Source: a bacterium
GTDB taxonomy: Bacteria > Deinococcota > Deinococci > Deinococcales > Deinococcaceae
Length of the DNA stretch: 54,543 nucleotides
Assembly: GCA_021810505.1 (NCBI GenBank)
Contig: JAJZIR010000015.1
Location: 1-54,543, forward strand
Reading direction: 5' to 3'
Below, piece after piece: positions 1 to 54,543 of the stretch. The notes under the pieces are model-generated. The model was not told the origin of the DNA. It worked only from the letters and a program-made list of their open reading frames with translations, and made no database searches. The position numbers were made by a program, and so were the translations under genes. Every line of letters starts with the position of its first letter. Positions within the stretch are counted from its first letter, which is position 1.

Positions 1-2
1 TC

Positions 3-113
3 GAGGAACTCAAGGCCAAAGCCCTGCGCTTCATGCGGACCCTGCAACAGGCGCCAGAACATGTGCGCAGCTATTTCCGTCATCCGTTGGCCCGCTACGC
101 GGCTTGTATTTAG
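3..113 (+). pseudogene. IS630-type transposase, C-terminal tail (cut by window edge)
   Basis: An open frame enters from the left edge and stops at TAG 111-113, giving 36 residues ending in a stretch like VRSYFRHPLARYAA. This basic, aromatic-rich ending is like the tail of some IS630/Tc1-type transposases. No catalytic residue lies in this part, so the family call rests on the tail alone. The rest of the gene is outside the window, so I cannot tell whether the element is complete. The next 350 bases hold no gene that I recognise. Confidence 0.45.
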
Positions 114-423
114 GGGCCTGGTTAATACTAGAGCTGTTAGGGTGATGTCTCAGTCATGGTGACCGGCGCCCGCTAGACGGTAAGAGCACGCTGGTCACCC
201 ACCAGCTAGAGAACTCGCGGCGCTACGCCTCGCCCGGTGACCTTGCCTTTGGACCGATCACCCGAAAAGCGCTGTGTAGCTTTGGGATTCAGCCCGGAGC
301 TATACAGCGGTGGTGCCGAGCATAAATGGGCAGATCGTGGACCAAAGCGGGCTCAACTACCTCGCCGTGGTCCCCTGAATCCGCTGACTGGAGCCTTGCC
401 CTCTACTTCCGCCTCGGCTCCTA

Positions 424-464
424 AGGCGCGCCAGACTGAAGTAGAGGCGCGTCAGACTGAGTAG
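424..464. repeat. Short tandem repeat, two units of 21 and 20 bp
   Basis: Two adjacent near-identical units, each beginning AGGCGCG and ending GTAG with CAGACTGA in the middle, differ by one substitution and one base of length. They lie just downstream of the convergent DUF4276 gene end, between IS debris and the ATPase/DUF4276 pair. The rest of 114-474 shows no gene. Confidence 0.6.
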
Positions 465-474
465 CTCCCGAACT

Positions 475-1095
475 TTAGCTTCCGAACAACGCGATGAGAT
501 TCCGGAAACTGCGAGACCGGTTCTTGGCCGGATCCAAGTTCATCCGAGTAGCCAGTTCAGAGGCAAGCTCGATTTTACGCAAGCCGCTACGAAAGTAACC
601 CGCCTCCTGCATCTCCCGTTCGAAAGCCTCACATGTTCCGCCCGTGATAGCGTCCGGATCACGAAATTTCTTGTTTTTGGGAATTGAAGCCGGGACTCTT
701 GGATAGGCTGCGCGCACTGCCTCCCAGTCGCCGAAGTACCAGGCCTCCAGCTCTTCAACGACGATTCGAGTGGCCACCTGCCAACTGACCGGTGTGCTCG
801 CGTCCTTGACCTGTAGCCCTGCTTGCTGGGCTAGCTCATTCAAGCTCTGTTTGAGTGCGCGGCAGTCATCGCCATCTCGGTCGACCAGGACGATCAGCCG
901 CCAGTTCGGCTGCAGCACCTTGGCATAAGAACGCAGGCGCGTTCCTAGCTTGCCGAGCAGGTCTGGCTTACCCCGGAAGACATGCAGTTCCAGCTTCCTC
1001 TCTTGGTTCGGAAACAGCCGCCTGAAGAAAACCTCCAAGAATACCTTCATCGACTCTTCCTCTACGAAGAGGACGAAGTGGGCTGGCCCGGTCAA
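475..1095 (-). CDS. DUF4276 (TOPRIM-like) protein, partner of the adjacent ATPase
   Basis: 206 aa. It begins with a strand carrying FVEEES (conserved acidic residue), then LVDRDGDD near residue 70 (a DxD-like motif), then EELEAWYFGDWEAV, the EAW signature of DUF4276. Together these fit a TOPRIM-like nuclease fold. The start is TTG at 1095; it overlaps the TGA of the ATPase gene as TTGA and has AAGG upstream, so the two genes are translationally coupled. In this family DUF4276 proteins are regularly encoded directly after an AAA_21-type ATPase, and the pair is thought to act in phage or plasmid defence, like the ATPase/TOPRIM pairs of PARIS and OLD nucleases. Defence function and substrate are inference. 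All expected motifs are present, so it looks intact. Confidence 0.8.
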   Translation of the reverse strand: MTGPAHFVLFVEEESMKVFLEVFFRRLFPNQERKLELHVFRGKPDLLGKLGTRLRSYAKVLQPNWRLIVLVDRDGDDCRALKQSLNELAQQAGLQVKDASTPVSWQVATRIVVEELEAWYFGDWEAVRAAYPRVPASIPKNKKFRDPDAITGGTCEAFEREMQEAGYFRSGLRKIELASELATRMNLDPAKNRSRSFRNLIALFGS

Positions 1096-2333
1096 TGGGG
1101 TCTACCTTGTTCTGGTCGAGTTGGCCAGTTCGGGTATATCGGCGGGTCGCCGGTCCCGAGGTGGCCTTCCATCCAGAGCTGACCCAGCTTACCGCCGTCT
1201 TCGAGGAACTGCTCCACCCCGGGGAGGTCCCTGGCGCGCCGGGCTTGGGTGAATCCGCTCGCATCCCGGCGCAACATCCATACCTCCCCCGGCCGCAGCT
1301 GATCCACGAAGAACGGGGAGTGTGTAGTCACGAGCAGCTGGGTACGCTCGGCCGCAGCGCGGCATTCCTCGGCTAGGCCGGCAAGCAGTGTGGGGTAGAG
1401 GAAGTTCTCCGGCTCTTCGATCCCGATGAAGGGTGGGGGCGCCGGGTCGTGGAGAAGCACCTGGTAGGCCAGCAGTTTGAGCGTACCATCCGAGACAAAG
1501 CGGGCTTGTACCGGGTTGTCGAAAGGGGCGTCCTTGACCTGCAGGAGCAGACGGCCATCAGGCATTACGGCGATCCATACGTCGTTCAACTGCGGAACGC
1601 TGCGCCGTAGCGCTTCGAGGGTGTGCTCCAAGCGGTCTGGATGCTGCTCCTGTAGGTACTGGACTACGTTCGCCAGGTTGTCTCCACTTCTGGAAAGGTG
1701 TTCTTCCGGTCCTACCGCCGGCTGACTCCGCGCACCGGCAAGGGATAGATAGGACACATACCAGCTCCTGATGAACTGGCGCAGCGCAGCTACTCTGGGG
1801 TGATCGGAAAACTGACCCAGGGCATTGACCGCCAGGAGATCAGGAGAGCTCAGTGCCAGCGGGGGGCGCTGTGCCTGCTGCTCCGGAGATTCCCCGCTGG
1901 CAGCGCTGCCCTCCCCCCTATGAAATTCTAGGAAACGCCACGGCCTGCCCCTGGAGCCGCGCCTCCAAGCCAGGGATTCATCGGTGATGATAAGGCGTCC
2001 CTGCTGCTCGTCGGCAGCCAGGTGGTAGGTGATCGGGGGGTACTTGGGCTGCTCGCGGTACTTGATTTCAATGCTGACTGGACCGTCCACCCCGCGGGTT
2101 TTCAGCTCCTTGGCGCGCCCGCGGCTATCCCAGGCGGGGCGCAAGCCGTGGTCAAAGCATTCGGCCAAAAAGGCAAGGGCGTCAAAGACGGTGGACTTCC
2201 CGCTCCCATTAGGCCCGAGGAGAACCGTGAGAGGGGTCAGGTCAGTCAGCTTGACCTCCTTGAGGGCACGGAAGTTTTTTACTTTCAAGGATTCGATGCG
2301 GGCAAGATTGGTCGATATCGGTGCCGTCTCCAT
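1092..2333 (-). CDS. AAA_21/RecF-like ATPase of a two-gene (DUF4276) defence-like module
   Basis: 413 aa from ATG 2333. A longer frame opens at GTG 2357, but a GAGGAGGAG ribosome site lies directly before the ATG at 2333, which decides the start. It has an SMC/RecF-type N-terminus (IESLKVKNFRALKEV), Walker A GPNGSGKS at residues 40-47, a Walker B/D-loop region reading GIEEPENFLYPTLL, and a TTHSPFF switch histidine. The C-terminus (LGQLWMEGHLGTGDP) is of the type found in DUF4276 partners. It probably uses ATP binding or hydrolysis to gate the downstream DUF4276 protein. Both genes lie among IS remnants. The two-gene architecture is clear; the defence role is inferred from family context. Confidence 0.85.
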   Translation of the reverse strand: METAPISTNLARIESLKVKNFRALKEVKLTDLTPLTVLLGPNGSGKSTVFDALAFLAECFDHGLRPAWDSRGRAKELKTRGVDGPVSIEIKYREQPKYPPITYHLAADEQQGRLIITDESLAWRRGSRGRPWRFLEFHRGEGSAASGESPEQQAQRPPLALSSPDLLAVNALGQFSDHPRVAALRQFIRSWYVSYLSLAGARSQPAVGPEEHLSRSGDNLANVVQYLQEQHPDRLEHTLEALRRSVPQLNDVWIAVMPDGRLLLQVKDAPFDNPVQARFVSDGTLKLLAYQVLLHDPAPPPFIGIEEPENFLYPTLLAGLAEECRAAAERTQLLVTTHSPFFVDQLRPGEVWMLRRDASGFTQARRARDLPGVEQFLEDGGKLGQLWMEGHLGTGDPPIYPNWPTRPEQGRPH

Positions 2334-2530
2334 GTCCGACTCCTCCTCAAATGGCACTCCGCACTCGGGCCAGGCTTGGGCCTGCGGCTCCAGCCACGGT
2401 CCCTAGCGAGAGGCTACGACCTGCCGCTCCGCCCCGCCACCCGGGACTGCTGCCCGGCTCTAAGGATAGGCAGTCGCGCAGAGTGCTGGCAGCCAGATCA
2501 GGCTAACACCCACTCGGCCCACGCTGCGGG

Positions 2531-2560
2531 CCCTAAAACCGGACAATTGGTCAAGCTCTG
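2531..2560. repeat. Solo IS-end-like sequence, copy A
   Basis: A 30-bp stretch containing AAAACCGGACAATTGGT closely matches 12489-12518 (AAAAACCGGACAATAGATT). The copy at 12.5 kb is preceded by TTGAAGTGGCCC, which gives the look of an IS3-family terminal inverted repeat. No transposase is attached here. I read it as the footprint of a decayed insertion sequence. The surrounding 2334-3119 region has no recognisable gene. Confidence 0.4.
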
Positions 2561-3119
2561 GTTTCCGAAGGAGTCCGGAGCGGTTCTGCGGGATGATCCT
2601 GACGCGCATCCGGATGGCACTGAGCTCGGTCCGGCGCTGCTCGTTGGACGGAGCCTCCAGTTCCTCAACCCGCGTCGACGAGCCGAAGCCGGTTGGGGAA
2701 CGCGGTGGTGCCCATGTCCTCGGAGCAGCGCCGGACCGAGCCCTAGGCCTCCTGGAGCGAAGGGACATCCCTGAAGAGGAGGCGGAGCCCGCCGGCCGGG
2801 TGCTCGTGATAGAGCGCACTCAAGGTCCGGCAGACCCAGAAGCCCCTCTCGAAATTGTCAGCAGGTGTGCCGGGCCGATTGGGCGGTCGCGAGAAACAAA
2901 TCGAGCCGGCCGCAGGACGTTGCGACAAGCTGCAGTGGCCCCCAAGAAACCGGACCGCTAATCGCCCCGGTTCTGGGACGACCCAGCGGCCCCGTCGATG
3001 ATTCCGGCCTTGGTGTCCCCCGTCGCTTAGCCAGCCTTCCCTCCTGGCCGCCAGCACCGACCGGCCAGGTTGGCACAGGCTTTCGGTAGCCAGGGCGCTG
3101 GCGCCGCCGAGCGCCGGGC

Positions 3120-3211
3120 CATGCAGTGGTTTTGTCCTGCATGCGCACAGCGAGGTGAGTCAAGCGGTCATCCAGGGTTTGCCGGAAGGTACGGGCGCTG
3201 CTGTATTTCAC
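3120..3211 (-). pseudogene. Possible AbiEii-like nucleotidyltransferase N-terminal remnant
   Basis: From GTG 3211, preceded by AGGGGG, the reading is KYSSARTFRQTLDDRLTHLA. This resembles the start of AbiEii-type nucleotidyltransferases, which commonly open MKY..(A/S)FRQALEDRL. After about 25 residues the frame turns into arginine/proline-rich sequence without the expected KGG(Y/W)ALELR core, so any gene here is a fragment. AbiEii is the toxin half of the AbiE type IV toxin-antitoxin/abortive-infection system, which would fit the accessory context. The match is short and remembered rather than searched, so confidence is low. Between here and 3668 I see no supportable gene. Confidence 0.25.
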
Positions 3212-3667
3212 CCCCCTGTTCCAGAGCGCTCTGGAACACCTCAAGGACGGCTTCGGGGAGGCCTTTTTACATGCCGGTTTCAGGCGCTTCGGCGCCTCTT
3301 GACCATTTTCGCAGCTAAATCTGTCAACTGCCTTCTTACAGTGCCGATTGCGGGGCTCTTCGGCGCACTCGGCCCCGCTCAAGGGCCTGCCGGGCGGCAA
3401 CCTCGAGGTGCTCCAGGCTGAGGTGGGCTCGCGTCGCGTCTAGCAAGCTCCCCAGCGGCGCCATCACCCGGAAGCCGGCGTGCCGGATATGGAAGATGGG
3501 CAGCTCCCTTGCGCGGGAAGCTGCCAGCAACTCGGCGGTGCGCTGGGTGGCGTCAGGACCGTCTCGGTGCGCGCCGGCAGCTTCCAGAGCGCCGAAGCTG
3601 CTCTGGGCGCCGGTCCCTGAGGGCTGGGGTCGCTGCTCCCGCCGAGATTTCTTGGCCCGGAATCATT

Positions 3668-4141
3668 TCAGAGGCCGGTAGTGGGTACGCATTCGACCTG
3701 GAAGTTGAGCGAATTGGCGATGAAGCACCTGGCGTGTGCCTCGGTGTGCAGGCGCTCGGCGAGGTCCAGGTCATCCCCCGGGCGGACCTGGACTTGAGGT
3801 CGCAGGAGCACCCCGGTGAACCGGCCGCTACCTCGCTACTCGGTCATGACGCCTGAGGCGTCGTCCCGGTAAGCGAGCACCGCGATCCCAGCGTCGGCGC
3901 AGAGGTGCAGGTACCAGAGCATGTGGCAGGACGAGATAGCGGCTACCAGGAGGTCCTCGGGATTCCAGCGCGAGGCGTCTCCTAAAAAAGCAGCGTCCGC
4001 GGATCCGGGGATGGGTGGCTTGGTTCCCGAGAGGACCAGATGGTCACGGCTGTAAGCCTGGTACGCGGAGGTACCTGAGCCTAAGTTGCCGGTCCACTCG
4101 ACTTTCACGCTGTATCCGTGTCGGCGTGCTCGCTCAGGCAT
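3668..4141 (-). pseudogene. OsmC/Ohr-family protein interrupted by one in-frame TAG
   Basis: Reading from ATG 4141 (AGAGGAGG five bases upstream) gives an OsmC-family thiol peroxidase-like chain: YSVKVEWTGNLG, then LGDASRWNPEDLLVAAISSCHMLWYL with the conserved cysteine near residue 75, then YRDDASGVMTE. There the frame meets TAG at 3836-3838 (codon 102). Without any frameshift it continues as RGSGRFTGVLLRPQV and AHARCFIANSLNF (second conserved Cys) to TGA 3668-3670. The total of 157 codons is the normal family size and both catalytic cysteines are encoded. One nonsense change therefore splits an otherwise complete gene. Alternatives are a sequencing error or readthrough. An extended -10 lies 40 bases upstream. 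Confidence 0.85.
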
Positions 4142-4181
4142 CCAGACCTCCTCTGTAGGATTCGGGTGCACCAGCCCCTGG

Positions 4182-4190
4182 AGTCTAGCA
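4182..4190 (-). promoter_or_regulatory. Extended -10 element of the OsmC-type gene
   Basis: On the minus strand this reads TGCTAGACT, an extended -10 (TGN + TAGACT). It would give a 5' UTR of about 30 bases that includes the AGAGGAGG ribosome site of the gene starting at 4141. No -35 close to consensus is visible. The hexamer is the same one found before four apparently leaderless genes in this window. Confidence 0.5.
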
Positions 4191-4581
4191 CGGCTGCTGC
4201 GTGGTACCCGAGCAGGGGAGCGCGCGGCTTGGTCCACTTCCCGCGCAGTTCCGGGCTTCCGCCGAGCGCCCAGCTCGAGGTCGCTTTAGAGCGCCCCCCA
4301 GGCCTACCGATAGGGGGCTGAATCCGGACTGAGGGCGTCTACCTGGGCCCTAAGCGCTGAGGCTCAAGCGGGGTCTTTGGCTATGCGAGGCGGCTGGGCG
4401 GGAGCGCTCGTACTCTGGGTCGCTGGTCACGGCAGGATCCGCCCGCCTCTTTGCCGGGCTCGGCGAGAGCACGGACGGTCCCCGGTTTGCGCGGTGCCGC
4501 GCGCGCTGCTGCTAGGTGTGCGCGAGCGACCCCGCTGGCCTACACCTGCTCGCTTCCTGAGCTGTCCGGTTGCAGGCCGGC

Positions 4582-6672
4582 TCAGAGGGGCCGCAGAAAC
4601 TTACCGGGTGCGTACAGGACCAGCAGCTGGCCGTTCGAGTGCGCATAGCTGCGTTTTGGGTTGTAGATCTGCGGATAAGGATAGTAAATTTTGCTGGCAG
4701 CGGAGCTGTTCTCTTCGATGATCTTTTTTGCAACTGCTCCCTGCGCTATGACGCCTATACCTAGGTCTTTGTGGTGGAAAAAGCCAAGCCAACCGCCGAG
4801 CTTGTCCCAGCGCGTTGGCAGTTTGTGGATCCCGAAGCCCGGGTTCAGACACCCCTTTGCGGCTGCGATGGCCGGGTCGAGCCGAGAAGAAGCCGGATGC
4901 CTACCGAGGACACACCGCGCCGCCCGTTTCAGAGCTAGAAAGTGTTGCCGGACTGCAAGGTACTGCGCGGCGCTTGCGGGAACTGAAGAAATTGCCCTCC
5001 ACTCTCTATTCGGTATGCGGAACAGCGCCATTCTCCCGACTCGGTGCGCCACCCAGGCCGCTCTGCGCAGGACTGGACCCCAGGTTGCCAGGTAGCGCTT
5101 GGGGACGATGAGCAAGCGAATTCCGTAGTGTTTTAAGAAGGCATCGATCTGCCAGCTGGCGCCGGGGGCGGCGATGTTGGCTTCTAGCATCTGCGCAGCG
5201 GGCCAGGCGGCCAGCTGCGGTGGTATGAAATTGCCGTATCCGTTCGCCATCTTGAAGTAGCTTCCCGCCTCAGCCTGCCAGAGCATCGCGTTACCAGTGT
5301 AGGGCGTAAAGGGGAAAAACAATACATCCTGGCCCCTGGAGATATAGGCCTTGAAGTGGCCGCCCTGGAACAACTGGGCTTTGGGGAGTCGCTGATACCA
5401 GGGGGTGCTGGGCAATGCGAAGCTTGCGGGAATCGTGAGGACCAGTGAGGCGGCGACCGCGATGTAAATTCCGGCTCCGGCCTTGACCTCGCGCAGCCAA
5501 ACAGCGCAGGCTATCCCGATCAGCAGCGCGCCGAAGACCATGAGCCGTGAGGGTAAGACGTTGCCGAGGAGTGGGAGGTGGCGCAAGAGGATCCAGGGGA
5601 GAGGGAACATCTTATAGCCGCCGATCTGCAGCCACGGACCGAGGGTAAAGACCAGTGCGCAGAGCAGCGTGATCGCAAGGGCCTTGTTCAAAGCCGCCGG
5701 CTGGATTTTTCGGACCGCAATGACGGTGATGGCCGCTAGGGGTAGGCCGATGTAGCCGAGCTGCTCGCTGCCATTGCCGGCAAAATTTCTACTTATTGCA
5801 GTTAGCCACTGCCCTCCTAGGTAAGTAGCTTGGGTTGGGATGAAGAAGTTGAGCAGATCGGTCGAATAGTGACTTCCGTTTTGGAGCAAGTGGGGTATGG
5901 CGCTGTAGTCAAAGAAAAAGTAATACAGGAACGGCAGCATCAGGGCCGCGATTATCAGGTAGGAGATCACGACAGCCACGGCGCTGCTGTGCTGTGGGCC
6001 CCTCAGCAGGCTGGCTAAGCGCCTGCCCGAGTAGAGCTCGTAACCGACAGCGAAGATCAGGACAAAGACAGCCGTCATGACAAAGGCCTCGAGCGAGATC
6101 AAGAATTGACCGATACCGACTACTACGAAAAAGACCAGAAATTGACCGAGCGAGATCCGGCCGCGCAGGCGGAGCAGGAGAGCCAAGAAAGCTAGGGGGA
6201 TTAGGGCGACGAAGTCGACTTGCAGATGGCCCCACATCTCAGCGAAGACGGCGGTCGAGAAGCCGAAGATATAACCGGCTAGAAGCGGGGCGGCCCACCC
6301 CCCTGCCCATTCCCTGGCCAGGAGGAAAGCGGTCGTTCCTGCCAGGGCCGGCGCTGCCAGCGAAACTAGGTTGAAGGCGACTACGGGTCCTAGCCAAGAG
6401 GTCAGCGGCCAGGCGAGCAGGGCCAGGCCAGGGGTAGTAGTCGCCTGGGTGATGTTGAGTCCATACGGCGCCCAGGCCAGAGGGATGATGAATGGGTTTT
6501 TGAGGTGTTCGGTGGCCCAAGGTAGGAACCGAAACACCCACATATAAAGAAATGGATCGGTTCCTTCGCCTAGGTAGTGTGTTCCGGAGAGCAGGCCCGG
6601 TCTCCAAAAGAGAAGCGCCGCGCTAAGGCAGTAGAGCCCGAAAGCCGCGAGGATAGGGAGCAGTCGCCTCAT
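4582..6672 (-). CDS. Polytopic GT-C-like membrane glycosyltransferase (set 1)
   Basis: 696 aa from ATG 6672, which overlaps the TGA of the GT2 gene as ATGA. An N-terminal membrane helix (LLPILAAFGLYCLSAALLF) leads into a loop with GEGTDPFLYMW, carrying the acidic residue typical of GT-C enzymes after TM1. About ten further hydrophobic segments follow to residue ~440, then a soluble C-terminal domain with NAMLWQAEAGSYFKMANGY and ending SNGQLLVLYAPG. The gene at 10123-12276 is a clear paralogue with the same motifs. With the GT2 and GtrA genes beside it, the likely role is transfer of a sugar from a polyprenyl-phosphate carrier to an outer surface glycan, the third component of a Gtr-type system. 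Acceptor and sugar are unknown; the family assignment is by topology. Confidence 0.6.
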   Translation of the reverse strand: MRRLLPILAAFGLYCLSAALLFWRPGLLSGTHYLGEGTDPFLYMWVFRFLPWATEHLKNPFIIPLAWAPYGLNITQATTTPGLALLAWPLTSWLGPVVAFNLVSLAAPALAGTTAFLLAREWAGGWAAPLLAGYIFGFSTAVFAEMWGHLQVDFVALIPLAFLALLLRLRGRISLGQFLVFFVVVGIGQFLISLEAFVMTAVFVLIFAVGYELYSGRRLASLLRGPQHSSAVAVVISYLIIAALMLPFLYYFFFDYSAIPHLLQNGSHYSTDLLNFFIPTQATYLGGQWLTAISRNFAGNGSEQLGYIGLPLAAITVIAVRKIQPAALNKALAITLLCALVFTLGPWLQIGGYKMFPLPWILLRHLPLLGNVLPSRLMVFGALLIGIACAVWLREVKAGAGIYIAVAASLVLTIPASFALPSTPWYQRLPKAQLFQGGHFKAYISRGQDVLFFPFTPYTGNAMLWQAEAGSYFKMANGYGNFIPPQLAAWPAAQMLEANIAAPGASWQIDAFLKHYGIRLLIVPKRYLATWGPVLRRAAWVAHRVGRMALFRIPNREWRAISSVPASAAQYLAVRQHFLALKRAARCVLGRHPASSRLDPAIAAAKGCLNPGFGIHKLPTRWDKLGGWLGFFHHKDLGIGVIAQGAVAKKIIEENSSAASKIYYPYPQIYNPKRSYAHSNGQLLVLYAPGKFLRPL

Positions 6673-7646
6673 CGAGATAGCTGGTCGCGGTTGCCCGAGG
6701 TATCCGAGCCAGTTGGTTCCGTCGTGGGCGGAGCGGGGCACTGCAGGTAAGCGAGCAGCCTCGCCTCCAGACGCCCCCTCGTGACGGTGTCCAAGATGAC
6801 GCCCGTCATCAGGCTGAGCATCCCAACCTGCACGATCGCCGCCGACAAGACCGCTGTGGGCAACCTAGGCACCAGCCCGGTACTCAGGTAGGTAAGGATG
6901 ACCGGAATGGCGAGCGCAACGGCGATAACGAAGGCGAGGACCGCTAAAAATCCAAAGAAAAAGAGTGGGCGCTCGTGGCGCGTCAAGCGCAGGATCATGC
7001 CGAGGATACGCCAGCCATCCCGGAAGGTTCGGAGCTTGCTGGTAGATCCAGCGGGGCGGCTGCGGTAGCTTCCTTCGACGTGGGCGATCGGCATGGAGAG
7101 CTCCAGGGCGTGCACGGTGAGCTCGGTCTCGACGTCGAATCCCCTGGAGAGAACCGGAAAGGACTTTACGAAGCGGCGCGACAAAACCTTGTAACCCGAG
7201 AGCATGTCTTGCACGCGGTTGCCGAAAATCTTCCGCACGGCCGAGGTGAGAAGATAGTTTCCGAGGCGGTGGCCACCCCGGAAGGCGTCTTCCCCGTCCG
7301 CAATACGCACGCAGTTCACCAGGTCAAAGGGGCCGCTGCGAGCCAGCTCGAGCATCGCCGGGGCAACCGAGGGATCGTAGGTGTCATCGCCATCGGCTAT
7401 GACGTAGAAGTCGGCGTCGATGTCGCGGAACATCCTGCGTACGACATGCCCTTTGCCCTTCTGGTTCTCGCTGAAGACCACTGCTCCCGCGCAGCGCGCG
7501 GCCTCGGCCGTTTTGTCCGTGGAATTGTTGTCAAAGACAAAGATGGCAGCTTGGGGAAGAGCTTGCGTGAACCCGGCAACCACACTTCCGATAGATAGCT
7601 CTTCATTGTGGCAGGGAAGCAAGACCGCTACGCGACCTTCTGGCAT
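6669..7646 (-). CDS. GT2 family polyprenyl-phosphate glycosyltransferase (set 1)
   Basis: 325 aa from ATG 7646. A longer frame exists from TTG 7727, but family similarity begins at RVAVLLPCHNEE just after the chosen ATG. GT-A fold motifs are VFDNNSTDKT, the GKGHVVRRMF segment and DGDDTYDP as the metal-binding DxD. Two membrane helices close the protein (FFFGFLAVLAFVIAVALAI and a second near residue 300). This is the layout of dolichyl/undecaprenyl-phosphate glycosyltransferases such as GtrB, which load a sugar on the lipid carrier on the cytoplasmic face. It is translationally coupled to the GT-C-like gene downstream and divergent from a gtrA-type gene. Confidence 0.78.
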   Translation of the reverse strand: MPEGRVAVLLPCHNEELSIGSVVAGFTQALPQAAIFVFDNNSTDKTAEAARCAGAVVFSENQKGKGHVVRRMFRDIDADFYVIADGDDTYDPSVAPAMLELARSGPFDLVNCVRIADGEDAFRGGHRLGNYLLTSAVRKIFGNRVQDMLSGYKVLSRRFVKSFPVLSRGFDVETELTVHALELSMPIAHVEGSYRSRPAGSTSKLRTFRDGWRILGMILRLTRHERPLFFFGFLAVLAFVIAVALAIPVILTYLSTGLVPRLPTAVLSAAIVQVGMLSLMTGVILDTVTRGRLEARLLAYLQCPAPPTTEPTGSDTSGNRDQLSR

Positions 7647-7750
7647 TACCGGGGTTGAGTATACGGCATCCGCCAAAGGCGCCCTTCCCACGCGGCCCGA
7701 TTTGCCGGTCAACAACTCCCAGGGCAAATAACAGTTTTCAATGTCTGGGA

Positions 7751-7756
7751 TAGACT
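7751..7756 (+). promoter_or_regulatory. -10 hexamer TAGACT for a leaderless gtrA-type gene
   Basis: TAGACT ends five bases before the GTG start at 7762 and no purine-rich ribosome site lies between. Transcription would then begin at or next to the start codon, giving a leaderless mRNA. No good -35 is visible. Confidence 0.5.
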
Positions 7757-7761
7757 AGGGC

Positions 7762-8205
7762 GTGTCTTTGGACGAGCCGCCGAAAGTGCTGGAACAACAG
7801 CGCCGAGCGGGCCCGCTGGATCCATATCAATTGCTGCGCTTCGTCATCGTCGGAGGCGTCAATGTCTCCATCGATCTGGGGGTATTCCTGATCCTGATCC
7901 GCCTGCATCCAACTGGCCATGCCTGGTGGTTAGGCGGTCTTTACAGTGTGCTGGGGTGGATCGCCGGAAGCCTCGTCGGGTGGAGACTGCACTCTCACTT
8001 CACTTTTCGCGCCAGGTTGCACCTGTTGGGGTTCTACGCCGTTACCGGCACCACCCTGGTCCTCCAATACTCTTTATCCGCCATCGCTACCTCGATCTGG
8101 GGTAACTCTGGGGCCCTCGGTGGCAAGCTGCTGGCGATCGCCGTGGCAGGTAGTTTTAACTATCTGGGCTATCAATGGCTGGCGTCTCGGTCGGTTTCGG
8201 AATAA
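7762..8205 (+). CDS. GtrA-family membrane protein (set 1)
   Basis: 147 aa from GTG 7762. It shows the classic GtrA layout: four membrane helices, a first one with RFVIVGGVNVSIDLGVF, the loop HSHFTFR after helix two, and the ending FNYLGYQWLAS. GtrA proteins are thought to flip undecaprenyl-phosphate-linked sugars across the membrane for the matching GT-C enzyme. The gene at 8427-8876 is a close paralogue sharing blocks such as HPTGH.WWLGGLYS and IWGNSGALGGK. It is divergent from the set 1 GT2 gene, so the set is split over two transcripts sharing a ~115-bp control region. Confidence 0.85.
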   Translation: MSLDEPPKVLEQQRRAGPLDPYQLLRFVIVGGVNVSIDLGVFLILIRLHPTGHAWWLGGLYSVLGWIAGSLVGWRLHSHFTFRARLHLLGFYAVTGTTLVLQYSLSAIATSIWGNSGALGGKLLAIAVAGSFNYLGYQWLASRSVSE

Positions 8206-8289
8206 ATCGGGTCGGTCGAAGGCGGTATTTGAAGACAATGCTGCCCAGGGACTGTCCCAGCGAGTACTCGGCAGTACCCTGCTGTGCAG

Positions 8290-8412
8290 AAAGACGAAAC
8301 TCGGTGACCGGACCCTGGATACCGCCTAGGTTGCTGGTATGCAGCGGGCGGCGACCTGATTTATTATGTCCACTACCCAGAGCTTAGGGCGCCCCTAAGC
8401 TGTCCAACTGGA
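8290..8412. repeat. Dispersed ~120-bp repeat, copy 1
   Basis: This segment matches 12358-12480 in the same orientation at roughly four bases in five. It begins near TCGGTGACCGGACCCTGGATACC, includes CCAGAGCTTAGGG and ends at GTCCAACTGG. No frame is conserved, and the terminal GTCCAAYTGG resembles an IS end. The two copies sit at the 3' ends of the gtrA (set 1) and GT-C (set 2) genes, so they are either decayed IS copies or part of the duplication that produced the two sets. Confidence 0.6.
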
Positions 8413-8426
8413 TGGGGCCAGCTTAC

Positions 8427-8876
8427 CTACGGACCAGTCCAGATGGAAGAGCGCGGTGAACCTGAGGCGAGGTAGCGGTAACCCAGGTAGCTGAGTCCGG
8501 ACGTCAGTATGATCGCAGCAGCCTTGCCGCCTAGCGCTCCCGAATTGCCCCAGATCAGCGTCGCGACTGCGGCCAGCGCATATTGGAGGGAAAAAGTACC
8601 AAGAGTGACCGCATAGAAGCCGAAGAGGTTGAGCTTTGCCCGGAAGGTGAAACGCGAGTGCATCTGCCAACCGGCCAAACTTGCACACAACCAACCTAGG
8701 GCGCTGTAGAGGCCGCCCAACCACCAGAGGTGCCCCGTCGGATGCAGCCAGTCTAGAAGCAAAAACACTGCCACATCAATAGCTGTATTGAGCCCCCCCA
8801 CCAACGCAAAGCGCAGCAGGCGCCACCAGTCAGACCTGGGCATCAGTGCTCTGAGGCGGCGGGGAGCTTTGCTCAC
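8427..8876 (-). CDS. GtrA-family membrane protein (set 2)
   Basis: 149 aa from GTG 8876, which overlaps the TGA of the upstream GT2 gene as GTGA. It has four membrane helices with the GtrA signature: LLRFALVGGLNTAIDVAVF in helix one, HSRFTFRAKLNLFGFYAV in the central loop and LSYLGYRYLAS at the end. A polyprenyl-P-sugar flippase role is known for the family; the transported sugar cannot be read from sequence. Coupling to a GtrB-like GT2 makes the pairing firm, while the GT-C partner at 10123 is on the opposite strand. Confidence 0.87.
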   Translation of the reverse strand: MSKAPRRLRALMPRSDWWRLLRFALVGGLNTAIDVAVFLLLDWLHPTGHLWWLGGLYSALGWLCASLAGWQMHSRFTFRAKLNLFGFYAVTLGTFSLQYALAAVATLIWGNSGALGGKAAAIILTSGLSYLGYRYLASGSPRSSIWTGP

Positions 8877-9901
8877 TTGTCAACCTCCTCATTGAGTGGC
8901 AGCCTTTCTTGGACCACGTAGAGGGGGCGGCCCTTGACCTCTTCGTAGATCACCCCGATGTACTCTCCGATAATCCCGAGGCTGAGCAGCTGGACGCCCC
9001 CAAGGAACAGAATGGCGATGAAGACGCTGGCCCAGCCGGGGATGGAGATCTGAAACACTAGCTTGGAGGCGAGCGCGTAGATGATCCCCACCAAGGACAG
9101 AAAGGCGGAGATGGCTCCTAACCAAGCCGCGAGGCGGAGCGGTACAGTGGAAAAAGCCAAGATCGCCGAAATAGCCAAGCGGATGCCTTTAATCGTAGGG
9201 TACTTGGTCATTCCAGCAAAGCGCTTTGGTCGCTCGAATGGGAGGGCGATCTGGCGAAATCCGGTCCAGGCGATCATGCCGCGCACAAAGCGGTTGTGCT
9301 CAGGCATGGACAAGAAAGCGTCGACCACCTTCCGGTCCATGAGCCGGAAGTCGCCGGTATCTCTTGGGATAGCCACATCGGTCAGGCGGCTCAGTAGGCG
9401 GTAGAAAAGGGTTGCCGCTAGCCGCTTGAAGGCAGTATCGCTGCGCCTACTCACCCTCTGAGCGTAGACAACCTGAAACCCTTGGTCCCAGAGCTCTACC
9501 ATTTTCGAGATCAGCTCGGGGGGATCTTGGAGGTCAGCGTCCATGACCACCACCGCCCGACCACGGGCATGGGCGATTCCGGCCGTCGATGCGGCCTCGT
9601 GGCCGAAGTTCCTGGAGAAGCCGACGACGCGCACGGCGCGATCCTGTGCTACGAGAGATCCGAGAAGTTCCCGGGTACTATCCTGGCTTCCGTCATCGAC
9701 GTAGATCACCTCGTAGCTCCGGCCCACACCTTCTAGGACCGACGACAACCTGGAATGAGTCGCCAGGATGACGGCCTCTTCGTTGTAGCAGGGGATGACC
9801 ACGGACAGTACGGGCAATGGCAGCTCGCCCTGTGGCGTCGCCCATGTTGAAAAATCATCAGAATCAGCCAAGGGGCTCCCCGGCAAGACCTCGTACCCCA
9901 A
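8873..9901 (-). CDS. GtrB-like undecaprenyl-phosphate sugar transferase (set 2)
   Basis: 342 aa if read from TTG 9901; homology proper starts near residue 30 (LSVVIPCYNEE), so the start is uncertain. It has all GT2/DPM1-type motifs: YVDDGSQDST, SRNFGHEAASTAGI, DADLQDPPE, then RRSDTAFKRLAATLFYRLL. Two C-terminal membrane helices end in GEYIGVIYEEVKGRPLYVV. These are hallmarks of GtrB/YfdH-type enzymes that make undecaprenyl-phosphate-glucose. It belongs to a different GT2 subgroup from the 6669-7646 protein, so the two sets may load different sugars. It is co-translated with the gtrA gene downstream. Confidence 0.85.
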   Translation of the reverse strand: MGYEVLPGSPLADSDDFSTWATPQGELPLPVLSVVIPCYNEEAVILATHSRLSSVLEGVGRSYEVIYVDDGSQDSTRELLGSLVAQDRAVRVVGFSRNFGHEAASTAGIAHARGRAVVVMDADLQDPPELISKMVELWDQGFQVVYAQRVSRRSDTAFKRLAATLFYRLLSRLTDVAIPRDTGDFRLMDRKVVDAFLSMPEHNRFVRGMIAWTGFRQIALPFERPKRFAGMTKYPTIKGIRLAISAILAFSTVPLRLAAWLGAISAFLSLVGIIYALASKLVFQISIPGWASVFIAILFLGGVQLLSLGIIGEYIGVIYEEVKGRPLYVVQERLPLNEEVDK

Positions 9902-10089
9902 GATTGAGCGGCATTTGCGCTACAGGGAACACTCCTGTGAGGATACAACAGCTGGGAGCAGGGGTTGATCAAGCCGGCAGCAGGTAGCTACCTACTTACC
10001 GCCTCTCCTCGGATGCAAACCCCGGAAGCGCGGGAGATTGGAACGCGCTACCCCAGAGGAAGTTTATACCCGAGCGCAGCGGCCGGAGC

Positions 10090-10116
10090 TTGAAGTACTG
10101 GGCATGCGGGTAAGAT
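10090..10116 (+). promoter_or_regulatory. Promoter for a leaderless GT-C gene
   Basis: TTGAAG (10090-10095) and TAAGAT (10111-10116) are separated by 15 bases, with GGG before the -10. The ATG at 10123 follows the -10 after only six bases and there is no ribosome-binding sequence, so the mRNA is probably leaderless. The upstream stretch 9902-10089 contains no gene. Confidence 0.55.
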
Positions 10117-10122
10117 AGCGTA

Positions 10123-12276
10123 ATGCCAGGAGCCCAACCAACTTCCGACTCGGAAAAGGATGCAGGGCTGAAACGCAGCACTTGGACTGCCCTGCTCGGG
10201 CTTGGCCCCCTCGCACTCTATGCGGTTTTAGCACTCTTTTACTTCGGGATCAGTCCGGCCAGTTTACCGAAAGCTCTGATCGGCGAGGGCGGTGATCCCA
10301 AACAAAGCGTCTGGTTCCTGGCCTGGCTGCCCCATGCTCTTCTCCACGGGGAGAACCCCTTCTTTACCTCGGCGGTATTCCAGCCAGGAAGGGTCAATCT
10401 AGCTTGGTCGACCACGATGCCGACCCTCGCGCTGGTCAGCTGGCCCATTACCCGCCTATTTGGCCCCATAGCCTCTTTCAACCTGTTGACTTTGGCAGCT
10501 CCAACCCTCGCCAGCCTGAGCTGTTTCTACCTGGCGAGATCTCTCTTCGGGAAAACCGCTCCGGCCATCGTTGCTGGTTATCTGTTCGGATTCTCTCCCT
10601 ACATGCTCGGGCAGCTAATCGGGCACTTGAATCTCGACTTCACAGCGCTGGTCCCACCCATGGCCTTAGTAACGCTTGCCTTTCTGCGGGCACAGCTGTC
10701 TGCAGCAAAGTTCATCCTCTGGTTCAGTCTGCTGGTGATCCTACAATTTGGCATCTCGACCGAGATCATGGCGTCTACCGTGTTCTTTGGAGGAGTTCTT
10801 TGGATTATCAGCTACTGGATGAAGCCGAATCTGCGCCCCAGGCTAAGAAAATTAGTCGGTGCCGTCGGTTGCTCCGGCGTAATCGCGGCGGTCGTTCTGA
10901 GCCCCTACCTGATAGCTATCATCAAGGGGTTTTCCAGCCTACCTTCTACCCTGAATAGCCCGACATTCTACTCGGCCGACCTGGTCAATTACCTCATCCC
11001 GACACAGACCACGCTGATCGGGGGAGCTGTAGCAGCCAGAATCTCTCAAACTTTCTCGGGGAATCCTTCGGAGCAGGGCGCTTATCTCGGCTTAGCTGTA
11101 CTCTGCATCCTAGCGCTCGCAGCGCGCTCCGGGTGGAAGGTGGCCAAGGTCCGCGTCCTGCTCATCACCCTGATCATCACCATCCTGTGCGCGCTAGGCC
11201 CTGAGCTGCACATCCTTGGACGAGAGGTCCTGCCGCTTCCCTGGAAGCTTATCCTACACGTCCCACTGCTGCGCTCCGCCCTGCCCACTCGCTTCTCAAT
11301 GTTCACTTGGCTCATCGCTTCGGTGCTGGTCGCTTACTACCTCGCAGAGGCAAGCTACCAGCTTGTGGTCAGGGTATCCTTGGGGGCTCTGGCGATCGCT
11401 TCGGTCGTGCCCAATTTGGCCTATGGAGCCTGGTTCGAAGAAGCACATGTCCCGCGCCTCTTTTTGGCTAGTCCCAGCTCGCAGCGCACTTTGCTCGGGA
11501 AAAGAAACTTATTCATTTTGCCGTACGGTAACGGAAATGCCATGCTGTGGCAGGCGGCGGATCACTTCTCCTTTAAGATGGCGGGTGGCTACATCGGTGC
11601 AGCAGATATTCCGGTGCTCTACCGAAACCACGCTGCTTTGCTTGGAGCCACTCAGAGCACGCTGGCGCTAGGCGCTCTGACGGGCAGGTTGGTCTGTAAC
11701 CTCCTGCAGACTTTCCAGGTGGGTCGTGTAGTTATTCCGCCTGGAATCGGTCCTCAGCTCCTGGGTGCGCTGAAACCAGATGCAGCTGGGGTGCAGAAAT
11801 ATGGTGATCTCACCTTAGTCGCGACTAAGCACCGCTTGAACCGCTGCTCCTTGGGCAGCTTAGATCTCCAGGAGTTTCAGATGATGCTGCGAGCAACTAG
11901 GAGCTTTTTAGCGTCAGGAAAACCACTCAGCTCGCTCACTCCTCCGGAAGTCGAGCGCAGCGGGCTGCTCCCCGCTGGCTTCAGCGGCTACCAGCTCACG
12001 GCAAGCAATTCAAACTGGACTAAGCTGGGTGGCTGGATAGGTCCTTGGGGTTCCGGGAGCTTTGGTATTGGAATCGTAGGAAACGGACCGGCAGTTGCGA
12101 AGATTATTGCCACTTACGTGGGTCAAGCGTCCCGAATTTACTTCCCATATCCGAACATTTTGCAAAAGTCCGAGCCGCTGAGCGTGAACGGGCAACTTCT
12201 GATGATTTTCCCAATATCCGATTTGAGCGAGGACAGAAAAGCTTCGCTGAGCTCGGCCACTTCCCTTACTGGCTGA
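10123..12276 (+). CDS. Polytopic GT-C-like membrane glycosyltransferase (set 2)
   Basis: 717 aa from ATG 10123. It is paralogous to 4582-6672: TM1 then GEGGDPKQSVWFLAWLPHALL, the helical core with SAD.VNY.IPTQ, NGNAMLWQAADHFSFKMAGGY, and a C-terminal soluble domain with TKLGGWIG, ASRIYFPYPN and VNGQLLMIF. About ten to twelve membrane segments lie between residues 25 and 430. It is inferred to use a polyprenyl-phosphate sugar made by the neighbouring GT2 and flipped by GtrA. The residue after TM1 is GGDP rather than GTDP, keeping the acidic position. It carries its own promoter and is divergent from the rest of set 2. Confidence 0.6.
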   Translation: MPGAQPTSDSEKDAGLKRSTWTALLGLGPLALYAVLALFYFGISPASLPKALIGEGGDPKQSVWFLAWLPHALLHGENPFFTSAVFQPGRVNLAWSTTMPTLALVSWPITRLFGPIASFNLLTLAAPTLASLSCFYLARSLFGKTAPAIVAGYLFGFSPYMLGQLIGHLNLDFTALVPPMALVTLAFLRAQLSAAKFILWFSLLVILQFGISTEIMASTVFFGGVLWIISYWMKPNLRPRLRKLVGAVGCSGVIAAVVLSPYLIAIIKGFSSLPSTLNSPTFYSADLVNYLIPTQTTLIGGAVAARISQTFSGNPSEQGAYLGLAVLCILALAARSGWKVAKVRVLLITLIITILCALGPELHILGREVLPLPWKLILHVPLLRSALPTRFSMFTWLIASVLVAYYLAEASYQLVVRVSLGALAIASVVPNLAYGAWFEEAHVPRLFLASPSSQRTLLGKRNLFILPYGNGNAMLWQAADHFSFKMAGGYIGAADIPVLYRNHAALLGATQSTLALGALTGRLVCNLLQTFQVGRVVIPPGIGPQLLGALKPDAAGVQKYGDLTLVATKHRLNRCSLGSLDLQEFQMMLRATRSFLASGKPLSSLTPPEVERSGLLPAGFSGYQLTASNSNWTKLGGWIGPWGSGSFGIGIVGNGPAVAKIIATYVGQASRIYFPYPNILQKSEPLSVNGQLLMIFPISDLSEDRKASLSSATSLTG

Positions 12277-12357
12277 GTTGAGAGCGTCTGATTGCCATAC
12301 TGGAGCCGGTGTACACCAAGCCTGAACAGCTTCCGGAGGTAAATAGCCTGAAAAGAT

Positions 12358-12480
12358 GGAGCGAATCTCGGCGACCGGACCCTGGATACCGTCTAGATTG
12401 TTGATGTGCGGCGGGCGGTAACTTGATTCATCATGTTCACTATCCAGAGCTTAGGGTGCCCCTAGATTGTCCAATTGGCT
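12358..12480. repeat. Dispersed ~120-bp repeat, copy 2
   Basis: Second copy of the 8290-8412 repeat, here ending at GTCCAATTGG. It is directly followed by the IS-end-like element at 12480-12519. It lies in the convergent gap between the GT-C gene and the three-domain glycosyltransferase gene. No rho-independent terminator is seen in the gap. Confidence 0.6.
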
Positions 12481-12519
12481 TGAAGTGGCCCAAAAACCGG
12501 ACAATAGATTAGGCTTTGG
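12480..12519. repeat. IS3-type terminal inverted repeat, solo copy B
   Basis: TTGAAGTGGCCCAAAAACC followed by GGACAAT has the form of an IS3-family end (TGAA.TG.CCC..AAA...GGACA). Its inner 30 bases match copy A at 2531-2560. GGACAAT can pair with ATTGTCC just upstream at 12469-12475. No transposase frame is attached, so this is a scar. Confidence 0.4.
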
Positions 12520-12523
12520 ATCA

Positions 12524-15500
12524 CTAGGGATAGGGTAGCAGAAATTCGCCATTCTCCTGATCGAAGAGGATGCTTTTCAGCCGGTCTGCACTCTGCTTCC
12601 AAGTTAACCAGGAAATACCAGCACTCGAGGGATTGCTGCCCGACTTGGCCAGCTCCAACCAAGTCTTGATGGCACTGGCCAGATCAGCTGGCTCTGCTCC
12701 AGAGAAATAGAAGGCTCCTTCGCCGGCAACTTCGCGAAACACCGGAATGTCGCGTGCGATCAGGGGGAGTCCATGTCTGGCCCCTTCAATAAGTGGTAAA
12801 CCAAAGCCCTCACCTTCGCTGGCACAGATGAGGCAGCTTGCGGTTCGGTAGAGTTCTTCCAGGTACTCGTCGCTGATTCCTTTAAGCCAAAAGAGCCGCT
12901 TGCCCAACTCAGGGTGAGACTCGAGCAGGGATACTTGAGCTTCAACCATCCAGCCACGCTTTCCCACGACGATCAGCAAGCATTCGAAGCCCTCCTTCCA
13001 TAAAAGATCAAAGGCACGGATAGCTTGGAAATGCCCCTTGCGTGGTTCGACCGTCCCGACCATCAGAAAAGAGGGGCGCGCCTGCATAGCTGCGAAAATG
13101 GCTTTGGCATCCTCAGGAATACCGCGAGACGGTTCTGACTCTTCGATATCCGCCGCGTTCGGGCATATTGCTATGGCGAAAGACCGCCGAGTATCTCCTG
13201 TACCATTCTTGGTCAGCCACCGCTTGAGATCGGCCGCTGTATTTGCAGATACACAGATGGCGCCATCCATAGTTTCCACCAGCCTTAGCCATTGAGCAAA
13301 GACGCCAGAATCTGCAGCCGGAAACCACTCAGGGTGCAAGACGGGTAGTAGGTCTTGGACGACAAACCAGGCATGAGCACCGTCTTCTCTGAGTTGGCGC
13401 AAGAACTGCTGCTGTGCCAGGACGGTGCCGCAAGCAAGATCAAGGCCTAGGAAAATATCACCGGGATAGTAATCGATCGGCTCGTCGCCCAGAGGAGTAG
13501 CCGGATAACCAAGAAAGCCGAGAGTAAATTGGCGCGCATAAAAGTAGCCTGGCCGTTCAGGTACGGCGTAGACAGGTTCCACCCTGCACCCATCTGGAGG
13601 ATTGCGGAGGAGCTGTCTGAGGATCCCACGCGTGAATCTTTCGACTCCTGTTCTTAAATCGGTGACCACAATAGGGGAAATATCCACGAACAGCTGCCTA
13701 GGCAGTCCAGCTGGCTTGAAGTTCTTAGCCAAGGCTTGCGCATAGCCCACAAGGTCGTCGTCAGGCGAAGAACTCAGAGCCCCACCAGCGGCCATCGCGG
13801 CCGGTAGAGCAAGGGGTTTGGCTTGGCTATCCGGGAAAAGCTGCTCAATAGCTTCGGCATATAAATCTGCGCAGTGCCGCGGGCTCCACTTCAGACATTC
13901 CTCAAGAGCGCGTCGGCCCAGGCTTCGGCGCAAGAATTCGTCTTGCCGAAGCCGCTCGAGTTCGGCAGTTAACTCTGTCAGCTCTACCACATCTGGGAGC
14001 ATCAGGACAGAGCCTTCAGGTAACTCGGCTATGCTGCCGTGTGCGTTGGCCAGAATGGGGAGGCCGTAGCTCATACAGTCCCAGATAGCTCCTGAGGTCT
14101 CCCCCCGACTGTTTGTCCTCAGCTGCACCGCGAGATCAGCTGCCCCCAGGTACCGGTGGTACTCATCGCCAGAGGTCCAGCCGGTGATACGGATGCGATC
14201 CGCCGCACGGCTGGCGCGCGCAGAAGCTATAACGGCCTGTCCATACTCGTTATCCGCCTCACCAACAAAGATGAGCCAGGCATTCGGATCATCAGCTAGG
14301 GCCGATACTTCCCAAGCCTTGATGAGCAGTTCGTTGTGCTTGTTGGGATTGAGGACTCCGAAGCTGCAGACCAAGAAGGCGCCTTCTGGAAGTCCGAGTG
14401 CACGCTTTGATTGCGACCGGTCCGGCCTGCTATCAGATCGCTGCTGTACCAGGTGCGGGATTACTCTCCAAGAGTCAGCAACCTCGCTACCGTACCAAAA
14501 AGATGCCAATTGTTTCGTGTGCATGGAGTGGACAATCACGCCCTGAGCATGCCGAACGGCGCTCAGATTGCATGGATAGCGCAACATCGCCTGAGGCGGA
14601 TCTTTAAGGCGTTCAGCAACGGCGCAGTATCCATGGGCGAGAAGGAGTTCTTTGGTCCAAGCCACTGGACGGTACTTGGTATCTTCATCATGAGCCTGAA
14701 CCGAGCTCAGGAAGAAGTCGTGCAGTACGACCACACCAGGGTGCAGGTCGAGCAAATCGAACATGTAGCTGTGGTACGGCGAATTCCCGAACTGGTAAAG
14801 AGTGCGATCGAAACGGCCTGCATTTTGCCGGAACCACTCTGGAGAGCGTACGGTACAGTTGGATGCGACCCACGAAGAACCCACCTCGGATCGCGGCGTT
14901 ATGACCTCAATCTCGTAATGGCGAAGTAGCTCAGGAAGGAGCGCCGCACTGTAAGTAGCCACTCCGGTTTTCTCTGGGGGGAGAGGGGAGATGAAGGCCA
15001 GGCGTTTACGCTTGACGGAGTGCGCTTTGGGTACCGGGGGGCAGGCTACGAGGCCGCGTTGCAGTTCTTCTAGGGCTGTAGTAGCCAGGTGGGCGCATTT
15101 CTCCCAGGAAAGCTCGGCCGAGCGCTTGGCACTGTCCATGCTCAATTCTGAGCGCAGGTCCTCGTTCGCCAAGACCCAGGCCATCTTCGCGCTCATCTCC
15201 CCCGCGTCGAGAGGGTCGAACAGCAGGTCTCGGCGGTTGACAATCTCCGGCACGCTGGAGGAGTTCGCGGCTAGGACGGGGGCGCCGCAGGCCATGGCTT
15301 CGAGGAGGGTTGAGGCAAAACCTGCCCTTAGAGCAGGAAAAATGAACAGGCTGCAGCTGCTGTAGAGCGTACGGAGCTCCTCGTCGGTGGCGTGGCCGGT
15401 CATGACTACTTCTCCCCCTGCCAGTCCACGGTCGCCAGCCAACTGCCGTAGCTCCTCCTGGTGTTTGGAGGAAATAGTCCCCACCAAAGCGAGCTGGAAG

Positions 15501-16282
15501 CAGCTCCGTAGAGAGGTAGGTAGCAACGCAAAGGCTTCGACCAGCTTCTCCAGATTTCCGTCCCCGCCCGCTCTTTCTATGCCCATCAAAAAAGGCCTGA
15601 TCAGACCAAATTGAGCACCCAGCGGGCTACTCCCCTCGATAGGCAGCTGCTCTTGCTTACAGAAAAAGCTGGCAGCTGCTGCTCCGATGGTAACAATCCG
15701 CTCTGGGGGAATCGCTAGCTCGCGGATAGCCTCGCGCCTCGAGAAGTCGGACACTGCTAACAGCAGATCCGCCTTCCTGAGATAGTCCAACTTCCTGTGA
15801 TAGTGGTGGTAGTAGGCCTCATAACCAGGAACAGACCTCAGATGTAGCGCAGGGTTGGTCGGCGGGGTCAGGCCGTACAGCACGACCGCAGTCGGGACCT
15901 TGCAGAAGCGCCCCACGCTGGTAGCTGCATCGTCCGCGAACCCTTCAAACAGGCTCGGAACTAGCACCAGATCTGGTTGCAAAGAGGACAGGAAACCCTC
16001 CCTGAGCAACTCGGCCGCCTCTCTCCGTGGCGTATTGTCAGGGTCTGCCTCGCGTATCGGCCCCGGAGCATGCCAAATCCGTATGGCTCCCTTCGGAAGC
16101 TGATCATCAAAGCCAGAGCGGATCGCATCGAATGAATCCCTCAGTAATCCGCTGAGGACGAGGATGACCTCGTGTCCGGACCGGTTCTCGAGAAGAGCCC
16201 GCGCCAGAGAAAAAGCGTAGCGACCGGTTCCGCGCGACCGGTTTTCGCTCTGTACCCCTTGTAGATCAATGGCGATGCGCAT
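12524..16282 (-). CDS. Three-domain GT4 glycosyltransferase fusion (paralogue 1)
   Basis: 1252 aa from ATG 16282, whose A is shared with the TGA of the FkbM gene (TGATG). Three GT-B/GT4 units lie in a row: A (1-415), B (425-800) and C (860-1252). C has intact motifs (GTVEPRKGH; SEGEGFGLPLIEG). B has FGVLNPNKHN and GETSGAIWDCMSYG. In A the sugar-nucleotide motifs are eroded: the expected GG.DPRKN is replaced by GIERAGGDGN and EGFGLPVLE by AGFASTLLE, while the rest of A still aligns with paralogue 2. The protein is soluble with no signal peptide, so it probably adds two or three successive sugars to a lipid-linked glycan on the cytoplasmic face. Fusion order and coupling to FkbM are shared with 26665-29991. 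Confidence 0.85.
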   Translation of the reverse strand: MRIAIDLQGVQSENRSRGTGRYAFSLARALLENRSGHEVILVLSGLLRDSFDAIRSGFDDQLPKGAIRIWHAPGPIREADPDNTPRREAAELLREGFLSSLQPDLVLVPSLFEGFADDAATSVGRFCKVPTAVVLYGLTPPTNPALHLRSVPGYEAYYHHYHRKLDYLRKADLLLAVSDFSRREAIRELAIPPERIVTIGAAAASFFCKQEQLPIEGSSPLGAQFGLIRPFLMGIERAGGDGNLEKLVEAFALLPTSLRSCFQLALVGTISSKHQEELRQLAGDRGLAGGEVVMTGHATDEELRTLYSSCSLFIFPALRAGFASTLLEAMACGAPVLAANSSSVPEIVNRRDLLFDPLDAGEMSAKMAWVLANEDLRSELSMDSAKRSAELSWEKCAHLATTALEELQRGLVACPPVPKAHSVKRKRLAFISPLPPEKTGVATYSAALLPELLRHYEIEVITPRSEVGSSWVASNCTVRSPEWFRQNAGRFDRTLYQFGNSPYHSYMFDLLDLHPGVVVLHDFFLSSVQAHDEDTKYRPVAWTKELLLAHGYCAVAERLKDPPQAMLRYPCNLSAVRHAQGVIVHSMHTKQLASFWYGSEVADSWRVIPHLVQQRSDSRPDRSQSKRALGLPEGAFLVCSFGVLNPNKHNELLIKAWEVSALADDPNAWLIFVGEADNEYGQAVIASARASRAADRIRITGWTSGDEYHRYLGAADLAVQLRTNSRGETSGAIWDCMSYGLPILANAHGSIAELPEGSVLMLPDVVELTELTAELERLRQDEFLRRSLGRRALEECLKWSPRHCADLYAEAIEQLFPDSQAKPLALPAAMAAGGALSSSPDDDLVGYAQALAKNFKPAGLPRQLFVDISPIVVTDLRTGVERFTRGILRQLLRNPPDGCRVEPVYAVPERPGYFYARQFTLGFLGYPATPLGDEPIDYYPGDIFLGLDLACGTVLAQQQFLRQLREDGAHAWFVVQDLLPVLHPEWFPAADSGVFAQWLRLVETMDGAICVSANTAADLKRWLTKNGTGDTRRSFAIAICPNAADIEESEPSRGIPEDAKAIFAAMQARPSFLMVGTVEPRKGHFQAIRAFDLLWKEGFECLLIVVGKRGWMVEAQVSLLESHPELGKRLFWLKGISDEYLEELYRTASCLICASEGEGFGLPLIEGARHGLPLIARDIPVFREVAGEGAFYFSGAEPADLASAIKTWLELAKSGSNPSSAGISWLTWKQSADRLKSILFDQENGEFLLPYP

Positions 16283-17529
16283 CAGCCATCCCCTCGGTCA
16301 CGCCCTGTAAGGTAGAGCAGCCTCGCATGGTAGTGCTGCGCGACAGGAGAGAGCTTAGCCCGCTCTGCGGGCTGAGTGGCTGGCGCTTCATCTGGCACAA
16401 GGCTCGCCGGGATGAAGCCGTAGTGGGTGGCGAAGGTCTTTAGCCGCCCCTTGAGGGCCGGGAAAGGCTGTAGGGTAACCGCGCCTAAACGGCGTAGGGG
16501 CGAGAAACGCAGGGCTTGGGGGAGGGTCTGGCGCAACAACCAGCGGACGGGCGGCTTAACGCGAGGTGCAATCCACCGCTTGCTGGAGCGCAGTGGTCTG
16601 GTCAGACGCCAGGATCTGCTCTGCAGAACACCGCGTAGCTCAGCTTCCACCGACGCGTTCTGCTCCTCGAGCTGACTTACGCGCTGCTCCGCACTCTCAG
16701 CCTGACGCCTCATCAACGCGTTCTGCTCCTCGAGCTGACTTACGCGCTGCTCCGCACTCTCAGCCTGACGCCTCATCAACGCGTTCTGCTCCTCGAGCTG
16801 ACTTACGCGCTGCTCTACCTCCTGGACGCGCGCAATGGCTGAGGCGTGCCCAACAGAAAGGAAGTCGTCGAAGACGTTGGGGGGAACCCAGCCCGTACCC
16901 AGCAGCTCGGCGCGCTCCCCCGCCACATAGAACCGGTTTACTCTATCGAAATACACGTACTGGTAGCCCTGCTCGGTCAGTAAGGGGTCCCAGGCTGAAT
17001 AGTTCGGTGTCTGCGTGGTCGGTACGGTCGCCTCCACCAAGACGACCCAGGGACGGTAGCGCTGCAGGTCAATGCCCAGGAGCACATCCTTCTCGCTCCC
17101 CTCGACGTCGATTTTAAGGAAGTGAATCTCCCGCTCTCCCTGCCCCTCTAGGATCTGATCGAGGGCCATGGAGGGGACCAGCAGCTCCCGTACGGATTTG
17201 CCCTGCTCGGCGTAGCTCGCCGCCAAGGCGGGGTCGGCGGTCGACCAGCCCGTATCCGGGACCTCAAAGACGCGCGTGGTTCCCGCCTTAGCGGAGGCGG
17301 CGACCTGCAAGTTGATGTCCCGCGGGCGACTTGCTTGCAACCTGCGGTACCAAAAAGGAATTGGTTCGATGTTGATGCCCGACCAGCCCAGCTCATAGAA
17401 CAGGGCGGTCACCGAATCTTGCAGAGGATCGTTGGCCCCGACGTCTACGTAGAACCCAGCCGCAACAGACTTGAGAGCACGGTAGAGAACGATGTCTTCG
17501 TGATTCTGTGCGTATGAGACTAAAGGCAT
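16282..17529 (-). CDS. FkbM-family methyltransferase with coiled-coil repeat and glycan-locus C-terminus
   Basis: 415 aa from ATG 17529 (GGAG nine bases upstream). Residues 1-200 form an FkbM-type SAM methyltransferase: NHEDIVLYRAL, FYVDVGANDP (SAM site) and FLKIDVEGSE. Residues ~235-300 are a heptad-rich coiled coil built from a 21-residue unit (EQRVSQLEEQNALMRRQAESA) repeated almost three times. A basic C-terminal region follows with SRSWRLTRPLR, a motif seen at the ends of many polysaccharide-locus glycosyltransferases and methyltransferases. It likely O-methylates a sugar on the glycan made by the coupled three-domain GT. A decayed copy of its C-terminus lies at 29991-30245, before the second three-domain GT. 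Confidence 0.85.
   Translation of the reverse strand: MPLVSYAQNHEDIVLYRALKSVAAGFYVDVGANDPLQDSVTALFYELGWSGINIEPIPFWYRRLQASRPRDINLQVAASAKAGTTRVFEVPDTGWSTADPALAASYAEQGKSVRELLVPSMALDQILEGQGEREIHFLKIDVEGSEKDVLLGIDLQRYRPWVVLVEATVPTTQTPNYSAWDPLLTEQGYQYVYFDRVNRFYVAGERAELLGTGWVPPNVFDDFLSVGHASAIARVQEVEQRVSQLEEQNALMRRQAESAEQRVSQLEEQNALMRRQAESAEQRVSQLEEQNASVEAELRGVLQSRSWRLTRPLRSSKRWIAPRVKPPVRWLLRQTLPQALRFSPLRRLGAVTLQPFPALKGRLKTFATHYGFIPASLVPDEAPATQPAERAKLSPVAQHYHARLLYLTGRDRGDG
16653..16816. repeat. 63-bp tandem repeat, about 2.6 copies, in coding sequence
   Basis: Units begin at 16653, 16716 and 16779 with an exact 63-bp period. The first two copies are almost identical in DNA; the third diverges after 16816. 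The period is a multiple of three, so each unit encodes 21 residues of coiled coil in the FkbM protein. Near-identity at DNA level suggests recent slippage and variable copy number. Confidence 0.9.
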
Positions 17530-17547
17530 AGTGACTCCGTCGCGCTG

Positions 17548-17571
17548 ACCAGGTAAGCAGGCAAACCTGGT
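17548..17571. promoter_or_regulatory. Inverted repeat upstream of the FkbM gene
   Basis: ACCAGGT and ACCTGGT face each other across ten bases, ending 19 bases upstream of the ATG at 17529. It could be an operator or an mRNA hairpin just before the ribosome site. The region 17572-17950 beyond has no recognisable gene. Confidence 0.35.
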
Positions 17572-17956
17572 GAATCTTGGCTAACCTGGCTGTGCTGGTA
17601 AGGGACTCACTCTTTTTTTAGCGTACAGCTGTTTCTTCAGCGTGTAGTTAGTGTAGGGGAAAGAGCCCTTCTGTGTGTACGCGGCGGACCGTCTCTACCG
17701 GTGGGAGGCGGTGCCCCGCTGGGCTGCTGCAGCGCTGGGAAACCCCTGCGCACCCCGGCCCAAGCGGCTCGGGTACAGGTCGTACAGGCCCAGCGCGAAG
17801 GTCTCTTGGCCGGACTTTCTCCCCTGCTCAGGGGCGCTAGCTGCGTATTCCAGCAGCTGCTTGCTGCCTGCTGCCCATCACCTTTGGGTGCCTCCGTACC
17901 CGACCAGCTCGGTCATGACCCCTAGCCGGGCAGCTAGGGCTACCAGCTGGGCTCCC

Positions 17957-17988
17957 ATTGAAGTGGGCCCCACTGGGTGGACAGTTTG
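17957..17988. repeat. IS3-like terminal repeat, solo copy C
   Basis: The stretch TTGAAGTGGGCCCCACT followed by GGGTGGACAGTT has the same IS3-end architecture as the copy at 12480 but a different inner sequence, so it comes from another element. No transposase is attached. It sits between the FkbM gene and an IS630 remnant. Confidence 0.3.
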
Positions 17989-18209
17989 AGAGGCGCTCTA
18001 AGCTCTGGTGGACGAGGCGGCTCAGACCACCCGCTGCGTACCCGCAGTGTGGGAGCGTGGGCAGCACCTGGGGTCTTGTCTCCCAGGGCGTGAGGCGCCC
18101 TGGGTCGTGTACCGGGCTCAGGCTCTAAGAACGTGTTGGAGAGCGGCTCATGCCGACCCGGCAGGGGCCCAGGGCTTGCGTCCGGACGGGGCGAGCCGAC
18201 GGGTCATGA

Positions 18210-18515
18210 GGCCGACCGCCGCCCACTATCTCCAAAGAGACGGTGGCCTATTTGGCCACCCGACCGGGGCGTTCTGAGTATGCCCATACGCCTGAGCATG
18301 GTTCTTGGCTCAACCTGATCGAATGCGCCTTCTCGAGGATAGCCCGGACCTTCCTCCGCCACATCCGCGTCGCTTCGGTCCCCGATCTCAAGGCCCGCAT
18401 CTTGACCCGCATCTTGAAGGGGACTGATGCAATGCACGCCACCCCGGCCGTTTTCCGGTGGAAGAAGTTCGACCTGGAGATCGTACAATACGTTATTGCC
18501 AGAACGATCTACTAG
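18210..18515 (+). pseudogene. IS630-family transposase, C-terminal fragment
   Basis: In one frame the sequence reads SKETVAYLATRPGRSEY, then HTPEHGSWLNLIECAFS with the final catalytic Glu of the DDE triad, then ARTFLRHIRVASV and FRWKKFD, to TAG 18513-18515. This is the characteristic IS630 C-terminus. Upstream the frame is broken by a stop at 18207 and the DN.S.H motif is frameshifted, so only the last third is readable. It belongs to a different IS630 subgroup from the tail at 3-113. Sequence from 18008 to 18209 may be more of the same element in other frames. From 18516 to 19090 I see no gene. Confidence 0.85.
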
Positions 18516-19096
18516 CCTGCCCTGACTAACACCTCCAGCAAGGACGCAGTGGTTTTTGCCGAACCCTGTGCCGGGTGGGACTCTGAAAATCTGAGACACT
18601 CAGATGGAGCGGCGCAGCCAGGCCAGCCGTCCTAAAGGGAGGGGGTGGTCTTTGCGGGGTACCAGGGACGGCTCACCGGCTGCGGGCAGTACCTTAGTCA
18701 GATACCACGGCCATACCAGGCGGTAGATCCAGTACGGTAGGGGCCCGCTGAGGGCCGGCGCTTTCCTAAGACTGCAGGACTGGGGGCCCTGGTCATGATG
18801 TTTGAGCTGGGATCCCGTGCCGAGAAACGGTGGGGGAAGATCCGGGGATTCCAGCATCTAGCCCTGATTTTTGAGGAAAAAGCCTCCAAGGACGGGATCC
18901 TGGAGAACAACTCACAACAGGACGCTGCCTGATGGCCCTAACACCAGACTTGCCTAGAAATCTCAGGATGCGAGTTCAGGTTCAACTGGGTTCACCCAGC
19001 GAAGCAACGGGGAACCCTGGGTGCTGGCTCGGGGGGTGTAGCTTAGACTTGTCTGGGGCAGCCCCTTTGATTTACTTTCGCAGGGGGTCGAGTGCC

Positions 19097-19125
19097 TTGC
19101 TGGGGTGATCTGATCTGGGGATATT
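19097..19125 (+). promoter_or_regulatory. Candidate promoter of the ImmA/IrrE-type gene
   Basis: TTGCTG (19097-19102) and GATATT (19120-19125) with a 17-base spacer lie just before the TAGGAGGT ribosome site of the gene starting at 19145. The match to sigma-70 consensus is only partial. Confidence 0.3.
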
Positions 19126-19144
19126 CCGCGTTAGGAGGTCTACG

Positions 19145-20146
19145 GTGACAACTCGTTCCGTGTCCACTCTCCTGCACCGGTTGTCGAGGGCAGGGTTTAA
19201 ACGTGATTTTGTGCGCCTAGCAATCTTGCCCGATTGGTGGAGTGAGTCCTTCGAATCCGATAACAACCTGCTTCCAGACCTCGAATTGCGCGTAGCCCGG
19301 TTCCTGGGCATGACGGTAGCCAATGTGCGGGACCCGTCGCACCCCCTAGCTTTCCCGACGGTCCACAGTACAGTACTTCGCAGGGCAGCCAACGTAAACA
19401 CAGAGCAGCTACGACCGGCTATTCACGCTGCGCGGCGCGTAGCCGAGGCCGTAGTACGCAACATGTGTACTAGTCGCACATCCACGATACCGGCAATACC
19501 GGAACATTGGCGGCGTGAGCTGGTGAGTGGTAAGACCCCGGTTGCGTTGGAAGGAATGTTGCACGATCTTTGGAAGCGTGGTATTCCCGTGATCCCGATG
19601 GAATGTCTGCCATCTCCTTCGTTCCAAGGTCTGGCTGCCATAATCGAAGGGCACCCGGTCATCGTCATTGGACAGAAGCACGATGCCCCCGGGCGCGTTG
19701 GATTCTTCGTGGCACACGAAGCCGGCCATATTGCCGCCGGTGATTGCAGAGCTGATAAGACGATTGTGGATGAGGAGGAAACTACCTCCGACTGGTCGGA
19801 GCTTGAGACGCGGGCTGATCGGTACGCCTCGGATGTACTGCTGAATGGGGTCTCGGCGGATAAGCTCACGGGCCACGATTACCGGGAGCTTGCAGCGAAT
19901 GCCTACAGCATCGAGAGCGAAACTGGAGCTGAGGCCGGTGCACTCATTTTCCATTGGGCCCGTCAAAACGGGGATTTTTCAACGGCTTCGAGGGCTGTTG
20001 GTGCCCTTTACCAAAACCGTGGCGCCCGCCAGACAATGCGGCGCTTACTGGTCGAAAACGTCAACTTGGATGACACGTCGGAAACTGACCGGGCGCTTAT
20101 CGATCTCGCAGCCTGTGAGGCGGGCTCAACTGCGATTGCTGATTGA
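19145..20146 (+). CDS. ImmA/IrrE-type (COG2856) metallopeptidase
   Basis: 333 aa from GTG 19145, preceded by TAGGAGGT seven bases upstream. The zinc site is FFVAHEAGHIAAGD (HExxH) near residue 194, with a downstream ETRADRYASDVLL supplying the third ligand region (ExxA.xxA). An N-terminal ~120 residues are helical and could hold a degenerate DNA-binding or sensor part. ImmA-type proteases cleave repressors of mobile elements and IrrE/PprI plays this role in the Deinococcus damage response; here the neighbour is a PIN-like gene, so a toxin-antitoxin-like pair is more likely than a housekeeping IrrE. The gene overlaps the PIN-like frame by 32 bases. GC content looks lower than in the core genes, and IS debris flanks it. 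Confidence 0.8.
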   Translation: MTTRSVSTLLHRLSRAGFKRDFVRLAILPDWWSESFESDNNLLPDLELRVARFLGMTVANVRDPSHPLAFPTVHSTVLRRAANVNTEQLRPAIHAARRVAEAVVRNMCTSRTSTIPAIPEHWRRELVSGKTPVALEGMLHDLWKRGIPVIPMECLPSPSFQGLAAIIEGHPVIVIGQKHDAPGRVGFFVAHEAGHIAAGDCRADKTIVDEEETTSDWSELETRADRYASDVLLNGVSADKLTGHDYRELAANAYSIESETGAEAGALIFHWARQNGDFSTASRAVGALYQNRGARQTMRRLLVENVNLDDTSETDRALIDLAACEAGSTAIAD

Positions 20147-20399
20147 TACAGATGCTCTCTGTAAGCTCGCTGCCGCGGGCTTGTTGGACGATGTGCTTGC
20201 TTTGTTGGGTGTCGCGCGGGAGCAATGCGCGCGCCTACCAGCGCTACCGTACATGCTGCGGAGGGGTAGCCTCCGTAAGCAGTACGGAGATGAGAGAGAT
20301 ACCTGCTGCCCGGTGTGCGGTCAGTGTGGTCAGTCAGCACTGCCCGCGCAAGACTTCTTTGCATCAACAGGAAGCTCCCCAACTGAGAGATCCCCCTGA
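20115..20399 (+). pseudogene. Truncated PIN-like protein paired with the ImmA-type protease
   Basis: From GTG 20115 the frame reads LLIDTDALCKLAAAGLLDDVLALLG and then LPALPYMLRRGSLRKQYG. I know this N-terminus (DTDA..KL..AGLL) from PIN-like proteins encoded directly after COG2856 proteases. PIN domains are Mg-dependent RNases with four acidic residues; only the first two-aspartate motif is present here. After about residue 60 the frame runs into unrelated cysteine-rich sequence and ends at 94 aa, where intact relatives continue for roughly another hundred residues. The 3' half therefore seems lost, possibly at an insertion or deletion junction near 20300. If so, the nuclease is dead and the protease is an orphan. 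Confidence 0.5.
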
Positions 20400-20973
20400 G
20401 CGGATCGCCCCCGTGCCTCTAGCGAAAGGCCTGAGGTGGGGAGCAGGCTGCTGCTCAACCCCGGGGATTGCAGCAGCCCAATGGGGCACTCTGTGGCAAC
20501 GTTCTGGCACATGCTCACCGAGTTGCAGGATAAACACTACCTGGCATCCTACTGGACCGAAGTGGATCTCGCGCAGGCTAGGTGGCAGGTACAGCGGGGT
20601 CCAGAGGATCCCGCCGCTGGGAGGTGGTGGAACGGGAGCAGCTTGAGGGACTCCTGGATCCCCTGCCAGCCACAGGGTAAGCCGCAGGACAGCCCGATCT
20701 CGACTGGGGATGGTCGCTCTGGAGATCACCCAATCCGGTGGCAGGCGCTGGCTAGGGGCTGACTGCACGAGCAGGTAGGGCTCTTTGTCCGCAACCTTCC
20801 CGCGGTTCCCTCCTTCTTCCAAAACCCTGATCTGCTGGCCTTCTAGCGCTTCCAGAGGAATCAGCTCTCTAAACCTGTGGTAGGCCGCTCTGGTCGGCTC
20901 CAGCTCCTTTATCCGTGCTCCCACTCCTACCTCACCTGACATCTGCGCGTCTGCTTTCTGGGGTCTAGCAGGG
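20400..20973. other. Non-coding or degenerate stretch, 574 bases
   Basis: Several overlapping frames are open on both strands but none shows a recognisable motif, ribosome site or start. It follows the truncation of the PIN-like gene and precedes the 3' end of rmlB, so it is probably remnant mobile DNA. I see no structured RNA or promoter. Confidence 0.4.
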
Positions 20974-21972
20974 CTAGCTCCTCACTCGGCCCCAGGGGGC
21001 TGATTCAACCGTGAAGCCGGATCCGGTTGCCAGCCTGCCTTGATACCACTGGACCGTCCCGGCTAGGCCATTGGCGAACTGATATTCCCTGTGCCAACCT
21101 AACTCCTCGGCTCTCGTCGGATCGACGGCGTAGCGGTAGTCGTGGCCAGGCCGGTCCTCGACGAAGGCGATCAGATCCTGCGGCTTCCCCAGGATCTCCA
21201 GGATCCGCTCGGCTACTTCGAGGCCGGAGACCTGTGAGCGGGCGCCGAGGTTGTAGATCTGGCCGGATTCTCCGCGGTGGAGGACCAAATCGATTCCCGA
21301 GCAGTGGTCCAGGACGTGGAGATAGTCCCGCACCGCCGACCCATCCCCGTAAACCGGTAGGCTCTGGCCGGATAGAGCTCTGGTGATGAACAGGGGGATG
21401 ATCTTCTCGGGGTATTGGTGGGGCCCGTAAGTGTTGGAGCCCCTGGTGAGCACGGCATCTAGTCCGTACGAGGCCGCGTAGGCCAAGACCAGATGCTCGG
21501 CTGCAGCCTTGCTGGCAGCGTAGGGGCTGCGCGGTCGCAGGGGATCGCCCTCCCCCGACAGCCCCTCACTACCGGCCACGTCGCCGTAGACTTCATCGGT
21601 TGAGACCTGGAGGAACCTCGGCAACCCCACCCGCCGGGCTTCCTCCAGCAGGACCAAAACTCCCTCCACGTTGCTGCGCAGGAAGGGCCTAGGGTCCTCG
21701 AGGGAGCGGTCTACGTGCGACTCGGCCGCGAAGTTGATCACCGCGTCGGCTCCGGCCATGGCCTCCCGGACAGCCGCTTCGTCGGTGATATCGCCCCGCA
21801 GGAAGCGGATTTGGTCCATACATCCAGCTAAGTTGTCCAAGCTGCCCGCGTAGGAGAGCTTGTCCAAGACGGTGATCTCCCATTGGGGATGGGCGCTCAG
21901 GCTCCGGCGGACGAAGTTCGACCCGATGAAGCCGGCGCCTCCGGTCACCAGCACCTTGCGCAGCTCAACCAC
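20974..21972 (-). CDS. rmlB: dTDP-glucose 4,6-dehydratase (RmlB)
   Basis: 332 aa from GTG 21972, which overlaps the end of rmlC by 8 bases and has GGGAAGA upstream; a longer frame to 22026 lacks homology. It has the extended-SDR pattern: GGAGFIGSNF at the start for NAD+, STDEVYGD with the dehydratase Asp-Glu, SPYAASKAA with the catalytic YxxxK, and RGSNTYGPHQYPEKIIP. It converts dTDP-glucose to dTDP-4-keto-6-deoxyglucose, step two of dTDP-rhamnose synthesis. It is last in the rmlA-D-C-B operon. The length is normal for the family and all key residues are present. Confidence 0.95.
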   Translation of the reverse strand: MVELRKVLVTGGAGFIGSNFVRRSLSAHPQWEITVLDKLSYAGSLDNLAGCMDQIRFLRGDITDEAAVREAMAGADAVINFAAESHVDRSLEDPRPFLRSNVEGVLVLLEEARRVGLPRFLQVSTDEVYGDVAGSEGLSGEGDPLRPRSPYAASKAAAEHLVLAYAASYGLDAVLTRGSNTYGPHQYPEKIIPLFITRALSGQSLPVYGDGSAVRDYLHVLDHCSGIDLVLHRGESGQIYNLGARSQVSGLEVAERILEILGKPQDLIAFVEDRPGHDYRYAVDPTRAEELGWHREYQFANGLAGTVQWYQGRLATGSGFTVESAPWGRVRS

Positions 21973-22507
21973 GGTCGTCTTCCCAGAGCTCAGCTCCAAA
22001 GTGATCCCAGGGTAAGCGCCCTTCATTGGGATCCTTGGGGTCGAACTGGGCGTTCATGGCGTAGAGCAGAGTCGCCCCAGCTGAGCCGGCCCGGTAGCCG
22101 TGGGCGACCCCGGAGGGGATGTAGAGCAGCCCTGGGGAGTCCGATGCCAGCAGGAAGGGCCGCTTGACTCCCTCGGTGGGAGAGCCCCTGCGCAGGTCGA
22201 TCAGCCAGACCAGCATCCTCCCCTCCAGGACGGTCCAGAACTCGTCCTGGGTGCGCTTGGGGTGCAGGTGGAAGGCGTTGATCCGTCCCGGGCTCGCCCA
22301 GGAGACCGAGATCTGGCGGAGTTCAAGCTCCGAGCTCCCCTCTAGCAGACCTCCGCTCAGGCGGTAGAGCTCCATGAAGTCGCCTTCCAGGGAGCGGTGC
22401 CTATTGAGTGGTTGGTAGCTGACCCCCTCGATGGGTGGCAGGGAGGTGTAGGACTGGAAGCGCAAGGCGGCCTGAGCCTGCTCGCTGAGCTCGATCACGA
22501 TGTCCAC
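21965..22507 (-). CDS. rmlC: dTDP-4-dehydrorhamnose 3,5-epimerase-type protein (RmlC)
   Basis: 180 aa from GTG 22507; a second GTG at 22498 would make a neat GTGA overlap with the rmlD stop, so the start is one of these two. It has a cupin-type core: LRQISVSWASPGRINAFHLHPKRTQDEFWTVLEGRMLVWLIDLR, then LLYIPSGVAHGY. This matches RmlC, which epimerises C3 and C5 of the 4-keto sugar. The usual RG.HFQ strand is replaced by INAFHLHPKRT, so it belongs to a divergent branch; function rests on operon position as well as fold. The neighbouring genes on both sides overlap it. Confidence 0.82.
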   Translation of the reverse strand: MDIVIELSEQAQAALRFQSYTSLPPIEGVSYQPLNRHRSLEGDFMELYRLSGGLLEGSSELELRQISVSWASPGRINAFHLHPKRTQDEFWTVLEGRMLVWLIDLRRGSPTEGVKRPFLLASDSPGLLYIPSGVAHGYRAGSAGATLLYAMNAQFDPKDPNEGRLPWDHFGAELWEDDRG

Positions 22508-23217
22508 TGTACCTTGAGCTGCTTCCAGCGCTCGCTGTTCAACGAAATGTCTGCGGGCAGCGCCACTTCGGCCTCCAGCCGGCTGGCCGGGCGGACATCC
22601 GGACGGCGCTGCCTAGCCAGCTCCAGGGCTGAGCGCCGCTCCGAGGCTAGGTGCAGGATGCCGATCGGGATATCTCCGAAGTGCTGAATGGCCAGAGCCA
22701 GTTCCGGAGCGAGGACATCGACGTAGTCCTGGGAGGTGTACAGGTCGTGGAAGGCTGCGGGATGGGGCCACTCTCTAGCCCGGAAGCTGGTGCGCACGAT
22801 CAGGTAACGGGGCAAGGCCACTACCACTGCTTCGGCGGCCAGCTTGCTCAGCGCGTAGTAGTTCCGCACAGGCCCCGGGGGATCCTCTTCGCGGTAACCG
22901 CCAGTGTCGCCCCAGAACACGTAATCGGTGGAGATGTGCAGGAGCGGCAGATCGCGCTTAAGGGCGGCGCGGACCAGCGCCTGGGTGCCGCCCACATTGA
23001 CCCGCCAGCAAGTGAGGTGGTCGCGCTCGGCCCGCGCGACATCGGTGTAGGCCGCTGCGTGCACGATCAGGTCGGGTTGCAACCGGTCCAGCGCGCGCTC
23101 GATGCTGGCCGGGTCCAGCAGGTCGAGTTCCTGGCGCGGCGGGCAGTGCAGATCGAGCAGCGCCTGGAGTTCCCTCCCCAGGCGGCCTGAACCCCCGGTC
23201 ATCAAGACGCCGCTCAT
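22495..23217 (-). CDS. rmlD: dTDP-4-dehydrorhamnose reductase-type protein (RmlD), short form
   Basis: 240 aa from ATG 23217, overlapping the rmlA stop as ATGA. The frame stays open further upstream, but only as a shadow of rmlA. The Rossmann motif is MTGGSGRLGREL, followed by PDLIVHAAAYTDV, HISTDYVFWG and YYALSKLAAE (YxxxK). These mark the reductase that makes dTDP-L-rhamnose with NAD(P)H. Typical RmlD proteins are near 290 residues; here the stretch after VRTSF is shortened and the usual V.DQ.G.PT segment is absent. A smaller substrate pocket or a different 6-deoxysugar product is possible. Operon position strongly favours the RmlD role. Confidence 0.85.
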   Translation of the reverse strand: MSGVLMTGGSGRLGRELQALLDLHCPPRQELDLLDPASIERALDRLQPDLIVHAAAYTDVARAERDHLTCWRVNVGGTQALVRAALKRDLPLLHISTDYVFWGDTGGYREEDPPGPVRNYYALSKLAAEAVVVALPRYLIVRTSFRAREWPHPAAFHDLYTSQDYVDVLAPELALAIQHFGDIPIGILHLASERRSALELARQRRPDVRPASRLEAEVALPADISLNSERWKQLKVQWTS

Positions 23218-24284
23218 AACGTCACCCGGCTCATGTCGCCGATGACCAGCTGCAGGGTATGCTTGCGGGCTCCGATCTGGATCCCGTCTACTACGGCGTC
23301 TTGGCCGACCACGCTGCGGTCGAGCATGAGCGGCAAGTCCTTGACCCTGGCGCCGTCCAGCAAGATGCTGTACTCCACCTGGCTGCGCAGCACCTGCGCT
23401 CCGTCTCCCACCGAGGTGTAGGGGCCGATGTAGCTGTCCTCGATCACGGCGTTCCGGCCGATGTACACCGGCCCCCTGAGCTGGGACCGGATCACCTTGG
23501 CCCCGCTCTCGATCACGGCGTTGCCGGTGACCTCCGAGGCGTCGATCTCCCCTCGCAGGCAGGGGAGCAGGTGCGAGAGTACCAAGTGGTTGGCGTCCAA
23601 GAGGTCGGTCGGCTTGCCGGTATCCTTCCACCAGCCCCGCACCCGGAGCGCCTCCACCTTGCTGCCCTGGGTGATCAGCTGCTGGATCGCGTCGGTGATC
23701 TCCAGCTCGCCCCGAGCGGAGGGCTCCAGGTTTGCGATGGCTGCGTGGATCTCCTCCGTGAACAGGTAGACGCCCACTAAGGCCAGGTCCGAAGGGGGGT
23801 GGGCGGGCTTCTCGACCAGCCCCTTGAGCTCCCCCTGGGCGTCTAAGATAGCCACCCCGAAGGCCCCGGGGTTGGCTACCTGGGCCAGCAGCACCACCGC
23901 GGCCGGCCGCTTGGCCTCGAAGAGCTCGAGCAGGTGTGCGATGCCACCCTGCAAGATATTGTCCCCTAGGTACATGACGAAAGGGTCATCCTGAAGGAAG
24001 CCGTGCGCTACCAGAACGGCATGGGCCAGCCCTAAGGGCTTCTCCTGCAGCAGGTAGGTCAGGTGCGCCCCGAAACGCTCGCCGCTGTCCAGGGCCCCTC
24101 GGACGTCCGCCCCGGTCTCGGGGCTGACCACCACCCCGATCTCGGAGATTCCCGCAGAGACCAGGTCCTCGATGCCGTAGACCAGGTTGGGCTTGCCGGC
24201 GATGGGGATCAGCTGCTTGGCGCGGGTGAAAGTCAGCGGGCGCAGGCGGGTCCCCTTGCCTCCGGACAGGAGCAGGCCCTTCAT
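23214..24284 (-). CDS. rmlA: Glucose-1-phosphate thymidylyltransferase, long form (RmlA)
   Basis: 356 aa from ATG 24284. The nucleotidyltransferase signature is MKGLLLSGGKGTRLRPLT, with GLAHAVLVA, MYLGDNIL (metal Asp), FVEKP-like GLVEKPAHPP and GWWKDTGKP. Beyond residue ~245 the protein continues as left-handed beta-helix repeats (GNAVIESGAKVIRSQLRGPVYIG), making the ~355-residue long form seen in actinobacteria and archaea rather than the 290-residue enterobacterial RmlA. It makes dTDP-glucose, the first step to dTDP-rhamnose. It is first in the operon, with a -10 placed for a leaderless mRNA. Confidence 0.93.
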   Translation of the reverse strand: MKGLLLSGGKGTRLRPLTFTRAKQLIPIAGKPNLVYGIEDLVSAGISEIGVVVSPETGADVRGALDSGERFGAHLTYLLQEKPLGLAHAVLVAHGFLQDDPFVMYLGDNILQGGIAHLLELFEAKRPAAVVLLAQVANPGAFGVAILDAQGELKGLVEKPAHPPSDLALVGVYLFTEEIHAAIANLEPSARGELEITDAIQQLITQGSKVEALRVRGWWKDTGKPTDLLDANHLVLSHLLPCLRGEIDASEVTGNAVIESGAKVIRSQLRGPVYIGRNAVIEDSYIGPYTSVGDGAQVLRSQVEYSILLDGARVKDLPLMLDRSVVGQDAVVDGIQIGARKHTLQLVIGDMSRVTL

Positions 24285-24290
24285 GATCCC

Positions 24291-24296
24291 AGTCTA
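24291..24296 (-). promoter_or_regulatory. -10 hexamer TAGACT for a leaderless rmlA operon
   Basis: On the minus strand CCCTAGACT is followed after six bases by the rmlA ATG (24284). No ribosome-binding sequence fits in the gap, which supports a leaderless transcript covering rmlA-D-C-B. No -35 consensus is evident. Confidence 0.5.
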
Positions 24297-24299
24297 GGG

Positions 24300-25286
24300 G
24301 CTTGGCTGGTGATCGTATCTGAGTTGGATGAAGAGGTGACCCCGCAGTTGAGCCCGGGAGTGCCCGATGAGTTGCGGTGGAACCCCCTCGGTCATTGGCC
24401 TCGCCCTAGGCCCCTTCGCCGGGAGCAGCGTGGCGCCTCCACTTGCTCTCGTCGGCCATGCCCCTGTCGCCCCCTCCGCTGCCCCTGCGGGAGCAGGTGG
24501 TCTGAGCCGCCATGCTTCCCTGAGCCCGTCGGTTTCGGCTCCCAGATCTGGACCACGGATAAGGACCGCTCCAGCCAAGGGTGACGGCGCGTCGGCTCCC
24601 GCGCGGGATGTGCGGTAGACCGCGTGCCAGGCCGTTGACCGGTAGTTGACCCGACGCACCGCTGCCCAGGGGATGGGGCGTGACGGCCGCTCGGCACTTC
24701 GCGTGGATGGCTCCGGACCCAGCTTGGTCAGAGCCAGGTAGGTCTCGAGAGAGTTCTTGTAGCTGCGATCGCTGCGGGCTTGGATTCCGGCAGCTCGGAT
24801 CAAGCGGCTGGAGTCTTCCAGAACGTCGCTGCTGATCTGGCTTCCGAACCGGTAGCGCCCCATCCCAGGGGTTCGCGGTGGTGTAGGCCAGCCCGGCCAC
24901 AGGGGGCAGGCCACCGCTTTCGCCTTTCCGCGTCCCCCCGGCAGCGGTGGCTTTCAGAAGGCGCTGCGCTGCTTTCCCGGGGGTATGGGAATACGGAGCA
25001 GCTACCCCGAGACCGGCCCAGCCCGGCGGGTTACTCCCCACCTCGCCCTCCTTGCCGGCCGTTCTTCCAGCCTCTGGTGTCCGCTCAGGGTGTGGGGGCG
25101 CTGCTCGCTCGGCGGGGCGCCGGTGCCACTTCGGCAGCAACCTGATCTATCGCCGGACCTCTCTTGGGGTTTAGTCCGAGTATTGCGCTGGCCAAGGCGA
25201 TCTCGGCTCGCCCGCCCACACCCCTCACCGCAAGTTTTGCGGCCTTTCCAGATATGGCCGGAGGGTTTCTAGGCAGACCCGCGTTT
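24300..25286. other. Unassigned GC-rich stretch between rmlA and the orphan ATPase
   Basis: Long open frames overlap on the minus strand (up to 244 codons) but their translations are arginine, proline and serine rich, have no ribosome sites and show no motif I recognise. One segment around 24600-24880 (reading SSRLIRAAGIQARSDRSYKNSLETYLALTKLG) looks more protein-like and could be a remnant. In intact relatives of the neighbouring ATPase a DUF4276 gene would begin at 25348; no such gene is readable here. Confidence 0.35.
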
Positions 25287-25306
25287 CCCCGGCCCTTCGG
25301 CCGGGG
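25287..25306. other. Perfect hairpin downstream of the orphan ATPase
   Basis: CCCCGGCC, loop CTTC, GGCCGGGG: an 8-bp GC-only stem lying 39 bases past the ATPase stop on the minus strand. No T-run follows on either strand, so it is a pause or processing hairpin rather than a classic intrinsic terminator. Confidence 0.5.
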
Positions 25307-25344
25307 TCGCGAGGTGCGCGATTACGCGTGTCGCTGTGGCACCC

Positions 25345-26430
25345 TCATAAAGTACCCATGACGAATTTGTCCAGCCAAGTATCGGCCTCTCGCGCCAAGG
25401 AGATGCGGCGAAACTGGGAAGCGTCGCCGAGTCGGCTCACCAGGATCAGGTCATCTGGGGAAAACTGATTGATCAGAATGGCCGACTGGGTGGCAGCGAT
25501 GACCTGGGTCTTGTCCGATGCCAGCTGCATCATGTCGGCCAGCTGGTACAGCGCACAGGGGTGCAGCCCCAACTCTGGCCCATCCAGCAGGATGATGGCC
25601 GGCGGCTCCGGCTGCAACAATAGCGCTGCCAGACAGATGAAACGCAGCGTGCCGTCCGAAAAGTCACTGGCGTAGAACGTATAGCCAGAACCACGATGCT
25701 TCCATCGCAGGCGGATCAGCTCGGGATTGTCGCGCTCCGGCTCCAGAACGAAGTCGAGAAAGAATGGCGCAACCCTCTGAATGTAGCTGACGATCAGCTC
25801 GTAGGCGCGCTTTTCCCACACGGACCCTCCCCGCATCGACCAGAGGAAGGCGGCCAGGTTATCCGCTTGTGGTAACAGCCGGCCCTTGTCGATGCGCCCA
25901 GGCTGCTTGACTGCGGACGATTCGTTGATATCGTGGAAGTGATAGACTTCCCAGTCCCGCAAGTAATTGACCGTACATCCTTCCACGGTTCTGCGGTTCG
26001 GCCGGTCAGGCAAACTCGATTCCCTTGCTTCTCCGCAGGAGAGCAGAGTTTTCTCCGTGCCGCTAGAGTACTTGAAGCGACGATCCCCGAAGAACTGGCA
26101 AGTCTCGTAGATAAACACCAGCCTGCCGTCGGCGTCTGTCACGAGGCTGGCCGCGTAGGCGTTGGGTGCAAATTCAAGGTAAAAGTGCAGCGACCCTGAG
26201 CGCTCGTGCCCAAAAAACAGCAGCTTGTCTGTGCCCAGCTGCTGGTCCACGTAAGCTTGCAGATTTTTCGCGACTATTTGACGGACCAGCTTGAAAAAGC
26301 CGATAAAGTTTGACTTGCCTGCGCCATTTAAACCGATCAGCACATTGAGGGCTCTCAATTCCAATTCCACGTATTCGATGGACCTGAATCCCTGGATTTT
26401 TATTCGGTTCAGTTTCCTAAAGTCTCCCAT
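25345..26430 (-). CDS. Orphan AAA_21 ATPase with altered Walker B
   Basis: 361 aa from ATG 26430 (TAGGAGA upstream). The N-terminus is RIKIQGFRSIEYVELELRALNVLIG, Walker A is GLNGAGKS at 33-40, the signature-like region contains FSDGTLRF, and the Walker B is IILLDGPELGLHP followed by AATQSAILINQF. Relatives read LLDEPELGLHP; the catalytic glutamate after the Asp is Gly here (GAT GGG). Relatives are usually followed by a coupled DUF4276 gene. Here the TGA still overlaps an ATG (ATGA at 25345-25348), but that frame stops after eight codons. The partner is thus missing and the ATPase probably cannot hydrolyse ATP normally. Retained or dying defence gene cannot be told apart from sequence. Confidence 0.8.
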   Translation of the reverse strand: MGDFRKLNRIKIQGFRSIEYVELELRALNVLIGLNGAGKSNFIGFFKLVRQIVAKNLQAYVDQQLGTDKLLFFGHERSGSLHFYLEFAPNAYAASLVTDADGRLVFIYETCQFFGDRRFKYSSGTEKTLLSCGEARESSLPDRPNRRTVEGCTVNYLRDWEVYHFHDINESSAVKQPGRIDKGRLLPQADNLAAFLWSMRGGSVWEKRAYELIVSYIQRVAPFFLDFVLEPERDNPELIRLRWKHRGSGYTFYASDFSDGTLRFICLAALLLQPEPPAIILLDGPELGLHPCALYQLADMMQLASDKTQVIAATQSAILINQFSPDDLILVSRLGDASQFRRISLAREADTWLDKFVMGTL

Positions 26431-26664
26431 CAGCGGCCATCTCCTAACTTTGCCGGATTAAGGAAAGCGGCGCGCCCTTAAGGCGCTGGCAAGGTAGAGA
26501 AGCATTTCGTCTCAGACAAGATACCACCGAACATGAGAACCGTCCAGGGGCTTGCGCTGTTTTGGAGCTGCTATCCAGCGGTAGCGCCCAGACGATGGCA
26601 GCTGCCCGCCCCCTGGCTGGCTACGTGCACCGGTTCGGGAGCGTTTGTGGTGGCGCCGGCGGCT

Positions 26665-29600
26665 TCAGGAGGGCGGTCCCAAAAGTAGCCGCTCGCGCTC
26701 ACTTTCGCAGGTCAGCACGTCCTTCAGCCGGCTTGCGCTCTGCTCCCAAGTCAGCCAGGCAACCGGTGTACTTGAAGGAACCCTTGCCGACTTCGCCAAT
26801 TCCAGCCAAACCCTGACAGCGGCCGCTAAATCGGCCGCCTCCTTGCCGGAAAAATAGAACGCCCCTATCCCTGCGACCTCCCGAAAGACTGGAATGTCGC
26901 GGACGATCAGTGGAAGCCCGTGCTTCGCCCCTTCGATGATCGGCAAACCGAACCCCTCCCCTTCGCTGGCGCAGATGAGGCAGCTGGCGGCCTGGTAGAC
27001 CCGCTCGAGGTATTCGTCGCTGATCGCTTCCAGCCAGAAGAGCCGCTTGCCGAGCTCGGGATGGGATCTCAGCAGGGCTACCGGATCGTCAACCATCCAG
27101 CCGCGCCTGCCGACGATGATCAGGTTGACGTCTAAACCCTCCTCCCACAGGAGATCAAACGCTCGGATGGCTTGCAAGTGCCCTTTGCGGGGTTCGATCG
27201 TTCCGACCATCAGGAAGGAGCGTCGGCTGCGTATACTCTCCAGAACTTTCTCTGCGCCCTCAGGCATACCTCGGGAGGGCTGCGACTCTTCGATGTCGGC
27301 GGCGATCGGGCACACCGCTAGATGGAAGGGCAGGAGGCCCTTTCTGCCCCTCTCCACTAGCCAACGCCTCAGGTCTCCTGCCGTGCTAGAGGAGCTGCAG
27401 ATGGCGCCTTCCATGCCGCCGACCAATTCGAGCCACTGAGCGAAACTCTCGGTGTCTCCGGCGGGGAACCACTCCGGATGGAGAACGGGAAGCAGGTCAT
27501 GCACGAAGAACCAGATGTGCACTCCGCTACCCCGCATCTGTTCCAGAAGCCGCTCCTGCGCTAGAGAAAAATTGCAGGCGAAGTCGAGTCCTAGGAAAAT
27601 ATCCCCGGGGTAGAAGTCTATCGGCTCATCCTCCAAAGGGGAGCCGGGATACCCCAAGAAGCCCATCGTGAACCGGCGCGCATAGGAGTAGCCGAGCCGC
27701 TCCTGCGCCGCGCGGACAGGCTCCACCCGGTACCCCTCCGGGGGGTCTCTGAGCAGCTGCTTGAGGATCCCGCGGGTGACGCGGTGGGTTCCTGTCCTCA
27801 GGTCGACGCGGGCGATGGCGGAGACATCCACAAACAGCTGCCGGGGTAGCCCTATGGGCTTGAAGCTCCGTACGAGAGCTCGCGCGTAACCTTCCAGGTC
27901 ACTCTGGGAGGCGGACTTCAGGGCTCTGCTGGCCGCCATCGCCCCGGGCAAGGCGGAGGGGCTGGTCTGGCCCGCTGCAAAGAACTGCTCTATGGCTTCG
28001 GCGTACAGGTCGGCGCAGCGCCGCTCGGACTCCTGCGGAGCGCGCCGGCTCAGCTGCTCCGGCGCCGCTCCGCTTTGCTGGAGCCGGTCCGGCTCTACGG
28101 CCGGCTGTCCCGGCTCGGCCGAGCTTGGGGGCACCGGGGCGGCGTCCCCGGGGAGCTCGGCCGCGCTCTCCCGCGCGATGACCCTCCAGGGCGCCGCCAC
28201 CTCCTCGCCGTACCAAGACGCAGCCAGCTGCTTGGCGTGCGCCGAGTGGACGATCACCCCCTGGGCCTGCTGCAAGACGCTCAGGTTGCAGGGATAGCGC
28301 AGCTCAGCTGCTAGCGGATCGGCCCAGCACTCGGCGACGGCTCGGTATCCGTGGGAATGCAGGAGCTCTCTGGACCAGGCAGCTGGGCGGCGCCCTTGCG
28401 CCTCGCCCTCGGCCCGCGCCGAGCTCAGGAAGAAGTCGTGCAGTACGACCACACCAGGGTGCAGCTCGAGCAGGTCGAACATATACGCGTGGTGGGGTGA
28501 ATTCCCGAACTGATAGAGCACCCGGTCGAACTGGGCTGCGTTCTCTAGGAACCACTCAGGAGAGCGCAGCGGGCAGTTCTCGGCCACCCAACCGGCAGCT
28601 ACTTCGGCCTGGGGTGTCACCACCTCGATCTGGTAGTGGCGGGACAGCTCGGGGAGGAGCGCCGCGCTGTAGCTGGCAATACCGGTCTTCTCCGGCGGGA
28701 GAGGGGAGACAAAGGCCAGGCGCGGGCGCTTCCCAGGTCGCTCCGCCGGCCGGATGGGCCTCTGGGGGACGAACTCCCTCCTCAGCTGCTCTAGGGCCGC
28801 GACCGTCCGCTGGGCGCACTTCTCCCAGGAGAACTCGGCCGCGCGGCGTATCCCGTAGGCGCTCAGCTCCCGGCTCAGCCGCTGGTCGGTCAAGACCTGG
28901 GCGATTTTGGCGCCCATCTCGCTGGCGTCGTAAGGATCAAACAATAGGTCCTGCCGCCCGATGACCTCGGGCAAACTGGAGGAGTTCGCAGCTAGGACCG
29001 GAGCGCCGCAGGCCATGGCTTCGAGGACCGGTAGGCCGAAGCCCTCGTGGAGAGACGGGAAGACGAACAGGCTGCAGGCGCTGTAGAGCGCGCGGAGCTC
29101 CTCGTCCGTGACATAGCCCGTCATGACGACCTCCCCGCTCCCCAGCCCATGACCTTTCGCGGCCCGCTTCAGCTCTTGCACGCGGCTGGGAGGAATTCCC
29201 CCTACTAGGCCCAGCTGAAAGCTGTCTCGGATCTGGGCGGGCAGCTGCGCGAAGGCCTCGGTCAACCGCTCTAGATTCTTGCGCGGGTCCGCTCCCCCTG
29301 CGTACATCACGAAAGGCTTGGTGATACCGAAACGCTCCGGAAAGCTGCCGTGGCTATCCGCCGGTGGCTCCACCCGGTGGAAAAAGCTCGCCGCTGCCGC
29401 CCCTACGGTGGCGATCCGCTCCGCGGGGATCGCCGCTTCCTGGACAGCCTCCTGCTTGCAGAACTCTGAAATCGCCAGCAAGAGGTCCGCTCTTCGGAGA
29501 TATTCCAATTTCGTTCGGTAATAAGGTTCGTAGCCGGGGAAAGGTGTCAGGTAGAGTTCGGGATGCACCAGGGGGATGAGGTCGTACAGGACAGCGGCGG

Positions 29601-29991
29601 TGGGGACTGCGGGGTCGAAGAGGCCCACGCTGGTGACCGCGTCGTCTATGAATCCCTCGAACAGGCTCGGGACTAACACCACATCCGGCTTCAGGGAGGA
29701 TAGAAAAGCCTCGCGGATCAGCTGGGCCGCAGCTCTCCGGGCTGCGTTGCCGTCGTCGGCCCGCAGCGGTCCGGGTGCGTACCAGACTCGGATGGACTCT
29801 TGGGGTAGCAGGCCGTCGAAGGCCGAGCGGATCCTCTCTAGCGAATCCTTTAGCAGCCCGTTGAGGACCAAGGTGATCTCGTGCCCGGACCGGCTCCTCG
29901 CGATGGCCTGGACCAGGGACATGGTGTAACGGCCGATCCCCCCCAAGCGGCTCTCGCTCTGGGCTGCCTGGAGGTCTATAGCGATGTGCAT
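26665..29991 (-). CDS. Three-domain GT4 glycosyltransferase fusion (paralogue 2), middle domain truncated
   Basis: 1108 aa from ATG 29991 (TGATG overlap with the preceding frame). It aligns with 12524-16282 from end to end except in the centre. Domain A (1-410) is intact: GGADPRKNLERL and LHEGFGLPVLEAMACG. Domain C (~700-1108) is intact: GTIEPRKGH and SEGEGFGLPIIEG. Domain B keeps only its N-lobe (LAFVSPLPPEKTGIASYSA to WRVI). The following ~200 residues that bind the sugar nucleotide in paralogue 1 are replaced by ~50 proline/alanine/glutamine-rich residues, after which CADLYAEAIEQ resumes the match. It is thus a two-enzyme protein joined by a dead middle lobe. Roles in building the same surface glycan are inferred. 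Confidence 0.85.
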   Translation of the reverse strand: MHIAIDLQAAQSESRLGGIGRYTMSLVQAIARSRSGHEITLVLNGLLKDSLERIRSAFDGLLPQESIRVWYAPGPLRADDGNAARRAAAQLIREAFLSSLKPDVVLVPSLFEGFIDDAVTSVGLFDPAVPTAAVLYDLIPLVHPELYLTPFPGYEPYYRTKLEYLRRADLLLAISEFCKQEAVQEAAIPAERIATVGAAAASFFHRVEPPADSHGSFPERFGITKPFVMYAGGADPRKNLERLTEAFAQLPAQIRDSFQLGLVGGIPPSRVQELKRAAKGHGLGSGEVVMTGYVTDEELRALYSACSLFVFPSLHEGFGLPVLEAMACGAPVLAANSSSLPEVIGRQDLLFDPYDASEMGAKIAQVLTDQRLSRELSAYGIRRAAEFSWEKCAQRTVAALEQLRREFVPQRPIRPAERPGKRPRLAFVSPLPPEKTGIASYSAALLPELSRHYQIEVVTPQAEVAAGWVAENCPLRSPEWFLENAAQFDRVLYQFGNSPHHAYMFDLLELHPGVVVLHDFFLSSARAEGEAQGRRPAAWSRELLHSHGYRAVAECWADPLAAELRYPCNLSVLQQAQGVIVHSAHAKQLAASWYGEEVAAPWRVIARESAAELPGDAAPVPPSSAEPGQPAVEPDRLQQSGAAPEQLSRRAPQESERRCADLYAEAIEQFFAAGQTSPSALPGAMAASRALKSASQSDLEGYARALVRSFKPIGLPRQLFVDVSAIARVDLRTGTHRVTRGILKQLLRDPPEGYRVEPVRAAQERLGYSYARRFTMGFLGYPGSPLEDEPIDFYPGDIFLGLDFACNFSLAQERLLEQMRGSGVHIWFFVHDLLPVLHPEWFPAGDTESFAQWLELVGGMEGAICSSSSTAGDLRRWLVERGRKGLLPFHLAVCPIAADIEESQPSRGMPEGAEKVLESIRSRRSFLMVGTIEPRKGHLQAIRAFDLLWEEGLDVNLIIVGRRGWMVDDPVALLRSHPELGKRLFWLEAISDEYLERVYQAASCLICASEGEGFGLPIIEGAKHGLPLIVRDIPVFREVAGIGAFYFSGKEAADLAAAVRVWLELAKSARVPSSTPVAWLTWEQSASRLKDVLTCESERERLLLGPPS

Positions 29992-30245
29992 CAGTCTTCC
30001 TTGGCTATCTGCTTGGCAAGGTAGGCCAACCTCGCGCAGCAGCGCCTCGCCGCCGCGGAGAGCTCGCCTTTCCCGTCGGGTAGCGCGATGAGGCTGTGGC
30101 GGATGGCAAATACCTTGAGCTGCCGCTTGAAATTCGGAAAGAGGTCGAGGATGGCTACGCCGAGACGGCGTAGCGCCGGAGAGCGCGTGACCCGGGGCAG
30201 GGCGCGCACCAGCAGGCGGCGGGCGGTGAGTCTAAGGAAGCGCAT
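29991..30245 (-). pseudogene. C-terminal remnant of an FkbM-type methyltransferase
   Basis: The last ~75 residues (ALRRLGVAILDLFPNFKRQLKVFA to CARLAYLAKQ) align with the C-terminus of the 16282-17529 protein (PLRRLGAVTLQPFPALKGRLKTFA to ARLLYLTG). The stop overlaps the next gene in the same TGATG manner. Upstream of 30250 the frame stays open to 30635 but becomes Pro/Arg/Ala-rich, and the SAM-binding half of the methyltransferase is absent. ATG 30245 has no ribosome site. It is best read as the stump of a duplicated FkbM gene. Confidence 0.65.
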
Positions 30246-30831
30246 GGCCCACCAGGTGGTGCGGGCTGGACGGACCGAGCGCTTCGGCCGGCCGCTCGGT
30301 GCGCCGCGCGCTCCAAGGCCGGGCCGGTGGCTGCCCGGCCGGGCCGGGCAGCTGTTCCCTGGGCCGCCCGGTCTTCCCAGGGTGCTGCGGGGGCGGCCTG
30401 CGGGAGGCTGCGAAACCACTCGGGCCGAGCGGTGAGCTCCGCCGCTGCGGCCACGCGCCGTGACCTCGGGCCCGAGCTGCGCGGGGCTGCGCGGGACACG
30501 CCCGCCGGCGACCCCGTTCAGCGGGCCGAGTTTCTGGCGCAGGGAGTTTGGCGCCCGCGCAGCTGGGGGGCTGCCTCGCTGAGGTGTCCTGTGGCTGCTG
30601 GCGCTGCGCGTCGGTGGGCATGTCCGCGCACTCATTCTGGCAGATGAGGGCCCTGATTGCCAAGGTAGGTGGGGGCCTAGGCCCCGGCCTTAGCCTCCCT
30701 GAGCCCCCTGGCCGCCTCCTCGTTGCCGGCGGGAGAGGCTGCGGCGGGCCCTGAGCCGAGCTTCCTCGGCTAGGCCCCTGGCGCTGGATGGTCCCGGCGC
30801 CCCGGCCTCGCCCTTGTGGGCTCTCGCTTCT

Positions 30832-30913
30832 AGCACCTCCGCGCAGCCGTAGCGGCCCGTCGAACACGCTGATCACACGGACCTCATCAGCACCTCCGCG
30901 CAGCCGTAGCGGC
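30832..30913. repeat. 25-bp direct repeat, 57-bp period
   Basis: An identical 25-base sequence beginning AGCACCTCCGCG and ending GTAGCGGC occurs at 30832-30856 and 30889-30913. It lies in non-coding DNA between the FkbM remnant and the dioxygenase operon. Confidence 0.8.
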
Positions 30914-30949
30914 GCCGAGGCAGCTCGCTGGGCAGGCGCGGCTCCCTGA

Positions 30950-30969
30950 CCGGCGCGGATCCGCGCCGG
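30950..30969. promoter_or_regulatory. Perfect 20-bp palindrome
   Basis: CCGGCGCGGATCCGCGCCGG is fully self-complementary. It is about 340 bases upstream of the dioxygenase start. It could bind a dimeric regulator or simply reflect GC-rich sequence. Confidence 0.35.
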
Positions 30970-31215
30970 GAGCTAGCCCTCCTCAGGCGCCGCGGCTGGT
31001 GGATCAGCTCTTCAGGCAGCCGCCGCCGGAGCGCCCGCCACGGCGTCAAAAGCGCGGGAGCTGGCTCGTGCTAGGCTATTTCCGCGCATCTGGGCGCGGA
31101 GGACCTATGCGCGGTCACCACGGCCGGCGCAGCCGCGGCTGCGTGAGCCGGCCTCCTGCCAGCGGGGCGCTGCGCTGGCGCCCCGGAGGGCTGCCGGCAG
31201 CTAGGAGCGGGGGGC

Positions 31216-31258
31216 GCTATGGCCGGCGGCCGCACTCTCGCCGCGGCTGCGCCATAGC
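31216..31258. promoter_or_regulatory. Inverted repeat before the dioxygenase/esterase operon
   Basis: GCTATGGC (31216-31223) and GCCATAGC (31251-31258) form an 8-bp inverted repeat with 27 bases between, 50 bases upstream of the TTG start at 31308. Position and symmetry would suit an operator for a MarR-type regulator such as those controlling mhq genes, or a leader hairpin. Confidence 0.35.
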
Positions 31259-31307
31259 TCGCTACCTGGGCAGCCGCGCCCCGCGCGAGGAGCTTAGGAG
31301 GAGTTTC

Positions 31308-32279
31308 TTGCCTACCCAACCTATCCCAGGGCTGCACCACATCACCGCAATCGCCAGCGATCCGCAGCGGAACCTCGACTTCTACACCCAGGTGCTCGGG
31401 CTCCGGTTCGTCAAGAAGACCGTCAATTTCGATGACCCGAACACCTACCACTTCTATTTCGGAGACGACACCGGAACGCCCGGCACCATCTTGACCTTCT
31501 TCCCGTGGCCCCACGCGAGCCGCGGGAAGGTGGGAGCCGGAGAGGTCATCCGCACCGCTTTCAGCGTTCCCCCCGCGTCCATCGCTTACTGGGAAAGCCG
31601 GTTGGCATCCCACCACCTCCCCTCGGAGCGGACGGAGCGGACCGAAGCGGGTCTGGACGAGACGGTGCTGGCCTTCAGCGATCCGGACGGGATGAAGATC
31701 GAGCTGGTGGGGCACGCGGAGCCCACCGGACCGGGGGCGTCCCGCTTCTCCGACGTGCCCGCCGAGCACGCCATCTTGGGCCTCTTCGGTGTGACGATAC
31801 TGCAACGGGACGCTCGCCGGACCGAGGCGGCGCTCGCCCTGCTCGGCTTCCACAAGGTAGCCGAGGAAGGGAATTGGCTGCGCTTGGCAGCGGCTGGCCA
31901 CGCCCTCGGCAACCACATCGATATCGTGACCGACCCCGAGGCCGGGCGGGGCCGCTTGGGAGCCGGCACCGTGCACCACATCGCCTTCCGCTCGGCCGAC
32001 GCCCAGGACCAGCAGGAGTGGCTGGCGGTGATCAGCCGGCACCTCGACGTATCCCCGGTGATGGAACGCGCCTACTTCCGGTCGATCTACTTCCGCGAGC
32101 CCGGCGGCGTGCTCTTGGAGCTCGCGACGGATTCTCCGGGCTTCACGGCGGACGAGCCGCTAGAGTCGCTCGGCGAGGAACTCCGGGTGCCAGAGTGGCT
32201 GGAAGCTCAGCTGGTCCCGCTCGCCCAACGCCTCCCGCCGGTGGTCCTGCACAAAGCCAAGGGAGGGACGCCGGCGTGA
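31308..32279 (+). CDS. Ring-cleaving (glyoxalase-fold) dioxygenase, MhqE/MhqO type
   Basis: 323 aa from TTG 31308, chosen because TAGGAGGAG sits six bases before it and homology (IPGLHHITAIASDPQRNLDFY) begins at once; the frame is open further upstream but is meaningless there. It has two vicinal-oxygen-chelate halves: HHIT in the first, VHHIAF in the second, and YFREPGGVLLELATD carrying the Glu ligand. This is the layout of type I extradiol dioxygenases of the MhqO/LinE family, which act on hydroquinones and catechols. The downstream esterase overlaps by GTGA. The same pairing occurs as mhqE-mhqD in Bacillus, where it protects against quinones; the role here is inferred from that. Confidence 0.88.
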   Translation: MPTQPIPGLHHITAIASDPQRNLDFYTQVLGLRFVKKTVNFDDPNTYHFYFGDDTGTPGTILTFFPWPHASRGKVGAGEVIRTAFSVPPASIAYWESRLASHHLPSERTERTEAGLDETVLAFSDPDGMKIELVGHAEPTGPGASRFSDVPAEHAILGLFGVTILQRDARRTEAALALLGFHKVAEEGNWLRLAAAGHALGNHIDIVTDPEAGRGRLGAGTVHHIAFRSADAQDQQEWLAVISRHLDVSPVMERAYFRSIYFREPGGVLLELATDSPGFTADEPLESLGEELRVPEWLEAQLVPLAQRLPPVVLHKAKGGTPA

Positions 32280-32932
32280 CAACCGATCCCCATGCGGGGG
32301 GAAGCGTGCTGCGCGCTGGCGTACCTCTTCCCCAGGCGAGCTTCGCCGCCTTGCTGCTGCACGGACGCGGCGGGTCGGCCGAGGACATCCTCCAGCTGGC
32401 GGGCGAGTTCGAGCTTCCCGATTTCGCTTTCGTCGCGCCGGAGGCGAGAGATCACATCTGGTATCCGCGCCCTTTCTTGTCTCCGCGCGAGGCCAACGAA
32501 CCCTACCTCAGCTCTGCGCTGGCCAAGGTCGCGTCGGTGATCGCCTGGCTGGAACAGACCGGCATACCCCGCCGGCACATCGTGGTGGGGGGTTTCTCCC
32601 AGGGGGCGTGCCTGGCGACCGAGTTCGTGGCCAGCCACCCGGCGCGCTACGGGGGCTTGATCGCTTTCACGGGCGGACTCATCGGCCCACCCGGGGCGGT
32701 GCGGGATGATCTCCTCCGGTCGGCGGAGGCTCCGCTGGCCGGGACACCTGCGCTGCTCTGCAGCGGGGACCCCGACCCGTATATTCCCTGGAGCCGCGTG
32801 GAGGAGTCGGCCGAAATCCTCAGCGCCCTGGGGGCTAGGGTGACCACCAAGCGGTACCCGGGTCGGCCGCACACGGTCAGCCGCGAAGAATTGCAGCTGG
32901 CCCAGAGCTTCCTCGCCGCTATCCGGCAGTAG
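32276..32932 (+). CDS. Alpha/beta-hydrolase, phospholipase/carboxylesterase (MhqD-like)
   Basis: 218 aa from GTG 32276 in a GTGA overlap with the dioxygenase. It has the classic carboxylesterase triad: nucleophile elbow GGFSQGACLA, Asp in CSGDPDPYIPW and His in GRPHTV. The oxyanion region is LLLHGRGGSAED. Length and spacing match the YpfH/MhqD group, which hydrolyse small esters. Co-translation with a ring-cleaving dioxygenase suggests it acts on quinone or catechol derivatives, as proposed for MhqD. It is cytoplasmic, with no signal peptide. Confidence 0.88.
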   Translation: MTTDPHAGGSVLRAGVPLPQASFAALLLHGRGGSAEDILQLAGEFELPDFAFVAPEARDHIWYPRPFLSPREANEPYLSSALAKVASVIAWLEQTGIPRRHIVVGGFSQGACLATEFVASHPARYGGLIAFTGGLIGPPGAVRDDLLRSAEAPLAGTPALLCSGDPDPYIPWSRVEESAEILSALGARVTTKRYPGRPHTVSREELQLAQSFLAAIRQ

Positions 32933-33625
32933 CTGCTGGGCGCACCCCGCTACCTCGGCCGGTCCGCCGGTCAAAAACCCACCGGCCTGCGCCCGCTGCG
33001 CGGCTGCGGTCTTACGTGGTACCGGTCGGCGCGCCTGGCCAGCTCTGCGAGCGTACCGTCCCGCCACGCAGCGAGGTGGCCGTGCTGGAGCGGGCCGAGA
33101 GCCTGCGGTCGCGGGCCTGCCGGGCAGCTTGGGTGGCCGCAGGGGGTGCCGGTTGCTGGGGACCGCTCTAGGATCGCCTCGCCACGCTTGGGGCTACCCA
33201 AAAAGGCCCAGGTGAAAATATCTGGCTCTTAGACCTTCTGGGTGGGGGAGGGGTACGGCATGACCTGTGGCGGGCCAGCAGGTGTAGGGGGTGGGGATGC
33301 GTCAGGGGCAGCCTTGCACCTGGGCTTTAGGCTTGGCTCCGCTGCGGACGGGGTGGATGGCGATGCTGAACCGCAGCTACAAGGACCCAGAAAGACCTGG
33401 CGCGCTTCCCTGCGCGGATAGGGGCTCTCTGCCCGGCGCGGCCTACGGGCCGGATTGGGCAGGCGAGTCCATATCCCGGCCAGATCTAGGTTTCGCGCCC
33501 CCTGCCCTCGCTTCAGGCGCTAGGCAGTTTCCGCCGGATGCAAGGATTCCGGGTCATCCCCTCCCGGCGCCCTGCCCGTACGGGGTCGCCGCCCGCGCTC
33601 GGGAGCGCCCCCGCCCCAGGGAAGC
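32933..33625. other. Intergenic stretch without a recognisable gene
   Basis: Convergent gap between the esterase and the last GT4 gene. Open frames are short and GC-driven. No intrinsic terminator with a T-run, tRNA or repeat is visible. Confidence 0.5.
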
Positions 33626-34825
33626 TCAAATTCCGGTGGTTTCCCTGGCCAGCACTTCCGGGTCCTGACCGCGGCGGAACAGCTGGCTGGCCCGCTCCAG
33701 CAGCTCGGCCAGCTCGTTCCGAAAGCGCTGCGCCGAGAAGCGCTCGGCGTTCTCCCTGAGCAGCTCCACCGGGAAGTGGGGCGCCGCCTCGAAGCTCTCC
33801 ACCGCCCCCACCAGGCTGGCCACGCTCTGCGCAGCGAAGAGGAGGCCGCTGCGCCCGGGCAGCACCGTCTCTAGGGCGCCCCCGTGGCCGTAGGCCAGCA
33901 CCGGAGCTCCCGCGGCCTGGGCTTCCACCGGGGCGATCCCGAAGTCCTCGTCGGCGGCGAAGACGAAAGCCCGGCAAGTCTCTAGGTGCTCGCGCACCAC
34001 CGCGTCCGGCTGTTGCCCGAGAAAGCGCAGGTTGGGTCCGCCCAGCTCCTGGAGCCTGGGGAGCTCGGGCCCCTCTCCGATCACCACCAGCGGTCTCCCT
34101 AGCCGGTGGAACGCCTGCGCGATCAGATCGACGCGCTTGTAGGGGACCAACCTGGAGACGGTCAGATAGAACTCCCCCCTCGGCCTTCCCGGATCGAAGC
34201 GCTCCACCTCCACCGGCGGGTAGAGCACCGCGGCCGGCCTGCGGTACGCTCTCCAGATCCGCCTGGCCACGCAGCGAGAGTTGGCCACGAACAGATCCAC
34301 CCGGTGGGCGCTGACCTGATCCCAGATCCGCAGGTAGTGCAGCAGGGCCAAGGCGGCTAGGCCGGCCGGTCCGCCGTCCAGGCCGGCCCGCTGCAGGTAG
34401 CTGCTAGACAGCTCCCAGGCGTAGCGCATGGGGGTATGCAGGTAGGAGACGTGCAGCTGCTCGGCCCCCACCTGCACTCCCTTGGCCACGGCGTGGCTGC
34501 TGGAGAGCAACAGCTCGTAGCCGGAGAGGTCGAAGCTCTCCACCGCCAGCGGCATCAGCGGCAGGTAGCCGCGGTGGCGGCGCTGCGCCCAGGGCAGGCG
34601 CTGCAGGAAGGAGCTGTGCACCCGGGCTCCCTCCAGGGGACTGCCGCTGCCGGCGAAGGCCTTGGGGTCGTGGATCAGGGTGTAGACCTCGGCCCCGGGC
34701 AGCACCTGCAGCATGGCCTCCAAGGTCCGCTCGGCGCCACCCCTGGCCACCAGCCAGTCGTGGATCAGCGCGGTTCTGGCCGGCAGTCCGCCGGCCAGCG
34801 GCCAGGGCTGGTCCGGCCCGCTCAC
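33626..34825 (-). CDS. GT4 glycosyltransferase (mannosyltransferase-like)
   Basis: 399 aa from GTG 34825, overlapping the stop of the preceding GT gene as GTGA; the frame is open far upstream but antiparallel to nothing useful. The N-terminus is TALIHDWLVARGGAERTLEAML, followed by HVSYLHTPMRYAWELS, VANSRCVARRIWRAYRRPAAVLYPPV, TVSRLVPYKRVDLIAQAF and FVFAADEDFGIAPVEAQAAG (E.xxx.E donor motif). The HTPMRYAW block is typical of WbaZ-like GT4 enzymes that add mannose or related sugars. It is last of four consecutive GT4 genes. Donor and acceptor cannot be specified from sequence. Confidence 0.85.
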   Translation of the reverse strand: MSGPDQPWPLAGGLPARTALIHDWLVARGGAERTLEAMLQVLPGAEVYTLIHDPKAFAGSGSPLEGARVHSSFLQRLPWAQRRHRGYLPLMPLAVESFDLSGYELLLSSSHAVAKGVQVGAEQLHVSYLHTPMRYAWELSSSYLQRAGLDGGPAGLAALALLHYLRIWDQVSAHRVDLFVANSRCVARRIWRAYRRPAAVLYPPVEVERFDPGRPRGEFYLTVSRLVPYKRVDLIAQAFHRLGRPLVVIGEGPELPRLQELGGPNLRFLGQQPDAVVREHLETCRAFVFAADEDFGIAPVEAQAAGAPVLAYGHGGALETVLPGRSGLLFAAQSVASLVGAVESFEAAPHFPVELLRENAERFSAQRFRNELAELLERASQLFRRGQDPEVLARETTGI

Positions 34826-35997
34826 AGCACCAGACCCCGGCGGGGCCCACCCTGGAGGGCCGCTGCGATCTCGCGCTGCAGGCTGGGGAGCGTCACCTCC
34901 AGCGAGAAGTGCTCCTTGGCCCGGCGCTGCCCGGCGCTGGCCAGCTCCCCGGCCCAAGCGGGGTCTCGGTAGAGCGAGCGGATCGCCGAGGAGAGCGCCC
35001 CGGGATCCCCCATGGGGACCAGCAGGCCGGAGCGGCCATCCTCCAAAATCTCCAGGGCCCCGCCGCCGGCGGTGGCGATCACCGGCCGGGCGGCCATCAT
35101 GCCCTCGACGATCACCCGCCCGAAGGGCTCGGCCACCGTCGAGGTGTGCAGCACGGCGTCGACTTGGGCCATCAGCGCGGCGGCGTCGCTGCGGAAGTCC
35201 AGGAAGTGCACCCGGCCCTCCAAGTCGGGCTGCTCGGTGCGGGCGCGCAGGCTGCTGGCGTAGTCCTCCTCGCCGAAGAGCGCCTCCCCCACGCACCAGG
35301 CGTGGACGCCGGGGAGCTGGGCCAGCGCTTCTAACAGGACGTGCTGGCCCTTCCAAGGGGCTAGCCTGCTGAACACGCCGACCAAAGGGAGCCCGCTCAA
35401 GCCCATCTGCTCGCGCAGCGAGCCGTCTCCGGGTCTCGGCAAGGCCAAAGCCTGCTCGTCGATGCCGTCGTAGACGACTTCTACCTGCTTGCGGCCGCCG
35501 GCTTGCCGGAAAGCTTCGGCGCTGGCCCGCGAGTTGGCCACCACCCGGGCCGCCAAGCGGTTGGCCAACGCGGTGACTAAGCGGCGGTTGGACCGGCTGA
35601 AGTGCTCGGGGCTCAGGATGTCGCGCAGGTGGAACAGCACCGGCTTGGCAGCCAGCTTCCCGGCCAGGGAGGCGACCACGAAGGCTTTCTGGGTATTGGC
35701 GTAGAGGAGGTCGAAGGCCCTGGCCCGCCTGGCCACCTCCCGGGCTAAGCTGAGTGCCGCCCACACCGCCCCGCTGCTCCCGGCCGCTCCGGTCTCCCGG
35801 CGGACCTGGTGCAGCCGGGCGGGGACCCTGAGCACCGAGGCCTGCACCCCGCTCTGCTCCAAGCGGTCCAGGAAGGGGCCCTCCCCCAGCAGCAACACCT
35901 CGCTCTGCTCCCGGTAGTGGGTGGCGATATCCAGCAGGCAGAGCTCGGCCCCCCCCAGCAGGCCGCTCTGGTCGATGAACAGCAGCCGGGGCTTCAC
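34822..35997 (-). CDS. GT4 glycosyltransferase
   Basis: 391 aa from GTG 35997 in a GTGA overlap with the upstream GT; translation begins KPRLLFIDQSGLLGGAELCLLDIA, the GGAE motif for the acceptor side. The C-lobe holds GVFSRLAPWKGQHVLLEALAQL, then HTSTVAEPFGRVIVEGMMAARPVIA and GGALEILEDGRSGLLVP, all standard GT4 donor motifs. There is no membrane segment. It is the third of a chain of four overlapping genes, so the four enzymes are likely made in fixed ratio and add successive sugars to one lipid-linked repeat unit. Specificity is unknown. Confidence 0.87.
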   Translation of the reverse strand: MKPRLLFIDQSGLLGGAELCLLDIATHYREQSEVLLLGEGPFLDRLEQSGVQASVLRVPARLHQVRRETGAAGSSGAVWAALSLAREVARRARAFDLLYANTQKAFVVASLAGKLAAKPVLFHLRDILSPEHFSRSNRRLVTALANRLAARVVANSRASAEAFRQAGGRKQVEVVYDGIDEQALALPRPGDGSLREQMGLSGLPLVGVFSRLAPWKGQHVLLEALAQLPGVHAWCVGEALFGEEDYASSLRARTEQPDLEGRVHFLDFRSDAAALMAQVDAVLHTSTVAEPFGRVIVEGMMAARPVIATAGGGALEILEDGRSGLLVPMGDPGALSSAIRSLYRDPAWAGELASAGQRRAKEHFSLEVTLPSLQREIAAALQGGPRRGLVL

Positions 35998-37178
35998 AGC
36001 ACCTCCCGGTACACCGCGGTGATCCGCTGGATCACCCGCTGCCAACCGAAGCGGACGGCGTGCTCCTGGCAGATCCTGGAACTGGGCAGCTCCAGCTCGC
36101 CGGAGAAGACCCGGCGCAGCCCCCCTGCGATCTCCCTGGAGCTGGCCCCGGGCAGCAGCAAGCCATCCGGCAGGCCGGCCAGCACTTCCGGCAGGCCTCC
36201 TACCGGCGTGGCCATCACCGGCGTTCCGGCGGCCAGCGACTCAGCCGCCACCAGGCCGAAACCCTCCAGGGAACGCGAGGGCAAGATGGTCAGGTCGGAA
36301 GCGCGCAGGGCGAGGGGCAGGTCGGCCTCGGAGATCCTCCCCAACAGCTCCACCTGATTCTCTAAGCCCAGGCGCTGGATCAGCTGCCTGAGCTCGCCGG
36401 CCAGCTCGCCCCTCCCGGCCAGCTTGAGCTGCACTTCGGGATGCCAGCGCTTCAGCTCGGCCATGGCCTCCAGCAGCGCCGGCAGGCCCATCCGCCGGCT
36501 CAGGCGGCGCAGGCAGAACAGGGTGGGGCGCTCCCCCCAGCCCAGCTCGGCCCTGGCCTGCTGGCGGCTGGGTAGGTCCCGGAAGCGCTCCAGATCGACC
36601 CCGCCGGGGATCACCCGGATCCGCTCGGAGGGGACTCGGTACTCCGTGGCCAACAGGTCGGCGAAAGCGGCGGAGAGGGCGATCAGCCGGTCGGCGCGCC
36701 GGTAGACCTGCCGCTCCAGCTGCCTCTTGGCCGCGGCGGCCAGCGGGGAGCCCCCTTCGGCCAGGCTCTCCCTCGCCCAAGGCCCGTGGAAGTGCACCAC
36801 CAAGGGGCGGCGGCGCAGCAGATCCAGCAGCGGTAGGGCGTAGAGGGCGAAGTGGGCGGTCCACAGCTGGGGCAGGGGAGAGCTGAGCTGCTTGGCCTCC
36901 CGGCGCAGGGCGGCCAGCCTGGCCGGCAAGGGTAGGGCGCTGGGGACCGCCACGACCCTGCCGCCCGATTCGGAGAAGGCCGCCTTCGGCCCCACCACCA
37001 GACCCCGGAGCGACCAGTCGCCCAGCCAGGGGGGGGCGGTGAGCTGGGCCGCCAGCTCGAAGTAGTAGCGCTCCAGCCCCCCCGGCTGAGCCGGGAACCA
37101 GCCTCCGCCCACCGCCAGCAGGCGGCGGGGAGCGCTGCCCGGCTCCCAGACGGTGACCGGGGCGCCGGGCCCGCTCAC
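35994..37178 (-). CDS. GT4 glycosyltransferase
   Basis: 394 aa from GTG 37178 (GTGA overlap); the codon before, 37181, is also GTG and could serve. N-terminal RRLLAVGGGWFPAQPGGLERYYFELA, then PLVVHFHGPWARES, IPGGVDLERF, LRRLSRRMGLPALLEAMAEL and ILPSRSLEGFGLVAAESLAAGTPVMA with the ExxxxxxE donor motif. The arginine/lysine of the phosphate site is present (RRLSRRMG). It sits between two other GT4 genes with 4-base overlaps on both sides. The family is certain; sugar specificity cannot be read. Confidence 0.87.
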   Translation of the reverse strand: MSGPGAPVTVWEPGSAPRRLLAVGGGWFPAQPGGLERYYFELAAQLTAPPWLGDWSLRGLVVGPKAAFSESGGRVVAVPSALPLPARLAALRREAKQLSSPLPQLWTAHFALYALPLLDLLRRRPLVVHFHGPWARESLAEGGSPLAAAAKRQLERQVYRRADRLIALSAAFADLLATEYRVPSERIRVIPGGVDLERFRDLPSRQQARAELGWGERPTLFCLRRLSRRMGLPALLEAMAELKRWHPEVQLKLAGRGELAGELRQLIQRLGLENQVELLGRISEADLPLALRASDLTILPSRSLEGFGLVAAESLAAGTPVMATPVGGLPEVLAGLPDGLLLPGASSREIAGGLRRVFSGELELPSSRICQEHAVRFGWQRVIQRITAVYREVL

Positions 37179-38338
37179 CACCGCCCCAGGGCCTGCTGGT
37201 AAGCCCGCAGGCTGTCCCGCTCGGTGCGCTTCCAGTTGAAGCTTCGGGCGCGCTCGAAGGCGGCTTGGAGGCGCCTTGGATCCGGCTCGGTCTCTAACTC
37301 CTCCTGCAGCGCCGCGGTCCAGGCCGCGCTGTCTAATGGGTCGGCGTAGCGGACGTAGGGCCCGCAGATCTCCGGCAACGAGGAGGCTCGGGAGACCAGC
37401 ACCGGCACCCGGCTGGCCATCGCCTCCAGGGGAGGGATTCCGAAGCCCTCGTAGAGGGAGGGGTAGCAGACCAGCCTGGCCGACTGGTAGAGCGCGGCCA
37501 GCTCGTCGTCGGTCACCTGCTGGAGCACCCGCAGCTCGCCGCTCGCCGAGCGGGCGGTGATCTGCTCCATCAGGGCCTGGTCCTTCCAGCCCCGGGCCCC
37601 GGCTAAGACCAGGGGGTAGCGGGAGCGCAGGGCGGCTGGGAGCTCGGCGTGGGCGCGGATCAGGGTGGAGAGGTTCTTGCGCGGCTCTAAGGTGCCCACC
37701 GCCAGCAGGTAGGGTACCGGCAGCTCCAACCTGGCCAGCACCTCGGCGCGCCGCTCGGGGCCGAGCGGCTCCAGGAAGCGCTCACCCACCCCCATGGGCA
37801 CCACGCTGACGCGCTCCACCGGGATTCCGGTCAAGGCCACCAGCTCGCTGGCGGTGAAGTGCGAGGGGACTAAGACCCGCGCCGCCCGCTCCAGCGCCGG
37901 CTCCAGACCCTCCTGCAACCAGCGCAGCCGGTCGCTGGGCAGGGTCTCCGGGAAGCGCAGGAAGCCTAAGTCGTGGACGGTGAGCACCTCGGGGGCTGAG
38001 ACCGCGGGCCCGAAGTAGTTGGGGTAGTGGATCAGGTCCAACCGGGAGGCCCCCCGCTCCAAGCCGTGGTGGAAGACCCCCTTCCAGACCTTCCTGGCCA
38101 AGGGGCGCAGCGGGCCCACCGCCAGCTTGCGGCCCAACCCCAACAGCCTGCTGTTGGGGTTGGGCCGCTCGCCGGGTCCGAGGGCAGGTAGCTGGGGGTG
38201 CCAGCTGGTCCCGTCGAAGTAACGGCAGTCCACCTCGCCGTCCAAGGAGAGCTGCTTGGCCAGCTCGAGGATGTAGCGGGGGATCCCGCCCAGCTGCCCG
38301 ATCGCTGGGGAGATGTCTAAGCCGATCCGCAGTGTCAT
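37175..38338 (-). CDS. GT4 glycosyltransferase, first gene of the four-GT operon
   Basis: 387 aa from ATG 38338. RIGLDISPAIGQLGGIPRYILELAKQL, then LIHYPNYFGP, LTVHDLGFLRFPE, VPSHFTASELVALTGIP, AVGTLEPRKNLSTLIRAHAEL and CYPSLYEGFGIPPLEAMASRVPVLV. These are strong GT4 motifs of the kind seen in mannosyl- and rhamnosyltransferases of O-antigen loci, and resemble domain A of the three-domain proteins in this window. The first gene of the operon has no neighbour overlapping its start, so a promoter must lie in 38339-38607, where CTAGGGT twelve bases before the ATG is the only weak candidate. Confidence 0.87.
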   Translation of the reverse strand: MTLRIGLDISPAIGQLGGIPRYILELAKQLSLDGEVDCRYFDGTSWHPQLPALGPGERPNPNSRLLGLGRKLAVGPLRPLARKVWKGVFHHGLERGASRLDLIHYPNYFGPAVSAPEVLTVHDLGFLRFPETLPSDRLRWLQEGLEPALERAARVLVPSHFTASELVALTGIPVERVSVVPMGVGERFLEPLGPERRAEVLARLELPVPYLLAVGTLEPRKNLSTLIRAHAELPAALRSRYPLVLAGARGWKDQALMEQITARSASGELRVLQQVTDDELAALYQSARLVCYPSLYEGFGIPPLEAMASRVPVLVSRASSLPEICGPYVRYADPLDSAAWTAALQEELETEPDPRRLQAAFERARSFNWKRTERDSLRAYQQALGRW

Positions 38339-38607
38339 ACGCTGCTCCGCACCCTAGGGGGACCCCGGCCCCCTAGGCATGATACATGAGCCCAGCGGCC
38401 GAAATTCCGGCTGGCCCAGACTCCGCCCGGCGCCCCCTGAGCGGCTGGCTGACCAGCGCTGCGGGCGGGCGGCTGACCGAGCGCTGCGGGCGACCGGCGC
38501 CGGCCCAAGGGGACCGCGCCGGGAGCCGTGGGCGCGCGGCCGACCGGGATCTCGCTGGCGCCGCGGCTGAACGGCCTGGGCCGGGTTACTCGACCCTGGG
38601 AGCCGGC

Positions 38608-39519
38608 TCAGCGGCTGGGCCTGGGGGGGCCGCCCCAGAACCCCGAGGCGGCTCCTCGCCACGCGCTCAGCAGGGAGCGCCAGCGCCGGCGAACCAGATC
38701 CCTGGCGCTCATATCGAGCAGGCCCAAGAGGATCGCGGCCAGCGGCCAGCGCGCGTGCTTCCACAGGAAGCGCACCCGGGCCTGGTGGTAATACTGCACC
38801 CGTAGGTAAGGGAGCTTTCTGGTACTGGAATTCTCCTGGTGCCAGATCCTCGAGGAGGGGACGACGGCCAGGGTCCAGCCCGCGGCGACCAGCCGGAAGG
38901 AGAGGTCGGTGTCCTCCCAATACATGAAGAAGATTTCGTCCAGGAGACCGCAGCGCCGCAGCGCCTCCGCCCTGATCAGCAGGCTGCCGCCGCTGAGGTA
39001 GGTCAGCGGGTCGCTTGGCCCTCGGGCGTGGCGGGTCTTTCCGATCCACAACCGGACCCAGCCACCACCCCAGATCTCCGGCTCTGTGCGGCTCAGCTGG
39101 GAGATAACCGATCCGGCGGCGCCGACCCTGGGATCGCTGGCCGCCGCGGCGACCAAGGCGCTCAGGCTCCTCGGGTCCGCCAGCGCGTCGTTGTTGAGTA
39201 ACCAGACGTACTCAGCGCCCTCCCCCAGGGCCACCCGGATCCCGGCGTTGCAGCCGCCGGCGAACCCCAGGTTTTTCCCGGTCTCTACCACCGGGACCTC
39301 CGGGTGGGCGGCGCGGATGCGCGCTACCGAGCCGTCGGTGGAGCCGTTGTCCACGACCAGCAGCCGGTAGATGGGGTAGCTGAGCCTCCTCAGGGAATCC
39401 AGGCAGCTGATGGTGTCCCGCCAGCCCTGCCAGTTCAACACGATGACGTATACCAGCGGAAACAGGGGGGCGGTCGCTGTCCGCGCGGGAAGGTCCGCTG
39501 AGCTCTGGTCGGTGCACAT
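38608..39519 (-). CDS. GT2 glycosyltransferase, rhamnosyltransferase-like (WbbL/RfbF type)
   Basis: 303 aa from ATG 39519. The N-terminal GT-A core has VYVIVLNWQGWRDTISCLDSLRRL, LLVVDNGSTDGS, GFAGGCNAGIRVALG, and WLLNNDA as the metal-binding motif, then GGSLLIRAEALRRCGLLDEIFFMYWEDTDLSFRL. This pattern is typical of dTDP-rhamnosyltransferases such as WbbL and RfbF, which would use the product of the rml operon at 21-24 kb. The C-terminus is basic and may sit on the membrane. The gene is separate from the four GT4 genes by ~270 bases. A TAGCCT hexamer eight bases before the ATG could be its -10. Confidence 0.82.
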   Translation of the reverse strand: MCTDQSSADLPARTATAPLFPLVYVIVLNWQGWRDTISCLDSLRRLSYPIYRLLVVDNGSTDGSVARIRAAHPEVPVVETGKNLGFAGGCNAGIRVALGEGAEYVWLLNNDALADPRSLSALVAAAASDPRVGAAGSVISQLSRTEPEIWGGGWVRLWIGKTRHARGPSDPLTYLSGGSLLIRAEALRRCGLLDEIFFMYWEDTDLSFRLVAAGWTLAVVPSSRIWHQENSSTRKLPYLRVQYYHQARVRFLWKHARWPLAAILLGLLDMSARDLVRRRWRSLLSAWRGAASGFWGGPPRPSR

Positions 39520-39533
39520 GGCAGCTCAGGCTA

Positions 39534-40128
39534 CCAGTTCAGGCCCCTGCGCGCAGGTCCTGCCCGGCTAGGACCGGGGACGCCCGGACCACCCCAGCAG
39601 GGGAGGCAGGCCGCAGAGCCAGCGGAGTGCTGCCTGGCCGGTAGGCTGCGCGGGCACCCCACCCCGGCACTGCTGGGGGATCTACCGCCGCCGGCCACCT
39701 CCTGGGCCTGCGGCGCGCCTTGGGACCGGCGGAGAGCGGCCCCGCCCCACCGCCCCGAGGAGCTGGGCGGCTCCAGCGAAAGCGCAGGCGGCGGTTGCCG
39801 AGGTTCGTAGTGCTGCACGGCAGTTGCATGAACAGGACGTGTCGTACCAGCGCACTCACCGACTCGTGCGCTGAAGAGCGGGACCGCCCCGGAGCGATTT
39901 GGCGTGGCCGCTGGTAAGCGTGCCGGCGCAGCTGCGCTGTGACCTTCGTCGCTGCTCCGACTCTCGGCCGGGAGAAGAAGCCGGCGCCGCTGGCCACGAC
40001 CTTGGGGCTAGGGTGCGAGTCTCTTCGGTATCGGCGCGCCGCGGGCAGGTGCCATCCTCTTCGCCTGCTGGGCTGCGCCCCCAGAGGGAGCGCTCCGAGT
40101 TGCCCCGGTCACCCCCTCGGCCGCCCTC
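39534..40128. other. GC-rich gap without recognisable gene
   Basis: Six hundred bases between the rhamnosyltransferase start and the duplicated gene end at 40129. Open frames on both strands are short and of unusual composition, with no ribosome sites. I see no RNA gene or terminator. Confidence 0.5.
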
Positions 40129-40342
40129 CGGCCAGGCAGCCGCGGGTCCCCTCAGAGCCTGGTCCTGCGCTTCTGGTAGCGCCCGGTGCGCAGCTCGTGG
40201 ACGTACTCGCGCACGAAGGGCATCTGGGTCATCTCGGCCACCGCCACCTCGGCCTCGCGGTCGTAATTCACCCGGGCGATGGTGCTGCTGTAACCGTCGG
40301 GCTCGAACTCCAAGATCAGATAGCTGGCCAGCATGCTGTCCA
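40129..40342. repeat. 214-bp direct repeat, left copy (duplicated 3' end of a metallophosphoesterase gene)
   Basis: Matches 42100-42313 in the same orientation with about five differences, including one single-base indel in the untranslated part. The two copies bracket a 1.75-kb segment that carries the DUF1828/DUF6978-type pair. The repeat covers the last ~63 codons of the metallophosphoesterase plus ~22 bases past its stop. Confidence 0.92.
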
Positions 40343-40343
40343 A
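40152..40343 (-). pseudogene. Metallophosphoesterase C-terminal fragment
   Basis: Encodes the final ~60 residues (LASYLILEFEP to KRRTRL) almost exactly as in 42123-42842, with one difference (EFEPDG against EFEPNG) plus changes at the break. It lacks the metal-binding motifs and any ribosome site, so it is a by-product of the duplication and not a working gene. It lies directly after the stop of the DUF1828-type gene. Confidence 0.88.
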
Positions 40344-40379
40344 ACTGCTATAGCTTCTCCAGCGCGCCCATCTTTGCGA

Positions 40380-41156
40380 TTACGCCGCCGAGGTAAGCAT
40401 GGAGACAAACTCGTCCGGCCGCGACCACTGGCCGATGTCCGAGATCGATTCGACCAACTTGAAGTCTTCTTCTGACCACACGTCGGCGGTATCGTCGAAC
40501 AGGGAGATGAACCGCAGCGCCTGTGGGCCGACGCGCATCGGCGACAGATCGTGCCACTCCGCGATAACATGCTCGGCCACGCGCCGGGCACCTGCACGCG
40601 AGCCGGTGGTGAGTACAGACACCAGCGCGCTGCTGCGTTCCGTACGGGTCTGAAAATCTACAGTCCAGTCGCGGCCTGAGCGCCCAGCGAGTTTCACCGC
40701 GCGTTCAAAGGGAATACGTCGCTCCTGAAGATAGTCAGCGACCTCATCGGTTACGGACTCCACAGACCGCGTGCGCGTCGTGAACCATAAGTCGGATATG
40801 CGTACCACCGCTTGCCCGATACGAAGGACCCCGTCGGAAAGCTGCGCCAGGTCGTCGCCACGCAAAAACAGTTGTCCTTCGAAAAGCTCAACCCCGAGCG
40901 TCATGCAGACGTCTTGAAGAAGCCGCCGTTGCTTGGGGGAACGCTGCGCCGGCGTTGTTTGAAGGCGTAACCAGCCCAAAGCCTCCCCTAAATCGGTCAC
41001 CTCGAAATGCCCGCCGCGCATGCGTACGAATACGTCGATCAAGCCGCCGTCGGGATACAGAAACGGCGTGCGCACTCGCACAAACCCTCGGTGCGGTTTG
41101 CACTCGAAGAGCGCTCCGAGCTGATCGGTCAGCGCTTCGCGGATCTTCGCGCTCAT
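40380..41156 (-). CDS. DUF1828/DUF1829-type protein of a two-gene module
   Basis: 258 aa from ATG 41156, overlapping the stop of the upstream gene as ATGA. The N-terminal half (VRVRTPFLYPDGGLIDVFV, then FEVTDLGEALGWL) fits DUF1828; the C-terminal half (DWTVDFQTRTERSSALVSVLTTGS to SLFDDTADVWSEEDFKLVESISD) fits DUF1829. Such proteins occur with a small partner in mobile or defence-rich regions; no activity is established as far as I know. The fold of the C-terminal half has acidic residues reminiscent of nuclease-type domains, but I cannot identify an active site. Lower GC than the core genes and flanking direct repeats indicate acquisition by transfer. Confidence 0.72.
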   Translation of the reverse strand: MSAKIREALTDQLGALFECKPHRGFVRVRTPFLYPDGGLIDVFVRMRGGHFEVTDLGEALGWLRLQTTPAQRSPKQRRLLQDVCMTLGVELFEGQLFLRGDDLAQLSDGVLRIGQAVVRISDLWFTTRTRSVESVTDEVADYLQERRIPFERAVKLAGRSGRDWTVDFQTRTERSSALVSVLTTGSRAGARRVAEHVIAEWHDLSPMRVGPQALRFISLFDDTADVWSEEDFKLVESISDIGQWSRPDEFVSMLTSAA

Positions 41157-41617
41157 GAGAAATCCCCAAGCCTCGGCTGTGTGGTCGGCAGGCGCTGTAA
41201 CTTCCCGCGGTGGGAAATTCTGGCTTCGGCACAGAACTGCTGCCACACCCCTGCCAGGTCTTCGGCGGGTGCGGTAATATCCTCCGGGATATAGGCTTGT
41301 TTGTCGGCATACTGGTCAGTCCAACGGTGCTTGTGCTTTTCGCCAACTCTTTGGCAGGTCGGATTGTGATGATCTGCACCTAAATCCAAGGCATACACTC
41401 GGCCCGTCGTCCGGTGAAGCAAGGTATAAGACAGCGTACCGGCGAGCTGGTTGTAGCGACCCCTGACCGAGAGCGGATATCCCGTATCGGAGCGGACTTC
41501 TGCTCGAAATTCAACCGCAGGCGAATGATCGGGGTCTTCCCCCCACTGCAAGTCTCCTTCGATCCACTTTGCCGCGTCATCCATCATCGCATCGAACTCG
41601 CTTTGGCTGATCGGCAT
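41153..41617 (-). CDS. DUF6978-like small protein, partner of the DUF1828-type gene
   Basis: 154 aa from ATG 41617, with a GGGAGG-type purine run just upstream. It reads SQSEFDAMMDDAAKWIE at the start, SVRGRYNQLAGTLSYTLLHRTTGRVYALDLG in the middle, then H.NPTC and the HKHRWTDQYADKQAYIPEDIT block that I associate with DUF6978. The C, H and W residues in that block may bind metal. It is first in the two-gene operon. The steady pairing with a DUF1828 protein suggests a two-component system such as toxin-antitoxin or restriction-like defence; that is inference. Confidence 0.6.
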   Translation of the reverse strand: MPISQSEFDAMMDDAAKWIEGDLQWGEDPDHSPAVEFRAEVRSDTGYPLSVRGRYNQLAGTLSYTLLHRTTGRVYALDLGADHHNPTCQRVGEKHKHRWTDQYADKQAYIPEDITAPAEDLAGVWQQFCAEARISHRGKLQRLPTTQPRLGDFS

Positions 41618-42099
41618 TGCCCCCCCTCCCTACTTATCGGATACTTTAATGGATTGGTCTGGTGCATTCCAGGGGCGCACTTCTCGCGGTTTCTTGATTC
41701 TGCGCGCGGCTCTCCGGGAACCAGGCAGAGGTCGGCGACACCTGGCGCAACACCCGTGAAGGGCGCGACGGCGAGGTCACCCTGTAGTTGCGCTCACTGC
41801 CGGATTGGCCCGGCGCATCCTCCCGCAGTTTTCGCTGCTACCTTAGGCGTGATCCTCCGGTCGGGCTATGGACAGACAGCATGCCCTTGCATTGTTGAGC
41901 TCGAGCGTGTACTCCGTGTACTCAAGGAATCAAGGAACTAGGGAATGCAGAGTGAGCTGGGCGCTGCGCTGATCAAACTACCCAAGCGCTCGATCAAACT
42001 ACCGGATAGGGCGGGCGGCTCCTAGCTCCGGTCGAGCGTTTCGGTAGACTCACGCTCCAAGCGCAGACGCGGACGCGTATCCAGTCGGCGCGGCCGTAC
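41618..42099. other. Non-coding part of the inserted segment
   Basis: Holds the promoter region of the module and a 12-bp direct repeat (GATCAAACTACC) at 41971-41982 and 41992-42003, i.e. 21 bases or two helical turns apart. No integrase, transposase or gene is readable. Confidence 0.5.
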
Positions 42100-42313
42100 C
42101 CGGCCAGGCAGCCGCGGTCCCCTCAGAGCCTGGTCCTGCGCTTCTGGTAGCGCCCGGTGCGCAGCTCGTGGACGTACTCGCGCACGAAGGGCATCTGGGT
42201 CATCTCGGCTACCGCCACCTCGGCCTCGCGGTCGTAATTCACCCGGGCGATGGTGCTGCTGTAGCCGTTGGGCTCGAACTCCAAGATCAGATAGCTGGCC
42301 AGCACGCTGTCCA
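42100..42313. repeat. 214-bp direct repeat, right copy (in the intact metallophosphoesterase gene)
   Basis: Partner of 40129-40342. This copy is part of the complete gene and therefore the likely source. The match stops sharply at GCTGTCCA in both copies, where the left copy runs into the DUF1828-type gene end. Confidence 0.92.
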
Positions 42314-42842
42314 GTGGGTTTCCCACGCTGCCGGTGTTGATGAGGGGCCTGCCCTCGACGTCCACGATCAGCGCCTCGTGCACGTCGGCGTAGACCACCG
42401 CGTCGGCGGTGCTGTGCAGGTCGTGCTCGGCCTGTGGCTGGAACATCTCGCGCTGGTCCGGCAGCGAGGAGTGCGGGTAGATCCGGTGGAAGACGCTCTT
42501 GGCCGAGGCGTGGACGAAGCGCCAGAGCATCCCCGAGAAGGTCTCCTCGTGGGCGAAGGCCAAGTTGGACAGGTACTCCAGCTGGCCGGGGCTGAGCTGC
42601 GAGCGGGGCCACAGATCCTGGGGCCGGTTGCTGGCTCCCGCCACCCGGATGTCCCAGTTGCCCATCAGCGCCACGCTGGCGTGGCTGGCTACCCAGTCGA
42701 GCACCTCTTTGGGCCGTGGTCCCTTGCCGACCAGGTCCCCCAGCACCCAGATGTCGCCGATCCCTCGTCGCTGGATGTCTTCGTGTACGGCCAAGGTCGC
42801 CGTCAGGTTGGCATGTAGATCCGCAATCACCGCTAGTCGCAT
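42123..42842 (-). CDS. YfcE/MJ0936-like metallophosphoesterase
   Basis: 239 aa from ATG 42842. Calcineurin-like motifs in order: RLAVIADLHANLTA (D-x-H), VLGDLVGKGPRPKEVLDW (GD), LMGNWDIRV (GN.D in place of GNHD), and INTGSVGNP near the end. The usual GHTH motif is read as YADVHEA, so one metal ligand may differ. It is a cytosolic phosphodiesterase or phosphatase of unknown substrate. A TAGACT -10 seven bases before the ATG gives it its own leaderless transcript, apart from the ribosomal operon upstream. Its 3' end is duplicated beyond an inserted module. Confidence 0.83.
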   Translation of the reverse strand: MRLAVIADLHANLTATLAVHEDIQRRGIGDIWVLGDLVGKGPRPKEVLDWVASHASVALMGNWDIRVAGASNRPQDLWPRSQLSPGQLEYLSNLAFAHEETFSGMLWRFVHASAKSVFHRIYPHSSLPDQREMFQPQAEHDLHSTADAVVYADVHEALIVDVEGRPLINTGSVGNPLDSVLASYLILEFEPNGYSSTIARVNYDREAEVAVAEMTQMPFVREYVHELRTGRYQKRRTRL

Positions 42843-42849
42843 CTCGGCC

Positions 42850-42855
42850 AGTCTA
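42850..42855 (-). promoter_or_regulatory. -10 hexamer TAGACT for a leaderless metallophosphoesterase gene
   Basis: Minus strand GGGTAGACT, then seven bases, then the ATG at 42842. No ribosome site lies between. Confidence 0.5.
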
Positions 42856-42940
42856 CCCAATACCTTTCCTCTGAGCCGGGCCGGCTGCCCTGGCTTACCC
42901 GGTAGGGCCCGCTCGGCTGGGGCCGGCTGGTTTTCTCCGG

Positions 42941-42978
42941 CTGCGGGCTGCCAAACCAAACCGCCCCGCAGCCCGCAG
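42941..42978. other. Hairpin in the rplI/metallophosphoesterase gap
   Basis: CTGCGGGCTG pairs perfectly with CAGCCCGCAG across 18 bases. With the stronger hairpin at 43021 it probably insulates the ribosomal operon from the next gene. There is no T-run. Confidence 0.45.
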
Positions 42979-43020
42979 GGGCTACCGGGCGGATCTGCCG
43001 CGGGGCTACCGAGCAGCTGC

Positions 43021-43050
43021 GCCCGGGGTGGCTCAGCAGCCACCCCGGGC
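43021..43050 (-). terminator. Probable terminator hairpin after rplI
   Basis: A perfect 13-bp stem (GCCCGGGGTGGCT with AGCCACCCCGGGC) around the loop CAGC begins 13 bases past the rplI stop on the minus strand. It lacks the usual T-run, which is common in very GC-rich genomes, so termination strength is uncertain. Confidence 0.65.
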
Positions 43051-43063
43051 GCAGGAGCGGGTA

Positions 43064-43513
43064 CTACCGGGCGACCACCGAGACCTTCAGCTCGATGCTC
43101 ACCTCGTGGTGGGCGCGGTAGGTCAGGGTGTAGAAACCGAGCTCCTTGATGGCCCGGTGCAGCAGGATCCGGCGGCGGTCCAGCTGCTCGCCGGTCTGGG
43201 CCAGGGCCGCTTCGGCGATGTCGGCCGCGGTCACCGCACCGTAGATCTTGCCCTCACCGGCGCGGACCGCCACGGTGATGGTGGTGTCGGCCAGCCGGCC
43301 CTGCAGGGCCAGGGCCTCCTCCTTCTCCCGCTCGGATTGCCGGGCCCTAGCCCGTACCCTGGCTTCCAGGGTCTTCAGGTTGGCCTGGGTGGCCGGCAGG
43401 GCCAGGCCCCGGGGGATCAGGAAGTTCCTGGCGTAGCCCGGCTTCACCTGCACGATCTCGCCCGGCCGCCCCAGGTTGTTCACCGGTTCTAGCAGGATCA
43501 GGGAGACGCTCAC
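43064..43513 (-). CDS. rplI: Ribosomal protein L9
   Basis: 149 aa from GTG 43513, overlapping the rpsR stop as GTGA. The N-terminal domain reads [38 protein letters not shown], the L9 signature. A long central helix ([20 protein letters not shown]) connects to the C-terminal rRNA-binding domain with [13 protein letters not shown]. Length is normal. It is last in the rpsF-ssb-rpsR-rplI operon, the order usual in Deinococcota and many other bacteria. It binds domain V of 23S rRNA at the base of the L1 stalk. Confidence 0.98.
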
Positions 43514-43776
43514 CGCCGTACCAGCTTGTCGGTAAAGGGCAGCAGAGCCAACTGCCGGGCGATCTTGATGGTTCCGGCCAGGCGGCGCTGGTTCTTGGCG
43601 CTCAGGCCGGTCCGGCGCCTGGGCAGGATCTTGCCGCTGTCGCTGATGAAGCGCCTGAGCATCTTGGCGTCGTGGTAGTCGGTGATCTCCAGCTCGCCGA
43701 TGGCGAAGGGGTCGATCTTGGGCTTGCGGGGGCGCTTGGGGCCCTTCCCCTTGGGCTTCTTGACTTCGGTGGGCAT
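43510..43776 (-). CDS. rpsR: Ribosomal protein S18
   Basis: 88 aa from ATG 43776 (GAAGGAG six bases upstream). The basic N-terminal extension ([15 protein letters not shown]) precedes the conserved core [51 protein letters not shown]. There are no N-terminal cysteines, so it is the zinc-free form. S18 forms a heterodimer with S6 (rpsF of the same operon) on the 30S platform. A compact hairpin lies between ssb and this gene. Confidence 0.98.
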
Positions 43777-43791
43777 GATGGCTCCTTCAAA

Positions 43792-43811
43792 GAGGGCGGG
43801 AACCCGCCCTC
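43792..43811 (-). promoter_or_regulatory. Hairpin between ssb and rpsR
   Basis: GAGGGCGGG AA CCCGCCCTC can form an 8-9 bp stem. It overlaps the ssb stop codon and ends 15 bases before the rpsR ATG. It may adjust the ratio of ssb to rpsR-rplI expression by attenuation or RNA processing. Confidence 0.5.
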
Positions 43812-44664
43812 AGAATGGCAAATCGTCTTCTGGCGGTGGAAAATCTTGCAAGCCGTCCTCGATATCTGGGCTGCTCGAATGGGACCCCTGGGTAGGAGCA
43901 GGCGTGCTTCGGGCTTGTCGGCCGCCTGCTGGGGTGGCGCCGGCGCTGCCAGGGGCTGCCGGGCCTCGAGTCAAAGCCTCGACGCGTATCGCTTCTACTC
44001 TTGTGGCGCTGCGCTTCTGCCCTTCCTTGTCGGTCCAGGAGTCGTTCCTGACCCGGCCCTGCACCAGCAGCGAATCGCCCTTGTGCAGGCCGGCGGCCTG
44101 CTCGGCCAGCTCCCTCCAGGCGTTCACGTCGATCCAGTGGGTCCGCTCCTGCCAGTTGCCGTCCCGGCCTTTCCAGGACTCGCTGACCGCCAGCGCGAAG
44201 CTGGCCACGGCGTCCCCTGAGCTGGTGTAGCGCAGCTCCGGATCGCGGCCCAGATTGCCGACCAGGGTGACCTCGTTGACGCCGTTCTGCAGGCGCACTC
44301 CGCCCCCGGCGTCGCTGATCAGCTGCTCCTTGGGCCTCTGGAGCTGCTCGATCCTCAGCGCCTTGACCGAGGTGGCGCTGCGCTTCTGCCCCTCCGGCGT
44401 CTCCCAGGAGCGCTGTTCCAGCGATCCCTCGACCAGCAGGGCGTGCCCGGCCTTGACCTGCTCGGCGATGGTCTCCCCGCTCTTCCCCAGCAGGCTGACC
44501 CGGTGGTACCAGGGTAGGGTACGGGGTTGCCCGTCCGCCCCGGTCACCGTGTCCTCGCCGGCCACGGTCAACTCCAGAACCGGGGTCCCCGAGGGGGTGT
44601 ACCGCAGTTCGGGGTCGCGGGCGGCGGCGCCCACCAGAAAGACGTGGTTCATACCTCGCGCCAT
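43810..44664 (-). CDS. ssb: Single-stranded DNA-binding protein with two OB folds
   Basis: 284 aa from ATG 44664 (GGAGGAA upstream). Two OB-fold units follow each other: MNHVFLVGAAARDPELRYTPSGTPV (res 5-110) and VNEVTLVGNLGRDPELRYTSSGDAV (res 128-235), each with its own W..V and EG/QGR strand motifs. A glycine/proline-rich linker leads to the acidic tail ending PEDDLPF, the protein-recruiting tip. Two OB folds per chain, acting as a dimer with four folds, is the hallmark of Thermus/Deinococcus SSB, whereas most bacteria use a ~170-residue single-fold tetramer. It coats ssDNA in replication and repair. Confidence 0.98.
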   Translation of the reverse strand: MARGMNHVFLVGAAARDPELRYTPSGTPVLELTVAGEDTVTGADGQPRTLPWYHRVSLLGKSGETIAEQVKAGHALLVEGSLEQRSWETPEGQKRSATSVKALRIEQLQRPKEQLISDAGGGVRLQNGVNEVTLVGNLGRDPELRYTSSGDAVASFALAVSESWKGRDGNWQERTHWIDVNAWRELAEQAAGLHKGDSLLVQGRVRNDSWTDKEGQKRSATRVEAIRVEALTRGPAAPGSAGATPAGGRQARSTPAPTQGSHSSSPDIEDGLQDFPPPEDDLPF

Positions 44665-44691
44665 GGGACGTTCCTCCTTGGCCCTAGGGCC

Positions 44692-45000
44692 TCAGTCCTT
44701 CTTGGTCTTCCATTCCGGGTGGTCCCGGACGATGAGCACCCGGCGGATGTGGTCCCTCAGCCTGAGGGTGTCCCCGATGGACTTGAGAGGGTTCCCCGCG
44801 GCCTTGATGGTGAAGTACATCAGGTAGCCCTCGCGGTCCTTCTGGATCGGATAGGCCAGCCTGCGGTTGCCGAGTTCCTGCAGGGAGATCACCTCGGCGC
44901 CAGCGGCCTTGATGGTCTCCTCGGTGTAGGAGCGCTCGGTGGCCACCTGCTCGCTGCTCAGGTTGGGATTGAGGATCAGGTTGACGTCGTACTGGTTCAT
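44692..45000 (-). CDS. rpsF: Ribosomal protein S6
   Basis: 102 aa from ATG 45000 with AAAGGAGGT six bases upstream. NQYDVNLILNPNLSSEQV, then VISLQELGNRRLAYPIQKDREGYLMYFTIKAAG and the C-terminal LRLRDHIRRVLIVRDHPEW are all S6 signatures. It is first in the operon with ssb, rpsR and rplI. The 60-base leader is long enough for an S6:S18 autoregulatory element, but I could not confirm that motif by eye. The stop is separated from ssb by 27 bases holding the ssb ribosome site. Confidence 0.98.
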   Translation of the reverse strand: MNQYDVNLILNPNLSSEQVATERSYTEETIKAAGAEVISLQELGNRRLAYPIQKDREGYLMYFTIKAAGNPLKSIGDTLRLRDHIRRVLIVRDHPEWKTKKD

Positions 45001-45066
45001 TGCACCTCCTTTCGCGGCTGCGACATGCGAAACAGAGCCCGAGGTGAGGCCTGGGGCCGAAGCCGT

Positions 45067-45075
45067 ATTCTAGCA
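45067..45075 (-). promoter_or_regulatory. rpsF: Extended -10 promoter of the rpsF operon
   Basis: Minus strand TGCTAGAAT is a near-perfect extended -10, about 67 bases upstream of the rpsF ATG, within an AT-rich patch (AAAATTTTGC). No convincing -35 is present at 17 bases. The transcript would start near 45060. Confidence 0.65.
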
Positions 45076-45115
45076 AAATTTTCCCGAGCGGTTCCCGGGA
45101 AGCCGGCCGAGCGCT

Positions 45116-46078
45116 CTACCGGCCTTCTGCCAGCTCCAGGGCGTCCCTGACCAGCGGGCTGAGCGGCAACCCGGTCCACTCCTCTCGGGAAAACCAGCCG
45201 AAGCTCCGGCTCTTGTGGTCGGCCGGGGTGGGGACCCGCTCGTCGGGCCAGCGGCCGGCGAAGAGCCCGTTGGCGTGGTAGACCAGGTCGCCGCCGGGGT
45301 AGCGGTGCCAGTAGCGCGGCCCAACCTGCAGCTCCAAAAAGCGCAGCTCCCCTCCGCTGAGGCCGGTCTCCTCGCGCAGCTCGCGCTGGGCGGCAAGGTC
45401 AAGGCGCTCCCCCAGCGCGCAGTAACCCCCGGGGAGCCCGAAGCCGCCGTCGCTGCGCCGCTGCAGCAAGACCTTGCCGCTCGGGCTGCGCAGGACCGCG
45501 GTGGCTCCGGGGGCGAACAGACCCCGCTGGCCGATCAGCGGTCGCAGGCTCAGCGAGTAGGTCTCACCCCCTTCCGGGGCCGGCTGGGCGGGCGGCCAGG
45601 GCAGCCGGGCTCCGAGCAGGTGGGCGCCGGCTCGGGTGACCGGGCCGCTGAGCTGCGGATCGGTCAGCTCGGATACTTCCACCCAGCACAGCTCCAGCGT
45701 CTCGGCGTCTCCGCTCCCGCCGCCGGAGCAGTCGGCCAGCTTCCCCCGGTAGAGGGTGGAGACGTAGTAGACCTGGTCGCCGTTGGGGTAGCGGAAGTAG
45801 AACTCGGGGCCGCTCAGGGTGGCCAGCGGCCGGAGCCGCTCCGGGTCGAGGTGCCAGCCGGTCTCCTCGGCCAGCTCCCGCGCGGCGCAGCCGGGCAGCG
45901 TCTCGCCGGGCTCGGCCGTGCCGCCGGGCAGGCCCAACAGGCCGTCGTCGCTGCGCCGCTGCAGCAGCAGACGCCCCTCGGCGTCTTCCAGGAGGACGCC
46001 GGCGCCTACCGCGAAGAGCGGCCGGCTCCCCACCAGCCCGCGCAGCTCCAGCAGGTCGCCTGGTCCCGTCTCGCCCAT
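45116..46078 (-). CDS. Tandem Nudix hydrolase (two Nudix domains in one chain)
   Basis: 320 aa from ATG 46078; a longer frame to 46168 would run over the upstream small gene. Each half has a complete Nudix box (GX5EX7REUXEEXGU): GGTAEPGETLPGCAARELAEETGW in the first (res ~60-85) and GGYCALGERLDLAAQRELREETGL in the second (res ~225-250). The two halves share flanking blocks (LLQRRSDDGLLGLPGG and LLQRRSDGGFGLPGG; RYPNGDQVYY and RYPGGDLVYH). It thus arose by internal duplication. Single-domain Nudix proteins clean up nucleoside diphosphate derivatives; both active sites look intact, and the substrate is unknown. It starts four bases after the small membrane-protein gene, so the two are co-transcribed. 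Confidence 0.88.
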   Translation of the reverse strand: MGETGPGDLLELRGLVGSRPLFAVGAGVLLEDAEGRLLLQRRSDDGLLGLPGGTAEPGETLPGCAARELAEETGWHLDPERLRPLATLSGPEFYFRYPNGDQVYYVSTLYRGKLADCSGGGSGDAETLELCWVEVSELTDPQLSGPVTRAGAHLLGARLPWPPAQPAPEGGETYSLSLRPLIGQRGLFAPGATAVLRSPSGKVLLQRRSDGGFGLPGGYCALGERLDLAAQRELREETGLSGGELRFLELQVGPRYWHRYPGGDLVYHANGLFAGRWPDERVPTPADHKSRSFGWFSREEWTGLPLSPLVRDALELAEGR

Positions 46079-46082
46079 GGGC

Positions 46083-46325
46083 TCAGATGAACAGCGGGGC
46101 GCCGCCCTCGTCGAGGTCGGGCAGGGGAGGGCGATTTCTGAGCAGCAACCAGGTTCCCACCGCCACACCGACGGTGATGCCGGTCGCGATGGCGACGATG
46201 GCGATGGTCTGGTGGCGCCGGTAGGACTGGTGCAGGGCCAGCAGGGTGCGCCGATCGATGGCGATCACCTGGCTGGCCGCGGGGCTCTTCGGCTCGCCTG
46301 GGGTGGACAGGGTGGCGCTTGGCAT
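46083..46325 (-). CDS. Small single-pass membrane protein
   Basis: 80 aa from ATG 46325. A polar N-terminal part (SPAASQVIAIDRRTLLALHQSYRRHQ) precedes one hydrophobic helix, TIAIVAIATGITVGVAVGTWLLL (~res 40-62), then a short proline/acidic tail. The positive charges before the helix predict an N-in, C-out orientation. I recognise no family. It has its own -10 six bases before the start and leads into the Nudix gene, so it is probably expressed as a leaderless two-gene operon. Confidence 0.7.
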   Translation of the reverse strand: MPSATLSTPGEPKSPAASQVIAIDRRTLLALHQSYRRHQTIAIVAIATGITVGVAVGTWLLLRNRPPLPDLDEGGAPLFI

Positions 46326-46331
46326 GGCCCT

Positions 46332-46337
46332 AGTCTA
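46332..46337 (-). promoter_or_regulatory. -10 hexamer TAGACT for the small membrane protein/Nudix operon
   Basis: Minus strand CCCTAGACT, six bases, ATG at 46325. No ribosome-binding sequence is present, so the transcript should be leaderless. It is the same sequence context as before rmlA. Confidence 0.5.
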
Positions 46338-46386
46338 GGGCGCCCCGCCCCGGCCCGCTAGCAGGAGGCCGCCGAAGAGGCCGGGA

Positions 46387-47478
46387 TCAGCTGGGGGCCA
46401 GGGAGCGCAGGGCCCGCTCCAGCACCGCGCTGGCCTTGCGGTACTCGTCTAAGTCCAGGGCTTCCCCGGGGGTGTGGTCCAGGCTGGAGTCGCCCGGACC
46501 GTAGGCCAGCATCGGGACCGCCCAGTGGGGGGCGACCACGTTCATGTCGCTGGTGCCGGTCTTGTAGGTGAAGTGGGGGGTTCCCCCCTCGGCCCGGATG
46601 GCCAGCCGCAGCGCCCGGCTGAGCGGGCTGTCCCGCTCGCAGAGGTGGGCGCGCTCCTGGCCCAGGAAGCTGAGCTCGACCGCGTCCCCGGCCAGCTGCT
46701 GCAGGGCGGTAGCGGCCTGCTCCGGCTCCACCCCCGGGGGCAGGCGCAGCCCCAGGTCGGCGCTCGCCAGCTCGCTGAGGCCGTCGCGCTGCGAGTTGAG
46801 CGCTTCGACGCGCAGCTGCACCTGCGCGAACAGGCTGCCCGGGCGCTCTCCCCCCGCGGCCCGCCCGGCCCAGCGCTTAGCCCGGCCGCAGAACCCCACC
46901 AGCAGGTCGGCGGCTCCCTCCAGCCCGGCGGCGCCGTGGTGGCTGGGCCGCTGGACTGTCGCCCGGGCGATCAGCCGCCCCTTGTACCCCAAGGTCAGGC
47001 CCTGCCAGCCGCTCGGCTCGCCGATCAGCACCAGGTCCGGGCGGTAGCGGGTCAGCGCGTAGCGGGCTCCCTTGCTGGTAGGGCACTCCTCCTCGACCGC
47101 CCCGATGCAGGTCAGGGTCATCCGCTCCAAGGCCGCTCGGTCCAGCCCAGAGACCGCGCAGAGGAAGCTGCAGAAGGGACCCTTGGCGTCTACCGCTCCC
47201 CGGCCGAACAGCCGCCCGCCCTCCAGCCGAGGCGCCAACCAGCCGGGAGCGGTGTCGATGTGCCCCAGCAGGACTACCTGGAGCGGCCCCCTCCCGCGCC
47301 GGCCCACCGCGTTGCCGGCCGGATCCACTTCGGCCGCGAAGTCGCGCCGACCCATCCAGTCCACCAGCAGCCGGCTGACCTCCCCCTCCTCACCCGAGGG
47401 GCTGTAGCGGGAGACCGCCTCCCAGAGCAGCGCCGCAGCCGGGTCGTCCCGCAGCTCGGCCGGCAGGTCGGCGCTCAC
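46387..47478 (-). CDS. lysK: [LysW]-lysine hydrolase (LysK), M20 family
   Basis: 363 aa from GTG 47478 (GTGA overlap with the upstream gene); a longer frame to 47661 is a shadow. M20 metallopeptidase motifs: VVLLGHIDTAPGW (metal His, catalytic Asp), GRGAVDAKGPFCSFLCAV (bridging Asp), GAVEEECPTSKGAR (catalytic Glu and metal ligands), IGEPSGWQGLTLGYKG and the C-terminal FTYKTGTSDMN. The GAVDAKGP and GEPS.W.G.TLGYKG strings fit the LysK/ArgE-like branch of Thermus, which frees lysine from the LysW carrier protein at the end of the alpha-aminoadipate pathway. It marks this organism as using the LysW route. The rest of the lys genes are not in the window. Confidence 0.87.
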   Translation of the reverse strand: MSADLPAELRDDPAAALLWEAVSRYSPSGEEGEVSRLLVDWMGRRDFAAEVDPAGNAVGRRGRGPLQVVLLGHIDTAPGWLAPRLEGGRLFGRGAVDAKGPFCSFLCAVSGLDRAALERMTLTCIGAVEEECPTSKGARYALTRYRPDLVLIGEPSGWQGLTLGYKGRLIARATVQRPSHHGAAGLEGAADLLVGFCGRAKRWAGRAAGGERPGSLFAQVQLRVEALNSQRDGLSELASADLGLRLPPGVEPEQAATALQQLAGDAVELSFLGQERAHLCERDSPLSRALRLAIRAEGGTPHFTYKTGTSDMNVVAPHWAVPMLAYGPGDSSLDHTPGEALDLDEYRKASAVLERALRSLAPS

Positions 47479-48410
47479 CGCGGGGCGTGAGCCAGCAGCA
47501 GGGCCCGCAGGGCCAGGGCCATCTCGGCCAGCCCGAAGAGGGCTAGGCCCAGGATCAGCCCGGCGATGGCGGTCCACAGCGCGGCCAAGCTGCCCGACCC
47601 GGTCAGGTACTGGAGTAGCCCCAGCAGCAGCCCGGCCAAGACCGACAGGGCGCCCAACCACTGCAGGGTCCGCCGCCAGCGCTCCAGGTTCTCGGCCGAG
47701 GCCAGCAGCTCCCCTCGGCCCTCCCCGGGAGACGAGCTCGGCCTGGCCCCCGCCCTCCTGTTTTCTTCGGCGGCGGCTTGGGCCCGGCGCAGCTCCAAGC
47801 GCTCCTTGGAGCTGCTGGCAGTGTCCAGCTCCACCCGCCGGGCCCGCGGGCTGGGGCTGGCCGGCGTGCGGGCTGTTTCCGGAGAGGGTCCGCCCAGAGC
47901 GGCGCTGGGGGCCTCCGGGAGCGGCGCAGCCGGCTCCGCTTCCAGGCCCCCTCGGGGATGGGCCGCCGGATGGGGAGCGACCCGGACCGGCGCGGCCTCT
48001 CTGCCCTCCCCGGGTACTTCCGGGCGCTGGGGCGGGTCCGCCCCACCCCCCTGCTCCGGACCGGCTCCCTGCTGCGGTTTGGCTGCGACCTCCTCCTGGG
48101 CCGGCAGGCTGCTGGGGAGCTGGCCGATCACCTCCTTGAGGTCCTCGAAGAACCTCCTGAGCCGGGAGACCGCAAACCCCTGCAGGCTGGCACTGAGCCG
48201 CAGCCTGGGCCCGCTGTAGATGTTGAGCATGCCGCTCTGGTCGCTGCTCAGGCGGCTGATCTCGGAGAGCGGGACCCGCTGCACCTGGCTCTGGTCCAGG
48301 TAGAAGAAATCCTGGTCGGTGTACAGGAAGCAGGTCTCCAGGCCCTCGAGCTGCGCGCGAACCCGGTCCAGGATCCCCAGTTTGGCCAGACGCTGCTCCA
48401 GATGTTCCAC
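47475..48410 (-). CDS. PH-like domain protein with disordered linker and two C-terminal membrane helices
   Basis: 311 aa from GTG 48410, chosen for the CCGGAGGT ribosome site four bases upstream. Residues 1-95 (ETCFLYTDQDFFYLDQSQVQRVPLSEISRLSS, then LRLSASLQGFAVSRLRRFFEDLKEV) resemble a bacterial PH-like domain. Residues ~110-235 are rich in Pro, Ala, Glu and Ser and are predicted to be disordered. Two hydrophobic helices follow (LSVLAGLLLGLLQYL and IAGLILGLALFGLAEMALAL). The protein is probably anchored in the inner membrane with the PH-like domain in the cytoplasm. I know no function. It overlaps lysK, so the two are co-translated, though a shared role is not evident. Confidence 0.65.
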   Translation of the reverse strand: MEHLEQRLAKLGILDRVRAQLEGLETCFLYTDQDFFYLDQSQVQRVPLSEISRLSSDQSGMLNIYSGPRLRLSASLQGFAVSRLRRFFEDLKEVIGQLPSSLPAQEEVAAKPQQGAGPEQGGGADPPQRPEVPGEGREAAPVRVAPHPAAHPRGGLEAEPAAPLPEAPSAALGGPSPETARTPASPSPRARRVELDTASSSKERLELRRAQAAAEENRRAGARPSSSPGEGRGELLASAENLERWRRTLQWLGALSVLAGLLLGLLQYLTGSGSLAALWTAIAGLILGLALFGLAEMALALRALLLAHAPR

Positions 48411-48435
48411 AGCCACCTCCGGTCTGCTGATCAGC

Positions 48436-48480
48436 ACTATACGGGCTTTTTGGTTACCTGGACCCACGCGGGGTTATACA
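48436..48480. promoter_or_regulatory. Divergent promoter region
   Basis: For the plus strand TTGGTT (48450-48455) and TATACA (48475-48480), 19 bases apart, precede the GDPD gene at 48502. For the minus strand TATAGT (48436-48441) precedes the PH-like gene at 48410. Both -10s are good; the -35s are weak. Confidence 0.45.
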
Positions 48481-48501
48481 CTGCAGGGGCTGGGGGTAAC
48501 G

Positions 48502-49206
48502 ATGTTGCTGCTCGGACACCGCGGAAGCTGGGGGCTGCACCCCGAGAACACCATGCCCGCCTTTCAGGCCGCTCTGGATTCCGGCCTAGACGGCATAGAG
48601 TTCGACGTCCAACCCACCCTGGATGGCCAGCTGGTGGTGCGGCACGACGAATCGCTCCCCTCCGGAGAACCGGTCTCCAGCCTGACCTTAGAGCAGCTCC
48701 GGCGCGCTGAGCCGGAGCTGCCGACCCTGGACCAGGTGCTGACCTGGTGGATGGCCAAGGGTTGCTGGCTCAACCTGGAGCTCAAGAACGACCGCTCGCG
48801 CTGGGACGCCAGGGAACGCTTGCTGCTGGAGGCGTTGGACCGGGCCGGCCCCAGCGCGGCGCAGCTGCGCCGGCTGGTGATCAGCAGCTTCAGCCCGGTC
48901 AGCCTGCACCGGCTCTATTGGCAGGACCACGGCCTGCAGCTGGGACTGCTCTACTGGGCCGAAACCCCGGCCTGGCTGCCCGCCCTGGCCCGGTGGGCGC
49001 CGCTCTACAGCCTGCACCCCAACTACCGGCTGATCCGGCCGTCTTGGCTCAGGGAGGTCCAGCGCCAGGGCCTCTCGGTGCTGGCCTGGACGGTCAACGA
49101 CCCGGTAGCGGCGGCCCGGCTGGCCGGCTGGGGGGTGGACGGCTTGATCGGCGACCTGCCCGCCGCCCTGCTGGAAGCGCCGGCCCGGCTGGGGCGTGCC
49201 GGATGA
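48502..49206 (+). CDS. Glycerophosphodiester phosphodiesterase (GDPD)
   Basis: 234 aa from ATG 48502 with GGGGGT five bases upstream; the frame is open further 5' but antisense to the neighbour. GDPD TIM-barrel motifs: LLLGHRGSWGLHPENTMPAFQAAL (HR..PENT), GIEFDVQPTLDGQLVVRHDESL (E.D and the second catalytic His), NLELK and the C-terminal VLAWTVND..AA..L...GVDGLIGDLP. It hydrolyses glycerophosphodiesters from membrane lipids to glycerol-3-phosphate. There is no signal peptide, so it acts in the cytoplasm. It is coupled to a Cse60-like gene by ATGA. Confidence 0.92.
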   Translation: MLLLGHRGSWGLHPENTMPAFQAALDSGLDGIEFDVQPTLDGQLVVRHDESLPSGEPVSSLTLEQLRRAEPELPTLDQVLTWWMAKGCWLNLELKNDRSRWDARERLLLEALDRAGPSAAQLRRLVISSFSPVSLHRLYWQDHGLQLGLLYWAETPAWLPALARWAPLYSLHPNYRLIRPSWLREVQRQGLSVLAWTVNDPVAAARLAGWGVDGLIGDLPAALLEAPARLGRAG

Positions 49207-49394
49207 GCGAGACCGGTGGCCACGGCCAGATCCGCTTGCTGACCAGCACCGACGCCGAGCTGCTGGAGTCCAGGATCAACGCCTTCTTGGCTGGCTTACC
49301 ACCCAACGCGGCGGTGATCGACATCAAGATCGCCGCCGAGGGGACCATGCTGGTGGCGCTGATCCACTACAAGGAGCTGCAGGCGAACTGGTGA
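49203..49394 (+). CDS. Cse60-like small protein
   Basis: 63 aa from ATG 49203, overlapping the GDPD stop as ATGA. The layout IRLLTSTDAELLESRINAFLAGLPPNAAVIDIKIAAEGTMLVALIHYKEL matches the short alpha/beta pattern of the sporulation-related Cse60 family (a VxDIKx core followed by a strand). The biochemical function of that family is not known to me, and Deinococcota do not form spores, so the sporulation name is only historical. The protein is complete and clearly real because of the coupled start and conserved pattern. Confidence 0.7.
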   Translation: MSETGGHGQIRLLTSTDAELLESRINAFLAGLPPNAAVIDIKIAAEGTMLVALIHYKELQANW

Positions 49395-49477
49395 GCGTAT
49401 ATGCGCCGTATATGGACCACCCTTAGGCTGCTGCTTGGACGCCCCGGCTGCTCGCCTGGGTCCCGAAAGGAGTGGAC

Positions 49478-50029
49478 ATGTTCAGATCGAAGGCCTTGAT
49501 GCTCGGCGCCTCCCTGTTTCTCCCGCTGGCCGCCTACGCTCTGGCGGGCAGCCAGACCGATTTTTCCGGTCTGCCCGCGGGTACGGTGGTCTCCTTCGAG
49601 AGCGCCAGCGGCACGGTGTTGGCTAGCTTCACCATCACTGCTGGACAGACCCTCAGCGCCCCCAGCTTCACTGGAACCCTGGCTGACGTGGTGATCACCT
49701 CCCCGAGCGGTACGGTCACCACCCTACCCGCCACGGTGGACGCAGGTGGCTATAACCAGGACTTCGGCAACATCGCGGTGACTCTCAAGAACGGCCAGAC
49801 CATCGACCTCTCCGCGTACCTGCACACCCATTCGCAGACCTTGCTGAGCGGGGGAGAGCAGGCCAGCAGCCAGCAGGATACCCAAGGTGAGGACCACGCC
49901 GCCAGCCAGAGCCAGGGCCACGCCTCCGGTCAGACCGATCAAGGCAGCTCCGGCAGCAACCAGGGCTCAGGGCACCCGGACGGCTCCAACAACCCCGGCG
50001 CGGGTCACGGCGGGGATTCGGGCCACTGA
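49478..50029 (+). CDS. Predicted secreted protein with Ser/Gln/His/Gly-rich tail
   Basis: 183 aa from ATG 49478, preceded by GAAAGGAG; an in-frame GTG two codons earlier overlaps that site and is less likely. Signal peptide MFRSKALMLGASLFLPLAAYALA (cleavage near residue 23). The body (res 25-120) is beta-rich with alternating Thr/Val/Ser strands, rather like a small beta-sandwich. The last ~65 residues are a repetitive polar tail with histidines at intervals (HTHSQ, EDHAAS, QGHAS, GHPDG, GHGGDSGH), a possible metal-binding feature. It precedes a two-component system and is probably co-transcribed with it, so it may be its target or signal protein. I recognise no family. Confidence 0.75.
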   Translation: MFRSKALMLGASLFLPLAAYALAGSQTDFSGLPAGTVVSFESASGTVLASFTITAGQTLSAPSFTGTLADVVITSPSGTVTTLPATVDAGGYNQDFGNIAVTLKNGQTIDLSAYLHTHSQTLLSGGEQASSQQDTQGEDHAASQSQGHASGQTDQGSSGSNQGSGHPDGSNNPGAGHGGDSGH

Positions 50030-50048
50030 GTAAGGGGTCCCGGCGCGG

Positions 50049-50705
50049 GTGAACGTCCTCCTGGTCGAAGACGAGGCTGATCTGGCTCGCCCGCTGCTGG
50101 CCCTGCTGCGCCGCCACCACCAGGTCCAGTGGGCGCCCTCCAAAGAGGGCGCCTTTGCTGCTCTGGCCGAGCTGGAGGCTGACCTGCTGGTAGTCGACGT
50201 CGCTCTGGCCGATGGGGAGGACGCCGGATTCGAGCTGGTGGCCTCGCTCAGGGAGGCTGGTTACGCCGGGGCGGTCCTGTTCCTGACGGCTAGGGGCGCT
50301 GTCGAGGACCGGGTCCTGGGGCTGCGCCTGGGAGGGGATGATTACCTGACCAAGCCCTTTCACTTCGACGAGTTCCTGGCCCGGGTGGAGGCCCGGCTGC
50401 GCCAGCGGGCCGAGCGCCGCAGCGACCGGATCGAGCTGGGGGAGCTGCAGATCGACTTCGGCCAGCGCCGCCTCTACCGCGCTGGCCAGCCGACCGACCT
50501 GTCCCGGCGCGAATTCGATCTCTTGGAGCTCTTGGTGAGGGACCCAGACCGCACCTACTCGGTCGATGAGTTAGCCGACCGGCTCTTCCCCGGCCGAGCT
50601 TCGGCGCCGCAGATGGTCAGGGTCTACGCCTACCGGTTGCGCAGCAAGCTGGGCGCGGACCTGGTCGAGACGCTGCCGGGTGGCTACCGCTGTGGACTTC
50701 GGTAG
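50049..50705 (+). CDS. OmpR-family response regulator
   Basis: 218 aa from GTG 50049. The receiver domain has VLLVEDEADLARPLL (acidic pocket), LLVVDVALADGEDAGFELV with the phosphorylated Asp at ~res 50, FLTARG (Thr) and YLTKPF (Lys). The C-terminal winged helix contains LSRREFDLLELLVRDPDRTYSVDELADRLFP and VRVYAYRLRSKLG, of the OmpR/PhoB type. It would bind DNA as a dimer when phosphorylated. It overlaps the downstream kinase gene by 14 bases. A -10 element is not clear, so it may be transcribed from the gene before. Confidence 0.95.
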   Translation: MNVLLVEDEADLARPLLALLRRHHQVQWAPSKEGAFAALAELEADLLVVDVALADGEDAGFELVASLREAGYAGAVLFLTARGAVEDRVLGLRLGGDDYLTKPFHFDEFLARVEARLRQRAERRSDRIELGELQIDFGQRRLYRAGQPTDLSRREFDLLELLVRDPDRTYSVDELADRLFPGRASAPQMVRVYAYRLRSKLGADLVETLPGGYRCGLR

Positions 50706-51933
50706 GCGGCTGATGGCCAGCCTGCTGCTGCTGGTCCTGGTGGTCTCGGCCCTGCAGCTGGCGGTGGGGTACTTCGCCTTCCGGGGGACCCTGCAGCGGG
50801 AGCTCGCGGACGAGCTCTCCAGCTACGCGCAGCGGGTCCGCTCGGCGCTGCGCTGGGGCCCTGCGGGGCCGGACTTAAGCCCTAAGCTGGTCCCCGCCCT
50901 GCTGAGCGGCAGCGGTCGCTTTCGGGTGGAGAAGGCCGGCCGGGTTCAAGTGCAACTAGGGGGCAGTTTCCCCAGCGGGGCGGGTTGGCTGAGGGCCTCG
51001 TTGCCGCTCCGGGCGGGTTACCGACTGCAGGTCGCTCGCCGCGATCTCGGGGATCTGCGGGCTCTCTCGGCCTACCTGCACACCTCGCTGTGGTCTTTCC
51101 CGCTGGGCCTGCTGCTGGCCTCCTCGGTGGCCTTGGCCCTGCAGCGGCGGCTGCTGGTTCCTCTGGAGCGCCTGCGCCGGGCGGCCATCGCCCTGGCCGC
51201 CGAGCAATTCCCGGCACCGCTGCCCGAGGGAAAGGGCGCGCTAGGTGGCCTGAGCGCCAGCTTCAACTTGATGGCCGCCCGGCTCCGGCAGGTCCTGGAG
51301 CGCGAGCGCGCGCTCACCCGCTACTCCTCGCACGAGCTGCGCACGCCCCTGGCCGCCCTGCGCAGCTATCAGGAGGCCTTTGCGGCCGGTTTGATCCCTC
51401 AGGAGGAGGTCTTGGCTGTCTGGACCAGGAATCTCGACCGGATGGAGTCCACCCTGCAGGCCCTGCTCGATTTCACGCACCTGGGGCAGGAGCAGCTCTC
51501 GGAGGTGGACCTGGTGGCCGTCTTGGGGGAGCTGGCAGCTGAATACCGGCCAGCGGAGCGCAGCCGCCTGCGGCTGGACCTGGGCCCTCGCCGGGTCTTG
51601 GCTCCCAGGGAGGCCTTCCGGGGGGCGCTGCGCAACCTGATCGAGAACGCTCTGCGCTACGGTCTCGGCGAGGTTCTGATCCGGAGCTGGGAGGAAGCCG
51701 GCGGGATAGCGCTGCAGGTTCGGGATCACGGCCCCGGCGTCCCGGAAGAGCGGCTCTTGCAGTTGGGCCGGCCGCTGCTGGGGTCGGCGGCGGGGCATGG
51801 CCTGGGGTTGGCCTACACCCGCCAGGTGGTCGAGATCGCGGGCGGGAGGCTCGAGCTGGCCAACGCGGCTGGGGGCGGCTTGGAAGCCCGCCTGCACCTG
51901 AAGGGGGTGGACTCTGCCTCCTCTCCGGTCTAG
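50692..51933 (+). CDS. Membrane sensor histidine kinase
   Basis: 413 aa from GTG 50692 (GTG 50680 is an in-frame alternative). TM1 LLLLVLVVSALQLAVGYFAF and TM2 LWSFPLGLLLASSVALALQ flank a short extracytoplasmic sensor loop of ~100 residues. A HAMP-like linker (RRLLVPLERLRRAAIALA) precedes the phosphoacceptor SSHELRTPLAALR, the N-box NLIENALRYG, and G boxes DHGPGVPEE and GHGLGLAYTRQVVE. It is an EnvZ-type kinase, cognate with the overlapping regulator. The loop holds no obvious ligand motif. The gene after it starts inside its 3' end. Confidence 0.94.
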   Translation: MDFGRRLMASLLLLVLVVSALQLAVGYFAFRGTLQRELADELSSYAQRVRSALRWGPAGPDLSPKLVPALLSGSGRFRVEKAGRVQVQLGGSFPSGAGWLRASLPLRAGYRLQVARRDLGDLRALSAYLHTSLWSFPLGLLLASSVALALQRRLLVPLERLRRAAIALAAEQFPAPLPEGKGALGGLSASFNLMAARLRQVLERERALTRYSSHELRTPLAALRSYQEAFAAGLIPQEEVLAVWTRNLDRMESTLQALLDFTHLGQEQLSEVDLVAVLGELAAEYRPAERSRLRLDLGPRRVLAPREAFRGALRNLIENALRYGLGEVLIRSWEEAGGIALQVRDHGPGVPEERLLQLGRPLLGSAAGHGLGLAYTRQVVEIAGGRLELANAAGGGLEARLHLKGVDSASSPV

Positions 51934-52573
51934 CTGGTCTGGCCGCAGCGCCCCGCGCTGGCTGCTGGCCGCGCTGCTCGGGCTCACCCTCGGCTGGGCG
52001 AGAGCTGACGACCACGGCCACGACCACCACCCGGCTCCTCCGCCGCACCCTGCACCCCACGCCGCACGCCCCCCCGTTGCAGCGCCTCCGGCGGCGGCCG
52101 CGCAGGAGCTCTACGACCAAGTCACCTACGCCCAGGATGGCCAGCTGTTCTTGGGGAACAGCCCCCTGTCCGGGGCTGGCGCCTGGGGGCCTTACCTGGC
52201 ACCGGGCATGTGGGTCAAGGCCAGCGGTACCTGGCAAGGCCACACCTTCGTGGCTGCCAACCTGCGGGTTCTCTCGCCGCCGGGCTTCAGCTGCTACCTA
52301 GGGCCGGCTGACCTGGTGGGGCTGGGTCCTGGGTGGGTGGAAGCCTGGTACGTCCCCGGGAGCGGATCTAGGGCGCAGCTGTTCTTCGAGCGCGAGGCTG
52401 AGCCGGGGCGCCGCGTCCACCTGCTGGTGAACTCCGCTGCCCCGGTCCTGCCGCCTGGACTCCGTCTGGGTGGGGCCTTGCCGGCCAGGGCGGGTTGGGA
52501 CCTGCTGATCTCGGGCTTGAATGGGCGCGGCCAGCTGGCCGGGAGCTGGCGGCTGGCCGCCCAGCTCCCCTAG
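51914..52573 (+). CDS. Predicted secreted His-rich protein, probable CTG start
   Basis: 219 aa if read from CTG 51914. The frame opens at 51902 and has no ATG, GTG or TTG until TTG 52151, but a signal peptide (APRWLLAALLGLTLGWARA) and a histidine/proline-rich mature start (DDHGHDHHPAPPPHP) are encoded before that. AAGGGGGTGG lies five bases before the CTG, so CTG initiation fits best. Residues ~75-219 form OB-like beta repeats (QVTYAQDGQLFLG, WVKASGTWQGHTFVAANLRVLSPPG), somewhat like DUF5666. The start lies inside the kinase gene, so the protein is made from the same operon and may bind metal for the sensor. Function is inferred. Confidence 0.6.
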   Translation: MPPLRSSWSGRSAPRWLLAALLGLTLGWARADDHGHDHHPAPPPHPAPHAARPPVAAPPAAAAQELYDQVTYAQDGQLFLGNSPLSGAGAWGPYLAPGMWVKASGTWQGHTFVAANLRVLSPPGFSCYLGPADLVGLGPGWVEAWYVPGSGSRAQLFFEREAEPGRRVHLLVNSAAPVLPPGLRLGGALPARAGWDLLISGLNGRGQLAGSWRLAAQLP

Positions 52574-52593
52574 GGCGCCCTCTGCGGTCCCGG

Positions 52594-52613
52594 GACCGGG
52601 CAGCTGCCCGGTC
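52594..52613 (+). terminator. Perfect palindrome after the two-component operon
   Basis: GACCGGGCAGCTGCCCGGTC is self-complementary and begins 20 bases past the last stop codon. It can fold into a tight hairpin but no T-run follows. It is the best terminator candidate for the operon 49478-52573. The rest of 52614-52907 shows no gene. Confidence 0.45.
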
Positions 52614-52907
52614 TGACCCGGTCCCCACTGGCCGTCAGAACTTATGGGCGTTGAGCGGTGGACCGCTTGCGAGCGCAGGTCGACCGTTCGGGGTCCGGGT
52701 ATCTGCAGTGAGGGCGCGGGCCGGCTGTATGGCGGCGCTCTGCGCTCCGCCCGCGGGTGCGCGCGAGCCGGAGGGCGCTGACATCGCGCCCTCCTAGAGG
52801 CTGAAGAGCCGGCAGCCCCCGGGATCCAGGAGCCAGGTCGGGTGCTCGGGCGTAGGTGAGGGTGCGAGCGGCTGGCCGGGGCAGTCAGGGCCCGGGTCCG
52901 GTCAGGG

Positions 52908-52913
52908 TACTGT
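52908..52913 (+). promoter_or_regulatory. -10 candidate for the sulfotransferase-like gene
   Basis: TACTGT lies eight bases before ATG 52922 with no ribosome site in between, which again suggests a leaderless transcript. No -35 consensus is seen. Confidence 0.35.
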
Positions 52914-52921
52914 GAAGTGCG

Positions 52922-54259
52922 ATGGGTAGACCGACTGGGGATTGGCGGGCGCAGCTGCGCAGGCTTCCAGCTATCGGCCCGCTGCTCTGGTACCTGCGCG
53001 CGGCCGCCTTGGCCCCTTACCGCCTCGCCTCCCTGCAGCGGCACCTAGAAGTTGTTACCGAGCAGCAGGGCGCCCTCCGCAGCGCTCTCGAGGAGCTGGG
53101 GGGCGAGGAATTGGAGGCGCGGCGGGCCTTAGAGCTCCTAAGGGCCGAGGTATCCGAGCTCCGATCCCGAGCCGATAGCCTCTCCGCTCGGCTAGAGCTC
53201 CAAGCTCAATGGAGCAACCTGTGGCTGGGGCAGCAGGACCAGCTGCTCGCGGAGTTATTGGCAGAGGCCGGGCGCTCCAAACTGCTGGCCGGAGAACGGC
53301 CTATCTTCTTGCACTCTATTTTCCGGAGCGGCAGCACCTACCTGCAATTCAAATTTCGTGGCCTCACCGGTTTCTGGTCCTACCATGAACCGCTCCACGA
53401 GCAGCTCCAATCTATCGCCGTCAGCCAGACCCGCTCGGTAGCGGACGCCTTGGAGTTGGCGCGTATGGCCGAGAGCCTGCACCACCCCCTGACCGACAAG
53501 AACTATTTCCACGAGTACCCCCTAGGCAGCCAGGGAGGGGTGCTGGCTTTCCCAGCTGCTCAGCGCCTCGAGCTGCCAGAGGACGCGGAGGATCCGGGGC
53601 TGCTGCGCTACCTGCAGGTCTTGGTCGGAGCTGCCTGTGGGCGGCCGGTTTTCAAATTCACCCGCAGCGGTCTGCTCCAGGGCTGGATGCGGAGACGGCT
53701 GGGTGGGGTACATGTCTACTTGGCGCGGAATCCGCGGGAGCAGTTCGCCTCGTTCTTGCAGCAGGAGCTGCGCGGTGATGGACACTTTCTGGGTATGGTT
53801 GCCCTGATGGTGGCGCACTCGCCGAGGCTCCAGGCGCTCCATCCGGCGCTGGCAGGGGCGGTGGGGTGCGGCCCCGATCAGCCCTTACCGCTCTCCTGGC
53901 AACCGCTGGCAGAGGTCATCCGGCTGCTGCCCGTACCGGTGGCCTATCAAGCCTTCCATGCGCTCTGGGCGCTCAGCCTCCTTGAAGCCCTACGCCACTC
54001 GGACTTTTTGCTCTCCCTCGACCGGCTGGCTGCCTCGTCGGGCTACCGGCTGGAGGCCGAAGAGTACTTCCGCGGGATCGGGGTACCGATCGATTTTTCG
54101 GATATCCGCTTAGGGCGCCAAACCACCCAGCTCCCACCAGAGCGCGAACTCGAACGTCTGGAAGACCAGACCTGGCAGAAGCTGGAGCTGGAGGCCGCTG
54201 GCCCTGAATTGCAGCGGGCCAGGGAACTGGAACGCGCACTTCTCGCCGCCCTCCCCTGA
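52922..54259 (+). CDS. Sulfotransferase-like protein with N-terminal coiled coil
   Basis: 445 aa from ATG 52922. Residues ~35-110 form a heptad-type coiled coil (LQRHLEVVTEQQGALRSALEELGG, then LRAEVSELRSRADSLSARLEL). The catalytic domain starts with FLHSIFRSGSTYLQFKF, a PAPS 5'-phosphosulfate loop (RSGST), and VHVYLARNPREQFASFLQQ is the 3'-phosphate motif (R.P...). The size of the remaining region is normal for bacterial sulfotransferases. It would transfer sulfate from PAPS to a sugar or lipid; a surface-glycan target is inferred from the glycosyltransferase-rich surroundings and from the coiled-coil layout shared with the FkbM protein. There is no signal peptide, so it acts in the cytoplasm. 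Confidence 0.8.
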   Translation: MGRPTGDWRAQLRRLPAIGPLLWYLRAAALAPYRLASLQRHLEVVTEQQGALRSALEELGGEELEARRALELLRAEVSELRSRADSLSARLELQAQWSNLWLGQQDQLLAELLAEAGRSKLLAGERPIFLHSIFRSGSTYLQFKFRGLTGFWSYHEPLHEQLQSIAVSQTRSVADALELARMAESLHHPLTDKNYFHEYPLGSQGGVLAFPAAQRLELPEDAEDPGLLRYLQVLVGAACGRPVFKFTRSGLLQGWMRRRLGGVHVYLARNPREQFASFLQQELRGDGHFLGMVALMVAHSPRLQALHPALAGAVGCGPDQPLPLSWQPLAEVIRLLPVPVAYQAFHALWALSLLEALRHSDFLLSLDRLAASSGYRLEAEEYFRGIGVPIDFSDIRLGRQTTQLPPERELERLEDQTWQKLELEAAGPELQRARELERALLAALP

Positions 54260-54388
54260 TCGGGCTACCCGTTGGATGGCGCTCGCTCCTGACCCCTCCC
54301 GCACGGGAGAGCGGAGCGGTAGAGACGCCGGGCTCCCCTCGGGTGGACCCGGACCGGACCGGCTGCTGGTAACGCGCGCGCTATCTAG

Positions 54389-54416
54389 TTGACAAAACCG
54401 CCTCGCAAGGTATACC
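54389..54416 (+). promoter_or_regulatory. Strong consensus sigma-70 promoter facing the right edge
   Basis: TTGACA (54389-54394), 16 bases, TATACC (54411-54416): the best promoter in the window. It has an AT-rich flank in otherwise GC-rich DNA. What it drives lies mostly outside the window. Confidence 0.75.
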
Positions 54417-54446
54417 CTTCCCCTTGCCCTTCTGGGGCGAGCAGCA

Positions 54447-54543
54447 TGACAGCAGGGATCAGTGGGGGAGCGCTGAGGCGTGCAGCGCAGGGAGGGCCTT
54501 ATAGCCCATGCCCTGGCTCAGCCTGCGCTCCAGACCGAGAGTA
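54447..54543 (+). other. Structured leader or start of an unknown transcript at the window edge
   Basis: Downstream of the consensus promoter an 8-bp stem (AGCGCAGG 54484-54491 with CCTGCGCT 54522-54529) encloses a smaller hairpin GGGC CTTATA GCCC. An open frame from ATG 54447 runs off the edge (32 codons) but has no ribosome site and no recognisable motif. A structured RNA or leader fits better than a protein. It is too short to identify. Confidence 0.35.

Follow-up and report, generated by a model that had tools for sequence, protein, structure and literature searches.

A candidate two-gene defence unit, PDC-M24, between two copies of a metallophosphoesterase gene end: a probable insertion with long target duplication

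A locus in a Deinococcaceae genome raises in a compact form the question of how small defence modules that lack an integrase move between phyla, and of how they become embedded in other defence operons: how did two genes come to lie between two nearly identical copies of the end of a neighboring gene? The locus is part of a 54.5-kb stretch of DNA, hereafter referred to as the window, which is the whole of contig 19 in a 26-contig assembly.

The duplicated gene end and its insert

The gene whose end is duplicated encodes a metallophosphoesterase (YfcE/calcineurin-like; 42123–42842, minus strand; Pfam Metallophos_2, 3e-12) and is intact. Its last 191 bases, including the stop codon, and the 23 bp behind them make up one copy of a direct repeat (copy R, 42100–42313, minus strand), and the other copy (copy L, 40128–40342, minus strand) is an orphan gene end consisting of 63 codons, a stop codon, and 24 bp. 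The two copies align over 215/214 bp with four substitutions and one single-base indel. The 214-bp repeat occurs at these two places only, no third copy being found in the whole 2.31-Mb, 26-contig genome, and no other direct repeat in the window reaches 80 bp at more than 90% identity, which excludes a chance origin. Another direct repeat in the window (8295–8411 and 12362–12478) is 117 bp long with 83% identity, its copies about 4 kb apart.

Between copies L and R lies an insert of 1757 bp (40343–42099) that contains only two genes, here referred to as A and B. Its upstream part is a spacer of 482 bp between copy R and gene A (41618–42099), followed by gene A (41153–41617, minus strand), which encodes a protein of 154 aa with a DUF6978 domain (7e-13) and is assigned to PDC-M24A by PADLOC. 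A 4-bp ATGA overlap joins A to gene B (40380–41156, minus strand), which encodes a protein of 258 aa with a DUF1828 domain (4e-10) and a PD-(D/E)XK-like domain at the C-terminus, and is assigned to PDC-M24B; a spacer of 37 bp (40343–40379) separates the stop codon of B from copy L. The insert has a GC content of 0.60 compared to 0.65 in the window, and the GC content at third codon positions is 0.63–0.71 in the A/B pair compared to 0.90 in the metallophosphoesterase gene.

No integrase or transposase is present near the pair, which is adjoined by glycosyltransferase and ribosomal genes. No terminal inverted match of the insert rises above the range of shuffled sequences, which rules out transposon ends, and no tRNA was found in the 54.5-kb window, which rules out tRNA-targeted integration. 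The original prediction, made from the letters alone, had described a segment at 40343–42099 bracketed by near-identical metallophosphoesterase 3′ ends, holding an ATGA-coupled DUF1828/DUF6978 pair of lower GC than its surroundings and accompanied by neither integrase, transposase nor tRNA; on all of these points it agrees with our results.

Such a structure could in principle be produced by the assembly, if strain variants or a mis-join had given rise to two copies and a foreign contig, and the 26 contigs and the foreign composition of the pair would be in keeping with this. However, the copies differ at five positions, which assemblers rarely generate from one copy; the pair is whole and continuous with the flanking DNA on both sides within the 54.5-kb contig; and some other repeat-flanked pairs come from records without a MAG label (L069, L078, and L089). 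We consider an artefact very unlikely, and the duplication-bracketed insert is confirmed as genuine.

Several other features of the window were recorded along the way. A second candidate defence pair, consisting of an AAA_21 ATPase and a DUF4276 protein, is encoded at 475–2357 (minus strand; PADLOC HEC-01, 4e-157 and 9e-70), and a lone AAA_21 ATPase at 25345–26430 (minus strand) matches the PADLOC HEC-01A model (2e-113). An ORF at 19145–20146 (plus strand) has weak PADLOC matches to RmrA, CapP, and PD-Lambda-2_B (best 1e-9) and belongs to no Pfam family. Another at 18243–18515 (plus strand) resembles the end of an IS630-type transposase by eye, with no Pfam match. Two long, similar ORFs of 1252 and 1108 aa (12524–16282 and 26665–29991), glycosyltransferase-like by eye, share blocks of 72–75% DNA identity.

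A native gene end and an immigrant gene pair

Orthologues of the metallophosphoesterase with 79–81% protein identity are present in two other members of the family (G001 and G003), where they adjoin rplI-rpsR-ssb. In both, the gene end (72–76% DNA identity) is a single copy without the A/B pair and the downstream DNA is different, the comparison being made at the family level. An SSB with two OB domains, a feature that suggests a Deinococcota host, is encoded at 43810–44664 (minus strand) of the window. Relative to G001 and G003, the orphan copy L is derived at three of the four substituted sites and copy R at one, the polarity call resting on these four sites only, and two of the derived sites in copy L are amino-acid changes. 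As the derived states are mostly in the orphan, they point to a duplication within the lineage, after which the copy without a use decayed, and the duplicated gene end looks native rather than imported.

The pair itself appears to have a different history. Searches of 110 other genomes from the phylum did not find B, not even in family members in which the target gene is retained. When the search was widened to 400 genomes, one genome from another phylum (G289) yielded a B that is 52% identical, and an alignment of this sequence with the B of the window, used as a query, retrieved 41 further loci. These PDC-M24 relatives, 42 loci in total, are 40–62% identical and spread over about 15 phyla, including Myxococcota, Planctomycetota, Chlorobiota, Nitrospirota, Acidobacteriota, Cyanobacteriota, and Pseudomonadota. 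In nearly all of them A is directly upstream of B, usually with the 4-bp overlap. In a tree of B the phyla are intermixed, with the exception of one Chlorobiota group, and this mixing together with the number of phyla indicates that the pair spreads horizontally. Likewise, the absence of the insert from the family and the phylum and its foreign composition argue for its horizontal acquisition, as the original prediction had assumed. The finding that it named as refuting, the presence of the pair at this place in all relatives, did not occur among the 110 genomes. The pair in the window is most likely an immigrant.

These data also bear on the possibility that homologous recombination delivered the pair, either by Campbell-type integration of a circle or by transformation with DNA of a related strain in which this gene end already stood beside it, the strain having obtained the pair by another route. 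A homology of 214 bp can be enough for recombination, the same final structure would be produced, and a donor of this kind would be compatible with the 2% difference between copies L and R. On the other hand, the intact gene's copy has one derived site only, the arrangement is found in no relative among the 110 genomes of the phylum, and the explanation shifts the question to the donor. We therefore regard homologous import as a minority reading, rather unlikely overall.

Edges and flanking repeats of related pairs

The relatives make it possible to ask where the mobile unit begins and ends. L069 and L089 share 85% DNA identity from −9 to +6 bp around the ORFs, in surroundings that differ between the two, and L071 and L069 share DNA from about +22 to between +3 and +15. 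Among the Chlorobiota copies, the shared DNA mostly stops 7 to 15 bp behind B, and a few extend further where the neighborhood is also common; in two pairs of loci (L081/L086 and L064/L070), 80–250 bp of upstream DNA is shared along with the pair. Among relatives in different surroundings, no common element ends and no conserved att core were found, and the repeated targets vary by locus. As the homology ends near the ORFs, the PDC-M24 element seems to be devoid of att sites and inverted repeats and to bring no recombinase with it.

Flanking repeats recur at other loci. Direct repeats (≤700 bp on both sides) are found at 9 of the 39 other testable pairs (10 of 40 with the window included, L071 and L074 being counted as one case) compared to 8 of 503 control segments from the same loci, although six of the nine repeat-flanked relatives are on short contigs, whose ends tend to fall at repeats, and this inflates the proportion. 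When only long contigs are considered (at least 3 kb on either side), 3 of 27 pairs and 15 of 869 controls have such repeats (P = 0.01–0.015), two of the three cases being weak, namely L068 (tandem paralogues) and L089 (a repeat-rich locus). A tblastx version of the comparison gave a weaker difference (8/40 vs. 17/288, P = 0.005, window included).

At several loci the repeated DNA is again a gene end. It is the last 35 bp of a nucleotidyltransferase gene in L056, the end of a RelB-like antitoxin gene in L063 (by Pfam on the homologue in L065), the end of a YhgA-like gene in L069, and the end of hsdS in L061 and L088. The last of these is a type I restriction-modification (RM) locus, and there (L088 1–3353) the hsdS ends enclose an A-B fusion with an internal deletion and, behind it, DarT-/DarG-like genes. 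In L063 (7533–8768), a ParE-like ORF, recognized by eye and with no Pfam match, replaces A except for its last 15 codons, and an intact B lies directly behind it. The downstream copy begins 12, 15, and 31 bp behind B in L063, L056, and L068 respectively, compared to 37 bp in the window. Repeats other than gene ends also occur (tandem paralogues in L068, an internally deleted DUF7033 gene in L089, and a dispersed repeat in L071/L074), and in L069, L071/L074, and L089 the repeated DNA is a dispersed element or an entire gene that has suffered an internal deletion. The recurrence of flanking repeats at PDC-M24 pairs is thus supported, modestly so in statistical terms.

The duplication, the foreign pair, the absence of element ends, and the occurrence of the same pair with repeats of other genes elsewhere together lead us to the reading that we hold to be probable, with moderate confidence: a PDC-M24 pair from a distant bacterium was inserted a few bases behind the metallophosphoesterase gene with a long target duplication, the 214 bp being the host's own gene end. 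The incoming DNA would have carried little beyond the two genes, and the inserted unit encodes no recombinase; the cell's own recombination or repair would have joined it to the chromosome, the target end being copied meanwhile.

The original prediction had instead likened the locus to a genomic island that restores the end of its target gene. In its non-autonomous form, an integrase supplied from elsewhere would have placed a circle at the 3′ end of the gene, and the element would have restored that end. An intact gene followed by cargo and then by an orphan gene end is the classic topology of such islands, and a gene end is the repeated part at several loci. Usual att cores, however, are far shorter than 214 bp, the insert contains A and B and no integrase, and across loci there is no common att core, the target genes differ, and the homology stops near the ORFs. 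Further, had the gene end been imported, the odd states would be expected in the intact gene, but the end of that gene is mostly native, so the polarity counts against a restoring island. This part of the original prediction is not supported, and we consider integrative-island insertion unlikely; of the two, insertion with long target duplication is the better match for the insert.

A more speculative variant, which we regard as a long shot, is that PDC-M24 spreads itself: A and/or B would act on DNA near gene ends, by cutting or marking it, and the repair that follows would insert the bare unit and duplicate the target end, in a manner that may be likened to the homing of free-standing endonucleases. 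If true, a defence module would mobilize itself with neither a recombinase nor element ends.

Putative function and comparison with known systems

The A/B pair corresponds to the two-gene candidate PDC-M24 of PADLOC-DB 2.0, both models being matched at full length by adjacent genes on the same strand in the order A then B. Protein A matches the PDC-M24A model PDLC04533 over residues 3–147 (E = 4.9e-66), and protein B matches the PDC-M24B model PDLC04540 over residues 6–255 (E = 9.8e-101). The PDC lists go back to “guilt by embedding” within defence systems of other kinds (Payne et al., bioRxiv 2024, cited in PMC12255303 and PMC12988326). A literature search found no paper naming PDC-M24, and DUF1828 and DUF6978 are barely mentioned in the papers searched. 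Sequence searches against solved structures found nothing. A different PADLOC candidate showed no activity when assayed in its native host (PMC12409345).

The predicted structure of A (pLDDT 92) is a compact beta-sheet protein with one helix near either end. A comparison of its fold with the PDB and the viral library gave no match. Across 24 relatives, the residues D28, D30, H31, H83, N85, P86, H95, H97, and D105 are conserved, as is W125, and the conserved Asp/His set suggests a metal or catalytic site. For B (pLDDT 88, pTM 0.54), the top fold matches are PD-(D/E)XK enzymes or domains such as Can2, AF1548, VC1899, R2 endonuclease, and Bax1, all weak (E 1e-4 to 5e-3 for the first four and 1e-4 to 2e-2 over all five, TM about 0.3). 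In 32 sequences of B, D167 is nearly invariant and no conserved (D/E)-X-K was found on the next predicted strand, which makes a binding or sensing protein more likely than a standard nuclease. It is our tentative guess that A is the effector, perhaps a nuclease or hydrolase, and that B is a nucleic-acid or infection sensor that controls A.

Genomic context gives further indications. Type I RM genes are beside the pair in about 9 of the 42 relatives: it lies directly between hsdS and hsdR in L059, L067, and L087, and in a type I RM context with one side visible or altered in L055, L056, L061, L062, L088, and L092. Distant homologues are found in temperate phages. In the E. coli phage ev207, the pair, whose A partner is only weakly DUF6978, is between a LexA-like repressor and N, the position that rexAB has in lambda. 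Others are next to the integrase or not far from it in Staphylococcus phage 37, Lactobacillus Lj965, Latilactobacillus P3, Streptococcus Javan249, and the satellite Javan357; the upstream neighbors in phage 37, Lj965, and P3 are DUF6978 proteins, and the homologue in Lj965 is accompanied by a superinfection exclusion gene. Based on the type I RM operon context, the repressor and integrase context in temperate phages, and the PADLOC models, we infer an anti-phage role for the pair, exercised on its own or as a back-up within type I restriction operons.

The original prediction had left the choice between a defence and a toxin-antitoxin cargo, and only the former is favored by these data. As a toxin-antitoxin module, the pair would move and persist by addiction, which would agree with its small, overlapping genes in the invariable order A then B, and with the replacement of A by a ParE-like toxin ORF in L063. 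However, B is intact with A broken or lost in eight loci and A is intact with B broken in three, some of which breaks may be sequencing or assembly errors; as either gene outlives the loss of the other, strict toxin-antitoxin logic is not supported. Neither protein has toxin or antitoxin homology (the Pfam matches are DUF6978 and DUF1828 only, and A has no fold match, including to a known toxin), and the phage copies are in immunity modules. A toxin-antitoxin role is therefore improbable. The more common loss of A (8 vs. 3, not significant) would suit A as a costly effector.

PDC-M24 was already known as a candidate, and the style of insertion with long target duplication was known from RM genes. 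New findings are that the two-gene unit has sharp edges, the flanking repeats that recur across sites, the copies in phage immunity regions and at the rexAB position, and the evidence against strict toxin-antitoxin behavior. Widespread in chromosomes and temperate phages, candidate PDC-M24 offers a workable case for the movement of such modules, as a bare, sharp-edged unit at many unlike sites, where duplicated ends can record the landing.

Similar to PrrC, RloC, and DarTG2, which are found in type I RM operons (PMC3874165, PMC2610378, PMC12255303), relatives of PDC-M24 also occupy such operons. PrrC is embedded in the EcoprrI operon, and in other bacteria the gap between hsdS and hsdR hosts DarTG2 and another pair. 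PDC-M24 has no sequence relation to these proteins, and unlike its embedded relatives the pair in the window stands alone beside ribosomal and glycosyltransferase genes, outside such an operon. Lambda rexAB and other immunity genes of lysogenic conversion offer a further parallel, the ev207 pair having its place in common with rexAB; no family match to the Rex proteins was seen, and the window is not a prophage.

For the mode of insertion, the closest parallel is that of RM genes, which are described by Kobayashi and co-workers as being inserted with long, variable target duplications, the resulting direct repeats allowing tandem amplification (Nobusato et al., 2000; Furuta et al., 2010, as cited in PMC3031569 and PMC1643837). 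The present case differs from the published ones in that its cargo is not an RM system and that it comes from one genome, whereas a comparison of strains defined the published ones. It resembles them in being a small defence gene unit with long target repeats that vary by site and with no recombinase.
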